DNA of 64,000 nucleotides, from NCBI GenBank assembly GCA_029882915.1, contig JAOUJZ010000001.1, positions 118,035 through 182,034 of the forward strand. Reading direction: 5' to 3'. The notes under the pieces are model-generated. The model was given only the letters and a program-made list of their open reading frames with translations. It was not told the origin of the DNA and made no database searches. Below are positions 1-64,000 of the stretch, in pieces. This DNA is from Gammaproteobacteria bacterium (lineage in GTDB: Bacteria > Pseudomonadota > Gammaproteobacteria > Nitrosococcales > Methylophagaceae). A program made the translations under genes and the position numbers. The first letter of the stretch is position 1; each line of letters begins with the position of its first letter.

Positions 1-19
1 AAACATTTCGTTTAATGCC

Positions 20-985
20 ATGCCCTATGGTTCTATCGTTGTGACATTAAATACACATATTGAAACAGCTCGTGCCTGGAACAATCTGCGGGCATTAATT
101 GACGTTCTGTCAGTGAGCATCCTCGCTCTGTGTATATTGGTTTTTTTCACCATTAACAGGATGTTAAAACCCGCTCAATTAATAGTGACTGGTCTGGAAA
201 AAATGCGTGATGGTCAGTTAGATATCCGATTACCTTCATTTGATGTCATTGAGTGGAAGCGTACCAGTGAAGCCATTAATCAACTCGCCGTTAGTCAAGA
301 GCAGATCATCGCTGACAATAAGCAACTTGCCCTTAAATTGATGAATATTCAGGAAGAGGAGCATCGATATATTGCTCGAGAATTACATGATGAGTTTGGT
401 CAATGCTTAGCCGGCATTAATGCGGTAACAACGTCTATTAATCAGACTGCAAAAACAGAGTGCCCATCACTGGCTTCTGAAACTGCATCCATTAGCCATA
501 TTACGCATCACATGATGGATGTTTTACGTAGTCTGTTAACTCGCCTTCGACCAGCGGAAGTGGATGATTTAGGCTTAACTACCAGTTTGAAAAAACTAGT
601 TAACAGCTGGAACAATCGTTCAAACGACACAACTCAATACCAGATCGCATTTAATGGTGACTTTGATCAATTACCTGAACCGTTACCTGTCAATATTTAT
701 CGCATTGTTCAAGAATGCCTGACTAACGTCGCTAAACATGCCAAAGCCTCCAATGCGGAAGTGAATTTCAACTATCAATCACAACAAATGATTCAACTCT
801 CGGTAAACGATAATGGCATTGCTGAACCAGAATCATTTGATAATGCCACTGGAGTTGGCTTACTGGGTATTAGAGAACGTGTCTCTGCTCTGGGTGGTCA
901 TTTAGTGCTTGAGCATCCGGAATCAGGTGGTTTATCCGTAACCATAACCATTCCTGTTCAATTACAACAAAGTCATCATCAATGA
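20..985 (+). CDS. Sensor histidine kinase, NarX/UhpB type (HAMP, HisKA_3, HATPase_c); probably 5'-truncated by the window edge
   Basis: TM segment, HAMP-like linker, 'IARELHDEFGQCLAGI' H-box, 'GVGLLGIRERVSALGG' G-box; overlaps the downstream response regulator by 4 nt. Confidence 0.85.
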   Translation: MPYGSIVVTLNTHIETARAWNNLRALIDVLSVSILALCILVFFTINRMLKPAQLIVTGLEKMRDGQLDIRLPSFDVIEWKRTSEAINQLAVSQEQIIADNKQLALKLMNIQEEEHRYIARELHDEFGQCLAGINAVTTSINQTAKTECPSLASETASISHITHHMMDVLRSLLTRLRPAEVDDLGLTTSLKKLVNSWNNRSNDTTQYQIAFNGDFDQLPEPLPVNIYRIVQECLTNVAKHAKASNAEVNFNYQSQQMIQLSVNDNGIAEPESFDNATGVGLLGIRERVSALGGHLVLEHPESGGLSVTITIPVQLQQSHHQ

Positions 986-1653
986 ATGAATCAAAGTCCC
1001 CTATTACAATATTATTAGTAGATGACCACGCTATTGTACGTGAAGGTTATCGGTCTCTTCTTCAAAAACAGGAAAACATGTCCGTTGTGGCTGAGGCCAG
1101 TGATGGTGCACAGGCTTATATGCTCTATAAAAAACACAAACCGACAATTGTTGTTATGGATATTTCAATGCCTGGACAAGGTGGTCTGGAGGCTATTTCA
1201 AGGATTATTCAACTGGACCCAACCGCCAGAATTCTTGTATTCAGCATGCATCAAAACCCAAGCTTCGCCATTCAAGCAACTCGTGCTGGTGCATTAGGCT
1301 ATGTCACTAAAAGCAGTGATCCCGAGGTATTAATTCGTGCAATACAGGAAGCCTTTCAGAGAAAGTTGACGCTCAGTTCAGACATTGCACAGGCTCTAGC
1401 ATTAGAAAAATTCGGGACAGAGTCGGCAGCTCTTGAACAATTAACCGTACGTGAATTTGAAATACTTCGTATGTTAGTAGAAGCAAAATCAAGTGCTAAT
1501 ATCGCAACAACATTGAATATCAGCCCTAAAACAGTCGCTAATACACACTACATTATTAAACGAAAATTAGGTGTCAGCAGTGATATTGAACTGACGCGAT
1601 TAGCAATAAAAATGAATCTGGTGAATTTACTAGAGTTGGTTGAGGCAGGCTAA
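982..1653 (+). CDS. LuxR/NarL-family response regulator
   Basis: Receiver 'ILLVDDHAIVREGYRSLL', 'VVMDISMPGQGG'; C-terminal LuxR HTH 'LTVREFEILRMLVEAKSSANIATTLNISPKTVANTHYIIKRKLGV'. Confidence 0.92.
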   Translation: MNESKSPITILLVDDHAIVREGYRSLLQKQENMSVVAEASDGAQAYMLYKKHKPTIVVMDISMPGQGGLEAISRIIQLDPTARILVFSMHQNPSFAIQATRAGALGYVTKSSDPEVLIRAIQEAFQRKLTLSSDIAQALALEKFGTESAALEQLTVREFEILRMLVEAKSSANIATTLNISPKTVANTHYIIKRKLGVSSDIELTRLAIKMNLVNLLELVEAG

Positions 1654-1690
1654 TGCCAATGCCTGTCTCAACCACTTTACATTAGTTCAT

Positions 1691-3235
1691 TTACTGTCTT
1701 ATTAGATAGTCAAATGTTCCTAATGCTGCTCTAGCACCATCCCCCATCGCCATAATGATTTGTTTGTATGGGATGGTGGTGACATCACCTGCAGCAAATA
1801 CACCAGGAAGTGACGTCATGCCATGTGCATCGACTTCGATTTCACCGTACTGGCTCAATTCAATGGTATCTTTTAGCCAATCCGTATTGGGTACCAGTCC
1901 AATCTGTACAAAGATACCCGCCAACTCAAGATGATGCATTTCATCGGTAGCGCGATCTTTATAGTCTAGGCCTGTTACTTTTTGACCATCTCCAGTAACT
2001 TCTGTTGACTGAGCTTCAGTAATCACGGTGACATTATCCAAACTGAATAGTTTTTTCTGTAACACAGCATCAGCACGTAACTTAGTGTCGAATTCCAGCA
2101 AGGTGACATGACCAACGATACCAGCCAGATCAATCGCTGCTTCAACACCCGAATTACCGCCACCAATGACAGCGACAGACTTGCCTTTGAATAAAGGGCC
2201 GTCACAATGCGGGCAATACGCCACACCATGTCCTCGATATTCCCTCTCACCCGTTATATTCATTTCCCGCCAACGAGCACCCGTAGCGACAATCACAGCC
2301 TTACTTTGTAATGTCGCACCACTTTCTAATTCCACATTGATGACATTGCCATTTGCAACCAGCTTCTGTGCACGTTGCAAATTCATAATATCAACATCGT
2401 ATTCTTTAACGTGTTCTTCTAGTGCCGCAACCAGTTTTGGTCCTTCAGTTTCTTTGACTGAAATGAAGTTTTCAATCGCCATGGTATCCATCACCTGACC
2501 ACCAAAACGTTCAGCAACGATTCCAGTACGTATACCCTTACGTGCAGCATAAACTGATGCAGCAGCACCAGCAGGGCCGCCACCGATAATCAATACATCA
2601 AAGGGATCTTTCTGACTGATTTTCTCAGCTTCACGTTCTACTGCACTCGTATCCAGTTTTGCAATAATTTCTGGCAAACTCATACGGCCCTGGCCAAATA
2701 CTTCACCGTTTAAATAGACAGTAGGAACAGCCATAATCTGACGTTCATCCACTTCTTGCTGGAATAAAGCACCATCAATCATCACATGACTGATGTTCGG
2801 ATTAAAGACAGACAGCAAATTTAGTGCCTGAACAACTTCTGGGCAATTCTGGCAAGACAGTGAAATGTATGTCTCGAACTCAAAAGAACCTTGTATTCCT
2901 TTAATTTGTTCAATTACTTCTGGCTCAACTTTTGCCGGATGTCCGCCCACATGTAGTAGCGCAAGAACCAAAGAGGTAAATTCATGCCCCATTGGGATAC
3001 CAGCAAAACGAATATTTTCATGTCCATCAGGCTGAGTGACCAGAAATGATGGCTTACGTTCGTTATCGTTATTCTCTACAAAAGTCACCTTGTCAGACAG
3101 TAATGCAATCTCTTGAAGTAACTCGCGTACTTCAGCTGATTTTGCACTATCATCCAGTGAGCCAACTAATTCTATAGGTCGCTTTACATTTTCAAGATAA
3201 CTTTTTAATTGTGCTGATATGGCTGCTTCTAACAT
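1691..3235 (-). CDS. ahpF: Alkyl hydroperoxide reductase subunit F
   Basis: N-terminal thioredoxin-like domain, '[18 protein letters not shown]' FAD motif, 'CPHCDG' redox motif; next to ahpC. Confidence 0.96.
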
Positions 3236-3261
3236 GACTTATCCATATTGTTGGGTTAAGG

Positions 3262-3298
3262 AACTTGTCTGGGCAATAATGCCCAGACAAGTTTTTTC
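3262..3298. other. Strong intercistronic hairpin between ahpC and ahpF
   Basis: AACTTGTCTGGGC-aataat-GCCCAGACAAGTT, 13-bp perfect stem; T-tract on + strand side only. Confidence 0.8.
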
Positions 3299-3303
3299 AA
3301 ATA

Positions 3304-3870
3304 TTAGATCTTGCCAACTAGATCTAATGATGGAGCCAATGTTTCTTCACCTGGCTGCCATGATGCAGGACAAACTTCACCGTCATGCGACGCAACATAT
3401 TGTGCTGCTTGAACTTTGCGAACAAGTTCTTTTGCGCTACGGCCGATACCCAAGTCATGAACTTCACACACTTTGATTTCACCTTCAGGGTTAATCACAA
3501 ACGTACCACGTAAAGCGAGACCTTCTTCTTCAATCATCACTTCAAAGTTACGGCTGATTGCACCTGTTGGATCGCCAACCATTGGGTAGTTGATTTTTTT
3601 AATAGTGTCAGAAGCATCGTGCCATGCTTTGTGTGTGAAGTGAGTATCTGTAGATACCGCGTAAACTTCTACACCCATATCTTTAAGCTGTGCGTAATGG
3701 TCAGCTAAATCACCTAACTCTGTCGGACATACAAAAGTAAAGTCAGCAGGGTAGAAAAATACGACTGACCATTTACCTTTCACATCGTCTGATGTGACAG
3801 GAACAAACTCACCGTTGTGGTAAGCAGTAGCGCTAAAAGGTTTAATTTGTGTATTAATTAATGATGACAT
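3304..3870 (-). CDS. ahpC: Alkyl hydroperoxide reductase subunit C (peroxiredoxin)
   Basis: 'FFYPADFTFVCPTELGDLAD' peroxidatic Cys motif, 'GEVCPASWQPG' resolving Cys. Confidence 0.97.
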   Translation of the reverse strand: MSSLINTQIKPFSATAYHNGEFVPVTSDDVKGKWSVVFFYPADFTFVCPTELGDLADHYAQLKDMGVEVYAVSTDTHFTHKAWHDASDTIKKINYPMVGDPTGAISRNFEVMIEEEGLALRGTFVINPEGEIKVCEVHDLGIGRSAKELVRKVQAAQYVASHDGEVCPASWQPGEETLAPSLDLVGKI

Positions 3871-3970
3871 GTTGTAGCCCTCTTTTTATTGTTGGAATAG
3901 TTGTCATAATTGACATTGTGCATTTTAGATAGATTGATTAATTAGATCCAACGACTTATTTCTATAGTTA

Positions 3971-3989
3971 TAATCGGAAATTCCGATTA
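3971..3989. promoter_or_regulatory. Perfect 19-nt palindrome upstream of ahpC, candidate operator
   Basis: TAATCGGAA-A-TTCCGATTA, about 110 bp upstream of the ahpC ATG. Confidence 0.4.
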
Positions 3990-4008
3990 ATAGTCCGTCA
4001 GGCGAAAA

Positions 4009-4041
4009 AAAAGCCCTTGATGTCTGACTTCAAGGGCTTTT
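4009..4041 (-). terminator. Rho-independent (likely bidirectional) terminator downstream of bioA
   Basis: AAAAGCCCTTGA-tgtctgact-TCAAGGGCTTTT with flanking A/T tracts. Confidence 0.85.
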
Positions 4042-4107
4042 CGGAATTGCTATTGTTAGTAATCGATACAGAAATGTGCACTTAGTTACATGAGAAACAA
4101 GTGCGTA

Positions 4108-5409
4108 TCAAACATACTTCAGATTTAGTTTTTGTAGAACTTGTCCAATTGCTGAGGTCAACGTAGTCAAATCGTCAGTCTCAATGATGTACGGTGGCAT
4201 AATGTAAATTAGATTGCGGAACGGTCGGATCCAAACCCCTTGATCAATAATATAAGCGGGCAACCAATCCATCTGTTTATCTAGGGGCGCATGTAATTCC
4301 ACCACGCCAATCGCCCCTTTTACCCGAATATTATTAACCAATTCGTTATTCTGATATGGCTTCAATTCAGTGATTAACTGTTGTTCTATCCCTTTCACCT
4401 GTTGCTGCCAATTTGATTCTAGCAACAGATCAATACTTTCACAGGCAACACGACAAGCAAGTGGGTTAGCCATAAATGTAGGGCCATGCATTAACACGCC
4501 ACTACCATCTGCTCCAATACCTTGAGTAATCTTTTCGGTGCACAATGTAGCTGCCAGAGTCATATACCCGCCAGTTAACGCTTTACCAATACACAAAATA
4601 TCAGGGGAAATATCTGCCTGTTCATAAGCAAACAAGCTACCAGTTCGTCCAAAACCTGTGGCAATTTCATCCAGAATGAGTAACACGTCATACTGATCAC
4701 ACAACTGTCTGACCTGACGTAAATATTCAGGACAATAGAATCGCATCCCTCCGGCACCTTGCACTAAGGGCTCGAGGATAACCGCAGCCACTTCATGATG
4801 GTGTTGTTTGATTAATTGTCTAAATTCAGCAATATCACTGTCTTGCCAATCATCGTCGTGTGTACATATTGGTGCAGAAGCAAACAGGTGTTTTGGCAGT
4901 ACTTGTTCAAACATATTGTGCATGCCATTAACAGGATCACATACCGCCATGGCGCCAAAAGTGTCGCCATGATAACCGTTACGAATGGTCAGTAGCCGTT
5001 GTTTGTTTGTTTGTCCCTGAGCAAACCAGTATTGAATCGCCATTTTGATGGCCACTTCAACCGAGATTGATCCAGAGTCAGAAAAAAACACATATTGAAG
5101 TGGCTCAATGGTCATATCAACCAGTTTTCGAGCTAGATCAACTGCTGGCTGATGCGTGAGCCCGCCAAACATCACATGTGACATTTGGTCAATTTGCTGT
5201 TTTGCGGCTTGATTAAGTCGCGGGTGATTATATCCGTGTATCGTCGACCACCACGAGGACATGCCGTCAATTATTTCGCGACCATCTTTTAACGTCAGGC
5301 GAACACCATGTGCCGACACCACTTCATGAATACATGAAGGATTGGTAACACTGCTGTATGGGTGCCAGATATGTTTGGCGTCAAAAAATAGATTGTCATT
5401 TATTTCCAT
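4108..5409 (-). CDS. bioA: Adenosylmethionine-8-amino-7-oxononanoate aminotransferase
   Basis: 'HIWHPYSSV', 'DGMSSWWSTIHGYNHP', 'ILDEIATGFGRTG', 'GKALTGGYMTLAAT'. Confidence 0.96.
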   Translation of the reverse strand: MEINDNLFFDAKHIWHPYSSVTNPSCIHEVVSAHGVRLTLKDGREIIDGMSSWWSTIHGYNHPRLNQAAKQQIDQMSHVMFGGLTHQPAVDLARKLVDMTIEPLQYVFFSDSGSISVEVAIKMAIQYWFAQGQTNKQRLLTIRNGYHGDTFGAMAVCDPVNGMHNMFEQVLPKHLFASAPICTHDDDWQDSDIAEFRQLIKQHHHEVAAVILEPLVQGAGGMRFYCPEYLRQVRQLCDQYDVLLILDEIATGFGRTGSLFAYEQADISPDILCIGKALTGGYMTLAATLCTEKITQGIGADGSGVLMHGPTFMANPLACRVACESIDLLLESNWQQQVKGIEQQLITELKPYQNNELVNNIRVKGAIGVVELHAPLDKQMDWLPAYIIDQGVWIRPFRNLIYIMPPYIIETDDLTTLTSAIGQVLQKLNLKYV

Positions 5410-5451
5410 AGCAGGATCATAACAATCCTGACATGTTAATTGATCAAAATC

Positions 5452-5778
5452 TTACTTTGTTGTGCTAAAACTCTCACCACAGCCACATGATGACACCACG
5501 TTTGGGTTATTAAACTTAAAACTTTGGTTCAATCCCTGTTTAACAAAATCAAGCTCAACTCCGTCTAAAATGGGCATACTCGCGTCATCAATCACGACTT
5601 TAATGTCATCTTGTTCAATCACAGTATCATTATCAGAAACACTTTCTGCAAAATCCAGAGCATAGCTGTAACCAGAGCACCCACTCTCCGTCACACCAAT
5701 GCGTAAACCAATGACGGCTTCGCGATTAGCAACCATCTCGCGAACGCGATTTACTGCTGACTCGGTTAATTTAATCAT
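5452..5778 (-). CDS. iscA: IscA/HesB-family iron-sulfur carrier
   Basis: 'GVTESGCSGYSYALDF' and C-terminal 'SSCGCGESF' conserved cysteines. Confidence 0.88.
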   Translation of the reverse strand: MIKLTESAVNRVREMVANREAVIGLRIGVTESGCSGYSYALDFAESVSDNDTVIEQDDIKVVIDDASMPILDGVELDFVKQGLNQSFKFNNPNVVSSCGCGESFSTTK

Positions 5779-5783
5779 TGTTG

Positions 5784-6926
5784 CTACCTATTCATTAAAT
5801 GGTTAAAACGATCGACTTCTTTAGATAATACGACTACTAATTGTTCAATTTGTTCGAGGGTATTGTGCTCAGATACGCTCACTCGTATGGCTCCTAATGC
5901 CGTAGGTTCATCCACACCCATCGCCATCAGTACATGACTGGGAGTTTGCTGGCCTGTACCACAGGCTGAGCCACTCGATACGGCGATACCCTGCCTGTCC
6001 AACGTCATCAATAATGTGTCTGCATCAAATCCCTGCAAAGAGAAAAACACAGTATTGGCTAGCCTTTCAGCCTGTTGAGAAAAAATAGTAATGCCCTCAA
6101 TTGCCTGTAATCGCGTTTCCAGTGCATCACGTAGTTGCTGACAATGTAGTTGATAATTCTGTACATTTTGTTGGGCCAGTTGTGCCGCCATTCCAAAACC
6201 GACAATTGCAGGAACATTTTCAGTACCGCTACGCAACCCATTTTCTTGACCACCACCAACTATAAACGGTGGCCAATCCAACTCATTCTCAATTATCAGG
6301 GCTCCAATGCCTTTAGGGCCGCCAAATTTATGAGCCGATAAGCTCATCAATTGCACCCCTGCCACATTGAAATCAATATTCAGTTTTCCTGCTGCCTGTA
6401 CCGCATCACAGTGAAATGGAATCTGCTGTTGACGTGTTATTTCTGTCAACGCAGCAATATCTTGAATAGTACCTGTTTCATTATTGGCCCACATCATCGA
6501 TACCAGACGTGTTTGGTCGGAGAGTGCTTCAATAAAATTATTAGTTTTTATTCGACCACTCTCATCAACTGGCACGTGAACAACATTAAATCCTTGTTCA
6601 GCTAGTCTGGCAGCAGGCTCTAACACTGAAGGATGCTCTATAGAACTTACGAGTACATCACCTGAAGAATACTGCTTTGATATACCCAATAACGCCTGAT
6701 TATTAGATTCAGTGCCACCACTGGTAAAAATAACCTGTGATGGCTGAACCTTAATTAAATCTGCGACCTGTTGCCGGGCACTATCTAAGGCTGTCCGTGC
6801 GAAACGTCCATAGCGATGACTGCTGGAAGGATTACCTTGTTGCTGATGTAAATATGGGAGCATGGCATCAAGAACTCCCTCAGCCAAGGCTGTTCCAGCA
6901 TTGTTGTCCAGATAGCTAAATGCCAT
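5784..6926 (-). CDS. Cysteine desulfurase (NifS/IscS family)
   Basis: 'YLDNNAGT', '[11 protein letters not shown]', '[16 protein letters not shown]' PLP lysine motif, 'SSGSACGTG' active-site Cys loop. Confidence 0.93.
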
Positions 6927-7368
6927 TAAATTTTATGACTTTATCTTCATCAACATTTCTCTTGCTTTGGTAATCTCTGACAACCTGAGCTAATGTAATT
7001 CCCGCTAGATAATTTTGAATTTGCTCACTCAGGCTCTGCCATAATTCATGGCTTAAGCATGGTTCTCCACCATGACAATCAGCTCTACCCTCACAGGCAG
7101 TACTGTCTACTTTTTCATCAACAGCAGAAATCACATCCATTGCCGTAATCTCATCGGCAGGGCGACTTAAACGATAGCCCCCGCCAGGCCCGCGGGTACT
7201 ACTCACCAACCCCTGTTTCCGTAAGCGAGCAAATAGCTGTTCCAGATACGATAATGAAATACCCTGACGATCAGATATATCAGCCAAGGTAATTGATCCC
7301 AAACCGTAATTAAGGCTCAAATCCAACATTGCTGTGACAGCATATCGACCTTTAGTTGTTAAACGCAT
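6916..7368 (-). CDS. iscR: Rrf2-family Fe-S regulator IscR
   Basis: '[17 protein letters not shown]', '[13 protein letters not shown]' cluster-binding cysteines. Confidence 0.95.
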
Positions 7369-7422
7369 ATAAATATCCCTCTGTTTATTATGTGTATAGT
7401 TTCACATAACCAAGTATTTTAG

Positions 7423-8205
7423 TCAAGTACTATCTGAGTCTTCCTGTTCCAGATCACACTTTTTCAATTCGGGCATTGTCACATCGGGAATTTCACCACC
7501 TAATTGATGAATAATTGTGGCCATGGATTCAACGCGTTTATCAAGTGCATGAATATGTTCTATCAGGCCGTGAATTGCAGTTGCAACAGGATCAAGCGTC
7601 TCGCTCGATGTTCCATATGCGTCAAATCCAACAGATTGAGCCAGTTTTTGCTTTTGTTTATTGTCTTCACTCAAATTAGTTTTGACTACACGACCGGGGA
7701 CACCAATCACTGTTTCACCTGCAGCAACGTCTTTAACCACTACCGCATTCGAACCAATCCGAGCGCCATCATGTAGATAAATAGGTCCAAGTACCTTTGC
7801 ACCAGCACCAACCACAACATTGTCAGCCAATGTTGGGTGGCGTTTTCCTTCTTTCCATGACGTCCCACCTAAAGTTACTCCATGATACAGCGTGCAATCA
7901 TCACCAATTTCAGCCGTTTCACCAATCACTACGCCCATACCATGATCAATAAAAAATCGACGTCCAATTGTCGCAGCAGGATGAATTTCAATACCTGTCA
8001 GCCAGCGGCTAATCATAGACATAAATCGTGCAAGCCATTTTAGTTTATGTGTCCATAACCAATGACTTAAACGGTGCCACTGAACAGCTTGAACACCAGG
8101 GTAGGTAGTGATGATTTCAACCACATTACGTGCCGCAGGATCACGATCAAAGACACAATAGATATCTTCTTTAACCAGTTGCCATAAACCGACTTTCTCC
8201 GTCAT
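7423..8205 (-). CDS. cysE: Serine O-acetyltransferase
   Basis: Hexapeptide repeats '[44 protein letters not shown]'. Confidence 0.96.
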
Positions 8206-8936
8206 TTCTCTTGTCCTCTCTGTGTTTCTGCTGCACGCAAAATACCATGCAATATTTGTAATTCATTACGATCCAGATCAGCCCTGTTGTATAAGCGTCG
8301 TAATCGTCTCATCAAATTACGAGGCTGCTGTGGGTCCAGAAAACCAATCGTCGTTAATGCCTGTTCAAAATGCCCATAAAGATGCTCCAAATCAGAGGCA
8401 TCTATGGCTTCTCGAATTTCTCCTACTCGCCCTGCTTCAATCGTTGGATCGAAACTCATTTTGAGTTCATAGGCCATGACCTGAACTGCTGCCGCAAGAT
8501 TTAATGAACTATAGTCTGGATTGGCCGGAATATTTATCAAGTGCTGGCAGCGATCCAGTTCATCGTTCGATAAACCAGAATGCTCACGACCAAAAACAAT
8601 CGCAACCTGAGCATCATCCGCATAGTGTTGTATTGACGTCACTGCTTCACGTGGATTAACCACTGGGACGGGCAAATGTCGCAGGCGAGCACTCATGCCA
8701 TACACTTGATGACATCCAACCAATGCCTCATCTAGACTAGTATGAACAACCGCTTTTGCCAGCACATCATCAGCACCTGAAGCACGAGCTGTCGCCTCAG
8801 CACTGGGATAATGTAAAGGGGCAACCAGATGCAAGTTAGATAAACCCATAGTTTTCATCGCCCTTGCCGCAGCTCCGATATTGCCTGGATGAGTCGTACC
8901 AACCAATACAAAACGAATATTATCCAATGTTCTCAT
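8202..8936 (-). CDS. trmJ: tRNA (cytidine/uridine-2'-O-)-methyltransferase TrmJ (SPOUT)
   Basis: '[23 protein letters not shown]', '[15 protein letters not shown]', '[23 protein letters not shown]'. Confidence 0.95.
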
Positions 8937-9964
8937 CAGTCTTTCCTACTTATAAACATGGCATCTCCATAACTGAAGAAGCGGTATTTTTGCTCAATGG
9001 CGTGCTGATAGGCGGCCATAATATTTTCTCTACCTGCAAAGGCTGACACTAACATCAATAATGTAGATTCAGATAAATGAAAGTTTGTAATCATCGCATC
9101 AACACTACGAAACTGATAACCCGGATAGATGAAAATATCCGTCTCTCCACTCATTGGTTCTATCGTGCCAGAACACGATGCGCTTTCTAATGCTCTTACA
9201 CTCGTTGTACCCACTGCTATTACTCGTCCACCACGTGCTCGGGTTGCTTTGACCTGTTCACATACCTCTTCTGACACATCAATACGTTCTGAATGCATTT
9301 GATGTGTTTTTATGTCATCAACACGTACTGGCTGAAAGGTACCGGCACCAACATGCAGCGTCACCTGAGCAGTGTTTATTCCTAACTTTTTAATTCTATC
9401 CAACATCAACTGATCAAAATGCAGCCCTGCCGTTGGTGCTGCCACCGCACCGATATGCTGAGCGTAAACAGTTTGGTATCGATCAAGATCAGCCTTATCT
9501 ACATCACGTTCAATGTAAGGGGGTAACGGTAACCGTCCATAGCGCTCTAATGCCTCTATCACTGAAGTATCTGTGTGAAAATAAAGCTCAAACAAAGCTT
9601 CCTGGCGTCCTAACACTTCAACATCTAATTGCTCTTCAAGTAAAAGATGCCGACCAGCTGAAGGTGACTTACTGCTACGGACATGTGCTAACACGCTGTG
9701 CTCATCAAGCACCCTTTCTATGAGCACCTCGACATGACCACCACTGTCTTTTTTGCCCAATAACCGTGCTGGTATAACCTTAGTATTGTTAAACACCATC
9801 AAATCATCAGGCCATAACAAGTTTGGCAAATCAGTGAACTGCAGATCCTTAACATCACCGCTGTTTCCATCAAGTGCCAACAATCGACTTTCGGTGCGAT
9901 GTGTCGATGGAAATTGGGCAATCAGCTCTGGAGGTAAATTAAATTGATAATCTGTACGTTGCAT
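8936..9964 (-). CDS. queA: S-adenosylmethionine:tRNA ribosyltransferase-isomerase
   Basis: '[14 protein letters not shown]', '[11 protein letters not shown]', 'PTAGLHFDQ', '[13 protein letters not shown]', '[19 protein letters not shown]'. Confidence 0.97.
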
Positions 9965-10119
9965 AGAGTGATCATATCAAACTCGTCTGCCTGAATCGCA
10001 GTTAAATAAAGTAATATTTCATCACTCAATTAAGTAAGAACATTGAGTTAATGCCAGCTAAAGCAAAATTAACGCTTCCCTAAATTACTGCGGATCGCTA
10101 TAATTCATCGCTTGAATTT

Positions 10120-10204
10120 GCCGGGGTGGCGGAACTGGTAGACGCGCTGGATTCAAAATCCAGTTACTTCGGTAGTGGGGGTTCGATTCCCCCCCCCGGT
10201 ACCA
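10120..10204 (+). tRNA. tRNA-Leu (anticodon CAA)
   Basis: GCCGGGG acceptor pairing with CCCCGGT (G1:U72), anticodon arm CTGGA-TTCAAAA-TCCAG, variable arm, T-arm GGGGG-TTCGATT-CCCCC, encoded CCA. Confidence 0.96.
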
Positions 10205-10447
10205 AATTCATTTTCCTTTTCTGGCTTGTACAGCTAGCATGGCCTCCCAATGAGTTATTCCAGTAATTTTTTTATTCACCTTATATAATCCCATTCCATC
10301 TGAGTGGTAAAGAATTCTCTACAATTAACAATATTCAAGTATCCCTTTATTCTCGACAATAGCCAGCCATTAGTGTTTAGCGACAGAGAGATACAACTTG
10401 TAGACGTTTAGCCAGAGTAATGTTAATTTGTTTTCATCGGAACCAAG

Positions 10448-10463
10448 ATGCACATATGTGCAT
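10448..10463. promoter_or_regulatory. Perfect 16-bp palindrome upstream of the PAS histidine kinase
   Basis: ATGCACATATGTGCAT, ending 26 bp before the predicted TTG start. Confidence 0.4.
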
Positions 10464-10489
10464 AAAACTGATGGAGCGACAGGTTTAAT

Positions 10490-12901
10490 TTGACTAACTT
10501 TTACTCTATATCCATCCCCGTGAAGATTATTGCTACATTCGTGCTTTCAGTAATGGCCGTAGCGGGTAATATTTTAAGTGTGCCCTTATTCTATGGTATC
10601 GATTTCGTTTTTGGATCCATTGCCGTCATGCTGGCAATCACTTTGCTCGGCACAATCTCTGCTGTCATTGTCGCCTTTATCGCAGGGCTGTACACAATAG
10701 TTCTTTGGGGGCATCCCTTCGCACTGATAATATTTACCGCCGAAGCAGTGGTCGTTAGTCAACTCATTCAAAGAGGTTGGAAGGATTTATTGCTAGCAGA
10801 CCTTATCTACTGGTCAACAATGGGCCTATTGTTAATAGTCTTGTTCTATCACAATAAGCTTGGGATGGACTGGCAATCCACTGCTCTTATCGGTCTCAAG
10901 CAATCACTAAATGGGTTATTTAATGCACTTGTAGCCGGCCTAATTCTTCTTCTTTTGCAGTTGGCTACAACTATATTTCAGCGTTTTGATTTTCGGTTGC
11001 CTCTCCCTCGCTTGTCCAACATACTTTTTTATGTCCTTCTCTCAACCATACTGTTTGCTGGTGGTATACCTATTATCTATGAGGGGCATGAAGAACGCTC
11101 CAAGCAGGAAATGATTCTGGAAGAAAAATTGACCGATCTCGCTACTAAACTGAAAAAAAGTTTTGAAAGCTACCCCTATAATAAAAGTATTAATATACCT
11201 ATTGACTCAGACACTTCTGTGGCTTTAATTTCAAATGATGGTCAAATAATTTCAAGCCAAGGAAAAACCTCTAGCACTGTTCACCTATCTGGAACTATCA
11301 AATCTTTAAGTGATAACCTCTCAATTTGGCTACCCTCAGGAAATATGCCTGCCATGCAACGCTGGAAGCAGGGTCATTATGTGGTAGACATTCCTGTTAG
11401 GCTTTTAGACCAACAATCACACCTTATTGTTGAGCATAGTGCCGAGCCTCTGGTGAATTTATTGGAAAACAGACGACTGAATCTGCTTATCGTTCTTTCA
11501 GTTATTCTTATGATTGGGATTTTTCTCGCCTACTTACTTAGCCGCCTGATCACTCATGCACTGAACGAACTCGAAATCGCCAGTAGTAGTCTTTCTACGA
11601 AAATAACATCTGGAACCACACTGGACTTGCCTAATACACAGATACACGAGTTCAACAGTCTAAGTTCAACCATTAACAAAATGGCAAATCGTCTTGCCGC
11701 AAATTTTAAGTTAATGCAGCAGCAGCAAGATAGTCTGGAAGAATTGGTTGAGTCTCGAACTCAAGACTTGCAAGAGAGTAAAGAACGTTTTTCCTTTGCA
11801 GTTGAAGGTTCTGGTGATGGTATATGGGACTGGCATCTTGATACTAATTTCGTACAGTTCTCGCCACTATGGATGACAATGCTGGGTTATCAACACAATG
11901 AACTACCACAGCACTTTGACACCTACATTATGTTGCTTCATCCTGATGACCGCCCCTCCTTTCAACACACACTCGATAATTATTTATCTGGGAATCTACC
12001 GTCATTCACCATAGAAACCCGTTTACAATGTAAAGATAAAAGCTACAAATGGGTGCTTTCTCGCGGTCAGCTAGTGCGACAAAAGAATGATGAGAAACAT
12101 CGAAGAATGATTGGTATACATACCGATATTACTCAACAAAAATTGATTGAACAGAATTTGATCATTGCCCGTGACGAAGCAGAAAGAGCCAACGAGGCTA
12201 AATCAGAATTTCTTTCCAGTATGAGTCATGAGCTTCGTACACCGATGAATGCCATCCTTGGCTTTAGCCAACTTCTTCAAAGTGAAGAGGACTTATCAGA
12301 GCGACATCAGGCAGATATTCAAGAAATTGTTAATGCTGGAAAACACTTGCTTACACTTATTAATGAAGTACTGGACCTAGCCAAAATTGAATCTGGACAT
12401 ACTGAAATATCTATACAACCAGTTGAACTCCAGCCACTTATTGAACAATGTATATCTATGCTGTCGGCATTTGCTAATAAGCACCACATCGTTCTTAATT
12501 ACACGCCACATCAAGCTACAAAGATAGCGCATGCCGATTACACTCGATTAAGCCAAGCACTAATCAATCTAATATCAAATGCAATTAAATATAATCGTAA
12601 GGGTGGCAGCGTTAATGTTGAATTACAATTATTAGACAGTGACTATGTGCGAATTTTAGTCATAGATACAGGCCCAGGTATCACTTCTGATGCTCTCGTT
12701 AATATTTTCCAGCCCTTTTACCGTCACAATGCTGAGAAAAGTAATATTCAAGGAACAGGCATTGGCTTGACCATCACTCAACGTATCGTAGAAATGATGG
12801 GCGGCAAAGTTGGCGTTGAAAGTGAAGTGGGAGTAGGAAGTCGCTTTTGGATAGACTTACCACTGGCATCAGACACTGACAGCAATTCAAGCAATCACTA
12901 G
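10490..12901 (+). CDS. Membrane PAS-containing sensor histidine kinase (multi-TM, HAMP, PAS_3, HisKA, HATPase_c); TTG start
   Basis: N-terminal multi-TM region, PAS core 'GDGIWDWHLDTNFVQFSPLW', H-box 'FLSSMSHELRTPMNAILGFSQLL', G-box 'GTGIGLTITQRIVEMMGGKVGVESEVGVGSRFWIDLP'; no receiver domain. Confidence 0.92.
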   Translation: MTNFYSISIPVKIIATFVLSVMAVAGNILSVPLFYGIDFVFGSIAVMLAITLLGTISAVIVAFIAGLYTIVLWGHPFALIIFTAEAVVVSQLIQRGWKDLLLADLIYWSTMGLLLIVLFYHNKLGMDWQSTALIGLKQSLNGLFNALVAGLILLLLQLATTIFQRFDFRLPLPRLSNILFYVLLSTILFAGGIPIIYEGHEERSKQEMILEEKLTDLATKLKKSFESYPYNKSINIPIDSDTSVALISNDGQIISSQGKTSSTVHLSGTIKSLSDNLSIWLPSGNMPAMQRWKQGHYVVDIPVRLLDQQSHLIVEHSAEPLVNLLENRRLNLLIVLSVILMIGIFLAYLLSRLITHALNELEIASSSLSTKITSGTTLDLPNTQIHEFNSLSSTINKMANRLAANFKLMQQQQDSLEELVESRTQDLQESKERFSFAVEGSGDGIWDWHLDTNFVQFSPLWMTMLGYQHNELPQHFDTYIMLLHPDDRPSFQHTLDNYLSGNLPSFTIETRLQCKDKSYKWVLSRGQLVRQKNDEKHRRMIGIHTDITQQKLIEQNLIIARDEAERANEAKSEFLSSMSHELRTPMNAILGFSQLLQSEEDLSERHQADIQEIVNAGKHLLTLINEVLDLAKIESGHTEISIQPVELQPLIEQCISMLSAFANKHHIVLNYTPHQATKIAHADYTRLSQALINLISNAIKYNRKGGSVNVELQLLDSDYVRILVIDTGPGITSDALVNIFQPFYRHNAEKSNIQGTGIGLTITQRIVEMMGGKVGVESEVGVGSRFWIDLPLASDTDSNSSNH

Positions 12902-12930
12902 CGATAAAACGTCATCGACTGTCGTGGCAC

Positions 12931-13800
12931 CTAGTGAATATTTACCTCATGCCGTGAGACAAATGCAACCGTATTGTTAAATGCCTTGAGGAGTTCATCA
13001 ATAGGTTTGGTCGCCAGAGTGAAATAATCTTTTGAATTAATTTCTATGTTGCCATCAATTAAAACCTGATGCTCTATAACGTCAACCAATCTATCTGCTG
13101 TGTCTTTTATATTCCTTGACGAGACGCTGAATTGCTCTGATAATTTTGGATTCCTAACATCTTTAAGTTCATTAAATAGTTCTTTAGTCGAACTAGTAAC
13201 AAAGATTTTTAGGGCGTTAAGATTAATTTTATCAACACCTTCGCATTTACCTTTTGCACAAATACCTGCTCCAACACCCCGAGCCTGAGCAATAGCTTCA
13301 ACAACTCTTAGCATATCCAGACACAATTCAGATGCATGGTTAATGTCATCAAGCATAATGGTGTGCAAGTTATAATAACGGGTTATCACATCAAACAGGG
13401 AAAGCTGCTCTTCAATCATCTCATTGTGCTGACGCATTAACTCTTGCGGTTTTAAATCACAGTCTAATGAATGTTTTTTTAATATAGGCCAATTCTCAGC
13501 AAACGATTTCCACTGAGAAAAGATACTTAAGTCAAGATTTGAGCCTTCTGTAATTAAATGATCTAATTTCTCTTCTATTGCAATCAGTTGCGGTTTCAAG
13601 CTGATGTTACCCTGCTGGATAGCGTTGCTTATCCCTCTATGTTGTTGGGTCACGGCAACAATCTTTTCAATATGTTTAATTATGATAAGTCCTTTTTTTA
13701 TTCGGTCACGCTCCATTCGTCGCTCAACAGAAAATTTCCTTATAACAAAGATGAGCAATAAAATTGCCATCATTCCCACTACAATTCCTAGATGATTCAT
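12931..13800 (-). CDS. Membrane-anchored helical protein with NIT-like (nitrate/nitrite-sensing) motifs, no kinase output
   Basis: One N-terminal TM; helical sequence with 'VTQQHRGISNAIQQG' and 'AQARGVGAGICAKGKC' P-box-like motifs; downstream of narGHJI and the porin. Confidence 0.5.
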   Translation of the reverse strand: MNHLGIVVGMMAILLLIFVIRKFSVERRMERDRIKKGLIIIKHIEKIVAVTQQHRGISNAIQQGNISLKPQLIAIEEKLDHLITEGSNLDLSIFSQWKSFAENWPILKKHSLDCDLKPQELMRQHNEMIEEQLSLFDVITRYYNLHTIMLDDINHASELCLDMLRVVEAIAQARGVGAGICAKGKCEGVDKINLNALKIFVTSSTKELFNELKDVRNPKLSEQFSVSSRNIKDTADRLVDVIEHQVLIDGNIEINSKDYFTLATKPIDELLKAFNNTVAFVSRHEVNIH

Positions 13801-13866
13801 GTTTAATTTCCGATGAAATATCTGACAAGTAAAATATTTGCTGTGTTTAGGAACAAGATTGAAATG

Positions 13867-13892
13867 GTCAGGCAGAATTAAATCTGCCTGAC
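13867..13892 (-). terminator. Hairpin downstream of the porin gene, weak terminator or attenuator
   Basis: GTCAGGCAGA-attaaa-TCTGCCTGAC 10-bp stem, weak U tract. Confidence 0.5.
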
Positions 13893-13909
13893 ATGATTAA
13901 GGAAATTAA

Positions 13910-15160
13910 TTAAAATTTAACTTGGCCATATAACCAGAATTTTTCGGTATCTACCGTTGCTGCATACTCATCATCTGCATTGTAATCAGAATATTTGATA
14001 CCCACGGTATAGTGCTTTTTAAAGGTTTTCTGTAACAATAGGTCTAACTCATCACCTGCATCCAGGCCACCTTTATCTGTTTCAAAATCATGGTAAACAG
14101 CCACCAGTTTGGCACCTAATACATTACCGACTACAGTAAAGTAAATATCTTCCAAACCTTGTGCAGGGGTTGATAGGAACATATCCGCCCAACCTTGGAA
14201 AGCATGATTGGTACCTAGTAGTGTTTTAAAGCTATCAGTACCGTCCCCTTGCTGCATTTCATAAGATACTTTCGCTAACCAACCTTTGTATTTAGCACCC
14301 AATTCAGCCAGATAGTAGTTTTGATCATCCATGGTTCCTGATTTATAATCGTCTTGCTTAGCATATTCAGCCGTGTAAACAACTTTCCAGTCATCATTCA
14401 CAGCTTGAGCGCCATTCAAACGTAAACCCAACGTTTTTGAAGACTTTGTTTTATATACTTCAGATTCATACTCTAGTAGGTAGCCATAACCTTCCAGCTT
14501 ACCAATTGGCAGCCCCGTATATTGAATATTGACCAAGTGTGAATCCATATCAATCACACCATCCTCAATACCAAATAAACCGTTATCATGGCCATTACCA
14601 AAGATGCTGTTTACTTTATTGATATAAGCATAATTGATTTTAGTCTTATCAAAAGAACTGTTGGTGAAACTAAAGGCATCAAAGGTTTGATGATTTTGTC
14701 GCCACAATATATTACCTATATAGCGATGAAATGGTGCACCACGGTAAGTAATTTCTTGGCGGCCTAGTTTAAACTCAGTGTTAAAACCATTGTATGATAA
14801 AAAGGCCTGATTGACTTCTGTTCCGTCAGGATCGGCAACAACTGAGTAGTCGTTATTTCCATCTGTGCCTGATGGATTAGAATCATAACTTTCACTACCT
14901 AACTCTGTTACATCTTCAAACTCAATAAATGCACCAAATCCGTGGAAATCACCAGTTTTATAGCCCAATGTTGTCCTAAGTGTGAAGGCATCCGCATCTT
15001 TTCTTGTATTATCCTGGCTGACAGACTCATAACGGGCTCGCGCTGAAAAACTGACCTTGCCACTCGTCAGAGCTTCAGTAAAACTATCTTCCGCCATCGT
15101 GGTTGTAGGAGCAGCAACTAAGATCCCTATTGCTGCAGCTAAAAACGTTATCTTTTTCAT
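13910..15160 (-). CDS. Outer-membrane beta-barrel porin (alginate-export-like family)
   Basis: Signal peptide, 'SARARYESVSQDNTRKDADAFTLRTTLGYKTGDFHGFGAFIEFEDV', alternating beta-strand pattern, C-terminal 'KFWLYGQVKF' ending in F. Confidence 0.8.
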   Translation of the reverse strand: MKKITFLAAAIGILVAAPTTTMAEDSFTEALTSGKVSFSARARYESVSQDNTRKDADAFTLRTTLGYKTGDFHGFGAFIEFEDVTELGSESYDSNPSGTDGNNDYSVVADPDGTEVNQAFLSYNGFNTEFKLGRQEITYRGAPFHRYIGNILWRQNHQTFDAFSFTNSSFDKTKINYAYINKVNSIFGNGHDNGLFGIEDGVIDMDSHLVNIQYTGLPIGKLEGYGYLLEYESEVYKTKSSKTLGLRLNGAQAVNDDWKVVYTAEYAKQDDYKSGTMDDQNYYLAELGAKYKGWLAKVSYEMQQGDGTDSFKTLLGTNHAFQGWADMFLSTPAQGLEDIYFTVVGNVLGAKLVAVYHDFETDKGGLDAGDELDLLLQKTFKKHYTVGIKYSDYNADDEYAATVDTEKFWLYGQVKF

Positions 15161-15190
15161 TTTCTACTCCTTAAGAATTAAAACCAAACT

Positions 15191-15880
15191 TTATATTTTT
15201 CTTTTAGTACGTACTATTTGATATGGTCTCCATGCATAACTAAATGGTGCGCTCCATACATGAACCAATCGCGTAAATGGAAATAATAGAAATACTGTCA
15301 TACCAAAAAACAGATGCATTTTGAACACAGTATCTACATTGGCTAGCAACGCAGGTTCAGGTCTTAATGTCACAATACTCTGCACCCATTCAGCTAAGGC
15401 AATCATGACACTAGGATCATTGTGGCTGGCATGACCAAGAGACACTGGAATTGTTGATAAGCCCAATAATAGGGTGACCATAATCCAAGTCAGAATAAAT
15501 TTATCTGAGCCGCGGCTAACTGCGGATACTCTCGCATTTGTCATGCGTCGTACCCAAAGAATACCTCCACCAATTAAAGCTAGCACTCCAAAAATAGAAC
15601 CTGCCCAGATAGCTATCATTTGGTGTGCCATATCCGACACTCCTAGCCCTAGGAAAACACTATGTGGGGTTAACAATCCAACAGCATGTCCAAAAAATAT
15701 GGCAATCACACCAATATGAAACAGATTACTGCCCAGCCTCAGATTCTTGCTTGATAACAGTTGGCTTGAATCACTTTTCCAGGTGTACTGTTCACGATCA
15801 AATCGTAGCCAGCTTCCTATAAAAAACAAGCTCAGAGCTATGTATGGATAAACACCGTAAAGGAAATTTTCTAATCTCAT
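15191..15880 (-). CDS. narI: Respiratory nitrate reductase gamma subunit (cytochrome b)
   Basis: Five-TM protein, 'YPYIALSLFFIGSWLRF', conserved His, narGHJI context. Confidence 0.96.
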   Translation of the reverse strand: MRLENFLYGVYPYIALSLFFIGSWLRFDREQYTWKSDSSQLLSSKNLRLGSNLFHIGVIAIFFGHAVGLLTPHSVFLGLGVSDMAHQMIAIWAGSIFGVLALIGGGILWVRRMTNARVSAVSRGSDKFILTWIMVTLLLGLSTIPVSLGHASHNDPSVMIALAEWVQSIVTLRPEPALLANVDTVFKMHLFFGMTVFLLFPFTRLVHVWSAPFSYAWRPYQIVRTKRKI

Positions 15881-15892
15881 CTTAATTACTCC

Positions 15893-16423
15893 TTAAGCTG
15901 CTTCTATACGGGTCAGACTAGCTCGATCCGCAATAATAGATATCAAATCCGCATAGGGACTCGCCGCTTTTTTCAGGTTATCCGTCAACACGCCAAACAC
16001 CTTTTTGGCATCTGACAAAAACACCGTAGACTCATTGCCGTCAAGATAGGCGGCAAACTCTAGTACCAAAGGTAAATAGTCTGGTAATTCATTTGCTGAT
16101 TCTGTGACTTCAACCCCATAATCTTTGTACAGTTCACCAAGGTCAATTAATGCAGGACCACGGTTTTTATCATCACCAAATAAATGATGCGTCAGATGTA
16201 AACTGTGTTCTGCATTCATATCAAATGTATTGACGTATTCAGCCTGTAACTCAAGCAATGATTTACTTTCCACCAAATCAAGGTGAGATTGAAGTGTTTG
16301 ACGTTCAGAATCATTAAGTTCTGTCGTTTCTTCAACCCATGCCCTGACTTCTGGCAAATTATCAATGAGTTCCTGCGTTGGGTACTCCAGCAATACGGAT
16401 AATATTTTGTAAATTCTCATCAT
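15893..16423 (-). CDS. narJ: Nitrate reductase assembly chaperone
   Basis: 'LEYPTQELIDNLPEV', 'AEYVNTFDMNAEHSLHLTHHLFGDDKNRGPALIDL'. Confidence 0.95.
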   Translation of the reverse strand: MMRIYKILSVLLEYPTQELIDNLPEVRAWVEETTELNDSERQTLQSHLDLVESKSLLELQAEYVNTFDMNAEHSLHLTHHLFGDDKNRGPALIDLGELYKDYGVEVTESANELPDYLPLVLEFAAYLDGNESTVFLSDAKKVFGVLTDNLKKAASPYADLISIIADRASLTRIEAA

Positions 16424-16429
16424 AGACTC

Positions 16430-17980
16430 CTAAAGGTCATCGCCAGAAGGTGCGAGTTCTTTCGGCTCAGTAGATTCTCTACGACGACGAGGGAACAAGG
16501 TTATTTTTGACACACCTGTTGAACTGTCATTACCAAACGTAAAGCCATTTTGACCTTGATGGGCAAGCACATCATCCAACCGTAATTCTTCATGACCAGT
16601 CGGAATAACAAAACGGTCTTCATAGTTGGCAATTGCCAGGTAACGATACATTTCTTTAGCTTGATCTTCAGTTATGCCTGCTGCCTCCAGTGCAGTAGTA
16701 TCAGCAACACCCTCAACATGCACAGAACGCATATAGGAACGCATAGCAATCAACCGATTCAATGCACTTTCAATCGGTGCTTCTTTACCAGCAGTTAATA
16801 AGTTAGCCAGATATTGCACTGGTAACCGCATCGCTGTTGACACAGGAATCGCACCATCAGGTCCGGTAGGCAATCTACCTTGATCAATCTTAGACTGAAC
16901 CGGTGATAGAGGTGGTATATACCAAACCATTGGCAATGTTCTAAATTCTGGATGCATTGGGAAAGCAATTTTCCAATCCATTGCCATCTTCCAGATAGGT
17001 GACTTACGAGCAGCATCCAGCATGTCATCGTTAATGCCTTCCTTGCGTGCTGCTGCAATCACTTCTGGATCATTTGGATCTAGGAAAATGCTGCACTGTG
17101 CTTCATATAGATCCTGAGAATCTTCCATGCTAGCCATTTCTTCAATGCGGTCTGCATCATAAAGCATAATGCCATTATAACGAATACGACCCACACAAGA
17201 TTCTGAACAAACGGTTGGCATACCAGATTCAACACGAGGGTAACAACCTGTGCATTTTTCAGCTTTACCTGATTCCCAGTTATAAAACACTTTTTTGTAT
17301 GGGCAGGCTGAAACACACATCCGCCAACCACGACATTTATCCTGATCAACCAGCACGATACCATCTTCTTCACGCTTATAAATAGAACCTGAAGGACAGG
17401 ACGCAATACATGACGCATTCAGACAGTGGTTACAGATCCGAGGTAAATACATATGAAAAGTATTTTCAAACTCACCATACATCTCCTTCTGAACCAGATC
17501 ATTCATATTAGTATCTTTTGAGCGCTTAGAAAACTCACCGGCAAGATCATCTTCCCAGTTAGGACCCCATGTGATTTTTTCCATCACATCACCAGTGATC
17601 TGAGAAATAGGTCGAGCTGTTGGCGCTGCTTCTGATAACGGTGCATTTTGTAGATGCGCGTAGTTATAAGTAAATGGTTCGTAATAATCGTCAATCTCTG
17701 GCATATCTGGATTGGCAAAAATATTCAACAGGCGTTTAATCCGACTACCCGATTTAAGTTCCAGCTTGCCATTTTTCAACACCCAGCCACCATTCCACTG
17801 TTCCTGATCTTCCCAGTTTTGTGGAAAACCGACTCCCGGCTTGGATTCAACATTATTAAACCAAGCGTATTCAACGCCTTTTCGGTTAGTCCACACGTTT
17901 TTACAAGTTACTGAACACGTATGGCAGCCAATACATTTGTCTAAATTAAAGACAAGGGCAAATTGAGCACGTACTTTCAT
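16430..17980 (-). CDS. narH: Respiratory nitrate reductase beta subunit
   Basis: 'VFNLDKCIGCHTCSVTCKNVWT', 'CNHCLNASCIASCPSGSIYKREEDGIVLVDQDKCRGWRMCVSACPYKK'. Confidence 0.98.
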   Translation of the reverse strand: MKVRAQFALVFNLDKCIGCHTCSVTCKNVWTNRKGVEYAWFNNVESKPGVGFPQNWEDQEQWNGGWVLKNGKLELKSGSRIKRLLNIFANPDMPEIDDYYEPFTYNYAHLQNAPLSEAAPTARPISQITGDVMEKITWGPNWEDDLAGEFSKRSKDTNMNDLVQKEMYGEFENTFHMYLPRICNHCLNASCIASCPSGSIYKREEDGIVLVDQDKCRGWRMCVSACPYKKVFYNWESGKAEKCTGCYPRVESGMPTVCSESCVGRIRYNGIMLYDADRIEEMASMEDSQDLYEAQCSIFLDPNDPEVIAAARKEGINDDMLDAARKSPIWKMAMDWKIAFPMHPEFRTLPMVWYIPPLSPVQSKIDQGRLPTGPDGAIPVSTAMRLPVQYLANLLTAGKEAPIESALNRLIAMRSYMRSVHVEGVADTTALEAAGITEDQAKEMYRYLAIANYEDRFVIPTGHEELRLDDVLAHQGQNGFTFGNDSSTGVSKITLFPRRRRESTEPKELAPSGDDL

Positions 17981-17992
17981 GATTGCATTCTC

Positions 17993-20900
17993 CTATTTTT
18001 TGCCAATGCCAATTGGATTGAGTTGTGCTTCACGTTCCGGTGTTAACGGCCGTTCTAACCAGTCAATATCTTGATCCGCTAGTTTATGTACAACAACGAC
18101 TTCATCACGTTGACTGCCCACCGTGCCGTAGTAGTTAAAGGCATACGACAGCTGGGCATAGCCGCCAATCATATTGGTTGGCTTCATGGCAATACGTGTT
18201 ACCGAATTAAGGATACCGCCACGTTTACCTGTTGAAGGCGAACCCGGCACATTCACATTTTTCTCCTGAGCGTGATACATCATGGCCATACCATTAGGGA
18301 TCCGTTGTGAAATAACGGCACGTGTAATCGTTGCACCATTCGCGTTAATGATCTCGATCCAGTCGTTATCAACTAGCCCTATTTGTTTGGCATCTTGTTC
18401 TGATATCCAGGTATAAGGACCACCACGGAATAACTGCAACATACGCAAGTTATCTTGATACGTTGAATGGATACCCCATTTTGAATGCGGTGTAATCCAG
18501 CTCAAAGTCAGATGTGGTTTTTTACGTACATTATCAGGCAGTTTTTCATGCGCCTTCATATCAATCGGTGGGCGATAAGTACAGTTACCCTCACCAAAGT
18601 CCAGCATCCATTCATGATCTTGATAGAAGTGCGCTCTACCTGTTAGCGTTCTGAATGGAATATGTTCATGTACATTGGTGTAACCCGCTGTGTATGACAC
18701 ATGTTCTGATTCAATTCCTGACCAGGTTGGTGCAGTAATGATCTTACGCGGTTGAGCCTGAATATCACGGAAGGTGATCTTCTCTTCCTGCCTCCCAGCA
18801 TAAAGATGATGATGATCAATACCTGTTTTTTTCGATAATGCTGACCATGATTTATGGGCCACTTCACCATTGGTTTCTGGTGCCATCCGCATTACAGAGT
18901 CACAGACATAAATATCCTCCTCTAACGAAGGCATTCCGTACGATACCCCTGGAACTTTAACTGTATAGTTAAGTTTCTTCAGCTCTTCGTACTCTTGCTC
19001 TGTGTTCCAGTCAACACCCTTAATATTATTACCAATTGTGGTCATCAACGGACCTAAAGCAATGTATTTGTTATAAATACTTCCATAGTCACGTTCAATA
19101 ACTTTAATAATAGGCATGGTTTTACCTGGGACAGGCTCACATTCACCTCGTTTCCAATCTTTGACTTCACCAAAAGGTTGAGCCAATTCAGCTGGTGAGT
19201 CATGTTGCATAGGCAATGCCACCACATCCTTTCTAACACCAAGATGTTGACCGCCTAGTTCACTGAACTTTTTAGCAATAGATTGGAAAATCTGCCAATC
19301 TGATTTAGATTCCCAACCTGGTGAGACTGCTTCAGAGAGTGGGTGAATAAATGGATGCATATCCGTAGTATTCAGGTCATTTTTCTCATACCAGGTTGCT
19401 GTTGGTAACACGATATCTGAATAAGCACCTGTAGAATTTAGACGGAAGTTGATATCAACCATTAAGTCTAATTTTGCGATAGGGGCTTCTTCATGCCATT
19501 TCACTTCCTTACAACGATTACCATCACCACCTTCCTGCATTACACCATTTTGTGCTCCAAGCAGGTGTTTAAGGAAGTATTCATGGCCTTTTGCTGAGGT
19601 ACCAATCAGGTTAGCTCGCCATACAAACAGGTTACGAGGCCAGTTTTCAGGTGCATCAGGATCAGCAAATGCCACATCCAACTCACCCTCTTTCAGCTGT
19701 TTGGCCACATATGCGCCCATACCAGCTTCATCGGTGACACCCGCTTGTTCAGCCTCTTTAGCTAAAGTAATTGGGTTTTTGTTCCAGTGTGGTGAAGATG
19801 GCAACCAGCCTAGTCGAGTTGCAACTACATTGTAATCTGCAATGCTATAGCCTTTATATTTTGCTTTAGCTGCAGGTGACTGCAAGTCATCCGGATTAAT
19901 GGTGTCATAACGCCATTGATCGGTATGGAAATACCAGAATGATGTTGAATTTTGATGGCGTGGAGGACGTTGCCAGTCAAGTGCAAAGGCAATTGGTGCC
20001 CAACCCGCTTGTGGTCGTAATTTTTCCTGACCTACATAGTGTGCCCAACCACCACCAGATTGACCAACGCAACCACACATATGAAGTAGATTCATAATTG
20101 AACGGTAACTCAAATCATTGTGATACCAGTGGTTAATTGCAGCCCCCATAATAACCATGGATTTACCCGTGGTTTTAGCGGCATTATCAGCAAATTCACG
20201 GCCTGTACGTTCAATATCAGCAGCTTTCACACCAGTGACTTTTTCAGCCCAGGCTGGTGTGTAAGCTACATCTGCATCAGCATAAGATTTAGCGACATTT
20301 TCACCACCCAAGCCGCGATCCAGACTGTAATTAGCCAATTGTAAATCAAATACACTGGTAACAAAAACGTCTTCACCATTAGCTAACGTTAGCTTTCTAG
20401 TAGGGACGTTTCTCCATAACAAGCCCGGCTCATCAGGTGTGAAATGTGGAAATCCAACAGAGACCACTTCATCATGATTATCAATACATGAAAGTTCTTC
20501 AATAATGTCATTATCCGATGCTTTTGGTAATAAATTCCATTTACCTTCTTCACCCCAACGGAAACCAATTGAGCCATTTGGTGCAACAAATGTTTTGCTG
20601 TTTTCATCGTAAACAATTGTTTTCCATTCGGGATTGTTATCTTCACCAAGATTATTATCAAAATCTGACGCCCTGAGACAACGATCAGAGACATAGCCAC
20701 CGCCATGCTTACGCAATATAACCTGCATTGGCAAATCGGTATTTTGACGTGCATACGCCGTAAAGTAGGGTTCTTGTTTATCGATGTGAAACTCTTTCAG
20801 TGCCACATGGCCCATTGCCATGAAGGCAGCAGAGTCAGTGCCCTGTTTTACCGGCATCCATAGATCAGCAAATTTCACATACTCAGCGTAATCGGGGGCC

Positions 20901-21742
20901 ATTGACACAATCTTGGCACCTTTATAACGAACCTCTGTAGCAAAATGTGCATCAGGAGTTCGTGTCATCGGTAGATTTGCACCTGTGATCACTATATAAG
21001 TAGAGTTATACCAGTCTGCTGCTTCAGGTACGTCTGTCTGTTCGCCCCATGTTTGTGGGCTTGCAGCAGGTAAATCACAATACCAGTCATAAAAAGAGCC
21101 GCAGGCACCACCGATGAGAGAGAGGTATCGAGAGCCTGCAGCGTAAGAAATCATTGACATAGCTGGAATTGGTGAGAAGCCGTAAATACGATCCGGACCC
21201 CATTTATCAATAGTATAAATATTGGCGGCGGCTGTAATCTCAGTCACCTCTTCCCATGTCGCCCGAACAAAACCACCTAAACCACGGACCGAAGTGTATT
21301 TTTTACGCTTGTTTTCATCTGCTTGAATCGCAGCCCATGCTTCTACTGGGTCTTTACCTGAACGACGTTCAGCACGATACAACTCAAGTAATCGACCACG
21401 AATAAGTGGATATTTAATACGGTGAGGACTGTATAAGTACCATGAAAAACTCGCACCACGCTGACAACCTCGCGGCTCGTGATTAGGCATATCTTCGCGA
21501 GTACGTGGATAATCTGTTTGCTGCATTTCAAATGACACTAGGCCATTTTTAACAAATATTTTCCAGGAACAACCACCGGTACAATTTACCCCATGGGTAG
21601 AACGCACCACCTTGTCATGACGCCAGCGATTACGATATCCATCTTCCCATTGACGATCTTCGTTGGTCACGATGCCATGTTCATCCGAAAAGGTTTCTTT
21701 AACCTTATCGAAGAAATTTAATCTATCCAGAAAGTGACTCAT
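17993..21742 (-). CDS. narG: Respiratory nitrate reductase alpha subunit (molybdoenzyme)
   Basis: 1249 aa; 'VRSTHGVNCTGGCSWKIFVKNGLV', 'GACGSFYDWYCDLPAASPQTWGEQTDVPE'. Confidence 0.99.
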   Translation of the reverse strand: MSHFLDRLNFFDKVKETFSDEHGIVTNEDRQWEDGYRNRWRHDKVVRSTHGVNCTGGCSWKIFVKNGLVSFEMQQTDYPRTREDMPNHEPRGCQRGASFSWYLYSPHRIKYPLIRGRLLELYRAERRSGKDPVEAWAAIQADENKRKKYTSVRGLGGFVRATWEEVTEITAAANIYTIDKWGPDRIYGFSPIPAMSMISYAAGSRYLSLIGGACGSFYDWYCDLPAASPQTWGEQTDVPEAADWYNSTYIVITGANLPMTRTPDAHFATEVRYKGAKIVSMAPDYAEYVKFADLWMPVKQGTDSAAFMAMGHVALKEFHIDKQEPYFTAYARQNTDLPMQVILRKHGGGYVSDRCLRASDFDNNLGEDNNPEWKTIVYDENSKTFVAPNGSIGFRWGEEGKWNLLPKASDNDIIEELSCIDNHDEVVSVGFPHFTPDEPGLLWRNVPTRKLTLANGEDVFVTSVFDLQLANYSLDRGLGGENVAKSYADADVAYTPAWAEKVTGVKAADIERTGREFADNAAKTTGKSMVIMGAAINHWYHNDLSYRSIMNLLHMCGCVGQSGGGWAHYVGQEKLRPQAGWAPIAFALDWQRPPRHQNSTSFWYFHTDQWRYDTINPDDLQSPAAKAKYKGYSIADYNVVATRLGWLPSSPHWNKNPITLAKEAEQAGVTDEAGMGAYVAKQLKEGELDVAFADPDAPENWPRNLFVWRANLIGTSAKGHEYFLKHLLGAQNGVMQEGGDGNRCKEVKWHEEAPIAKLDLMVDINFRLNSTGAYSDIVLPTATWYEKNDLNTTDMHPFIHPLSEAVSPGWESKSDWQIFQSIAKKFSELGGQHLGVRKDVVALPMQHDSPAELAQPFGEVKDWKRGECEPVPGKTMPIIKVIERDYGSIYNKYIALGPLMTTIGNNIKGVDWNTEQEYEELKKLNYTVKVPGVSYGMPSLEEDIYVCDSVMRMAPETNGEVAHKSWSALSKKTGIDHHHLYAGRQEEKITFRDIQAQPRKIITAPTWSGIESEHVSYTAGYTNVHEHIPFRTLTGRAHFYQDHEWMLDFGEGNCTYRPPIDMKAHEKLPDNVRKKPHLTLSWITPHSKWGIHSTYQDNLRMLQLFRGGPYTWISEQDAKQIGLVDNDWIEIINANGATITRAVISQRIPNGMAMMYHAQEKNVNVPGSPSTGKRGGILNSVTRIAMKPTNMIGGYAQLSYAFNYYGTVGSQRDEVVVVHKLADQDIDWLERPLTPEREAQLNPIGIGKK

Positions 21743-21766
21743 AGTATTCTCTCCGTTATTACTTCT

Positions 21767-21788
21767 GCTTGATATATGTGTGTCAAGC
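21767..21788. repeat. Inverted repeat in the narG leader
   Basis: GCTTGA-N10-TCAAGC, 25 bp upstream of the narG ATG. Confidence 0.4.
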
Positions 21789-21807
21789 GATAAATATGTA
21801 GAACATA

Positions 21808-21828
21808 GTGGTCAGACTCACTGACCAC
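21808..21828 (-). terminator. Hairpin between narK-type gene and narG; attenuator or weak terminator
   Basis: GTGGTCAG-actca-CTGACCAC 8-bp stem, 16 nt past the transporter stop codon. Confidence 0.45.
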
Positions 21829-21844
21829 CTTCTTCTAATGGATT

Positions 21845-23464
21845 TTATGGATTGTGGAACTCTGCATCTTTACGCAAGTAGAACCACCAGTTAATAACCA
21901 TGCAAACGGCATAGAAAATGGCAAATCCATAAAGCGCATTTTCTGGTGTTGTTGCTTTAATTTGTTCTCCAAAGACTTTTGGAATAATGAATGCACCATA
22001 GGCAGCCACAGCAGAAGTCCAACCTAGTACTGGGCCCGCTTGCTCTTTATTGAACACTTGAGAGATAGTACGGAAAGTGGATCCATTACCTAACCCTGTA
22101 GCCGCAAAAAGAATCACAAACAAGACCAAGAAAGGCATAAAGTACTGCTCAGGTGTTGCTGATGCATAAGCTTGCTTCATAAAATATGCTACGCCCAATG
22201 CAGAAGCCACCATAATCGCTGAGATAATTTGTGTTACTTTCGCTCCACCCATTTTATCCGCAATCATACCGCCCACTGGACGAATCAATGCCCCTACAAA
22301 AGCGCCCATCCAAGCATACCTTAAAGCTGACGGACCATTTGGATTGGTCACATCATGTGTCATGACACCGTCAACTAATAAATGTTGATATCCAAATACA
22401 ACTTTAATGGCTAACGCTAATGTTGCCGCATAACCAATAAATGAACCGAATGTCATTACATAAATAATAGTCATGGCCCATGTGTGTTTATTGTCAAAAA
22501 TCTTGTATTGACGATTCAGCCCTTCTTTGTAGTCGCTGCCCAAAGGTAAAAGTTTTAATAGCAATACTGTCAAAACAATCACTATTGGCAGTGCTATCCA
22601 TTTACTCAACATCATTCCAGAACCATGTGCTACCTCTGGCAACATTAACCACAAACCAAATGCAGCGGTTGCAAGACCTAAAATCAACATCACAATGATC
22701 TTAATGAAGGCGCTCACGGTAGAGCCGATATTAGGTGACACAAATTCTTCTGTAATGTTATTCATCCCCATCCAGGTTGCAATTGAAAGTGGGATTAAGA
22801 TGATTAACCAGATATAACCTGCATTTTGAATATAGGTATCAGTACCTGCAGGAATTTTGCCGATGAGCGTACCTGAAGAAATCAGTAATTCCATTGGTTC
22901 ACCTGTAAATCCAACAGCCATGGTCATTGCCAATGGAATCAGGATTTGCATGGTAGTCACACCAAAGTTACCTAAACCCGCGTTCATTCCTAATGAATAC
23001 CCCTGTATCTTCTTAGGATAGAAGAAAGAAATATTTGACATTGAAGAGGCAAAGTTACCACCACCAATACCAGACAGTAAGGCTAAAATCTGGAAATGCC
23101 AAAATGGAGTGTCTGGGCTAGATAAAGCTATACCAACCCCTAACGCTGGCAAAATTAACAGTGATGTGGTTAAGAAAATAGTATTTCTACCCCCTGCTAA
23201 ACGAATGAAGAAGGTAGAAGGGATCCTTAATGTTGCACCAGACAAACCTGCAATTGCCGCTAGGGTGAACAACTGTGATTTTTCAAAACCACCATAACCA
23301 AGATTGAGCATTTGGACAGTGATGATGCCCCACATTAACCACACTGCAAAACCACTCAACAAGCTTGGAATTGATATCCAAAGATTCCTGCTCGCTATTT
23401 TTTTCCCTGTGGATTCCCAGAACTGCTCGTCCTCGACATCCCATTTTTGTAGATCTTTAGCCAT
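21845..23464 (-). CDS. narK: Nitrate/nitrite MFS transporter, NarK family (E. coli NarK-like, 539 aa)
   Basis: 12 TM, 'GIGGGNFASSMSNISFFYPKKIQGYSLGMNAGLGNFGV', 'GLGNGSTFRTISQVF' nitrate signature motifs. Confidence 0.94.
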   Translation of the reverse strand: MAKDLQKWDVEDEQFWESTGKKIASRNLWISIPSLLSGFAVWLMWGIITVQMLNLGYGGFEKSQLFTLAAIAGLSGATLRIPSTFFIRLAGGRNTIFLTTSLLILPALGVGIALSSPDTPFWHFQILALLSGIGGGNFASSMSNISFFYPKKIQGYSLGMNAGLGNFGVTTMQILIPLAMTMAVGFTGEPMELLISSGTLIGKIPAGTDTYIQNAGYIWLIILIPLSIATWMGMNNITEEFVSPNIGSTVSAFIKIIVMLILGLATAAFGLWLMLPEVAHGSGMMLSKWIALPIVIVLTVLLLKLLPLGSDYKEGLNRQYKIFDNKHTWAMTIIYVMTFGSFIGYAATLALAIKVVFGYQHLLVDGVMTHDVTNPNGPSALRYAWMGAFVGALIRPVGGMIADKMGGAKVTQIISAIMVASALGVAYFMKQAYASATPEQYFMPFLVLFVILFAATGLGNGSTFRTISQVFNKEQAGPVLGWTSAVAAYGAFIIPKVFGEQIKATTPENALYGFAIFYAVCMVINWWFYLRKDAEFHNP

Positions 23465-23520
23465 GGCTAATATCCTCTAGTTAATTATTCCAAATATATC
23501 CACTATTACCCGCATAGGAA

Positions 23521-24813
23521 TTACTCTATTAATTCTGCATCTCTTTCTGCCCTACGAACTAAATATGCTTCATGCCGTTCCTGTTTCATTGGGCGCACTT
23601 CTGTCCAATACATCCATAGTAGAGATACCCAGATAACGCCAAACATCAACATAAAGGCTGACGAACGAACACCAGTCAAATCAACCAATGCACCGAACAT
23701 AATAGGAAGTAAAAATCCCCCCATGCCACCAGCAAGACCAACGATGCCGGAAATGACACCGATGTTGTGTGAATAGTCATCTGAAATGTATTTGAAGACT
23801 GATGCTTTACCGATAGCAAAAGCCACCCCAATGGTAAACATCAATACTGTAAATACAGTAGCATTTAAGCCTATATCAAAGCCCAAAGGACCATCTACAG
23901 TCATAATACTTAGATGAGTTTGTGGGTAAGAAAGGAAGAATAGACAAACCAATGACACCCATAACACCCACCATGTAACTGTATGAGCACCATATTTATC
24001 GGAATAGAACCCACCTATGGCTCGAAGAATACCGCCCGGCAATGAGAAGCATGCAGCCAGCAAGGCAGCCGTTTTAATATCGAAGCCATATTCACCAATA
24101 TAGTATTTGGTCATCCATAATGACAAAGCTACGTAGCCACCAAACACAATTGAATAATACTGACAAAGCTTCCAGACCTTAGGATCATTTAACGCCTTCA
24201 ACTGATCAGCTATGGTGATGCTTTTACTATTATTAGTGGCGCTACTGTGAGCGGGGTCAGTAAAAGTAAACATCCAGAAAGCTATTGCAGTTACTGTCAT
24301 CAACACTGCATACACTTTTGGCACCATAGTCCAGCCGTATGCAACCACAATACTGGGAGCAATCAATTTGGTGAGTGCAGCACCAACATTACCGGCTCCA
24401 AAGATTCCCATAGCTGTACCTTGCTGGTTTCTTGGGAACCAACGAGCACAATAAGCAATACCCACTGTAAAAGAGGCGCCGGCAAGCCCCACAAACAAAC
24501 CTGTTACCAAGTAATGCCAATAAGCCGTGCCGTAAGAAATAAGCCAAATAGGAACGATGGTAGACACCATCAACCAAAAAAATACCACGCGACCACCGAA
24601 CTTGTCGGTCAACATACCAATTGGTAGTCGGAATAGAGAACCGGTCAATACGGGCATCGCTACCAAAACACCGAACTGTGTTTCATTTAACCCCAGCGTT
24701 TCCTTAATAGGAATACCGATTACTGCAAACATCATCCACACCATAAAACATACGGTGAAAGACAAAGTACTCATTCCTACTACGGACCATGCCTTGGTTT
24801 TTTCTGTTGTCAT
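23521..24813 (-). CDS. narK: Nitrate MFS transporter, NNP family (NarK1-like, 430 aa)
   Basis: 'GLAGASFTVGIAYCARWFPRNQQGTAMGIFGAGNVGAALTK', 'GGILRAIGGFYSDKYGA'. Confidence 0.94.
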   Translation of the reverse strand: MTTEKTKAWSVVGMSTLSFTVCFMVWMMFAVIGIPIKETLGLNETQFGVLVAMPVLTGSLFRLPIGMLTDKFGGRVVFFWLMVSTIVPIWLISYGTAYWHYLVTGLFVGLAGASFTVGIAYCARWFPRNQQGTAMGIFGAGNVGAALTKLIAPSIVVAYGWTMVPKVYAVLMTVTAIAFWMFTFTDPAHSSATNNSKSITIADQLKALNDPKVWKLCQYYSIVFGGYVALSLWMTKYYIGEYGFDIKTAALLAACFSLPGGILRAIGGFYSDKYGAHTVTWWVLWVSLVCLFFLSYPQTHLSIMTVDGPLGFDIGLNATVFTVLMFTIGVAFAIGKASVFKYISDDYSHNIGVISGIVGLAGGMGGFLLPIMFGALVDLTGVRSSAFMLMFGVIWVSLLWMYWTEVRPMKQERHEAYLVRRAERDAELIE

Positions 24814-24905
24814 AACGTCCTCCAGTCACAGTGATTTATTCACAGTTAAAGGATAGGCGCATTAACAACGGTGTGATATTAGCCAGAAGTACAATTTGGG
24901 AACTA

Positions 24906-24923
24906 AAAAGAACTAGTTCTTTT
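24906..24923. promoter_or_regulatory. Perfect 18-bp palindrome in the narL-narK intergenic region
   Basis: AAAAGAACTAGTTCTTTT. Confidence 0.4.
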
Positions 24924-24978
24924 GGGTAGGGTACGGAGTGATTAGATAGTAGATGAAGATTTTCATCACTGAACAGAG

Positions 24979-25641
24979 TTAATGCTCAGTGCTGGGAACA
25001 AGTCCATGTTCAACAGCATACACTGCCGCCTGAACACGACTCGATAGGTTGAGTTTACGTAAAATACCCTGCACATGAATTTTAACTGTCGACTCCGCCA
25101 AATCAAGTGTTCTGGCAATGCCTTTATTACTCTCACCACGAGCTAGCAGGACGATGATTTCACTCTCTCGTGGCGTCAAGTGAATAGTCTGTTGCTGTAT
25201 CGACTGCAATGGGTCTGGTTCGCGGATTACATCAGCCAACTTCGCAGCCATTTGTGGGGATATGACTGATTCGCCTTTAATAGCTTGATGTATAGAATCT
25301 ACCAAAAAGTCTATTTCTATATTTTTCAGTAAATATCCTCGAGCACCAGCACGTAATGCCTGTAATAAATCCTGTGCATCTTCTGAAACAGTCAACATCA
25401 ATACCTGAGACTCTGGTACATCTTGTTGTAACACCTGCAAAGTCTGTAAGCCATTCGTTCCAGGCATATGTAGATCGAGAAGAATGACATCAGGCTTCAA
25501 CGTCTTGGCAAGCTTAATTCCATCAAGACCATTACTAGCCTCGGCTACCACCTCGAACTCATCCTGACTTTCAAGCAACGATTTGATGCCACTACGAAAT
25601 AAACTATGATCATCAATCAATAAAATACGTATTACCGTCAC
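24979..25641 (-). CDS. narL: Nitrate/nitrite response regulator
   Basis: 'ILLIDDHSLFRSGIKSLLE', 'LDLHMPGTNGL', LuxR HTH 'LTPRESEIIVLLARGESNKGIARTLDLAESTVKIHVQGILRKLNL'; 4-nt overlap with narX. Confidence 0.95.
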   Translation of the reverse strand: MTVIRILLIDDHSLFRSGIKSLLESQDEFEVVAEASNGLDGIKLAKTLKPDVILLDLHMPGTNGLQTLQVLQQDVPESQVLMLTVSEDAQDLLQALRAGARGYLLKNIEIDFLVDSIHQAIKGESVISPQMAAKLADVIREPDPLQSIQQQTIHLTPRESEIIVLLARGESNKGIARTLDLAESTVKIHVQGILRKLNLSSRVQAAVYAVEHGLVPSTEH

Positions 25642-27587
25642 GCTTCTATAGCCTCAGCTACTAAAAAGGAATTACTGGCTAAAGGAAGGTTTAAACATAC
25701 CGTAGTTCCAGATCCAACGACAGAATTAATAGTCAGATTGGCATGGATACGATGAGTCCGCTCCTTCATAATACGAAGTCCAACATGAGTATCAGATATT
25801 TCCTTGGCATCATCGAAACCGATACCATTATCCTTAATAATCATCTGGCAGCCCGCTTCGTGTCTAAAAGTCACCTCGACTAATGTTGCTTGTGAATGCT
25901 TACGGATATTAGAAAGGCTCTCGTGTAAAATATGCATCAATTGCAATATGGTTTCAGGTTGAAGCGGCACAGCATTACCTTCATATTTATACCTTGTTTT
26001 AATTCCGGTTTGCCCTTCAAATTTTTCCAACGCACTACGGATCGCAACATCAATATCATCATGCTCAGTACGCGTACGGAAATGGACCAACAATTCCCTG
26101 ACATCATCATAACTTTCTTGTATTCCTTCCTTGATTTTGACTAAGGTGCCATCGACACTCTCATAATGTCCTTTTCGCAGACTATCTTGTAATAGTTGAG
26201 CCTGAATGTTCAAAAAAGCCAGTGATTGTGCGATGCTATCGTGAAGTTCCTGTGCCAATAAATTACGTTCTTCAGAGATAGCTAATTCTTTTTCACGCTC
26301 CACAAATCGTTGATTTTCAATAGCAGCTCCCAAGTGCTGGCTCACCGTTTCCAGCAATTTCACCTCTGAAGGCGGCAATACCCTCGGTTCTTTAAAAAAT
26401 AGATTAAATACACCTATTATATTCTGCCTCGTTTTGATCGGTGCAGCTATAATCCCTTCAAAACCTTCATTTTGGCATGTATGCCTAGATAACTCTGTTT
26501 GATCAATATCTGCAACCTTACAACTGACAGCACTGGCACCTATTGCAGATTCACCACATAAGCAATCACCACAGGATAAAGTTGATTCCTTGGTAAGAAA
26601 ATCTTCTGAAACACCATACCATGCAACAATAGGAGCTTTTTCATGCTTTGGATCAATTAATCGTATAACACCTGCACTGGCACCAAACAACATTACCATC
26701 TTTCCAAGAACGCCATCGCATAATATTTCTGTAGCTGATGCCGTATTTAAAAATGATGTTGTATCGTACAATGCTGCCAGTTCACGACTTTTAAACTCTA
26801 TGCTTTGTGTTTTACTTTTGACCCGCTGTTCGAGGGTGGCGTAGATTTCCTGTAAATGTTCTGCCATTCGGTTAAATCCAACCGCCAACTCTTCCAGTTC
26901 ATCCTGTCCATTCACGGGTAGGCGAACACTAAAATCACCTTTACCCATTTTATCCAGACCATCTTTAATTCGATGAACAGGAATTATCACCATTCTCATA
27001 AACAAATAGATCAACAATAGTGTCCCTATTAAAGCCAGGATAACCAGACCTAACTGAAAACTACGTAATAATTTTGTTGCCCGAGCCTGACTCTGCTCCA
27101 CCATCACAACCAAGGCATCTATATCTGCAACAAAAGCTTTTAACTCACTCCTGTAATTTTCCAGAAGTCGACTCGCTTTTTTCGTGTTCGTTTCTTTGAG
27201 AATGTCAAGAACATGTGGCTTGTTTCGCTCAAACCACGCTTTCTGAATCTGCTTTAATGACGAGCGAAGCTCAGGATCATTAGGCAATAACAACGGTCGG
27301 ACAGGATCCCCCTTTTCTAGCACTAATAGCGTTTTTTCAAACAAATTAATTTCGTTGTTAGTTTCGATTGTTAATGCTGAAGAGGGATCTTCAACATGTT
27401 GAGCTAACAAAAACGCAATACTATATGAACGCATGCGCTGACTACCTGCGTCGTTAATTGCGGCTGCTCCGCCTTCCAGACGCCAGGAAACCATTAAAGT
27501 AGACGCAATTGCCACAAATGCAATCACAAAATAGATAATTAATAAGCCGGTAATCTTTTGGTGAATAGACAGGGTAGAAAAATTCAA
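25638..27587 (-). CDS. narX: Nitrate/nitrite sensor histidine kinase
   Basis: N-terminal NIT-like 'GGAAAINDAGSQRMRSYSIAF' P-box, HAMP, cysteine-rich linker 'LSCGDCLCGESAIGA', HisKA_3 'LAQELHDSIAQSLAFLNIQ'. Confidence 0.94.
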   Translation of the reverse strand: MNFSTLSIHQKITGLLIIYFVIAFVAIASTLMVSWRLEGGAAAINDAGSQRMRSYSIAFLLAQHVEDPSSALTIETNNEINLFEKTLLVLEKGDPVRPLLLPNDPELRSSLKQIQKAWFERNKPHVLDILKETNTKKASRLLENYRSELKAFVADIDALVVMVEQSQARATKLLRSFQLGLVILALIGTLLLIYLFMRMVIIPVHRIKDGLDKMGKGDFSVRLPVNGQDELEELAVGFNRMAEHLQEIYATLEQRVKSKTQSIEFKSRELAALYDTTSFLNTASATEILCDGVLGKMVMLFGASAGVIRLIDPKHEKAPIVAWYGVSEDFLTKESTLSCGDCLCGESAIGASAVSCKVADIDQTELSRHTCQNEGFEGIIAAPIKTRQNIIGVFNLFFKEPRVLPPSEVKLLETVSQHLGAAIENQRFVEREKELAISEERNLLAQELHDSIAQSLAFLNIQAQLLQDSLRKGHYESVDGTLVKIKEGIQESYDDVRELLVHFRTRTEHDDIDVAIRSALEKFEGQTGIKTRYKYEGNAVPLQPETILQLMHILHESLSNIRKHSQATLVEVTFRHEAGCQMIIKDNGIGFDDAKEISDTHVGLRIMKERTHRIHANLTINSVVGSGTTVCLNLPLASNSFLVAEAIEA

Positions 27588-27633
27588 AACCAGGCAACCA
27601 CATTCAAATCAAAAAAATTAGTGTAAGGCGGTA

Positions 27634-27647
27634 TGAAATTAATTTCA
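27634..27647. promoter_or_regulatory. 14-bp AT-rich palindrome upstream of narX
   Basis: TGAAATTAATTTCA. Confidence 0.25.
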
Positions 27648-27819
27648 CCTACTTTTTTCAATCATGTCTTTAAATAAGACACTAATTACACATAATTATG
27701 GCGATCATTAATGCCGTTTTCATACTGTACGGGTAATTGCCAGCATCTAGCTTAATTTTGTCGTAACTGGTATCTTTACAGGCTGTTTTTAATCACCATA
27801 TTTATTAGAGAGAGAAATA

Positions 27820-27924
27820 ATGGAAAAGCTAGAGAATTTCATGATTGAAAAGTTTTCAGGGTTCATTTTTGCATTCGCGATTTTTTGGTTATCGCTAGTC
27901 GCATATGGCTTATTTAATTCTTAA
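27820..27924 (+). CDS. Predicted 34-aa single-pass membrane microprotein (paralog 1)
   Basis: ATG..TAA translates MEKLENFMIEKFSGFIFAFAIFWLSLVAYGLFNS; upstream GAGAGAGA RBS; terminator 28 nt downstream; paralog at 28101. Confidence 0.75.
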   Translation: MEKLENFMIEKFSGFIFAFAIFWLSLVAYGLFNS

Positions 27925-27951
27925 ATAAAACATCTTGATTCATTATCTAAT

Positions 27952-27979
27952 AAAGCCAGTTATCCCGACTGGCTTTTTT
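27952..27979 (+). terminator. Rho-independent terminator after microprotein 1
   Basis: AAAGCCAGT-tatcccg-ACTGGCTTTTTT. Confidence 0.9.
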
Positions 27980-28013
27980 ATAGCTAACGCCCTTACAATA
28001 AAAAGCTGGTTCT

Positions 28014-28027
28014 TTGATCCAGATCAA
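28014..28027 (+). promoter_or_regulatory. Perfect FNR/ANR-type box upstream of microprotein 2
   Basis: TTGAT-CCAG-ATCAA matches TTGATN4ATCAA at all 10 defined positions; followed by a -10-like CATAAT at 28047-28052, consistent with a class II (-41.5) promoter. Confidence 0.8.
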
Positions 28028-28100
28028 TGCCTTTAGATCGTAAATACATAATCATTACGCTAGTTATTTGTCCCAACCAATTTAGTGAGAGGTGGTTATC

Positions 28101-28205
28101 ATGGAAAAACTGGAAACGTGGATTATTGAAAGCTTTACTGGAATTATTTTTGCCTTTGGCTTGTCGTGGATAGCTCTGGTCGTTTATGGCTTAGTAATGT
28201 CTTAA
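28101..28205 (+). CDS. Predicted 34-aa single-pass membrane microprotein (paralog 2)
   Basis: ATG..TAA translates MEKLETWIIESFTGIIFAFGLSWIALVVYGLVMS; 20/34 identical to paralog 1; GAGAGGTGG RBS; own promoter and terminator. Confidence 0.8.
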   Translation: MEKLETWIIESFTGIIFAFGLSWIALVVYGLVMS

Positions 28206-28224
28206 CATCTCATTTTCCCAAGCA

Positions 28225-28269
28225 ACATTAAAAGGCGGATTACATTAAGTAGTCCGCCTTTTTTAATGT
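28225..28269 (+). terminator. Rho-independent terminator after microprotein 2
   Basis: AAAGGCGGA-ttacattaagtag-TCCGCCTTTTTT, with an outer ACATTA/TAATGT extension. Confidence 0.9.
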
Positions 28270-28338
28270 GCATTGTTGCCAGATCATCATCATTGGCTTA
28301 GCATCAAAGTATTCAAACAAAATGCAGGGACTATAGTA

Positions 28339-30744
28339 ATGACATATCAGTATATTCGCCTTTTTTCTGAGATCAACATTGATGATGTCGACAGTGTCGG
28401 AGGAAAAAATGCCTCCTTGGGTGAAATGTATCGTGAACTCGCACCGCGAGGCATTAAAGTTCCTAATGGTTTTGCTACCACCGCTGAAGCCTATCGCTAT
28501 TTTTTACATCATAACAAACTTGAAGCTCCGATTGCCGATGCATTGAATACTCTTGATATCCATGACACACAGGCGCTCGCTAAAACAGGTGCTAAAATCC
28601 GCTCATGGATTAATAATGCTCATCTACCCTCCGATTTCATCACTGAAATAGAGCACGCATACCAACAATTAGAAACAGAGTATGGTGCAGGAGTCGATGT
28701 CGCAGTTCGAAGTTCTGCCACGGCAGAAGACTTACCAGATGCCTCGTTTGCTGGCCAGCAGGAAACACACCTTAATATCAGTGGTACAGGACAACTGCTC
28801 CATAGTTGCCGTCAAATCTTTGCCTCTTTGTTCACTAACCGAGCAATATCCTACCGTAACGACAAACACTTTGATCACATGTCAGTGGCATTATCCATTG
28901 GTATTCAGAAGATGGTGCGTTCAGATAAGGCCTCCTCGGGTGTTATGTTCACCATCGATACTGAAACCGGCTTTCGTGATGTAGTGCTTATCACTGCTGG
29001 CTGGGGTCTGGGTGAGAATATTGTGCAAGGTACTATCAACCCTGATGAATTTTATGTTTTTAAACCAACACTAGCGTCCGGTCACCGTCCCATTCTTAAA
29101 CGCCAATTAGGCAGTAAAAAAGTCAAAATGATCTACGCAGATGGTGATACCCATGCTGGTTCTACCCGCAATGTAAAAGTAAACCCTGACCAACAGCAAC
29201 AGTTCTGCATCAATGATGATGAAGTCATCGCTCTGTCAAAAATGGCTGTCATAATCGAACAACATTACAGTCGCAAAGCTGGCCGTGCTGTGCCCATGGA
29301 TATTGAATGGGCCAAAGATGCTGACAGTGGTGAACTGTTTATTGTGCAAGCACGGCCAGAAACCGTTGAATCAACGAAAGCATTACATGCACTTGAAAAT
29401 CATGTTCTGGGTCAACGTGGAAAAGTATTGGTTGAAGGTAAAAGTATTGGTAGCAAGATTGCCTCGGGAAAAGTTCGCATTATTCTAGAAACTAGCCAAA
29501 TGCATCAATTACAACCCGGGGAAGTTCTGGTGACAGATATTACCGATCCCGACTGGGAACCAGTAATGAAAATAGCCAGTGCAATAGTGACCAATCGGGG
29601 GGGACGAACCTGCCACGCTGCCATTGTCGCTCGTGAACTGGGAATTCCGGCGATTGTAGGTACTAATATCGCTACTCAGATTATGAGTACTAATGATGAG
29701 GTGACTGTCTCCTGCGGTGAAGGTGACACGGGATTTGTCTATCAAGGGATCCTACCCTACCACATCGAAAACATTGATATGACCACCATCTCACGGCCCC
29801 AACATACTGATGTCATGTTGAACCTGGCAAATCCAGAAATTGCATTTGAAACCAGTATGCTACCTAACTCTGGTGTAGGGCTATGCAGAATGGAATTTAT
29901 TATCAATAACAGTATTCGTATTCACCCCAATGCCTTATTAAATTTTGATCAATTACCTCAAGATAAGCAGCAGCAAATCGAATTATTAACCAATGGTTAT
30001 ACCGATCCTAAAACGTTTTATGTCCAACGTCTTGCTGAAGGTGTTGCGACCATTGCTGCAGCTTTTTACCCCAAACCTGTTATTGTTCGATTGAGTGACT
30101 TCAAATCCAATGAGTATGCAGCTCTGATCGGCGGCGACATTTATGAGCCTGTCGAAGAAAATCCAATGATTGGTTTTCGTGGTGCCACCCGCTATCCCAG
30201 TCCTGCTTTTGCTGATGCCTTTGCCCTAGAATGCGCTGCCATTCGTCTGGCGCGTGACACCATGGGGCTAGATAACATTGCAGTGATGATACCGTTTGTA
30301 CGTACCGTTGTTGAAGGTCAGCGTGTTATCGAATTAATGGCTCAACATGGTTTGATTCGTGGGCAATCAAACTTGAAGGTCTATTTGATGTGTGAAATTC
30401 CGGCTAATGTTCTGCTGGCAGACCAATTTCTTGAACTGTGTGACGGCTTTTCAATAGGTTCGAATGATTTAACACAACTGACACTTGGAGTTGACCGTGA
30501 CTCCAGTATTTTAGGCAATTATGATGAACGTGATGAAGCTGTACTTAAATTGATTGAGATGGCGATTGAAGCCTGTAATAAAGCAGGAAAATATGTTGGG
30601 ATCTGTGGTCAAGCAGCATCAGACTTCCCAGAAATAACTCAATTTTTAGTCAAGAAACATATCAACTCAATTTCACTTAACCCTGATAGCGTGGTCGAAA
30701 TGACCAAAGTTATTTATGATATGGAACAATCACTCAATCATTAA
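28339..30744 (+). CDS. ppsA: Phosphoenolpyruvate synthase (ORF open from 28273; likely start 28339)
   Basis: 'DVDSVGGKNASLGEMY', 'VRSSATAEDLPDASFAGQQET', 'TNRGGRTCHAAIVARELGIPAIVGT' swivelling His, C-terminal PEP-binding domain. Confidence 0.97.
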   Translation: MTYQYIRLFSEINIDDVDSVGGKNASLGEMYRELAPRGIKVPNGFATTAEAYRYFLHHNKLEAPIADALNTLDIHDTQALAKTGAKIRSWINNAHLPSDFITEIEHAYQQLETEYGAGVDVAVRSSATAEDLPDASFAGQQETHLNISGTGQLLHSCRQIFASLFTNRAISYRNDKHFDHMSVALSIGIQKMVRSDKASSGVMFTIDTETGFRDVVLITAGWGLGENIVQGTINPDEFYVFKPTLASGHRPILKRQLGSKKVKMIYADGDTHAGSTRNVKVNPDQQQQFCINDDEVIALSKMAVIIEQHYSRKAGRAVPMDIEWAKDADSGELFIVQARPETVESTKALHALENHVLGQRGKVLVEGKSIGSKIASGKVRIILETSQMHQLQPGEVLVTDITDPDWEPVMKIASAIVTNRGGRTCHAAIVARELGIPAIVGTNIATQIMSTNDEVTVSCGEGDTGFVYQGILPYHIENIDMTTISRPQHTDVMLNLANPEIAFETSMLPNSGVGLCRMEFIINNSIRIHPNALLNFDQLPQDKQQQIELLTNGYTDPKTFYVQRLAEGVATIAAAFYPKPVIVRLSDFKSNEYAALIGGDIYEPVEENPMIGFRGATRYPSPAFADAFALECAAIRLARDTMGLDNIAVMIPFVRTVVEGQRVIELMAQHGLIRGQSNLKVYLMCEIPANVLLADQFLELCDGFSIGSNDLTQLTLGVDRDSSILGNYDERDEAVLKLIEMAIEACNKAGKYVGICGQAASDFPEITQFLVKKHINSISLNPDSVVEMTKVIYDMEQSLNH

Positions 30745-30843
30745 TTAATAACCCTGTTTACCTGCACCAGAAAAAATTCTTACAGGTACTGATGTGATTA
30801 AAATAAGGTGATTTACTCCATGAAGTCCTTTGATGAGATAGCA

Positions 30844-31962
30844 TCACACTGTTTCTTTAAAGCGTTCTTGAATAGATTCAACTTCTTTCATATTCGCTAA
30901 TAAAGCATTCACACAGTCCTGTTCTAGTGTCTTACCAGCAAGCTGTTTCAATTTCTCAATAGCCCTGTCATTACTCCATGCCTCTTTATATGGACGCTCA
31001 CTGGTTAAAGCATCAAACACGTCAGCCACGGCAACAATACGAGCCTCGAGAGGAATATCATTACCTTTTAATCCAGAAGGATACCCACTGCCATCAATAG
31101 CTTCATGGTGGTATTCAATTACGTTGCTTAACATCTCTATATATTCAATCCGCTGCATTCCAAAATTATCGATAAGCATATCGATCATGTCACGACCTAT
31201 TCTGGAATGTCTCTTCATGATTTCCATCTCCTCAGAATCGAGTTTTCCAGCTTTAAGTAAAATGTTATCTGGAATCGCTGTTTTGCCAATGTCGTGCATT
31301 GGTGCAAACATAAAAAGATGTTCAATATATGAATCATCTAGGCCATATTTTTCAGCTATTTCAGTAGCTATAAGTCGGCTATATCGTGACATGCGTTCAA
31401 GATGTTCACCTGTTTCAGGATCACGGGTATGCGTCACATATAACACTGTTCTCAAAGCAGCGACTAATGTCTGAATAGTGGTTAATTCATTGATTACCAT
31501 TAAGCTGATGATATGAGCATACATATCTATATCTGTTAGCACTTTCTTCTTAAACACATTTTTTTCATCAGCATTGAAGAATATGAAACCGTAACATTTG
31601 CCATCACTGATCATGGGTAATGTATAACTTGCAGCGTAGTCTTTTTGAGCTATTTTCCTAGTGTGTTCATGATCGTTGTCAGCAACAGTCAATGGCCGAT
31701 TGATGACTCGAGGCACCCCCTCTTCCAGTACCTTTTTAAGTGATGGCACATTATCCAGTGTGGTCTGATAATGCTCTAGTATAGTCTCATCACCACTTTG
31801 CAAATAGGTCTTAAGGGTATTGCTCTTTGCATCATAAATCGTGATGGAAATACGAACAATAAATGGAAAATACGTGCTAATTCTTTGATGTATCTCAGTT
31901 AACTTATCACGTAGTGGAATTTTCTTATTAAGCTCAAATAAACTATAGTCATATGCATACAT
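30844..31962 (-). CDS. GAF-like plus HD-GYP domain phosphohydrolase (putative c-di-GMP phosphodiesterase)
   Basis: 'HTRDPETGEHLERMSRYSRLIA', 'HDIGKTAIPDNILLKAGKLD', 'YHHEAIDGSGYPSGLKG'. Confidence 0.9.
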   Translation of the reverse strand: MYAYDYSLFELNKKIPLRDKLTEIHQRISTYFPFIVRISITIYDAKSNTLKTYLQSGDETILEHYQTTLDNVPSLKKVLEEGVPRVINRPLTVADNDHEHTRKIAQKDYAASYTLPMISDGKCYGFIFFNADEKNVFKKKVLTDIDMYAHIISLMVINELTTIQTLVAALRTVLYVTHTRDPETGEHLERMSRYSRLIATEIAEKYGLDDSYIEHLFMFAPMHDIGKTAIPDNILLKAGKLDSEEMEIMKRHSRIGRDMIDMLIDNFGMQRIEYIEMLSNVIEYHHEAIDGSGYPSGLKGNDIPLEARIVAVADVFDALTSERPYKEAWSNDRAIEKLKQLAGKTLEQDCVNALLANMKEVESIQERFKETV

Positions 31963-32082
31963 TTAGATCTCATCCTTAAGGAAAAATTCACCTTCTCGTG
32001 GTAAGTGATTTATGGTACAGCTAAAACCAGAAAGAGATCAACCTTGAAATGCTCATCAGCCATCATTATCAAGCCTATTTAG

Positions 32083-33414
32083 TTACTTTTTAATAAACAA
32101 AGCGATGGATTCAACATGCGTGGTATGTGGAAACATGTCCATTACCCCTGTCGACACCAATGTGTAGCCAAATTTGTTCACCAGTTCACCCGCATCACGA
32201 GCCAATGTAGCAGGATTACACGACACATAAACCAGTCTCTCGGCCCCTAAATCTGCCAGTTGATGAAGTACTTCAAACGCCCCACTGCGAGGGGGGTCCA
32301 ATAAGACCTTGTTGAACCCCGACTTTGCCCAAGGGTAATCCTTTAATTCAGTTTGAGTTAAATCCGCTTGTTCAAAATCAGCATTGCTTAACTTATTTTT
32401 TAAGGCATTTTGACGTGCGCGTCTTACTAATGCCTCATCGCCTTCTACACCAACGACCTCAGTCACACGTCTTGCCAATGGCAAAGTAAAATTACCTAAA
32501 CCACAGAATAAATCCAAAATACGATCTTCAGCAGTCACTTCTAATAACTCCATCGCACATTCAATCATTTTATGGTTGATGCCTGCATTCACCTGAGTAA
32601 AGTCATTGGGTTCAAAATCCAAAGTTAAGCCTTCTTCTGGTGCATAACTAAGTTGTGGATTTTCAGGCCAGATCGGTGTCACCGTATCAGGACCGCCAGA
32701 CTGTAGATAAATCCACAAGTCATTGGCTTGTCCATAGGTTATCAATGCCTGTTGATCCTGTTCAGATAAGGGATCCAGATTCCTGAAAACCAGTGCAACA
32801 TGATCATCATCCATCGCCACTTCAATTTGGGCAATCCGGTTATGTGCTTCCAGCTTAGCGATCATGTCGCCCAGTTCAGCCAGACGTGAGCCTACACGCT
32901 GATCAAGTACCTCACATCGTTCCAATAACGCCAAATAAGGCGTCCCTTTTTCCCTGAAACCCACAAGTACTCGACCTTTCTTTGGTACATGTTTGACGCC
33001 CAACCGTGCTTTACGTCGATAGCCCCACAATGGCCCAGTTAAAGGTTCTAACCATTGTTGTGGTGTCAGTTTTCCGAAATGGGTGAGATGTTCGGCAAGT
33101 GTTTTTTGCTTCAATACCAATTGCGCTTGAGGAGCCATATGCATCAAACTACAACCGCCACAGAGCCCAAAATGTTGGCACTTCGGCTCAACTCGATCAG
33201 CGGCAGCATTCAGTACTTCAACAGTACGTCCTTCATCATATTTACTGTGCTTACGTGTGTAGACAAACTTAACTGTTTCCCCGGCCAATGCGCCATCAAC
33301 AAATACCGTCTTACCTTCTATTCTGGCTACACCACGGCCATCATGCGACAGGGTTTCGACATTTGTTTCAACGGGATCCTGCGGTAATCTTTGTCTACGG
33401 TTACGTCTTGCCAT
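32083..33414 (-). CDS. rlmD: 23S rRNA (uracil(1939)-C(5))-methyltransferase
   Basis: TRAM domain, 'CQHFGLCGGCSLMHM', 'LDLFCGLGNFTLPLA', 'LLDPPRSGA', 'YVSCNPATLARD'. Confidence 0.95.
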   Translation of the reverse strand: MARRNRRQRLPQDPVETNVETLSHDGRGVARIEGKTVFVDGALAGETVKFVYTRKHSKYDEGRTVEVLNAAADRVEPKCQHFGLCGGCSLMHMAPQAQLVLKQKTLAEHLTHFGKLTPQQWLEPLTGPLWGYRRKARLGVKHVPKKGRVLVGFREKGTPYLALLERCEVLDQRVGSRLAELGDMIAKLEAHNRIAQIEVAMDDDHVALVFRNLDPLSEQDQQALITYGQANDLWIYLQSGGPDTVTPIWPENPQLSYAPEEGLTLDFEPNDFTQVNAGINHKMIECAMELLEVTAEDRILDLFCGLGNFTLPLARRVTEVVGVEGDEALVRRARQNALKNKLSNADFEQADLTQTELKDYPWAKSGFNKVLLDPPRSGAFEVLHQLADLGAERLVYVSCNPATLARDAGELVNKFGYTLVSTGVMDMFPHTTHVESIALFIKK

Positions 33415-33451
33415 CTATTTAAATCTCTATGATATGTGCTGAAATAAAAAA

Positions 33452-33477
33452 TCCAGTGATGTTGTAACATCGCTGGA
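33452..33477 (-). terminator. Terminator hairpin between the ydbL-like gene and rlmD
   Basis: TCCAGTGATGTT-gt-AACATCGCTGGA with T tracts on both sides. Confidence 0.8.
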
Positions 33478-33532
33478 CCTTTTTCGTTAATTTTTAATTT
33501 TTTCGCTTGCAAGCATTATAAATGCTTACAAA

Positions 33533-34132
33533 TTATTTCTGCTGCCAATTACCACTGCTTTGATACCACCATCCTGATGATGCATTACTGATCCAGCGAC
33601 GAGCAAAGGTTGCCTGAATATCAGCTTGCCATTCTGGATGACCATTGGCACGAGCAATTTCAGCATACAATGCATTGCGATCTTTATTTTCGTCAGCTAC
33701 CAGACTTTTAACTGTATTTCTATCTTTCAAAGCAATGACTTTAGCATCACGTATTGTAATCAAGCCTTTATCGGTTAGTCCCACTGCACCACTGGCATAA
33801 TGAGGGCTCAGACTATTGTGTCGTGCTTTCATCTTTGCCTGTATGGCATTAATAGCTGGCGAACTGATATTCAGGTTTGCTTCTGCTGCTGCCGGTGATA
33901 TTAGCCAATTCAACATCGCTAATGCCATGCTGTTTTGTTGATCTTGTTTAAACTGACTTTGATCTTCTGGTGTCGATGATTCTTTAGGTGCTGTTTCCGA
34001 GCCCCACACATCTTCAATAATACGATCGGCTGCTTTTTCTGCAGCAGCGGCTGGGAAATATATGTTAATCGTCACACAAGACACTAACATTAAACCCGTC
34101 ACACTGCCTGTTAACCATTTGAAAATCTTCAT
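33533..34132 (-). CDS. YdbL-like DUF1318 protein with lipobox
   Basis: Signal plus lipobox 'MLVSC', 'VTINIYFPAAAAEKAADRIIEDVWG', DUF1318 core 'IQAKMKARHNSLSPHYASGAVGLTDKGLITIRD'. Confidence 0.85.
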   Translation of the reverse strand: MKIFKWLTGSVTGLMLVSCVTINIYFPAAAAEKAADRIIEDVWGSETAPKESSTPEDQSQFKQDQQNSMALAMLNWLISPAAAEANLNISSPAINAIQAKMKARHNSLSPHYASGAVGLTDKGLITIRDAKVIALKDRNTVKSLVADENKDRNALYAEIARANGHPEWQADIQATFARRWISNASSGWWYQSSGNWQQK

Positions 34133-34143
34133 GATATCTCCTT

Positions 34144-36204
34144 TTATTTAACAACCGGCCCCGAGCTTTTACTGACTGCTTTTAAGCGTTCAATCAAATC
34201 AGGCCAATTTACCCGACGAGTATAACCGACAACATTAATTCGCGGTGGCAAACCGCCACCTTTTACAATGTAATAGCCTTGTTCGGCTTCACCAACACCA
34301 GACATCTCACATACTTCATTTGTAAGTTTGCATTTTAGACCCAGTCGCTGATAAGAAAAATCCTCAAAAAAACGTAAAAAACTACGTGACAAAACGCCAC
34401 CAGCGCCACCACCAATCTGGGATAAATTATCCACTGCTTTTTGGCTGATTCGACGACGGCTTTTATCACCTTCTGGAGTAGAAAAGCTGGCATCAAACTC
34501 TACTGGTTGCCAGTTGGAAAGACGAAGGTTTGTCATTTTACCATTCAATTTTCCGGTGATTTTACCAAAATCAAATGTTTGGGTGAGTGTTTCCAGGTCC
34601 AGTCCTAAAAGATCAACATTGGCATACAACTGCGGCAAGGCGCCAAAGGGTTTGTCTAGCCGTAAGTTACGAATCACCGTTGTGCCATCAAACAATTTAA
34701 CCATTAACGCCCCATCAACCTGAATATGCTGATCGACATAACTGACATTTGGAATCACCCCGGATAACTTACCATGTAATAGAGGCCATTTTAGAGCAGT
34801 ACTTAATGACTCCATTGAAATCGGTGTTAATAAACCATCAAATGACCATGTTGTTCCTTCTTCTCCTGGTCGTTTAAGACTAAAGGTATTGACTTGTAGC
34901 TCTCCATCTAAAACTGGCAACCGCCAAAGATCTATGAGATCCAGAGAGGAGGATGTGATCTGCGCTTTAATGTGAGATGCGCCTAATGGAATAGCATATA
35001 CATAGCCGCCTTTCCACTGTAGTTCTGTCTGCACAGGGTGAGTGTAGTTTGCCCAGCCTACATTTCCTGAGAGGTCATCAACACCAAATCGCCCATCAGC
35101 ATCATCGATAAACACCTGGTTTAACCCTAGAGTCAGATGATAGTTATCTGCCTGTTGGTGAAACTTTAGATCAACCTCACCAGCCAACTCAATATTGTCT
35201 AATGCTGTACCCATTATAAAAGGCTGTAACCATGTCTGATACAACTGAGCGATATCGGCTTGTTTCAAGTCCAGACTCAACTGCTCAATATGATCCACGC
35301 TACCACTAAAATGTCCTTCAAGCTGAGCAATATTGTTATGCTTAATTGTTGCATTGCTCACTACAATCTTGCCCGTATTCTGTTGCCACTGACCCTCAGC
35401 CAACAATGTCATCGGCGCAGTAGAAAAATCAATAAACACCGGCTCGCCATATCCCTGGCCTTTATCAATACTCAGCTCGGTTTGCCACTGCCAGTCCTGA
35501 TTGTCATTCACTAGGTTAAGCAACAATGCAGAGGCCACATTTTCAGTTACATACTGACCTGTAGTATCACTTAAATTAATACCGGTTGCAGTCAATTTTA
35601 AATTTAGATTTTTAAGCGTATCAGCCCGCTGTCCATCCATTGCTACTGCCAGTTTTACTTCACCATCAATGCTCCAGCTTGTAAGTAGTTGAACATGTTT
35701 ATCCGATAAATATGGTGATAAAAAACGAGCAAGTGGCGTTAATAAAGCTGATGATGTATCGGCTGTTAATGTCCAGTTGTTTTTTTCAATGCTGACATTA
35801 ACTGTGAACGATGCTGATGCCAGAGATAAATCTTTGATGGCTAATTGATACTTCTCATCATCAGGTTGCCCCATGATGGTAAAGGCTAAATTTTGCTGTC
35901 CCAACTCCTGATGCTGAAAAGCCATTTGACCACTATTACAGGAAAACTGTTGTGTCAATAATACCAACTCATCACATTGTAGATTTACATTATTGATGCG
36001 ACCTATTGGTAGTGCCAAGTTGATACTGTCGGCTTTTGCAGTTAAACCCAGTCCCTGAGTTGTTAACAGCACATCAAACTTCAGATTTTGTGCTTGAATA
36101 TCTTTAAAGGCCCACTGTCCAATCGACAATGTCAGGCTGTCACTGCCAAAACTCATAGCTGACCATAATAAACATAGTATGGCTAAGCATAATTGTTTAG
36201 GCAT
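34144..36204 (-). CDS. YdbH-family large periplasm-spanning (AsmA/TAM-like) protein; likely start MPKQL at 36204
   Basis: N-terminal signal/TM, beta-rich repeats, C-terminal 'IGGGAGGVLSRSFLRFFEDFSYQRLGLKCKLTNEVCEMSGV'; adjacent to YdbL-like gene. Confidence 0.8.
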   Translation of the reverse strand: MPKQLCLAILCLLWSAMSFGSDSLTLSIGQWAFKDIQAQNLKFDVLLTTQGLGLTAKADSINLALPIGRINNVNLQCDELVLLTQQFSCNSGQMAFQHQELGQQNLAFTIMGQPDDEKYQLAIKDLSLASASFTVNVSIEKNNWTLTADTSSALLTPLARFLSPYLSDKHVQLLTSWSIDGEVKLAVAMDGQRADTLKNLNLKLTATGINLSDTTGQYVTENVASALLLNLVNDNQDWQWQTELSIDKGQGYGEPVFIDFSTAPMTLLAEGQWQQNTGKIVVSNATIKHNNIAQLEGHFSGSVDHIEQLSLDLKQADIAQLYQTWLQPFIMGTALDNIELAGEVDLKFHQQADNYHLTLGLNQVFIDDADGRFGVDDLSGNVGWANYTHPVQTELQWKGGYVYAIPLGASHIKAQITSSSLDLIDLWRLPVLDGELQVNTFSLKRPGEEGTTWSFDGLLTPISMESLSTALKWPLLHGKLSGVIPNVSYVDQHIQVDGALMVKLFDGTTVIRNLRLDKPFGALPQLYANVDLLGLDLETLTQTFDFGKITGKLNGKMTNLRLSNWQPVEFDASFSTPEGDKSRRRISQKAVDNLSQIGGGAGGVLSRSFLRFFEDFSYQRLGLKCKLTNEVCEMSGVGEAEQGYYIVKGGGLPPRINVVGYTRRVNWPDLIERLKAVSKSSGPVVK

Positions 36205-36205
36205 T

Positions 36206-37093
36206 TTATTGTGCCGGAAACACGCCTGTAGATAGATAACGATCACCTCGATCACAGATGATGCTTACGATGACTGCATTGGACACTTGTTCAGACAACC
36301 GCAATGCTGCTGCCACTGCACCGCCTGATGACACTCCACAAAAGATCCCTTCTTCTGTTGCCAGTTTACGCATGGTATCTTCAGCAACATTTTGCTCCAT
36401 ATCCATGATTTGATCCACGCGATCTGGCTCAAAAATCGTCGGCATGTAGTCTTTTGTCCAACGGCGTATGCCCGGAATACTGGCACCATCTACAGGTTGA
36501 ACACCCACTATCTGTATATCTGAATTTTGCTCTTTCAAATAACGGGATACGCCCATTATGGTGCCTGTCGTGCCCATTGCACTGACAAAATGGGTAATTT
36601 CACCGTCAGTATCACGCCAAATTTCCGGCCCGGTTGTTTCATAGTGCGCCAGTGGATTATCAAAGTTACCAAATTGGTTCAGCACCTTGCCTTTACCTTG
36701 TGTTTCCATTTCCAGTGCAAGGTCCCGTGCCGCTTCCATACCCTCAGTCAGAATGATTTCAGCGCCATAGGCTCGCATGGATGCGCGACGTTCTTCACTC
36801 ATGTTTTTGGGCATGATCAACACCATTTTATAACCCAGAATGGCCGCAACCATCGATAACGCTATACCAGTATTGCCACTAGTGGCTTCAATTAACCTAT
36901 CACCCGGTTGAATGTCACCTCTTGCCTGTGCCTGACGAATCATACTGATCACAGGTCTGTCTTTTACTGAACCAGCCGGATTATTGCCTTCCAACTTCAC
37001 CAGAATAGTATTACTTGTCTGGCCTGGTAGTCTTTGCAATCGTACAAGAGGCGTATTACCAATAAAGGCGTCAATTGTTGGGTAATTGTTCAT
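36206..37093 (-). CDS. cysM: Cysteine synthase B (O-acetylserine/thiosulfate sulfhydrylase); likely start MNNYPT at 37093
   Basis: 'IGNTPLVRLQRL', 'KLEGNNPAGSVKDRP', 'EATSGNTGIALSMVAA', 'GVSSGGAVAAAL'. Confidence 0.95.
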   Translation of the reverse strand: MNNYPTIDAFIGNTPLVRLQRLPGQTSNTILVKLEGNNPAGSVKDRPVISMIRQAQARGDIQPGDRLIEATSGNTGIALSMVAAILGYKMVLIMPKNMSEERRASMRAYGAEIILTEGMEAARDLALEMETQGKGKVLNQFGNFDNPLAHYETTGPEIWRDTDGEITHFVSAMGTTGTIMGVSRYLKEQNSDIQIVGVQPVDGASIPGIRRWTKDYMPTIFEPDRVDQIMDMEQNVAEDTMRKLATEEGIFCGVSSGGAVAAALRLSEQVSNAVIVSIICDRGDRYLSTGVFPAQ

Positions 37094-37475
37094 ATTGTCT
37101 TTCCACCAGTGTGACATAGGCTAAGGCATAATTTTTATCGTCACTTAAACTAAGTAAACTACGTCCTATATTAAGTTCATCCAATAAGGCTTGCCCTCGT
37201 TGATAGAAGTGCAACTCAGGTTTCCCCATCTCATTATTGCTCACCTCAATGTGACGTAAACTTAAGCCATCACGAAACCCAGTTCCTAGCGCCTTGGCGG
37301 CCGCTTCTTTGGCTGCAAAACGTTTCGCTAAAAAAGCCGCTTGATTATTGGATTTCTGGAACACTAAAAACTCAGCATCACTGAGAATCTTCAACGCAAT
37401 TTTATCACCATGTTTTTCTATCAACATTTGCATGCGTGGAATATGAACCAAATCCGTGCCAATACCGAAAATCAT
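37071..37475 (-). CDS. acpS: Holo-[acyl-carrier-protein] synthase
   Basis: '[14 protein letters not shown]', '[23 protein letters not shown]'. Confidence 0.96.
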
Positions 37476-38203
37476 CTACGACGTGCTTCCTGCATCAATT
37501 GTTTCATTTCACGAACCGCAGTCTGAAAACCAGTAAAAACTGATCGAGCCACAATAGCATGACCAATATTAAGCTCAACAATATCAGGGATTTCAGCAAT
37601 AGCGCCAACATTATGATAATTCAATCCATGACCGGCATTGACCTGTAACCCAAGACTTTTTGCATGTTCCACTGCACTGATAATCATTTGACGTTCTTGT
37701 TGTGCTTCTGCTGTTGTTTCCGCATCAGCATAACGTCCGGTATGTAATTCAATGACCGGTGCTCCACACGCAGCAGCCGCATCAATCTGTGCAATATCAG
37801 GATCAATAAATAAGGAGACGGTAACATTGGCCTTAGCCAGGCGCTGACAGGCTTGTTTCATTCGATCCAGTTGGCCTGCCACATCCAGACCACCTTCAGT
37901 GGTCAGCTCTTCACGTCGTTCAGGTACTAAACAACAATCTGCCGGTCGATACTTCTCAGCCATCGCCAGCATTTCATCCGTGACGGCCATTTCCAGATTC
38001 ATTTTAGTCTGCAAAATGTCAGCTAACATGGCAACATCACGTTCCTGTATATGACGGCGGTCTTCACGCAAATGTAAGGTAATTCCATCTGCACCAGCCT
38101 GTTCAGCTTCAATTGCTGCCTGAATTGGATCCGGGTAACGAGTACCACGTGCTTGTCTTAACGTTGCGACATGATCGATATTTACGCCTAAAAAAATTGT
38201 CAT
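37472..38203 (-). CDS. pdxJ: Pyridoxine 5'-phosphate synthase
   Basis: '[22 protein letters not shown]', '[13 protein letters not shown]', '[11 protein letters not shown]'. Confidence 0.97.
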
Positions 38204-38212
38204 AAATCTATT

Positions 38213-38929
38213 CTAACCTTGTGAATGTGCATATTGCTGTAATTGGACAAATAACTGCCGACTTTGTAATGGCTTACCACTCAGATAAAAATGTATCACT
38301 GTTCGCATTAATTGTTTAATTTCTTGCAGACTTTGCTGATCAAAATCGCGTTCAGACAAAAGATGTTGCAAACTTCGCCCTGAAATAGGAGGTTGCTTGT
38401 GTCCCTGTTGCCAAAGTGTTAAACCCGCATCTGGTTGGTAACAATACTGATATTGCTCATTAATAGGCTGATTGCTGTCAGCAACGCGATCCAGCACCAG
38501 TCCATACCCCAAATGACTCAACAGTCGCTTTTCAAATAAGCGTAATACTATCTCCGTATTATCCGCTTGTTGCAGTCCAGACAATGCCAGCTGGTAGGCG
38601 TTAAATATTGCCTGCTCTTGTTCATGTATGGGTAACAGTCTTACCATCAACTCATTGATATACAGGCCACATAATGCCGATTCAGCGCGTAATAAATAGC
38701 GCGGAGAAGCCGCTTCGGCTACCGTTAACGTTTGTAGCTCGCCACGTCCAATCCACGATAACAGCAACGGTTGGTATAGTTGCAATAGCCCGGATTGACT
38801 GCGTTTCTTGCCTCGAACACCTTTAGCCACAAGGCTGACCCGACCATATTGCTCGCTAAACACATCCAGTAACAGGCTGGTTTCACGATAAGGCCTTTGA
38901 TGCAATACAAAAGCCGGCGTTAATTCCAT
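38213..38929 (-). CDS. recO: DNA repair protein RecO
   Basis: 'AFVLHQRPYRETSLLLDVFSEQYGRVSLVAKGVRGKKR', 'GLYINELMVRLL'. Confidence 0.94.
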   Translation of the reverse strand: MELTPAFVLHQRPYRETSLLLDVFSEQYGRVSLVAKGVRGKKRSQSGLLQLYQPLLLSWIGRGELQTLTVAEAASPRYLLRAESALCGLYINELMVRLLPIHEQEQAIFNAYQLALSGLQQADNTEIVLRLFEKRLLSHLGYGLVLDRVADSNQPINEQYQYCYQPDAGLTLWQQGHKQPPISGRSLQHLLSERDFDQQSLQEIKQLMRTVIHFYLSGKPLQSRQLFVQLQQYAHSQG

Positions 38930-38948
38930 ATTAAAATCACAAAGGCCA

Positions 38949-39854
38949 TTATAGCTCGTCGTTATAACCCAGATTTTTCAGCATACGTTCATTGTCACCC
39001 CAGCCCTCACGAACCTTAACCCATAAACGTAAAAACACTTTGCATCCAAACAGGCTTTCCATTTCAATGCGGGCATCTTTACCCACAGATTTTAATAACT
39101 CGCCTTTTTTTCCAATGACGATTGATTTCTGTCCGTCACGTTCTACATAAATGACAGCACCAATACGATACATGCCGTTTTCCTCATCGAACTGTTCGAT
39201 TTCCACGGTAATGGAATAAGGCAGTTCTTGCCCCAAGTGACGGAATAACTTTTCTCGAACCAGTTCAGCTGCCAGAAAACGTGAACTACGATCTGTTAAT
39301 TGATCCTCAGGAAAGATTAACTCCCCTTCCGGTATTAGTTTTTTAATTTCCTGTTCTAGCTGGTCAACATTGACACCCTTACGGGCTGAAATAGGAAGCA
39401 CATTTGCAAATTCAAATTCCGCTGCCAGTTTTTCTATTTGTGGTAGCAGCACTTCTTTATCAGACAGTTTATCGACCTTATTAATAACCAGTATCACTGG
39501 CGCCTTCGCACTCGTTCTCAGGCGCTCTAACACTCGCTCATCTTCGTCTGTCCAGTTCATACCATCAACAACAAACAAAATGACATCGACGTCATCAATT
39601 GAAGAAGCAGCAGCCCGGTTCATATAACGATTCATCGCCCGTTTATCGTCTATATGAAGGCCGGGCGTATCCACATAGATTAATTGACTATCATCTTCGG
39701 TTTTAATACCAAGGATCCTGTGTCGTGTCGTTTGTGGACGTCGTGACGTGATGCACAGTTTTTGACCCAGTATACGATTGATTAAGGTTGATTTACCGAC
39801 ATTCGGGCGACCAATAATTGCCACATAGCCAGAACGGAATGCTGTCTCGGTCAT
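38949..39854 (-). CDS. era: GTPase Era
   Basis: 'IIGRPNVGKSTLINRILGQKLCITSRRPQTTRHRILGI', KH domain 'SIVIGKKGELLKSVGKDARIEME'. Confidence 0.97.
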   Translation of the reverse strand: MTETAFRSGYVAIIGRPNVGKSTLINRILGQKLCITSRRPQTTRHRILGIKTEDDSQLIYVDTPGLHIDDKRAMNRYMNRAAASSIDDVDVILFVVDGMNWTDEDERVLERLRTSAKAPVILVINKVDKLSDKEVLLPQIEKLAAEFEFANVLPISARKGVNVDQLEQEIKKLIPEGELIFPEDQLTDRSSRFLAAELVREKLFRHLGQELPYSITVEIEQFDEENGMYRIGAVIYVERDGQKSIVIGKKGELLKSVGKDARIEMESLFGCKVFLRLWVKVREGWGDNERMLKNLGYNDEL

Positions 39855-40537
39855 AATTTACCTTCTAATAATGTCAGTACACGTTCCGCTGACTTTTGTT
39901 CTGCTTTACGATGGCTACTGCCTTGCGCCACTACCACTTTTCTCAATAATCCGACCTGACAAGAAGCCTCAAAGACAGGTTGATTGTTAGCATCTGATTT
40001 CACTTCACTCACACTGTATATGGGTAAAGGTTGTTTCCGACTCTGTAACAGTTCCTGCAAACGAGTTTTAGGATCTTTTACTGTCTCATTGACATCAATA
40101 GCATTTAATCGCTCGTCAAATAACCTGAGAATTAAGGCTTTTGCCGCCTCCATTCCACTGTCTAGGTATAAGGCACCAAATAGTGCTTCAACAGCATCCG
40201 CCAAAATTGATTCACGCCGAAAACCACCACTTTTTAATTCGCCAGGACCGAGGATAAGTGCCTCACCCAAATTCAACTCCCTGCCGATTTCTGCCAGCGT
40301 CACCCCTTTAACCAATGACGCTCTCAAACGACTTAACTTACCTTCTTTTACTTCGGGAAAACGCATAAACAATGCTTCAGCGATAACAAAGCTCAAAATA
40401 GCATCGCCAAGGTATTCCAGACGTTCGTTGTTAACAGAGTCGGCACTTCGATGTGTTAATGCCTGTTGTAACAGTGCCGGTTCATTGAATGTGCTTTGTA
40501 ACTGTTTACATAATAACTGTTGTCGCTTTGTTATCAT
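39851..40537 (-). CDS. rnc: Ribonuclease III
   Basis: 'NERLEYLGDAILSFVIAEALF', C-terminal dsRBD. Confidence 0.97.
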   Translation of the reverse strand: MITKRQQLLCKQLQSTFNEPALLQQALTHRSADSVNNERLEYLGDAILSFVIAEALFMRFPEVKEGKLSRLRASLVKGVTLAEIGRELNLGEALILGPGELKSGGFRRESILADAVEALFGALYLDSGMEAAKALILRLFDERLNAIDVNETVKDPKTRLQELLQSRKQPLPIYSVSEVKSDANNQPVFEASCQVGLLRKVVVAQGSSHRKAEQKSAERVLTLLEGKL

Positions 40538-40914
40538 TTAGTATTTTGTTCAACGTCTATTTCGGTATGAAAATTACCCACCAGTGAAATTTGCGCCATA
40601 AACGGCCTACGCACTTCATAATCAATCACAATTTTAGTGGCGTGAACATTGTTTTTGCCGCGAAAAATCTCAACATTGTCTTTTTTTACACTAAATACGT
40701 AACCAGTATCAAAGCGTTTTTCCAGCAGCGTCATCACTTGTTTTTTGGTTAATTTATTATTTTTAAGCTCAGTTTCCATACCATCCATGATCTGAAGTAC
40801 ACTATAGTACTCTTGGTACATAGGTAGCAAACGCATAACCACAGTAGCAAAAAAGGCAATGATCGCTAATACAATCACCCAACCAATCAGCGTCATTCCA
40901 CGTTGTTTATTCAT
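40534..40914 (-). CDS. DUF4845 membrane protein; likely start MNKQRG at 40914
   Basis: 'MNKQRGMTLIGWVIVLAIIAFFATVVMRLLPMYQEYYSV' between lepB and rnc. Confidence 0.85.
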   Translation of the reverse strand: MNKQRGMTLIGWVIVLAIIAFFATVVMRLLPMYQEYYSVLQIMDGMETELKNNKLTKKQVMTLLEKRFDTGYVFSVKKDNVEIFRGKNNVHATKIVIDYEVRRPFMAQISLVGNFHTEIDVEQNTK

Positions 40915-40924
40915 AACTTTCCCC

Positions 40925-41686
40925 TTAGTTAATTGAATCACCTAAACGTTCCCACACTATACCACCCGCACCCCAATCCCAACTCATCCAGATAAAGAAG
41001 GCTTTACCTACTAAGTTGTGTTCTGGAACAGTGCCCCAGAAACGACTATCGTTACTATTATCCCTGTTATCACCCATCACAAAATACTCACCTGCTGACA
41101 CAATCGTTTCACCTTCAATCAAACGTCGTTCAGGGTTAACCAATATATGGTGTTCATGTTCACCTAGGTACTCATAACGTAACTCGCTACTTTCCGGCAC
41201 AATACTTAACATACTGGCCTGTTTCTGTTGTACATCCTGTGCGACAGGTTTGTCATTAATATAAATTGTCTTGTTAAAATAACCAACTTTATCGCCAGGC
41301 AAACCAATTACACGCTTAATGTAGTCAACATTTGGATTTTTAGGGTAGCGAAACACCACCACATCACCCCGTTCGGGTTCGCCGACAGAGACGATCTTGC
41401 TATTTAAGACGGGTAAACGAATACCATAAGCAAATTTATTCACTAATATAAAATCACCAATATGTAATGTCGGTAACATTGAACCTGATGGAATGCGAAA
41501 TGGTTCTGCCAAAAATGAACGTATCACCAGCACCACCAGGATGATGGGGAAAAATGAACGTGCATATTCAACAACAAGCGGTTCTTTTTGATCTTTGGCA
41601 CGTTGTGGTGCCCACAACACAGTATCAATCAACCAAATTATCCCTGTCACTGCAACCAGTGTGACCATTAATGCTGGAAAACTCAC
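40925..41686 (-). CDS. lepB: Signal peptidase I
   Basis: 'RIPSGSMLPTLHIGDFILVNKFAYGIRLP', 'GDVVVFRYPKNPNVDYIKRVIGLPGD', 'GDNRDNSNDSRFWG'. Confidence 0.97.
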   Translation of the reverse strand: MSFPALMVTLVAVTGIIWLIDTVLWAPQRAKDQKEPLVVEYARSFFPIILVVLVIRSFLAEPFRIPSGSMLPTLHIGDFILVNKFAYGIRLPVLNSKIVSVGEPERGDVVVFRYPKNPNVDYIKRVIGLPGDKVGYFNKTIYINDKPVAQDVQQKQASMLSIVPESSELRYEYLGEHEHHILVNPERRLIEGETIVSAGEYFVMGDNRDNSNDSRFWGTVPEHNLVGKAFFIWMSWDWGAGGIVWERLGDSIN

Positions 41687-41703
41687 TTTAATAATATCCT
41701 TAT

Positions 41704-43512
41704 CTATGATTTCTTTGATAGCTGTAATACAGCTAAAAATGCTTCTTGTGGCACATCAACCCTACCAATTGATTTCATTCGCTTTTTACCTGCTTTTTGT
41801 TTTTCTAGCAACTTACGTTTACGTGATACATCACCACCGTAACACTTGGCCAGTACATTTTTACGCATAGCTTTGACTGTTGATCTTGAAATAATATGAC
41901 CACCAATCGCAGCTTGAATCGCAATATCAAACATTTGCCGCGGAATCAGTTCTTTCATCTTTTCAACCAGGTCCCGTCCACGAGAAATACTTTGATCACG
42001 ATGCACAATCATGGATAAGGCATCCACACGCTCACTATTAATCAATATATCCAGTTTTACTAGGTCGGCCGGTTCGAAACGTACAAAATGATAATCCAAA
42101 GAGGCATAACCACGACTGACTGACTTCACTCTATCAAAGAAGTCAATCACGACTTCATTCATCGGCAATTCATAACTTAAAGCAACCTGACTACCCACAT
42201 ATTGCATGGTTTTCTGAACACCGCGTTTTTCAACGCAAAGTGTGATTACCGCTCCCAAATGTTCTTGTGGAACCAGTATATCTGCCACTACAATTGGTTC
42301 ACGAATTTCATCGATGGTACCAATATCCGGTAATAAAGCTGGGTTCTCTACATTAATCACTTCGCCTTTGCGTGTTAGCACTTCAAACACAACGGTCGGT
42401 GCTGTGGTGATCAGATCCAGATCATATTCGCGCTCTAATCGCTCCTGAATAATTTCCATGTGTAGCAAACCGAGGAATCCACAACGGAAACCAAAACCTA
42501 ATGCTTGCGAATTTTCAGGTTCAAAGAATAACGAGGCATCATTGAGTCGTAATTTCCCTAATGCTTCACGAAACGCTTCAAAGTCATCTGAACTGACTGG
42601 AAATAAACCTGCGTAAACCTGAGGTGTAATCGATTTAAAACCCGGCAACATTTCTGTTGCTCCATGGTGGCTATGGGTTAAGGTATCACCGACCGGTGCG
42701 CCATCGATATCTTTCACACCAGAAATCACATACCCTACTTCACCACAGTTTAAGGCATCGCGTTTACTGCGTTTAGGGGTAAAAACACCAACCTGTTCCA
42801 CTTGATATTCGTGGCCGGTAGACATGACTTTGATTTTTTCACGTGCTTTGAGTGAACCTTGCATGATTCTAACTAGGGAAATAACCCCAACATAACTATC
42901 AAACCAGGAATCAATAATCAGCGCTTTTAACGGTCCATCAGGATCCCCTTTTGGTGCTGGAATCCGCTCAATCAGAGCTTCTAACAGATCATCAATACCA
43001 ATACCGGTTTTGGCACTACACTGCACCGCATCCATAGCATCAACACCGATAATATCCTCAATTTCCTGTGCCACCCGTTCCGGTTCTGCTGACGGCAAAT
43101 CAATTTTATTCAGTACTGGCAATACTTCCAGTCCAAGATCAATAGCCGTGTAACAATTGGCGACACTTTGTGCTTCTACACCTTGCGCTGCATCGACAAC
43201 CAGTAATGCACCCTCACAAGCTGCTAAAGAACGAGATACTTCATACGAAAAATCAACGTGTCCTGGGGTATCAATAAAATTTAGGTGATAGGTTTCACCA
43301 TTACGTGCGGTGTAATCCAAAGACACACATTGTGCTTTAATTGTGATGCCTCGCTCACGTTCAATATCCATTGAATCAAGAACTTGTGATGACATTTCAC
43401 GCGCGGTCAAACCACCGCAAACCTGAATAAACCGATCTGCTATTGTTGATTTTCCGTGGTCAATATGAGCGATGATTGAAAAGTTACGGATATGATCCAT
43501 AGAGATTAACAC
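41704..43512 (-). CDS. lepA: Elongation factor 4
   Basis: '[21 protein letters not shown]', C-terminal '[41 protein letters not shown]'. Confidence 0.98.
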
Positions 43513-43528
43513 TACCTTCTATACAGTA

Positions 43529-43560
43529 AAAAATCGGCCGGAACATATGTTGCCGGCCGA
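43529..43560 (-). terminator. Rho-independent terminator between degP-like gene and lepA
   Basis: On - strand: TCGGCCGG-caacatatgtt-CCGGCCGATTTTTT. Confidence 0.9.
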
Positions 43561-43644
43561 CCTAAATTGATCTAACTGCTAGATTTTACGGCAAAACAGC
43601 TGTCCTGTCGTGCCTAGTATTAAATTATGAATAATCGTTCTGGA

Positions 43645-45066
43645 TTAATCATTCTTCTCGATTCGTAATGCTAGGAATATTGCACCCTCACCTCGCTGTA
43701 CTAACACTGGAATTGCTTTATTCTCTGGGAGTTCTTTAGCAATATCCAGAAACTGTTTAGCATCGCTAATCTTTTGATTATCAATGCTCAATATCACATC
43801 ACCTCGACGAATACCGGCTGCTCCTGCGCTACCCTGTTCGACTTTAACAACAGCCACACCACCTTTTTCAATGCCATACTGTTCACGTTGCCTGTCATCC
43901 AGATCAGCCACTTCAATGGCTAAGCGTTCATCAACAAGACGCCCAGATTCACCTTTTGCTTTAGCTAGATCCTCAGTTTCTGGCAACTGTTCAACTTTGA
44001 CATTAACAGTTTTACGTTTATTGTTGCGCATTATCACTACAGGAACAGATTTGCCAATTTCCGTTCTACCCACAATTGGCGGCAAATCAGAAGATGTCGC
44101 TATTTTTTTGCCATTAAATTTTAAAATAACATCGCCTGGCTCAAAACCTGCCTTAGCAGCGGGACTATCATCTAAAACTCTCGAAATTAACGCTCCATGT
44201 GGTTTATCCAATCCAAACGATTCGGCTAATTCTCGAGTTACATCTTGAATCACAACACCCAACCAGCCCCGGCTGACATAACCTTGTGATTTTATTTGTG
44301 CAACCACATTCATGACCACATCCATAGGAATCGCAAAAGATAAGCCCATGAATCCGCCTGTACGGCTATAAATCTGTGAATTAATACCTATTACTTCACC
44401 ATTTAAGTTAAACAATGGGCCACCAGAATTGCCTGGGTTAATCGCCACATCAGTTTGAATAAATGGCACGTAACTATCGCTCGGCAAACTACGTCCTAAG
44501 GCACTGACAATCCCAGCTGTTGCAGAATAGTCAAAACCAAAAGGGGAACCGATGGCCAATACCCACTCGCCCACTTTTAATTTAGTTGAATCACCTAGTT
44601 TCACGGCTTTCAAACCTATGGCTTCAACTTTTAACAAAGCCACATCACTACGCTCATCACTACCAAGAACTTTGGCCTCAAGTTCACTGCGATCACTAAA
44701 ACGCACAATGATCTCATCAGCATCTTTAATCACATGGTGATTAGTCAAAATATAACCATCTGATGATAAAACAAAACCAGAACCTAAAGAATGCGACTCA
44801 TACGGTTGAGGTCGTTGACCTGGTGCACCAAAAAAATGTTTGAATAACTCATCAAAAGGTGTGCCTTCAGGAATATCTATACCTGGCGGCAAGTTAGGCC
44901 GTTGCCCCTTATTGTTTTTAGTGGTACTAATATTCACCACCGCTGCACCCTGTTCCGCTACCAGTTCAGTAAAATCAGGTAAATTATTACCTGCATATGT
45001 ATTCAAGCTCAGTAATAACCAAACCCAAAAAATAGTAAAACCAGACCAAACTTTAAACTGTTTCAT
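43645..45066 (-). CDS. mucD: DegP/MucD-family periplasmic serine endoprotease with PDZ domains
   Basis: 'GSGFVLSSDGYILTNHHVIKDADEI', 'QTDVAINPGNSGGPLFNLNGEVIGINSQIYS', two PDZ domains; adjacent to rpoE-rseABC. Confidence 0.95.
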   Translation of the reverse strand: MKQFKVWSGFTIFWVWLLLSLNTYAGNNLPDFTELVAEQGAAVVNISTTKNNKGQRPNLPPGIDIPEGTPFDELFKHFFGAPGQRPQPYESHSLGSGFVLSSDGYILTNHHVIKDADEIIVRFSDRSELEAKVLGSDERSDVALLKVEAIGLKAVKLGDSTKLKVGEWVLAIGSPFGFDYSATAGIVSALGRSLPSDSYVPFIQTDVAINPGNSGGPLFNLNGEVIGINSQIYSRTGGFMGLSFAIPMDVVMNVVAQIKSQGYVSRGWLGVVIQDVTRELAESFGLDKPHGALISRVLDDSPAAKAGFEPGDVILKFNGKKIATSSDLPPIVGRTEIGKSVPVVIMRNNKRKTVNVKVEQLPETEDLAKAKGESGRLVDERLAIEVADLDDRQREQYGIEKGGVAVVKVEQGSAGAAGIRRGDVILSIDNQKISDAKQFLDIAKELPENKAIPVLVQRGEGAIFLALRIEKND

Positions 45067-45488
45067 TTTTGTTCCTCAACAATCCTGGCCTTAAAGCCAT
45101 TTTTATTATTACGTAAACGAATTCGTACCCAATAAAAGCCAATAAACAGACCACTTAAACCTGAAAAAATTTCCCCAACATCATTAAAATTAAGAGCCTG
45201 TGCCACGGCAGCGAAGATAAAAAGTAATGCCAACGGTACGATGTACATCAAAAAAGCACCGTGTAATAAGCTTTGTTCAGGAATAGCCAATTGCACTTGT
45301 TGTCCAACAGTGACATCTTTATTCTTTTCAACTGCAATACGTGTAAATCGTTTGCCAACATGTTTTGTCAGTAAGCCAGTACCACAGCCCTGCTTAACCT
45401 CACACTGATTGCAGGTTGACTGACGTTCTGCTTGCAGCCAAACCATTTCATCATCCACACTTACTACTGTTGCTTTTTGCTCTATCAT
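45063..45488 (-). CDS. rseC: SoxR-reducing / sigma-E regulatory protein RseC
   Basis: 'CNQCEVKQGCGTGLL', two TM; rpoE operon context. Confidence 0.88.
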   Translation of the reverse strand: MIEQKATVVSVDDEMVWLQAERQSTCNQCEVKQGCGTGLLTKHVGKRFTRIAVEKNKDVTVGQQVQLAIPEQSLLHGAFLMYIVPLALLFIFAAVAQALNFNDVGEIFSGLSGLFIGFYWVRIRLRNNKNGFKARIVEEQK

Positions 45489-46468
45489 TGGTTTTCACCA
45501 GCGACATATCTAATAGAGGCGCCAATTTTTTCAACGGTTTTTTGTGGCACTTCACCGACAACTGTCACAAAATGTGCACCAATTATCGAACCATAGGCAT
45601 TCACTGCCCCCATGTTTGATCCGCCATGCAAATGGCTATGTCTGGCTCTTATTTTTTCGATAAATACTGACACTGAGCTTAAGCCATCGCTATACACTCG
45701 TTGCTCCACTGCTGCTCCATTGCTAGCTTTGAGTCGGTTTTGCTGTGCTGCCAACACAAACCCTTCTGGTAGCCAGACTACCCGCCATTTTGAAATACCT
45801 TTATTCGCAGCCATATTGGCCGATGTTTCTGGCTCAGTACGACTCCAAGACATTGCATGGCCACTCACTTGTGGCTTAAGTATCTGATCAGAAATGGGGA
45901 TCCCCAGTGAAACAGATGAAAAAGCAAACTTTTCCAATACTGAGCCATCACCAGCAATCAAGTTTGATTGCAATAACAAATCACTCTCTTTATCCACCCA
46001 CAGACGATAACCATAACGGTAATTATCTATTGGCGCGATCACCAACTCCTGAGCGATACGATCTGCCACCCGACCTTGCTTACCCAATGTAACCTGATAA
46101 TAAGGCACAGCTGAGCTTAAACGACTCAACAAATCACTGGGGAAACCTCGACCTAAAGGACGCCGATTAACTTTGATACTTCTATCATCAGGATAAATAC
46201 AAGTCACCAAATCATTGCTCCGAATCACTTCTCGAGCAACTCCATCAAGTGATAACAACCGTTCTATTTCCCCTTTTTCATCGGCACGATGGATGATGCG
46301 TATCGATTGCAGTTTGTTACCTGTTTGATAGGAAAAAACACCATCATAATTCAGCTTCTTTGCCGCAACGCCCACACGTTCAAGTAATTGCATTGCATCC
46401 GTGTCAGCATTGGCATTAACTGAAGACCACATCAACAAGAACACGAATAATTTCAGTAAAACGCGCAT
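45485..46468 (-). CDS. rseB: Sigma-E factor regulatory protein RseB/MucB
   Basis: Signal peptide, 'LNYDGVFSYQTGNKLQSIRIIHRADEKGEIERLLSLDGVAREVIR'. Confidence 0.93.
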   Translation of the reverse strand: MRVLLKLFVFLLMWSSVNANADTDAMQLLERVGVAAKKLNYDGVFSYQTGNKLQSIRIIHRADEKGEIERLLSLDGVAREVIRSNDLVTCIYPDDRSIKVNRRPLGRGFPSDLLSRLSSAVPYYQVTLGKQGRVADRIAQELVIAPIDNYRYGYRLWVDKESDLLLQSNLIAGDGSVLEKFAFSSVSLGIPISDQILKPQVSGHAMSWSRTEPETSANMAANKGISKWRVVWLPEGFVLAAQQNRLKASNGAAVEQRVYSDGLSSVSVFIEKIRARHSHLHGGSNMGAVNAYGSIIGAHFVTVVGEVPQKTVEKIGASIRYVAGENQ

Positions 46469-46471
46469 TAA

Positions 46472-47038
46472 CTATTGTCCCACTTCATAAGCGACAACTC
46501 TGGCATAGGAAAAAACATCCGATACACCCGCATATTCATGATGATCGACCAAATAGGTGTTCAATCGATTTTCAACTTCTGGTTCACCCACAGTCCAGTG
46601 ATTACCCGTTTGCGCAATGACCGTTTGTTCTGCCACAGGTGCTACAGATGCGATGGGAGCCACTGGCACAAGTTGATTTTGTGGTTGTGTCATTATGCCT
46701 ATCACTGCCAAAGCACCTATGGAAGCTGCAACCGCCAGTCCAGCAGTATGTTTCCAGAACTGTTTAGGCAATGTAAGAACTTTAGCCCGCTGTTTATGTA
46801 ATGAAGTTGGCATCGGTGCAACTTCCTCTTCCAGTGCAGCTGAAATACGACCAGTCAAATCAACATTCTGATTAGCTATCGCATGACCATGCAACACATC
46901 ACTCACAAGTTGATAACGCTGCAGTCGTTCTCTTGCCTGCTTATCAGTGCTTAACACATGTAAAGTCTGATCTAACTCTTTACCCTGTAGTTCACCATCA
47001 ACTAACGCAGACAACATTTCATTGTCATTGACTGTCAT
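46472..47038 (-). CDS. rseA: Sigma-E anti-sigma factor RseA/MucA
   Basis: 'LSALVDGEL' anti-sigma N-terminus, single central TM, operon context. Confidence 0.9.
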   Translation of the reverse strand: MTVNDNEMLSALVDGELQGKELDQTLHVLSTDKQARERLQRYQLVSDVLHGHAIANQNVDLTGRISAALEEEVAPMPTSLHKQRAKVLTLPKQFWKHTAGLAVAASIGALAVIGIMTQPQNQLVPVAPIASVAPVAEQTVIAQTGNHWTVGEPEVENRLNTYLVDHHEYAGVSDVFSYARVVAYEVGQ

Positions 47039-47616
47039 TGTTGTTCCCCTTCACCCATTATTTCCTGTATTTGTTTATCAATCGCCTCGCGAGCACGGAA
47101 AATGCGAGAACGCACTGTACCTATAGGACAATCCATTACCTGTGAAATTTCCTCGTAACTCATACCTTCAAACTCACGCAATTTGATCGCTGTAGCGGTG
47201 TCTTCTGGCAAGTCATCAATTGCCTGATGAATGGCCTGTTCCAGTTCATCGCTGGCAAGACTGCTTTCTGGCGTTTCAAAGTCCTTTAATTCTGGTGCAT
47301 CATAAAAATTAGTCGCATCCATCGCATCCACATCCATTGCCGGCGGTCGTCTTGATCTGGCAGTCAAATAGTTCTTTGATGTATTGATCGCAATACGATA
47401 AAGCCAAGTATAAAAGGCACTGTCACCACGAAAATTCGCAATAGCGCGATAGGCTTTGATAAACGCCTCCTGAGCCACATCCAGCGCCTCCACCGGATCA
47501 TGTACATAACCAGTAATAACATGCACGATTCGCTGTTGATACTTCATAATCAACAGATCAAATGCTTTTTTATCGCCTGCCTGTACACGTTCCACCAGCT
47601 CTAAATCCACGCTCAT
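47035..47616 (-). CDS. rpoE: RNA polymerase sigma factor RpoE/AlgU
   Basis: 'VERVQAGDKKAFDLLIMKYQQRIVHVI', 'DVAQEAFIKAYRAI', 'FYTWLYRIAINTSKNYLTARSRRPP'. Confidence 0.97.
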   Translation of the reverse strand: MSVDLELVERVQAGDKKAFDLLIMKYQQRIVHVITGYVHDPVEALDVAQEAFIKAYRAIANFRGDSAFYTWLYRIAINTSKNYLTARSRRPPAMDVDAMDATNFYDAPELKDFETPESSLASDELEQAIHQAIDDLPEDTATAIKLREFEGMSYEEISQVMDCPIGTVRSRIFRAREAIDKQIQEIMGEGEQQ

Positions 47617-47743
47617 CCTTTGTTCCGGCCCACTCCGTATCGCCGGAGGTTATATTTGTTAACAGGTTGATTGACCATAATGATTTAACTTTGTTCCTTA
47701 AACAGTGCAAAATAATCACTCTTATCATTCTACCTGTTCCTAC

Positions 47744-49348
47744 ATGAATTCATCACATCACTTTGACGTTATTATTATTGGTAGTGGCACGGCCGGCTTA
47801 ACACTGGCTCTACAACTTGCTGATGATGCCCAGATAGCAGTGCTATCCAAAGGCCAGTTAGAAGAAGGTGCTTCACTTTATGCGCAAGGCGGTATTTCAG
47901 TTGTACTCGATGAAGCGGATTCATTGCAATCTCATATTGATGACACTATAAAATCAGGTGCAGGCTTATGTCATGAAGATGTCGTTCGCTTCACCATTGA
48001 ACAAGCCCGTAGCAGTATTGAATGGCTGATTGAACAAGGGGTTTCATTCACCAAAGATGGTGTTACATCGGAAACCTATCATCTTGCTCAAGAAGGAGGC
48101 CACAGTCACCGCAGAATTATTCACTCGGCAGATGCAACAGGCCGTGAAGTTGAAACTACCTTATTATCAAAAGTACAGGCACACCCGAATATTCATCTGT
48201 TTCCTTATCATATTGGCATCGATCTCATCACCAGTCGCAAGCAATTAGGTCAACAGAATGATAATACTTGCTTAGGCTGTTATGTGCTGGATATAAAGAC
48301 TGACACTCCACATACTTTCTCGGCCCCTATTACTGTCATGGCTACCGGTGGTGCTGGCAAGGTATATCTCTATACCAGTAATCCTGATGTGTGCACGGGC
48401 GATGGCATCGCTATGGGTTGGCGAGCTGGCTGTCGTGTAGCAAATATGGAGTTCATTCAGTTTCACCCCACCTGCCTGTATCACCCAAAAGCCAAATCGT
48501 TTTTGATTAGTGAAGCCTTACGTGGTGAAGGTGCCAAACTGTTACTGGCAGATGGTTCGCGATTTATGGATAGTTTTCATCCTCAGGCTGAACTAGCTCC
48601 TCGGGATATTGTTGCCCGCGCCATCGATCATGAAATGAAACGGCTCGGGGATGATTGCGTTTATCTTGATATCAGTCATCAACCCAAAGAATTTATCGAA
48701 AGTCATTTTCCAACCATTCATCAACGTTGCCTTGATTTTGGTATTAATATGACTCGCGAGCCGGTCCCTGTCGTACCCGCTGCACACTATACCTGTGGCG
48801 GATTGATTACCGATATTCATGGTCGCACCGATATCAAAGGTCTTTATGCCATCGGTGAAACCGCTCATACCGGTTTTCATGGTGCCAATCGCATGGCAAG
48901 TAACTCACTCCTGGAGTGTCTGGTTTTTGCACATTCTGCTTCACAGGATATTAAACAGCGATTACCGTTTACGAAGCCATCGCCTACTATTCCTGACTGG
49001 GATGCCAGTCGGGTTCGTCCCGCTAAAGAAGCCATTGCCATCAGCCACAACTGGGATGAGTTAAGGCGTTTTATGTGGGACTATGTGGGCATAGTACGAT
49101 CGAATGAACGCTTGTTTAAAGCACAGCAGCGGCTAAACTTGTTGCAACAGGAAATCAGCGAATATTATAGCCAACATCACATTACCAGTGATTTACTGGA
49201 ATTACGTAATCTCGCCGATGTCGCTGAACTGATTATTCGATCGGCTTTGCTACGTAAAGAAAGTCGAGGGTTGCATTACACGCTAGATTATCCACAGCCT
49301 GATGATGACTCGCCTCTCCACGACACCGTTATTGCTGGAAAGTCTTAG
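47744..49348 (+). CDS. nadB: L-aspartate oxidase (ORF open from 47705; likely start 47744)
   Basis: 'DVIIIGSGTAGLTLALQLAD', 'HRRIIHSADATGREVETTLL', 'YTCGGLITDIHGRTDIKGLYAIGETAHTGFHGANRMASNSLLECLVF'. Confidence 0.96.
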   Translation: MNSSHHFDVIIIGSGTAGLTLALQLADDAQIAVLSKGQLEEGASLYAQGGISVVLDEADSLQSHIDDTIKSGAGLCHEDVVRFTIEQARSSIEWLIEQGVSFTKDGVTSETYHLAQEGGHSHRRIIHSADATGREVETTLLSKVQAHPNIHLFPYHIGIDLITSRKQLGQQNDNTCLGCYVLDIKTDTPHTFSAPITVMATGGAGKVYLYTSNPDVCTGDGIAMGWRAGCRVANMEFIQFHPTCLYHPKAKSFLISEALRGEGAKLLLADGSRFMDSFHPQAELAPRDIVARAIDHEMKRLGDDCVYLDISHQPKEFIESHFPTIHQRCLDFGINMTREPVPVVPAAHYTCGGLITDIHGRTDIKGLYAIGETAHTGFHGANRMASNSLLECLVFAHSASQDIKQRLPFTKPSPTIPDWDASRVRPAKEAIAISHNWDELRRFMWDYVGIVRSNERLFKAQQRLNLLQQEISEYYSQHHITSDLLELRNLADVAELIIRSALLRKESRGLHYTLDYPQPDDDSPLHDTVIAGKS

Positions 49349-49766
49349 GATCTCTGCAGTACACTCTCAACTGGCGAAATAGTTCAGGATCCACCGCATC
49401 AACGACAATCGTTATCGCATGATGTTGCCAGAATTTTTTACCCTTTAAATACAATATCGTCACCCATGGCGTGACCACACTATTGCCCAATACAAGACGT
49501 GAATGCTGGGTATCATCACCATAATACAGAGACCATGTTTCATTCCAATCTTGCTCGATTTTAACTATCTAGTTTTCACTGTTAAACCACTGATTCTTAT
49601 GACAGTAATGAATAAAACTTAACACAATGATTAACACCACAGGTGCTGACCACCACGATACGGCTAACAAACTCACCATCGTCACTAACATCATGCTGTG
49701 AACAATAATCAGGTACACAAATAATTTTATTGATCTAGAAATTAGGCATACTGAAAACAGTCCTTG
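49329..49766 (-). pseudogene. Candidate degraded ygfX/cptA-like membrane protein with in-frame TAG at 49569-49571
   Basis: Manual - strand translation: RSIKLFVYLIIVHSMMLVTMVSLLAVSWWSAPVVLIIVLSFIHYCHKNQWFNSEN*IVKIEQDWNETWSLYYGDDTQHSRLVLGNSVVTPWVTILYLKGKKFWQHHAITIVVDAVDPELFRQLRVYCRDPKTFQQ*; YgfX-like 2-TM plus beta tail; between nadB and ygfZ; no good start codon. Confidence 0.6.
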
Positions 49767-49835
49767 TCATTAAATCTCGCCTCCCTCATTGCTGAACGTT
49801 ACAATGATACGACTTTACCTAAACTTAAAATACTT

Positions 49836-50762
49836 ATGATGGAAACTTTAAATACAACACCTTGTTATATACCACTAACACAACTTGGTGTATTGAACAT
49901 AGCTGGCGACGATGCCCAAACATTCCTGCAAAGCATGTTCACCAACGATGTTGCTGCTCTGGCTATTAATCAAGGTCAGCTGAGTGGTTTCTGTAATGCT
50001 AAAGGCCGTTTGTTTGGTCTGTTTTTACTGATTCGTCGCAAGGGTTATTATCAACTGGTGTTACCCAAAAATATGTGCAATAGCCTACAGCAGCGTCTTA
50101 CTATGTTTGTATTGCGCTCTAAAGTCACTATCAGTGATGAAACGGCTAATCTGGTTAGTCTGGGTTTGTCTTATCCAGATAATAATCAGGCTGATTTTTT
50201 ATCGATGCCCGATGAGATCTATCAAGCTATTGAGGAAGATGGGCAGCTACTTATTCGCCTGCCTTCGGATATGCTGCGTGTGCTATGGATTGGGTCATCT
50301 GAACAGGCTAGTCAACTCGAACAGACCTTAGTTGAACATCAGTGGCAACAGGTTTCAAACACTGTCTGGGATCTGCTGGATATTGAAGCTGGAATCCCCG
50401 CGGTGCTGCCCGAGACCAAAGAAAAATTCACCCCCCAGCAAGTGAATCTCGATCTTGTGAATGGTGTCAGCTTTAAAAAAGGCTGCTATCCCGGACAGGA
50501 AGTCGTGGCGCGTTTACATTATTTAGGCAAACCAAGTCGTAGAATGTTTATCGCGAAGGCTCAAACAACAGAACAGATTGAGGTGGGTACAGAAATAACC
50601 ACTGATAGTGGTGATATTGCAGGCCATGTTGTCTCTGCTCAGCACACAGATCCAGATACAATTCTGCTGTTAGTGAGTCTAAAGCTCAGCTCGCAAACGG
50701 CTAGTTTGTTACTTGCTCCATCCACCACGGTGATGCTGATCAGTCCACCAATAGAAGAATAA
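49836..50762 (+). CDS. ygfZ: Folate-binding protein YgfZ (Fe-S assembly/repair); ORF open from 49764, likely start near 49836
   Basis: 'QSMFTNDVAALAINQGQLSGFCNAKGRLF', signature 'KKGCYPGQEVVARLHYLGK'. Confidence 0.92.
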   Translation: MMETLNTTPCYIPLTQLGVLNIAGDDAQTFLQSMFTNDVAALAINQGQLSGFCNAKGRLFGLFLLIRRKGYYQLVLPKNMCNSLQQRLTMFVLRSKVTISDETANLVSLGLSYPDNNQADFLSMPDEIYQAIEEDGQLLIRLPSDMLRVLWIGSSEQASQLEQTLVEHQWQQVSNTVWDLLDIEAGIPAVLPETKEKFTPQQVNLDLVNGVSFKKGCYPGQEVVARLHYLGKPSRRMFIAKAQTTEQIEVGTEITTDSGDIAGHVVSAQHTDPDTILLLVSLKLSSQTASLLLAPSTTVMLISPPIEE

Positions 50763-50836
50763 AACGAACACCACCAATTAAGGCGCTGGTTCAAGGCACA
50801 GTCACACCTCGAATCATTCGCCAATTTTCAGTGCTG

Positions 50837-51952
50837 CTATTTTTGAAGGACTTCTTTCAGTGCTGACAGGCACAAAATAATGTTTTCTTTTCTTGATGAG
50901 AAGCCCATCAACCCAATTCGCCATACCTTGCCAGCAAGATCACCCAGACCTGCACCCAGCTCCAGATTAAATTCATTTAATAATGTTGATCTAACAACGG
51001 CATCATCAACACCTTCTGGGATCCAGACCGTATTTAACTGTGGCAGGCGATCGCCTTCCTTAACAACAAAGTCTATCCCCATTGATTCAAGACCGGTTTT
51101 TAAATATTCGTGGTTTCTCAAATGACGTGCCCAGGCGTTTTCAAGGCCTTCTTCGGTCAACATAACCAGTGATTCGTGCAAGCCATACAATGTGTTTACT
51201 GGCGCAGTGTGATGATATGTACGCTTGGCACCTTCACCCCAATAGCCCATGACTAGATTCAAATCTAAAAACCAGCTTGATACCGGTGTTTTACGGCTAG
51301 TTAGCTTTTTAATAGCTCGTTCATTAAAACTGATTGGAGAAATACCCGGCATCGCTGACAGGCATTTTTGGGTGCCCGAATAAATAGCATCAATGCCCCA
51401 TTCATCCACTCGCAGTTCTGAGCCAGCCAATGACGTCACCGCATCAACAATCGTAATACAGTCGTGTTTATGAGCAATGTCACACAATGTTTTTGCATCA
51501 GATTGCGCACCTGTCGAAGTTTCAGCATGTACAAAAGCCACAATTTTGATATCAGGATTGGCAGCCAGTGCCTGTTCCACTTTTTCAGCAGAAACAGCTT
51601 CACCCCATTTATCTTCAACGATAATGGCTTCACCACCTAGTCTCACCACGTTTTCACGCATCCGCATACCAAAAACGCCATTGATGCACACCAGCACCCT
51701 ATCACCTGGCTCGACCAGATTAGCGAAGCAAGTTTCCATGCCCGCACTACCCGGTGCTGAAACAGGCATCGTTAGTTCGTTTTCAGTTTGATACGCATAC
51801 TTAAGTGCCTGTTTAGTCTCATCCATCATTTCAATGAAAGCAGGATCCAAGTGGCCAATTGTAGGGCGAGCCATTGCTTGCAGGACTCGAGGATGAACAT
51901 CAGAAGGACCGGGGCCCATTAAGGTACGAACAGGTGGGTTAAACGATTGCAT
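50837..51952 (-). CDS. Alanine/serine-glyoxylate aminotransferase (class V); ORF open to 52018, likely start MQSFNPPVRT at 51952
   Basis: 'LMGPGPSDVHPRVLQAMARPTIGHLDP', 'SGTQKCLSAMPGISPISFNERA'. Confidence 0.92.
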   Translation of the reverse strand: MQSFNPPVRTLMGPGPSDVHPRVLQAMARPTIGHLDPAFIEMMDETKQALKYAYQTENELTMPVSAPGSAGMETCFANLVEPGDRVLVCINGVFGMRMRENVVRLGGEAIIVEDKWGEAVSAEKVEQALAANPDIKIVAFVHAETSTGAQSDAKTLCDIAHKHDCITIVDAVTSLAGSELRVDEWGIDAIYSGTQKCLSAMPGISPISFNERAIKKLTSRKTPVSSWFLDLNLVMGYWGEGAKRTYHHTAPVNTLYGLHESLVMLTEEGLENAWARHLRNHEYLKTGLESMGIDFVVKEGDRLPQLNTVWIPEGVDDAVVRSTLLNEFNLELGAGLGDLAGKVWRIGLMGFSSRKENIILCLSALKEVLQK

Positions 51953-52000
51953 AATATTTGAGTTGTGGTTATGAAATAAAAAGTCATTATAATGATAACC

Positions 52001-53431
52001 ATGTTTAATACTCAACAATTATTAAAGGCGCTTCCAAAAGACAGTGTCATCATCGGTGACGAGAATACCCGCCCTTTTGAATGTGATGGACTCAGTGTTT
52101 ATCGGCAAAAACCATTAGCTGTTGTTTTACCAACCAACCTCGATCAAGTCAGGAAAGTCCTTAGTCTCTGCAAGCAACACCAGACACCTGTGGTTACTCG
52201 TGGTGCGGGCACTGGGCTTTCGGGTGGTGCATTACCACTTGAAAACAGCGTGGTATTAGGACTATCCAAACTCAATAAAATCAAAACCATTGACCCAGAG
52301 CAACAATTGGCGATTGTTGAGCCCGGGGTCAGAAACATCGCCATCAGTGAAGCGGTATCGCAATATGGTCTGTATTATGCCCCTGATCCTTCTTCACAAA
52401 TTGCCTGCACTATCGGTGGTAATGTTGCCGAAAACTCTGGTGGTGTGCATTGTTTGAAATATGGCTTAACCGTTCACAATGTGATTGCCGTCAAAATGCT
52501 TACTCTGGATGGCGAAGAGTTAATTCTCAATCGCAATGAAGATGGTCTGGGACTACTGGCACTGATGAATGGATCGGAAGGCCTGTTGGGAATTATTACT
52601 GAAATCACTGTTAAATTAACGCCAAAACCCGAACGGGTGCAGCTTGTGTTAGCTGGTTTTGATCATGTTAGAGACTGTGCTAATGCCGTCGCCAATATTA
52701 TTGAGGCTGGCATCATCCCTTCCGGTCTGGAAATGATGGACAAATTTGCCATTGAGGCTGCCGAAGACTATGCCAAAGCGGGTTATCCTGATGATGCGCA
52801 GGCACTGCTTTTGTGCGAGCTTGATGGTGATGATCAAAGCGTTAAGGCTGAACTCGAACAGGTGCTCAACATACTGTCCACTGCCTCCACATTAAAAGTC
52901 TCAAAAAATGAACAAGAGCGTTTATCGCTCTGGCAAGGTCGCAAGTCCGCCTTTCCGGCTGTTGGCCGTTTATCGCCCGATTATTACTGTATGGATGGCA
53001 CGATTCCAAAGCGCTATCTGGCTGACGTACTGGAAAAAATCAGTCAATTATCCAAACACTACGGTCTTCGTGTCGCCAATGTATTCCATGCCGGCGACGG
53101 CAATTTACACCCGTTGATTCTCTATGATGCAAACACACCCGGTGAATTAGAAAAAACAGAAGCCTTTGGCACCGAAATCCTGAAATTATGTGTAGATGTG
53201 GGTGGGGCCATTACCGGTGAACATGGTGTTGGTATAGAAAAACTCAATGCCATGTGCCATCAATTTTCAGCAGACGAACTTGATGTCTTTCACCAGATTA
53301 AAGCAGTGTTTGACCCTGCATCATTACTCAATCCGGGCAAAGCCGTCCCAACATTACATCGCTGTGCAGAGCTGGGTAGCATGCATGTACATCATGGTGA
53401 ATTGCCTCACCCGGATCTGGAGCGATTTTAA
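52001..53431 (+). CDS. glcD: Glycolate oxidase subunit GlcD (ORF open from 51992)
   Basis: FAD_binding_4 'VVTRGAGTGLSGGALPLENSVVLGLSKLNKI', 'VFHAGDGNLHPLILYD', 'GGAITGEHGVGIEKL'. Confidence 0.95.
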   Translation: MFNTQQLLKALPKDSVIIGDENTRPFECDGLSVYRQKPLAVVLPTNLDQVRKVLSLCKQHQTPVVTRGAGTGLSGGALPLENSVVLGLSKLNKIKTIDPEQQLAIVEPGVRNIAISEAVSQYGLYYAPDPSSQIACTIGGNVAENSGGVHCLKYGLTVHNVIAVKMLTLDGEELILNRNEDGLGLLALMNGSEGLLGIITEITVKLTPKPERVQLVLAGFDHVRDCANAVANIIEAGIIPSGLEMMDKFAIEAAEDYAKAGYPDDAQALLLCELDGDDQSVKAELEQVLNILSTASTLKVSKNEQERLSLWQGRKSAFPAVGRLSPDYYCMDGTIPKRYLADVLEKISQLSKHYGLRVANVFHAGDGNLHPLILYDANTPGELEKTEAFGTEILKLCVDVGGAITGEHGVGIEKLNAMCHQFSADELDVFHQIKAVFDPASLLNPGKAVPTLHRCAELGSMHVHHGELPHPDLERF

Positions 53432-53437
53432 CGCCCT

Positions 53438-54013
53438 ATGAATATCGAACAAATACAGCAGCAAGTGATAGATGCGGATCAGTTACAAATCGTTGGTAAC
53501 AAGAGTCACCTTAAATTCACCAGCAGCCCAACGCTTGAGATGTCGCTCTATTCAGGATTGATTGGCTATCATCCAGAAGAACTGGTGATGACGGCTAAAT
53601 CCGGCACCCGAATTAAGGATATAGAAAGCATACTCGGCCACAAAGGCCAGACCCTGCCTTTTGTTGTTCATGATCACGAAAATGCCACTATCGGCGGTGC
53701 ATATGCTCTAGGCAGCCCTGAACTAAGAGATGCCGTACTCGGCGTCAAGATCATTGATGGCCAAGGACGACTGCTTAACTTTGGTGGCCAGGTAATGAAA
53801 AATGTAGCTGGCTATGATGTCGCTCGATTGCTGGTTGGCTCAAAAGGAAAATTAGCGGTGATCTGTGAAATCAGTTTCAGAGTGCTTCCAAAGGCGTATG
53901 CCATTCATTCAACTTCATCAGCAGAGTTAATCACTCCCACCCCTTCTGCCATCAGAGATTACATCGAACACGGACTGAAAAATGTGTTTGATCCCAATGG
54001 GGTATTTGTTTAA
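53438..54013 (+). CDS. glcE: Short GlcE-type glycolate oxidase subunit (FAD-binding domain plus C-terminal tail only, 191 aa)
   Basis: 'PEELVMTAKSGTRIKDIESIL', 'LLNFGGQVMKNVAGYDVARLLVGSKGKLAVICEISFRVLPK', then directly 'IRDYIEHGLKNVFDPNGVFV'. Confidence 0.88.
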   Translation: MNIEQIQQQVIDADQLQIVGNKSHLKFTSSPTLEMSLYSGLIGYHPEELVMTAKSGTRIKDIESILGHKGQTLPFVVHDHENATIGGAYALGSPELRDAVLGVKIIDGQGRLLNFGGQVMKNVAGYDVARLLVGSKGKLAVICEISFRVLPKAYAIHSTSSAELITPTPSAIRDYIEHGLKNVFDPNGVFV

Positions 54014-55173
54014 TGCAAACCAAATTACCCCAGCAATTTAGCAGAAGTTCAATCGGGCAAAAAGCTGACAATATTCTGAGATCGTGCGTGCACTGCGGTT
54101 TTTGTCTAGCAACCTGCCCGACCTACCAACTACTAGGAGACGAACTCGACTCTCCGCGTGGCCGAATTTATCTGATTAAATCAGCATTGGAAGACAATCA
54201 ATTTAGCCGCGACTCCCTCACCCATCTTGATCGATGTCTAACATGCCGTGCCTGTGAAACCACCTGTCCATCAGGCGTTGAATATGGTGAACTGGTCGAT
54301 ATTGGCCGTACATTTGTTGAACACACTCGTCCCTTATGGCAACGGGTATCTCGATATAGCGTGCGTAAGTTATTAACCAACCCGAGCCTGTTTAACATCG
54401 TTGCCCCACTATTTCGTCAGTCCAGCATTCAAACCGCAGTGACTGAACAACAACTGTTTAAAGGTCGGGTATTACTGTTAACGGGCTGTGTACAGCCCGC
54501 ACTGGCACCCAATATCAATCATGCCACCAAAAATGTGCTGGCAACATTAGGGTTTGAAGTTGTCGAAACGGCACAAAAAGAATGCTGTGGTGCCGTTGAT
54601 CAACACACCTCTGCACCTAATGATGCCCTGATTAAAATTAAACAGAACATTGACCAATGGTCAGCACACTTCGAGTCAGGCATTGATGTCATTATTTCAA
54701 CGGCCAGTGGTTGTGGCCTGATGGTAAAAGATTACGTCAAACTGTTTGAACCTGACGACGCGTATTATCAAAAAGCCGTCCAAGTGTCAGAAAAAACCAA
54801 AGACATCGCTGAGTTTTTGTTAGACAAAGATCTATCGGCATTACCGGTAGCAAAAACAAAAATAACCTTTCAGGCCCCCTGCTCGCTACAACATGGTCAG
54901 AAATTACCCGGTCTGGTTGAGGGGCTGTTAACAAAGCTCGGTTATGAATTAAGACCGGTGACTGATGCACATTTATGCTGTGGTTCGGCTGGCACCTACT
55001 CACTCTTTCAACCTGCGATATCAACCCAGCTTCGCACCAACAAATTGCAACACTTAACCCAGTCAGAACCTGACGTCATTGTCACCGCTAACATAGGGTG
55101 TCAGATGCATCTTTCAAAAGGCACTAAAACACCGATTAAACATTGGATCGAGCTATTAGACGACGCGTTGTAA
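54013..55173 (+). CDS. glcF: Glycolate oxidase iron-sulfur subunit
   Basis: 'CVHCGFCLATCPTY', 'CLTCRACETTCPSGVEYG', CCG domains 'ECCGAVDQH', 'HLCCGSAGTYSLFQP'. Confidence 0.95.
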   Translation: MQTKLPQQFSRSSIGQKADNILRSCVHCGFCLATCPTYQLLGDELDSPRGRIYLIKSALEDNQFSRDSLTHLDRCLTCRACETTCPSGVEYGELVDIGRTFVEHTRPLWQRVSRYSVRKLLTNPSLFNIVAPLFRQSSIQTAVTEQQLFKGRVLLLTGCVQPALAPNINHATKNVLATLGFEVVETAQKECCGAVDQHTSAPNDALIKIKQNIDQWSAHFESGIDVIISTASGCGLMVKDYVKLFEPDDAYYQKAVQVSEKTKDIAEFLLDKDLSALPVAKTKITFQAPCSLQHGQKLPGLVEGLLTKLGYELRPVTDAHLCCGSAGTYSLFQPAISTQLRTNKLQHLTQSEPDVIVTANIGCQMHLSKGTKTPIKHWIELLDDAL

Positions 55174-55212
55174 TTGATGAATAATTAGCAAAAACCCACA
55201 TAGGCAATCAAC

Positions 55213-56175
55213 ATGCACGAACACACACTGGAAAACTGGCAACACGACCATGATTTCTCTGTCCAAAATGAAAAAGGCGAACGCCGAACACACTATGTCC
55301 TCTATCTAACGGCCATTACCATGGTCGCAGAGATCATCGCCGGTAGCGTTTATGGCTCAATGGCATTACTTGCCGATGGCTGGCATATGGGAACCCATGT
55401 TGCTGCCTTTTTAATCGCCATATTTGCCTATCGTTATGCCCGCAAACACGCAGATAATCCTGCCTATTCTTTTGGTACCGGAAAGGTCAATGTTCTAGGT
55501 GGGTTTGCCAGTGCCATTGCCCTTGCTATAGTAGCTTTGGTCATGCTGGTGGAATCGCTACAACGAATCATAGAGCCTCAACAGATTCATTTTAATGAAG
55601 CGATTATTGTTGCCTGTATTGGCTTATTAATTAATGTCATCAGTGCCTTTTTACTCAAAGACGATCATGACCACCATCACGGGCATAGCCATTATCACCA
55701 TGACGAACATGGTGGGCATCACCACCACGACCATAATCTTCGTGCTGCTTATATGCATGTGTTGGCAGATGCCATGACTTCCTTGCTGGCAATTGCAGCG
55801 CTGGTGTCAGGGAAATACTTCGGTTGGAACTCACTGGATCCGGTTATGGGGATAGTCGGTGCCATCATTATTACCCGCTGGTCTTACGGCTTATTAAAAC
55901 AAACAAGCCCAATATTACTTGACGCAAGCATTGAGCAAGAGTATCAAGTGAAAATCAAGGATGCGATTGAAAACGATGCCGACAATCGCATTTGTGATAT
56001 TCATGTGTGGAAAGTAGGGGCAAACCACTATGCAGCCATCATTAGCCTGGTCACACATTTCCCCAATACCACGGAGCATTACAAAGGTTTATTGAATAAT
56101 CTACACAAATTATCCCATGTCACCATTGAAGTGAATCAGTGCAAAGGTGAATCGTGTATAACAGCTGACGATTAA
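55213..56175 (+). CDS. CDF-family divalent metal cation transporter, DmeF-like, His-rich loop
   Basis: 'LADGWHMGTHVAAF', loop 'DDHDHHHGHSHYHHDEHGGHHHHDHN', 'HVLADAMTSLLAIAAL'. Confidence 0.93.
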   Translation: MHEHTLENWQHDHDFSVQNEKGERRTHYVLYLTAITMVAEIIAGSVYGSMALLADGWHMGTHVAAFLIAIFAYRYARKHADNPAYSFGTGKVNVLGGFASAIALAIVALVMLVESLQRIIEPQQIHFNEAIIVACIGLLINVISAFLLKDDHDHHHGHSHYHHDEHGGHHHHDHNLRAAYMHVLADAMTSLLAIAALVSGKYFGWNSLDPVMGIVGAIIITRWSYGLLKQTSPILLDASIEQEYQVKIKDAIENDADNRICDIHVWKVGANHYAAIISLVTHFPNTTEHYKGLLNNLHKLSHVTIEVNQCKGESCITADD

Positions 56176-56215
56176 AGTCAGGTTATGATTTTAGAATTAT
56201 CTGGAGACCAAAAAA

Positions 56216-56692
56216 ATGAAAACATCCTTATTATCCATTCTACTTCTATCCCTGTTTATTACTGCACCAGTTCATGCTGGCAAACCTGACAAGGCAGGCA
56301 AAGGCAAGCCCGACATGGAGCAAAATTATAGCGATAAGGGTGAACATAAAACCAATCGACATGGCGACGAAGACGATAATGATCGTGACCGTAGCATGAA
56401 AAGAGAGTATGAAGATGAAGATGAAGATGAAGATGACCATGAACGCGATTACGATCGTGAGCGTGACCGTGAAATGAAAAGAAATCGCGAACATGCTGAA
56501 GAACGCATGAAAGAGAAAAAAGAAAAATATGAAAAGGAAGATGGTGATAACAAAGGAATGGAAAAACAAAGAGAGATGAAACAAGAGCAAGAACAAAAAG
56601 ATTTAGACAAAGGTTCCGAACAAGGTCAGGAAGCCCGTGAAACGCGTAAAAAATGGTGGCAATTCTGGGGTGAAGAACAAACCAGTGAATAA
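56216..56692 (+). CDS. Secreted, highly charged low-complexity protein with C-terminal WWQFW motif
   Basis: Signal peptide 'MKTSLLSILLLSLFITAPVHAG', then D/E/K/R-rich repeats, ending 'TRKKWWQFWGEEQTSE'. Confidence 0.7.
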   Translation: MKTSLLSILLLSLFITAPVHAGKPDKAGKGKPDMEQNYSDKGEHKTNRHGDEDDNDRDRSMKREYEDEDEDEDDHERDYDRERDREMKRNREHAEERMKEKKEKYEKEDGDNKGMEKQREMKQEQEQKDLDKGSEQGQEARETRKKWWQFWGEEQTSE

Positions 56693-56766
56693 CGCGTAGT
56701 TAGTTCAGGTTTAAGCTATAACACACTTAAAAGCGAGGTTTCGTGACAATCGATACAGACTGTTCA

Positions 56767-56784
56767 GTGCCAAAAGCGGTCATT
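56767..56784 (+). repeat. Copy 1 of an 18-bp direct repeat flanking the czc-integrase segment
   Basis: GTGCCAAAAGCGGTCATT, 16/18 identical to 63972-63989. Confidence 0.6.
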
Positions 56785-56844
56785 CGCAGACAAACTTTCT
56801 ATGCGGTTTCATGGTTTTCCCAATGCAACCTACACATATCAAAT

Positions 56845-56879
56845 ATGTTTTTCTGGTGCATAATGCACCAGAAAAACAT
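56845..56879. other. Long perfect hairpin immediately downstream of czcA
   Basis: ATGTTTTTCTGGTGCA-taa-TGCACCAGAAAAACAT, 16-bp stem with T-run on the 5' arm and A-run on the 3' arm. Confidence 0.8.
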
Positions 56880-56886
56880 TTAGCTA

Positions 56887-59800
56887 CTATGCTTTTCGAT
56901 CACTAAAATAATACGCCATTCGATAAAGCGCCGGTAACACGAGTAAGGTCAATAATGTTGATGAAATGATGCCGCCAATCACAACTGTTGCTAGTGGTTG
57001 TTGAACTTCAGCGCCAGTGCCAGTATTAATGGCCATTGGTACAAAACCTAAACTCGCTACCAATGCAGTCATTAATACCGGTCGTAAGCGTTGACTAGCA
57101 CCCTGCTGAATGGCTATCAATAATATTTCACCTTTTTCACGTAACTCGCGAATAAACGACAACATCACCACACCATTTAATACAGCAACACCCGATAAGG
57201 CTATAAAACCGACAATTGCCGAAATAGATAACGACATATCACGTAGCATCAACGCCATCACCCCCCCGGTCAATGCTAAAGGCACACCGGTAAAGACCAC
57301 CAAGGTGTCACGCAATGAATTAAAGGCGCTATATAGCAACACCAAGATCAGCAATAACGTCAGTGGTACCAAGATACTTAAACGTTCACTGGCTGATTGT
57401 AACTGTTCAAAAGTACCGCCATAGCCTAGCCAGTAACCACTCGGTAAATCTAACTGTAATTGCATTAACTTCTGTGTTTCAGCAATAAATGAACCCAGAT
57501 CACGGCCTTCTACATTAGCTGTCACCACCACATTACGTTTACCACTTTCACGGTTAATCTGGTTTGGTCCTTGGATTTCCTTAATATCAGCCACTTCACC
57601 TAAAGGTACATAGCTTAAATCAGGGTTAGCATTAACAGGCAATGCAACTGGAATTTGTGCCAAAGCTTTGGCATCGCGACGATAAGCTTCATCCATACGG
57701 ACTACTAACTTAAATCGACGATCGCCTTCATAAATCAAACCTGTTTGACGGCCACTGGTTGCTATCTTTAACGCATGTTGAACATCATCAACCGTTAATC
57801 CCAATAAAGCTAAATGGTCGCGCTGTGGTTCGACTGAAATCATTGGCAACCCCTTCATCTGTTCAACGCGTACGTCTTTACTGCCATCAACCTGGCTTAA
57901 TAAGGTTTCAGCCTGTGCACCAAGGGTTGCTAATGTATCCAAGTCATCGCCATAGATACGAATAGCCACATCAGAGCGCACACCAGCAATCAATTCATTA
58001 AATCGCATCTCAATAGGTTGTGTTATCTCATATTTATTACCTGGCACTTCCTCAATAGCCATTCGGATCTCATCAACCAGCACGTCTTTAGGTTTTTCTG
58101 GTTCAGGCCACTGATCACGTGCTTTTAACATGACAAAAGTATCTGCCACATTGGGCGGCATTGGATCGGTAGCAATCTCCGGCGTACCAATTTTGGCAAA
58201 TACGGTTTCTACTTCAGCAAACTGGCGAATCTCATTTTCCAGCTGTTTTTGCATATCTATCGCTTGTTCTAGGCCTGTGCCCGGAATTCGCAAAGCATGT
58301 ACTGCCATATCATGCTCATCCAGCTGTGGTAAGAACTCGGTTCCCAAACGATTAATTTGGTTGGCACTATAGACCACAAATACCGTTGCAGCAGCCACCA
58401 TGACTAATGGAATTTTTAATGAAAGATTCAATAATGGCTGATACAACTTATGAGCAATAACCATTAACCAGTTTTCATTCTCTTTAACTTTACCCCGTAC
58501 TAGAATAGCTATTGCCGCTGGTACAAATGTTACAGAGAAAATCAAAGCACCCAATAAGGCCGCCACAACGGTAAATGCCATCGGGTGAAACATCTTGCCT
58601 TCAACACCACTTAGAGCAAAAATAGGCAAGTAAACCAACATAATAATAAACACCCCGAATACTGCTGGCCTAAAGACTTCCCGAGTACTGATAACGACTT
58701 CATTCAATCGCTCTTCAAGTGTTAATAATCGCCCCAAACGCTTCTGTGAAAGCCCTAAACGGCGTAGCGTGTTTTCTACGACGATAACTGCACCATCAAC
58801 AATTAAACCAAAGTCGATCGCACCCAGACTCATTAAATTGCCAGAAATGTTATTACTAGCCATACCGGTAATTGCAAACAACATACTTAAGGGGATCACC
58901 AAAGCAGCAATAAAGGCAGCTCGCATATTACCCAAAAAGGCAAATAAAACGACAATAACCAGTAACGCACCTTCGAGTAGATTGTTTTTCACTGTAATAA
59001 TGGTTTTATCAACCAATTTAGTACGATCATATAAAGCTTCAGCAATCACACCTTCAGGCAAAGAACGATTTACTTCTACCAACTTATCTGCCATTGCTTT
59101 TGCCACTGTTCGGCTGTTCTCGCCAAGGAGCATAAAAGCCGTACCAAGCACCGTCTCCTTACCATTCATAGTTGCAGCACCGGTACGTAGCTCTTTACCA
59201 TAACGTACTTCAGCTACATCTTTAATGCGTACTGGCGCATCATCACGCTTGGCAATCACTAGCTGACCAATATCATTCAGGTTATCCAATTGACCCGGCG
59301 AACGAATTAACCATTGTTCACCATTTCGCTCAATATAACCTGCACCAGCATTTTGGTTATTACGTTCCAATGCCTGAATCAAGTCATCCATAGTGACTTT
59401 ATAAGCCAATAATTTTCCAGGGTTGGGGGCTACTTGGTACTCACGAGCAAAACCACCGACACTATTAATTTCAGTAATGCCCGGCACTTTGACTACCTGA
59501 GGACGAATAATCCAATCCTGAATGGTTCGTAAGTCCTCAGCATTATATTCACTGCCATCAGCCTTACGAGCATCAGGCTCAGCCTTGATTGCGTAGGTGA
59601 AAATTTCACCCAAACCACTAGCAATAGGCCCTAATTGAGGTTCTACACCCGGTGGCAAATCATTACGAATACTTTGCAAACGCTCACTGATCTGTTGGCG
59701 AGCCCAATAGATATTGGTGCCCTCCTCAAAAATCACTGTCACTTGAGATAAACCATAACGTGATAATGAACGGGTATAATCCAGATGAGGAATACCCGAC

Positions 59801-60015
59801 ATCGCATTTTCAACGATATAGGTCACCCGCTGCTCTGATTCCAGTGGTGAATAACCCTCAGCTTCACTGTTAATTTGCACCTGAATATTAGTAATATCCG
59901 GTACCGCATCAACCGGTAACTGAGTTGCGTTATACAGCCCTAAACCAGCTATCAATAATGTAGCCGCCAACACTAGCCATCGCCGACCAACGGCAAAAGC
60001 AACTAATTGTTCCAT
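56887..60015 (-). CDS. czcA: Heavy-metal RND efflux pump, CzcA family (HME-RND)
   Basis: 'QLPVDAVPDITNIQVQINSEAEGYSPLESEQRVTY', 'GAIDFGLIVDGAVIVVEN', 'LDEHDMAVHALRIPGTGLEQAI'. Confidence 0.95.
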   Translation of the reverse strand: MEQLVAFAVGRRWLVLAATLLIAGLGLYNATQLPVDAVPDITNIQVQINSEAEGYSPLESEQRVTYIVENAMSGIPHLDYTRSLSRYGLSQVTVIFEEGTNIYWARQQISERLQSIRNDLPPGVEPQLGPIASGLGEIFTYAIKAEPDARKADGSEYNAEDLRTIQDWIIRPQVVKVPGITEINSVGGFAREYQVAPNPGKLLAYKVTMDDLIQALERNNQNAGAGYIERNGEQWLIRSPGQLDNLNDIGQLVIAKRDDAPVRIKDVAEVRYGKELRTGAATMNGKETVLGTAFMLLGENSRTVAKAMADKLVEVNRSLPEGVIAEALYDRTKLVDKTIITVKNNLLEGALLVIVVLFAFLGNMRAAFIAALVIPLSMLFAITGMASNNISGNLMSLGAIDFGLIVDGAVIVVENTLRRLGLSQKRLGRLLTLEERLNEVVISTREVFRPAVFGVFIIMLVYLPIFALSGVEGKMFHPMAFTVVAALLGALIFSVTFVPAAIAILVRGKVKENENWLMVIAHKLYQPLLNLSLKIPLVMVAAATVFVVYSANQINRLGTEFLPQLDEHDMAVHALRIPGTGLEQAIDMQKQLENEIRQFAEVETVFAKIGTPEIATDPMPPNVADTFVMLKARDQWPEPEKPKDVLVDEIRMAIEEVPGNKYEITQPIEMRFNELIAGVRSDVAIRIYGDDLDTLATLGAQAETLLSQVDGSKDVRVEQMKGLPMISVEPQRDHLALLGLTVDDVQHALKIATSGRQTGLIYEGDRRFKLVVRMDEAYRRDAKALAQIPVALPVNANPDLSYVPLGEVADIKEIQGPNQINRESGKRNVVVTANVEGRDLGSFIAETQKLMQLQLDLPSGYWLGYGGTFEQLQSASERLSILVPLTLLLILVLLYSAFNSLRDTLVVFTGVPLALTGGVMALMLRDMSLSISAIVGFIALSGVAVLNGVVMLSFIRELREKGEILLIAIQQGASQRLRPVLMTALVASLGFVPMAINTGTGAEVQQPLATVVIGGIISSTLLTLLVLPALYRMAYYFSDRKA

Positions 60016-60026
60016 TGCAATTCCCC

Positions 60027-61265
60027 TTAGTGATCGTGGCTTGCGCCATCTTTGAGTACATCAGCTTTCAATAAAAAGCTGTTTTCAGTGACATACTCTG
60101 TGTCAGGCTTCAAACCACCTAATACTTCAATATATTCACCGTCAGTTTCGCCCATTTCCAACATACGCACTTCAAAGGTATTGTCATAGCGGGCAAACAC
60201 CACTGGCATTTCTCTAAAGCTCTGCAAGGCACTGCTTTTCACTGCTAAAGGCACTTCACGTGTACCCACTTCAACCTCGCCTTTAACATGCATGCCAGGA
60301 CGCCAGTGACTCTCTTTGTTATCAATCAATGCACGGGCCCGTGCAATATGGCCGCCGGTCATCATTGGGGAAATATAGCTAATTTTTCCTTTGGCCATTT
60401 CATGCTGATGCAAGTCTTTAATGGTAACAGGCTGCCCAACTTGCAACTTCTCGATACTTTCTGGAAACGCTGACATTTCCACCCACACTTTTGATAGATC
60501 AGCAATTTCAATCAAAGCATTATCATCGGCTCGAGCGCCAGGGTTTACCATCCGCTGTGTTACTTCACCTGACGCCGGACTTTTCACGGTATAACGTTGC
60601 AAAGTCTTTGTATTCATAATCGTTGCAATTATTTGGCCTTCTTTAACCTTATCACCAATATTAACGCTCACTTTCTCTACCATACCTTGATAGCTGGCAT
60701 AGACATAAGAGCGTTGGTTTTGTGGTATTTCAATAACGCCAAATAAAGTATCGATAAAGCGTAATGTTTGAGGGCCTGCCTTATCCGTTTTAATCTCAGC
60801 CAATTTCAATAAACGATCACTGATCTCAGCGCGGCCTTCATGACTCTCAAAATGCCAGTGAAATTCTTTACCTTCAAACTCTGCGATGACTTCTACACCA
60901 AAAGAATGTGGCTCTGTAACCACCTGATCACTGACCAGATAATCTTTTTCGGGTTCAAATTGTAATCTGTCCTGATCACCACCTAACCTGGATAAGGTAA
61001 CGACCAGATCATCGATTTTTTCAGGTGAAACTGGCTGATTGTTGTGGTAAACATACAAGCGCATTTCAGGTGGAATACCTGATTCAAAAATGGTGATTTC
61101 AATAGCAAATTTACCCTCTTCCAATAGCTTTCCTCCATGAGGACCTTCTTTTTCTATAGCCATTTCATTTCCATCATGTCCATGGTCTGTTGCAGCCATC
61201 ACAGCAGGATTAAATTCCAGCGAACTCGCTAGTGCTAATACAGTTAATAAATAATGAGATTTCAT
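60027..61265 (-). CDS. czcB: RND periplasmic adaptor subunit, CzcB family
   Basis: Signal peptide, 'YVYASYQGMVEKVSVNIGDKVKEGQIIATIMN', operon with czcA/czcC. Confidence 0.92.
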   Translation of the reverse strand: MKSHYLLTVLALASSLEFNPAVMAATDHGHDGNEMAIEKEGPHGGKLLEEGKFAIEITIFESGIPPEMRLYVYHNNQPVSPEKIDDLVVTLSRLGGDQDRLQFEPEKDYLVSDQVVTEPHSFGVEVIAEFEGKEFHWHFESHEGRAEISDRLLKLAEIKTDKAGPQTLRFIDTLFGVIEIPQNQRSYVYASYQGMVEKVSVNIGDKVKEGQIIATIMNTKTLQRYTVKSPASGEVTQRMVNPGARADDNALIEIADLSKVWVEMSAFPESIEKLQVGQPVTIKDLHQHEMAKGKISYISPMMTGGHIARARALIDNKESHWRPGMHVKGEVEVGTREVPLAVKSSALQSFREMPVVFARYDNTFEVRMLEMGETDGEYIEVLGGLKPDTEYVTENSFLLKADVLKDGASHDH

Positions 61266-61279
61266 AATATTTCTATTCC

Positions 61280-62581
61280 TTACATGTTACCGGGCGTATT
61301 TGATTGTTGTGTCATCGGTTGACCGGTAACGCGTTCTAATTCAAGCAATTGCAGATAAATACGGGTTTGAATATCAATTAACTGATGCTCTAGCTCAAAT
61401 AGTTCACTCTGGGCATCCACCCACTGCAAAACAGAATATTGGCCTTGTTGATAGCCTTTCTCAGTATCGTTTAACAACGCTCTAGCATTAGGTAATAGCT
61501 GTTCTATCACTGTTGTGACACGCCGACTATTGGCTAACATTCGTTGTTGGATTTCTGATAACTCCAGTTTCAATTCAGCCAGACTCAGCTCACCCTGAGC
61601 ATTGGCCAGTTCTTTTTTGGCATAAGCGGCAGTAATACGACCTCGGTTGGGATTATCAAACGTCAATGGCATTGATATATTAAAAACCAGAGCCTGATTA
61701 TCACTTTTTTCAAAACGACGAATCCCCACGCCGAAATTAATATTGTTATAACCATTGGCTTTAGCTAGCTGTAAATGACTGTCAGCCAAACGTTGATAAG
61801 CCTGATGCTGAAAATATTTCGGTGCAGTTTCAACTGCCGAATTTAATGTGTCACTATCTGGCAAGGTTGGCCACTGTGATAAATCACCTTTGACCATGCC
61901 AAATTGTGCATCACTCATCCACATTGCAGCCAAGCGTGTTTTAGCCAATGACAATTCGTCAGTTAACTGTTGCTGTGTCGCTTGTGAATGCGCTAGGCGT
62001 AAAGCCATTTTTGATACATCGGCCTGACCAACTGCACCGGCCTGAGCACGGTGTTTAATTACTTTTAACGCCTGCTGTTCCTGTTCAATACGCCGAGCAA
62101 CAACTGATTGCAGACTTTGTAAGCGTAAGGCCTGATAGTAACGACGACTGGTTTCAGCCAGGACATCAAGGCGTATTAATTGGTAATCAGCCATCTTGGC
62201 TTGTGTTCTAGCATCAACAACTGTGACTCGGCTTTTCAGTTTATCGCCCATTTCAATGGTCTGACTTAATGTCAGTGTGTATTCAGCATCACCCAAACCG
62301 CTATGATAGGCAGTGCCTAATATATTTTCGATTTCAACACTGATTTTAGGACTGGGTTTGATGCCTGCCTGAATTTTGTCAGCCTCTCCAATTCGCAATT
62401 CATAAGGATAGGTTTTTAACTGACTATTATTAAGTAATGTCTGCTCAAATGCCCAGGCTAAATCAATAGACTCCTGAGCGAATGCAACTTGCCAAGGCAA
62501 TACAGATATACCGAGCAAACTGATTGCAAATAAGCGAATAGACAAATGCGTTATAACTTTCGTTCTAACGTGTTTATTCAT
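61280..62581 (-). CDS. czcC: TolC-family outer membrane factor, CzcC family (ORF open to 62605; likely start MNKHVRTK at 62581)
   Basis: 'ISVEIENILGTAYHSGLGDAEYTLTLSQTIEMGDKLKSRV', paired helical OEP repeats. Confidence 0.92.
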   Translation of the reverse strand: MNKHVRTKVITHLSIRLFAISLLGISVLPWQVAFAQESIDLAWAFEQTLLNNSQLKTYPYELRIGEADKIQAGIKPSPKISVEIENILGTAYHSGLGDAEYTLTLSQTIEMGDKLKSRVTVVDARTQAKMADYQLIRLDVLAETSRRYYQALRLQSLQSVVARRIEQEQQALKVIKHRAQAGAVGQADVSKMALRLAHSQATQQQLTDELSLAKTRLAAMWMSDAQFGMVKGDLSQWPTLPDSDTLNSAVETAPKYFQHQAYQRLADSHLQLAKANGYNNINFGVGIRRFEKSDNQALVFNISMPLTFDNPNRGRITAAYAKKELANAQGELSLAELKLELSEIQQRMLANSRRVTTVIEQLLPNARALLNDTEKGYQQGQYSVLQWVDAQSELFELEHQLIDIQTRIYLQLLELERVTGQPMTQQSNTPGNM

Positions 62582-62594
62582 GACGAACTCCCAT

Positions 62595-62621
62595 AGTTCA
62601 TGCATACATATGCATTGAACT
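62595..62621 (-). other. Inverted repeat in the czcC leader overlapping the alternative ATG
   Basis: AGTTCA-TGCATA-ca-TATGCA-t-TGAACT. Confidence 0.5.
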
Positions 62622-62657
62622 TAAATAGAAAAATAAATTGAGTTAACTTGTAGGGAG

Positions 62658-62993
62658 TTATGCTATAGGTGGTGGAACTGGAGGGGAAACCGCATTATTT
62701 TCGAAGGGTATCCGAAAATGAGATCGTTTTTGAACTATAGTTTGTTCAAATTTAAAAGAATCGACACTAAATAAATAGAAAACAAGATGAATATGTGCTT
62801 CTTCTTCATGATCATAAGACAAGAAACTATCACCATTATCGGCATCATCCAACGCAGATAATAATGTATATAAATGGACATGTGCTGATTCATAGCCATG
62901 CTTGTCAACACCTTCGGCCATATGTGCAGAAGCCCACGCACAATTTATTAATACGTGAGTTACAATCAATGTAAAGGTTAAAAGCCGTTTCAT
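62658..62993 (-). CDS. Small secreted His/acidic-rich protein heading the czc operon (CzcI-like position)
   Basis: Signal peptide, 'SAHMAEGVDKHGYESAHVHLYTLLSALDDADNGD', 'DHEEEAHIHLVFYLF', C-terminal PPVPPP. Confidence 0.6.
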   Translation of the reverse strand: MKRLLTFTLIVTHVLINCAWASAHMAEGVDKHGYESAHVHLYTLLSALDDADNGDSFLSYDHEEEAHIHLVFYLFSVDSFKFEQTIVQKRSHFRIPFENNAVSPPVPPPIA

Positions 62994-63133
62994 GGTAGTG
63001 TCAAAACTTATCTTATTTCTTACTCTTTAAATTATTACGCCGAAAATTTATTCGTAGCTATGGCATCAACAGCAGTAATAAAGTTTCATATATTAACAAT
63101 AATCGGTATTTACACAATTGATAGCACTAAATA

Positions 63134-63155
63134 ATGGTACAACTAAAAGTACCAT
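63134..63155. repeat. Inverted repeat upstream of the integrase
   Basis: ATGGTAC-aactaaaa-GTACCAT. Confidence 0.45.
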
Positions 63156-63303
63156 CTAGATTATACCTACACCATTGAAGAATACACCAATACGTTTAAA
63201 GAAAAGTTTCGATTTGGTATGAATGGTCATTCAGGGTCGAATAGCGATCAACATCACTGGCCTACATATACTTTATAGCCTATCCGAAAAGGAGGGCTAC
63301 ATC

Positions 63304-63930
63304 ATGCTTTATTTACCATTATTGAGAAAACCACAGGAACCTTGGAATAAAGGTAAGCTCATAGGTCAAAAACCACCACTTAAGTTACGTGAAATATGGG
63401 CGATTCGCATTCAACTTCAATTGGAACACAGAATCAAAGAAGTGGCTTTATTCAACCTAGCTATCGACAGCAAACTAAGAAGCTGTGATTTAGTAACTCT
63501 GAAAGTTAGAGATGTAACCAATGGCAACACAATATTACGCCGAGCCATGATTTTACAGCAAAAGACAAAACAGCCTGTTCAATTTGAGATCACTGAGCAG
63601 ACGCGTGACTCGTTATCAAAGTGGATTGTATTCCGAGGACTTGCACCCAGTGACTACCTATTTCCAAGTCGCATACATAGTTCTGATCATATCTCGACTC
63701 GCCAATACGCTAGAATCGTACACAAGTGGGTAAACATGATTGGGCTTGACACCACACTTTATGGAACTCACACCATGAGAAGAACTAAAGTAACGCTAAT
63801 TTATCATCGAACTAAGAATCTACGAGCTATACAACTATTGCTAGGTCACACAAAACTTGAAAGCACTGTGCGTTATCTCGGCATCGAAGTTGATGATGCT
63901 TTAGAAATGGCAGAACAAACAGAGGTCTAA
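63304..63930 (+). CDS. Tyrosine recombinase/integrase, short form (ORF open from 63223; likely start 63304 after AAGGAGGG)
   Basis: Catalytic motifs 'NLAIDSKLRSCDLVTLKVRDV', 'GTHTMRRTKVTLIYHRTKNLRAIQLLLGHTKLESTVRYLGIEVDDAL' (H-x-x-R, L-L-G-H, Tyr). Confidence 0.88.
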   Translation: MLYLPLLRKPQEPWNKGKLIGQKPPLKLREIWAIRIQLQLEHRIKEVALFNLAIDSKLRSCDLVTLKVRDVTNGNTILRRAMILQQKTKQPVQFEITEQTRDSLSKWIVFRGLAPSDYLFPSRIHSSDHISTRQYARIVHKWVNMIGLDTTLYGTHTMRRTKVTLIYHRTKNLRAIQLLLGHTKLESTVRYLGIEVDDALEMAEQTEV

Positions 63931-63942
63931 GTCGGCAGAAAA

Positions 63943-63970
63943 TTAGCGATCACTTTGCAGTGGTCGCTAA
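63943..63970 (+). other. Hairpin just after the integrase stop codon
   Basis: TTAGCGATCAC-tttgca-GTGGTCGCTAA, 11-bp stem with one G-T pair, no T tract. Confidence 0.6.
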
Positions 63971-63971
63971 C

Positions 63972-63989
63972 GTGCCAATAGCAGTCATT
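63972..63989 (+). repeat. Copy 2 of the 18-bp direct repeat flanking the czc-integrase segment
   Basis: GTGCCAATAGCAGTCATT, 2 mismatches to 56767-56784. Confidence 0.6.
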
Positions 63990-64000
63990 GGTTTAACGCT

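Follow-up and report, generated by a model that had tools for sequence, protein, structure and literature searches.

Tiny membrane proteins with a single helix are known to support respiratory complexes, examples being CydX for cytochrome bd and TorE/NapE for TMAO and nitrate respiration (PMC6134056). In Pseudomonas (Stutzerimonas) stutzeri, the cbb3 oxidase possesses such a subunit in CcoM, a single-helix protein of 36 amino acids that constitutes chain N of PDB 5djq (PMC10433244; PMC8267372). Furthermore, CcoN4 of Pseudomonas aeruginosa is an orphan cbb3 subunit that is encoded apart from the main cco operons (PMC5697931).

Here, two membrane microproteins of 34 amino acids each, A and B, encoded in tandem in a stretch of DNA of 64,000 nucleotides (the window), were compared with these systems. 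CcoM appears to be their nearest analogue in size and in the role proposed for them: members of the A/B family have a single transmembrane helix and are mostly 34–37 amino acids long, their partner would likewise be cbb3, and they may contribute to stability or low-oxygen fitness. However, profile comparison of CcoM with the A/B family gave a probability of 0.3% over one aligned column (the CcoM query was confirmed by a near-identical match to PDB 5djq chain N). Moreover, CcoM ends in RDAHKKS, whereas the charge pattern of A and B suggests the opposite orientation, and A and B are two paralogues with different promoters. Due to the missing sequence similarity and the differing charge pattern, we propose that A and B work like CcoM, but we do not call them a CcoM. 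With CcoQ they would share the property of being small membrane subunits of the same enzyme, but they differ from it in sequence and genomic place; these genomes encode a normal CcoQ in their cco operon as well (66 amino acids in the window's own genome), and the assignment of A or B as CcoQ was rejected because the place between ccoO and ccoP is occupied by this separate protein. CcoN4 resembles the situation proposed here as a cbb3 part encoded outside the main cco operons, but it is a large catalytic subunit. CydX and TorE/NapE serve other partner enzymes, and A and B match no family model: searches against Pfam, NCBIfam and, using the family profile, PDB returned no matches. The lack of recognizable similarity to known small subunits noted in the initial annotation is in accordance with these results.

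The gene pair and its conservation

The open reading frames of both microproteins had been called in the initial annotation, which describes them as absent from the ORF track, and their positions and sequences were verified. The locus comprises the following features:

27768..27776, + strand: extended -10-like element TGGTATCTT, putative promoter of A as judged from sequence
27820..27924, + strand: microprotein A, 34 amino acids, MEKLENFMIEKFSGFIFAFAIFWLSLVAYGLFNS, single membrane helix, no upstream FNR box; conserved family, dN/dS 0.14
27948..27980, + strand: intrinsic terminator of A; hairpin of -13.9 kcal/mol, z -4.3, followed by a T run
28014..28027, + strand: perfect FNR/ANR box TTGATCCAGATCAA upstream of B, kept across B loci
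28050..28055, + strand: -10 element of B, AATCAT, with an implied transcription start at about 28062, based on 39 aligned B promoters
28101..28205, + strand: microprotein B, 34 amino acids, MEKLETWIIESFTGIIFAFGLSWIALVVYGLVMS, single membrane helix, FNR/ANR-type promoter; dN/dS 0.10
28230..28265, + strand: intrinsic terminator of B; stretch of -27.1 kcal/mol, z -7.6, followed by a T run

A and B align without gaps and share 20 of 34 residues, seven of which are encoded by different codons, as had been claimed. Purine-rich ribosome sites precede both genes, and each gene is followed by a strong intrinsic hairpin of its own; the two terminators were missed by a simple consensus scan and were found via hairpin energy and z. 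A start of B at GTG 28092 (37 amino acids) was disfavored, as the relatives point to ATG 28101. A third copy of the family was searched for in the same genome and none was found.

A and/or B were detected by a relatives search and a profile search in 46 of the 57 genomes of the same family, a count that excludes two weak matches with E above 0.03. The reading frames thus recur in relatives far beyond chance. The pooled dN/dS of close pairs indicated purifying selection on both proteins, which bears out the selection that had been suspected from codon usage. Hence, A and B are real, selected genes, and genes of this kind with 34 residues are easily overlooked by gene finders. Carriers include the cultured Methylophaga aminisulfidivorans, M. 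thiooxydans and M. sulfidovorans, and a narrow alignment of Methylophaga A proteins used as query matched Methylophaga only, as expected. All six genomes of the sister family were negative in an order-wide search, and no convincing A or B was found outside the family in the 369 sampled genomes of the class, a result from which very diverged 34-residue relatives could escape. Profile matches outside the family were partial or contained stop codons, and the best of them was rejected, as it lies inside a D-Ala-D-Ala carboxypeptidase-like gene region with no separate open reading frame. The A/B family is regarded as conserved across this family of marine methanol-eating bacteria.

The two paralogues can be told apart across genera: A carries F22 and mostly N33, and B mostly S or A at position 22 and M33. 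The fact that these signatures hold across genera suggests that the duplication probably predates the split of those genera. A and B usually form a tandem whose members are no more than a few hundred bases apart, and beside the locus lies a conserved gene block that begins with an RlmD-type RNA methyltransferase gene. In one Methylophaga genome (G039; L108, L065), about 960 kb separate A from B, and the separate B retains a perfect FNR box.

AlphaFold2 predicted a single helix for residues 2–33 of B with a pLDDT of 95.8. Conserved residues (F12, I16, F19, W23, L26 and G30) cluster on one face of this helix (permutation p = 0.0014), as would be expected if it packs against a partner. Positive charges are located near the N-terminus, and K or R occurs in the last 21 residues of only 3 of 72 members, a pattern that suggests a cytoplasmic N-terminus and an outward C-terminus.

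Promoters and proposed oxygen control

The box at 28014–28027, which the initial annotation does not mention, is the sole perfect FNR/ANR box in the window. A box matching at 9 or 10 of its 10 positions was present in 39 of 40 B loci, as compared to 2% in shuffled sequences, and before A in only 3 of 41 loci. When 39 B promoters were aligned on the box, a common -10 element emerged, tgATaAT (consensus gATaAT); the transcription start that this element implies places the center of the box at -41.5. For FNR, -41.5 is the classical activating (class II) position. B is thus preceded by a predicted class II FNR/ANR-type promoter. The arrangement typical of the FNR/ANR regulon, i.e., TTGAT-N4-ATCAA at an activating position, was found in these same 39 B loci, and an fnr-like gene is present in the genome from which the window was taken.

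The same kind of box occurs at a similar place upstream of ccoN in 34 of the 46 genomes examined. The clade made up of G003, G011, G013 and G016 has no box before ccoN; it has also lost B and retains an A-type gene alone. Against a role in cbb3 counts that ccoN of the window's own genome is preceded by no exact box, just by TTGAT and ATCAA spaced by 5 nt, and that no good or exact box was found before ccoN in G002, G007 and G025 in the stretch examined.

Three variations of these promoters were observed. G011 (L151) carries a second, divergent cbb3 operon with a ccoN of 50% identity and a perfect FNR box upstream, and its main cco operon has no FNR box. In the related genomes G017, G023 and G008 (L034, L036, L112), A has an FNR box about 30 bases before its start codon, which could block rather than activate transcription; if so, A would be an oxic-only isoform there. 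In G010, G018 and G022, A is gone and its promoter-like element, TGGTATCTTT or TGATATCTTT, stays upstream of ppsA; in G018 and G022 (L134, L136), it directly precedes the PEP synthase-like gene, and this leftover element may drive ppsA.

Proposed association with the cbb3 oxidase and alternative explanations

The initial annotation had proposed that A and B could be small accessory subunits or regulators of a membrane complex, for instance a respiratory oxidase or a component of nitrate respiration. The oxidase part of this idea gained support from the shared promoter box and from the distribution of ccoN, which was detected in 53 of the 57 genomes of the family, including all 46 with a microprotein. 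No credible microprotein was found in 11 genomes. Six of these (G005, G009, G026, G028, G053, G056) have a contig break at the A/B locus and are uninformative on absence, and the RlmD anchor could not be located in G055. For G009, a genome of 99% completeness, the apparent lack of the genes was accordingly put down to the contig break, and a weak match in this genome (E 0.03) was rejected, as it lies within an unrelated frame of 95 amino acids. In the remaining genomes, G010, G012, G018 and G022, the assembled locus holds neither gene, and precisely these four lack ccoN. The site at which the cco operon is otherwise conserved (rpsA-ihfB-DUF498) is likewise assembled in G010, G012 and G018, with cco missing from it; in G022 this site is out of view because the contig stops within rpsA, and the completeness of G010 is 81%. 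G012 has kept a relic of A at the right place: its start matches, the reading frame is then disrupted around the conserved tryptophan, and what follows can still be recognized in a different frame as far as the expected stop.

A tree that unites the four genomes in one clade was rejected (AU p = 7e-7), and G012 groups with G003 and G013, both of which keep cco and A. As the four empty genomes do not form one clade, at least two independent co-losses have to be assumed, and the presence of A and B tracks the cco operon through both. Some observations count against a connection with cbb3. The loss events are only two, and both fall in one subclade of small genomes, in which other respiratory genes may have been lost too. 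Moreover, A and B are encoded outside the cco operon (ccoNOQP-GHIS), often about 50 kb away, and genomes with one ccoN still carry A plus B.

Among the respiratory genes tested, only cbb3 fits the distribution of A and B. The aa3-like COX1 is kept in G012, G018 and G022 despite the missing microproteins, while in G000 and G029, which possess microproteins, ccoN is the only COX1. The cydA gene was detected in 25 of 57 genomes, and it was not found in the genome of the window. A CydX-type subunit of cytochrome bd was rejected as an identity for A and B, as their distribution does not follow that of cydA and G010 is cydA-positive and microprotein-free. Taken together, the presence of A and B follows neither FNR nor cytochrome bd.

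The fact that B carries the promoter signature of the low-oxygen switch and that both genes are lost with cbb3 suggests that the two proteins probably form small parts of this high-affinity oxidase or assist it, and a physical association with it is proposed from co-occurrence and co-loss. With reasonable though not high confidence, we regard A and B as single-helix proteins that serve cbb3 as accessory subunits or help in its assembly; A would be constitutive and B made at low oxygen, and both would work like CcoM without being related to it in sequence. Following this, we propose that the face formed by F12, I16, F19, W23, L26 and G30 packs against a transmembrane helix of the oxidase, that A would supply the protein when oxygen is plentiful, and that FNR/ANR would induce B, as the isoform for low oxygen, along with the oxidase. 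A bolder version, in which a new family of cbb3 microsubunits provides constitutive and FNR-induced isoforms that are swapped in the same oxidase and tune its stability or oxygen affinity, is put forward only tentatively. If cbb3 is indeed the partner, a CcoM-sized accessory protein of cbb3 with a single helix arose in a second, unrelated lineage, and this lineage runs two paralogues under different oxygen control; it would also suggest that the recruitment of lineage-specific microsubunits by terminal oxidases is common and escapes annotation. In methodological terms, co-loss with a complex, combined with a promoter signature, can point to the likely partner of a protein of 34 residues. The cbb3 proposal is directly testable, as cultured Methylophaga strains carry the A/B pair.

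Among the alternatives, the one that best withstands the data, although we consider it rather unlikely, is that A and B are general low-oxygen membrane microproteins or belong to another complex, do not bind cbb3 and were lost with the whole micro-oxic lifestyle. The FNR/ANR-type promoter of B would agree with this, as would the outcome that no FNR was detected in three of the four cco-less genomes (G012, G018 and G022); a precedent is YohP, a stress-induced small membrane protein with such general effects (PMC12719787). However, G010 retains both FNR and cytochrome bd (cydA), yet lost cco and the microproteins, and G029 keeps ccoN and a B-type microprotein (box with 9 of 10 matches) although its FNR match is decayed. 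Moreover, A is distributed alike, though 38 of 41 A loci lack an FNR box. The FNR match of G029 (G029:C6:289745-290347), the sole match to the FNR model in a genome of 1.1 Mb, contains 11 stop codons and is likely a pseudogene.

That A and B serve a partner of cbb3, such as cytochrome c, the bc1 complex or a haem/copper supply factor, lost or altered in the same genomes, is improbable: co-loss by itself cannot separate cbb3 from genes lost alongside it, but no such gene was identified, and the distributions of aa3-like COX1, bd and Nar do not match. Size, hydrophobicity and tandem intergenic arrangement would also fit toxins of type I toxin-antitoxin systems, an explanation with very little probability left to it given that the genes are passed on vertically at a single syntenic position throughout the family, and given the FNR-type promoter of B, the link of loss to cco and the lack of any plasmid match; Rfam returned only sub-threshold matches for 27500–28400, and thus no antisense RNA antitoxin of a known family.

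The nitrate part of the initial proposal did not survive the family-wide comparison. In the window, genes for narG, two MFS transporters (NarK-like) and narL-like and narX-like proteins (17993–27587) adjoin the microprotein locus on its upstream side, an arrangement seen only in this genome, which would favor an accessory role in nitrate respiration (Nar) or in NarX signaling, but with narG in 9 of 57 genomes as opposed to microproteins in 46, and narX next to A/B in this window alone, such a general role is refuted by distribution and scarcely any probability can be granted to it. In relatives, the upstream neighbors vary by genome (SulP transporter, lexA/umuC, bioA, tyrS, phosphatase or sugar genes), which together with the rarity of narG argues that the nitrate link is accidental; in this genome, the nar cluster looks as if it had been inserted at the microprotein locus.
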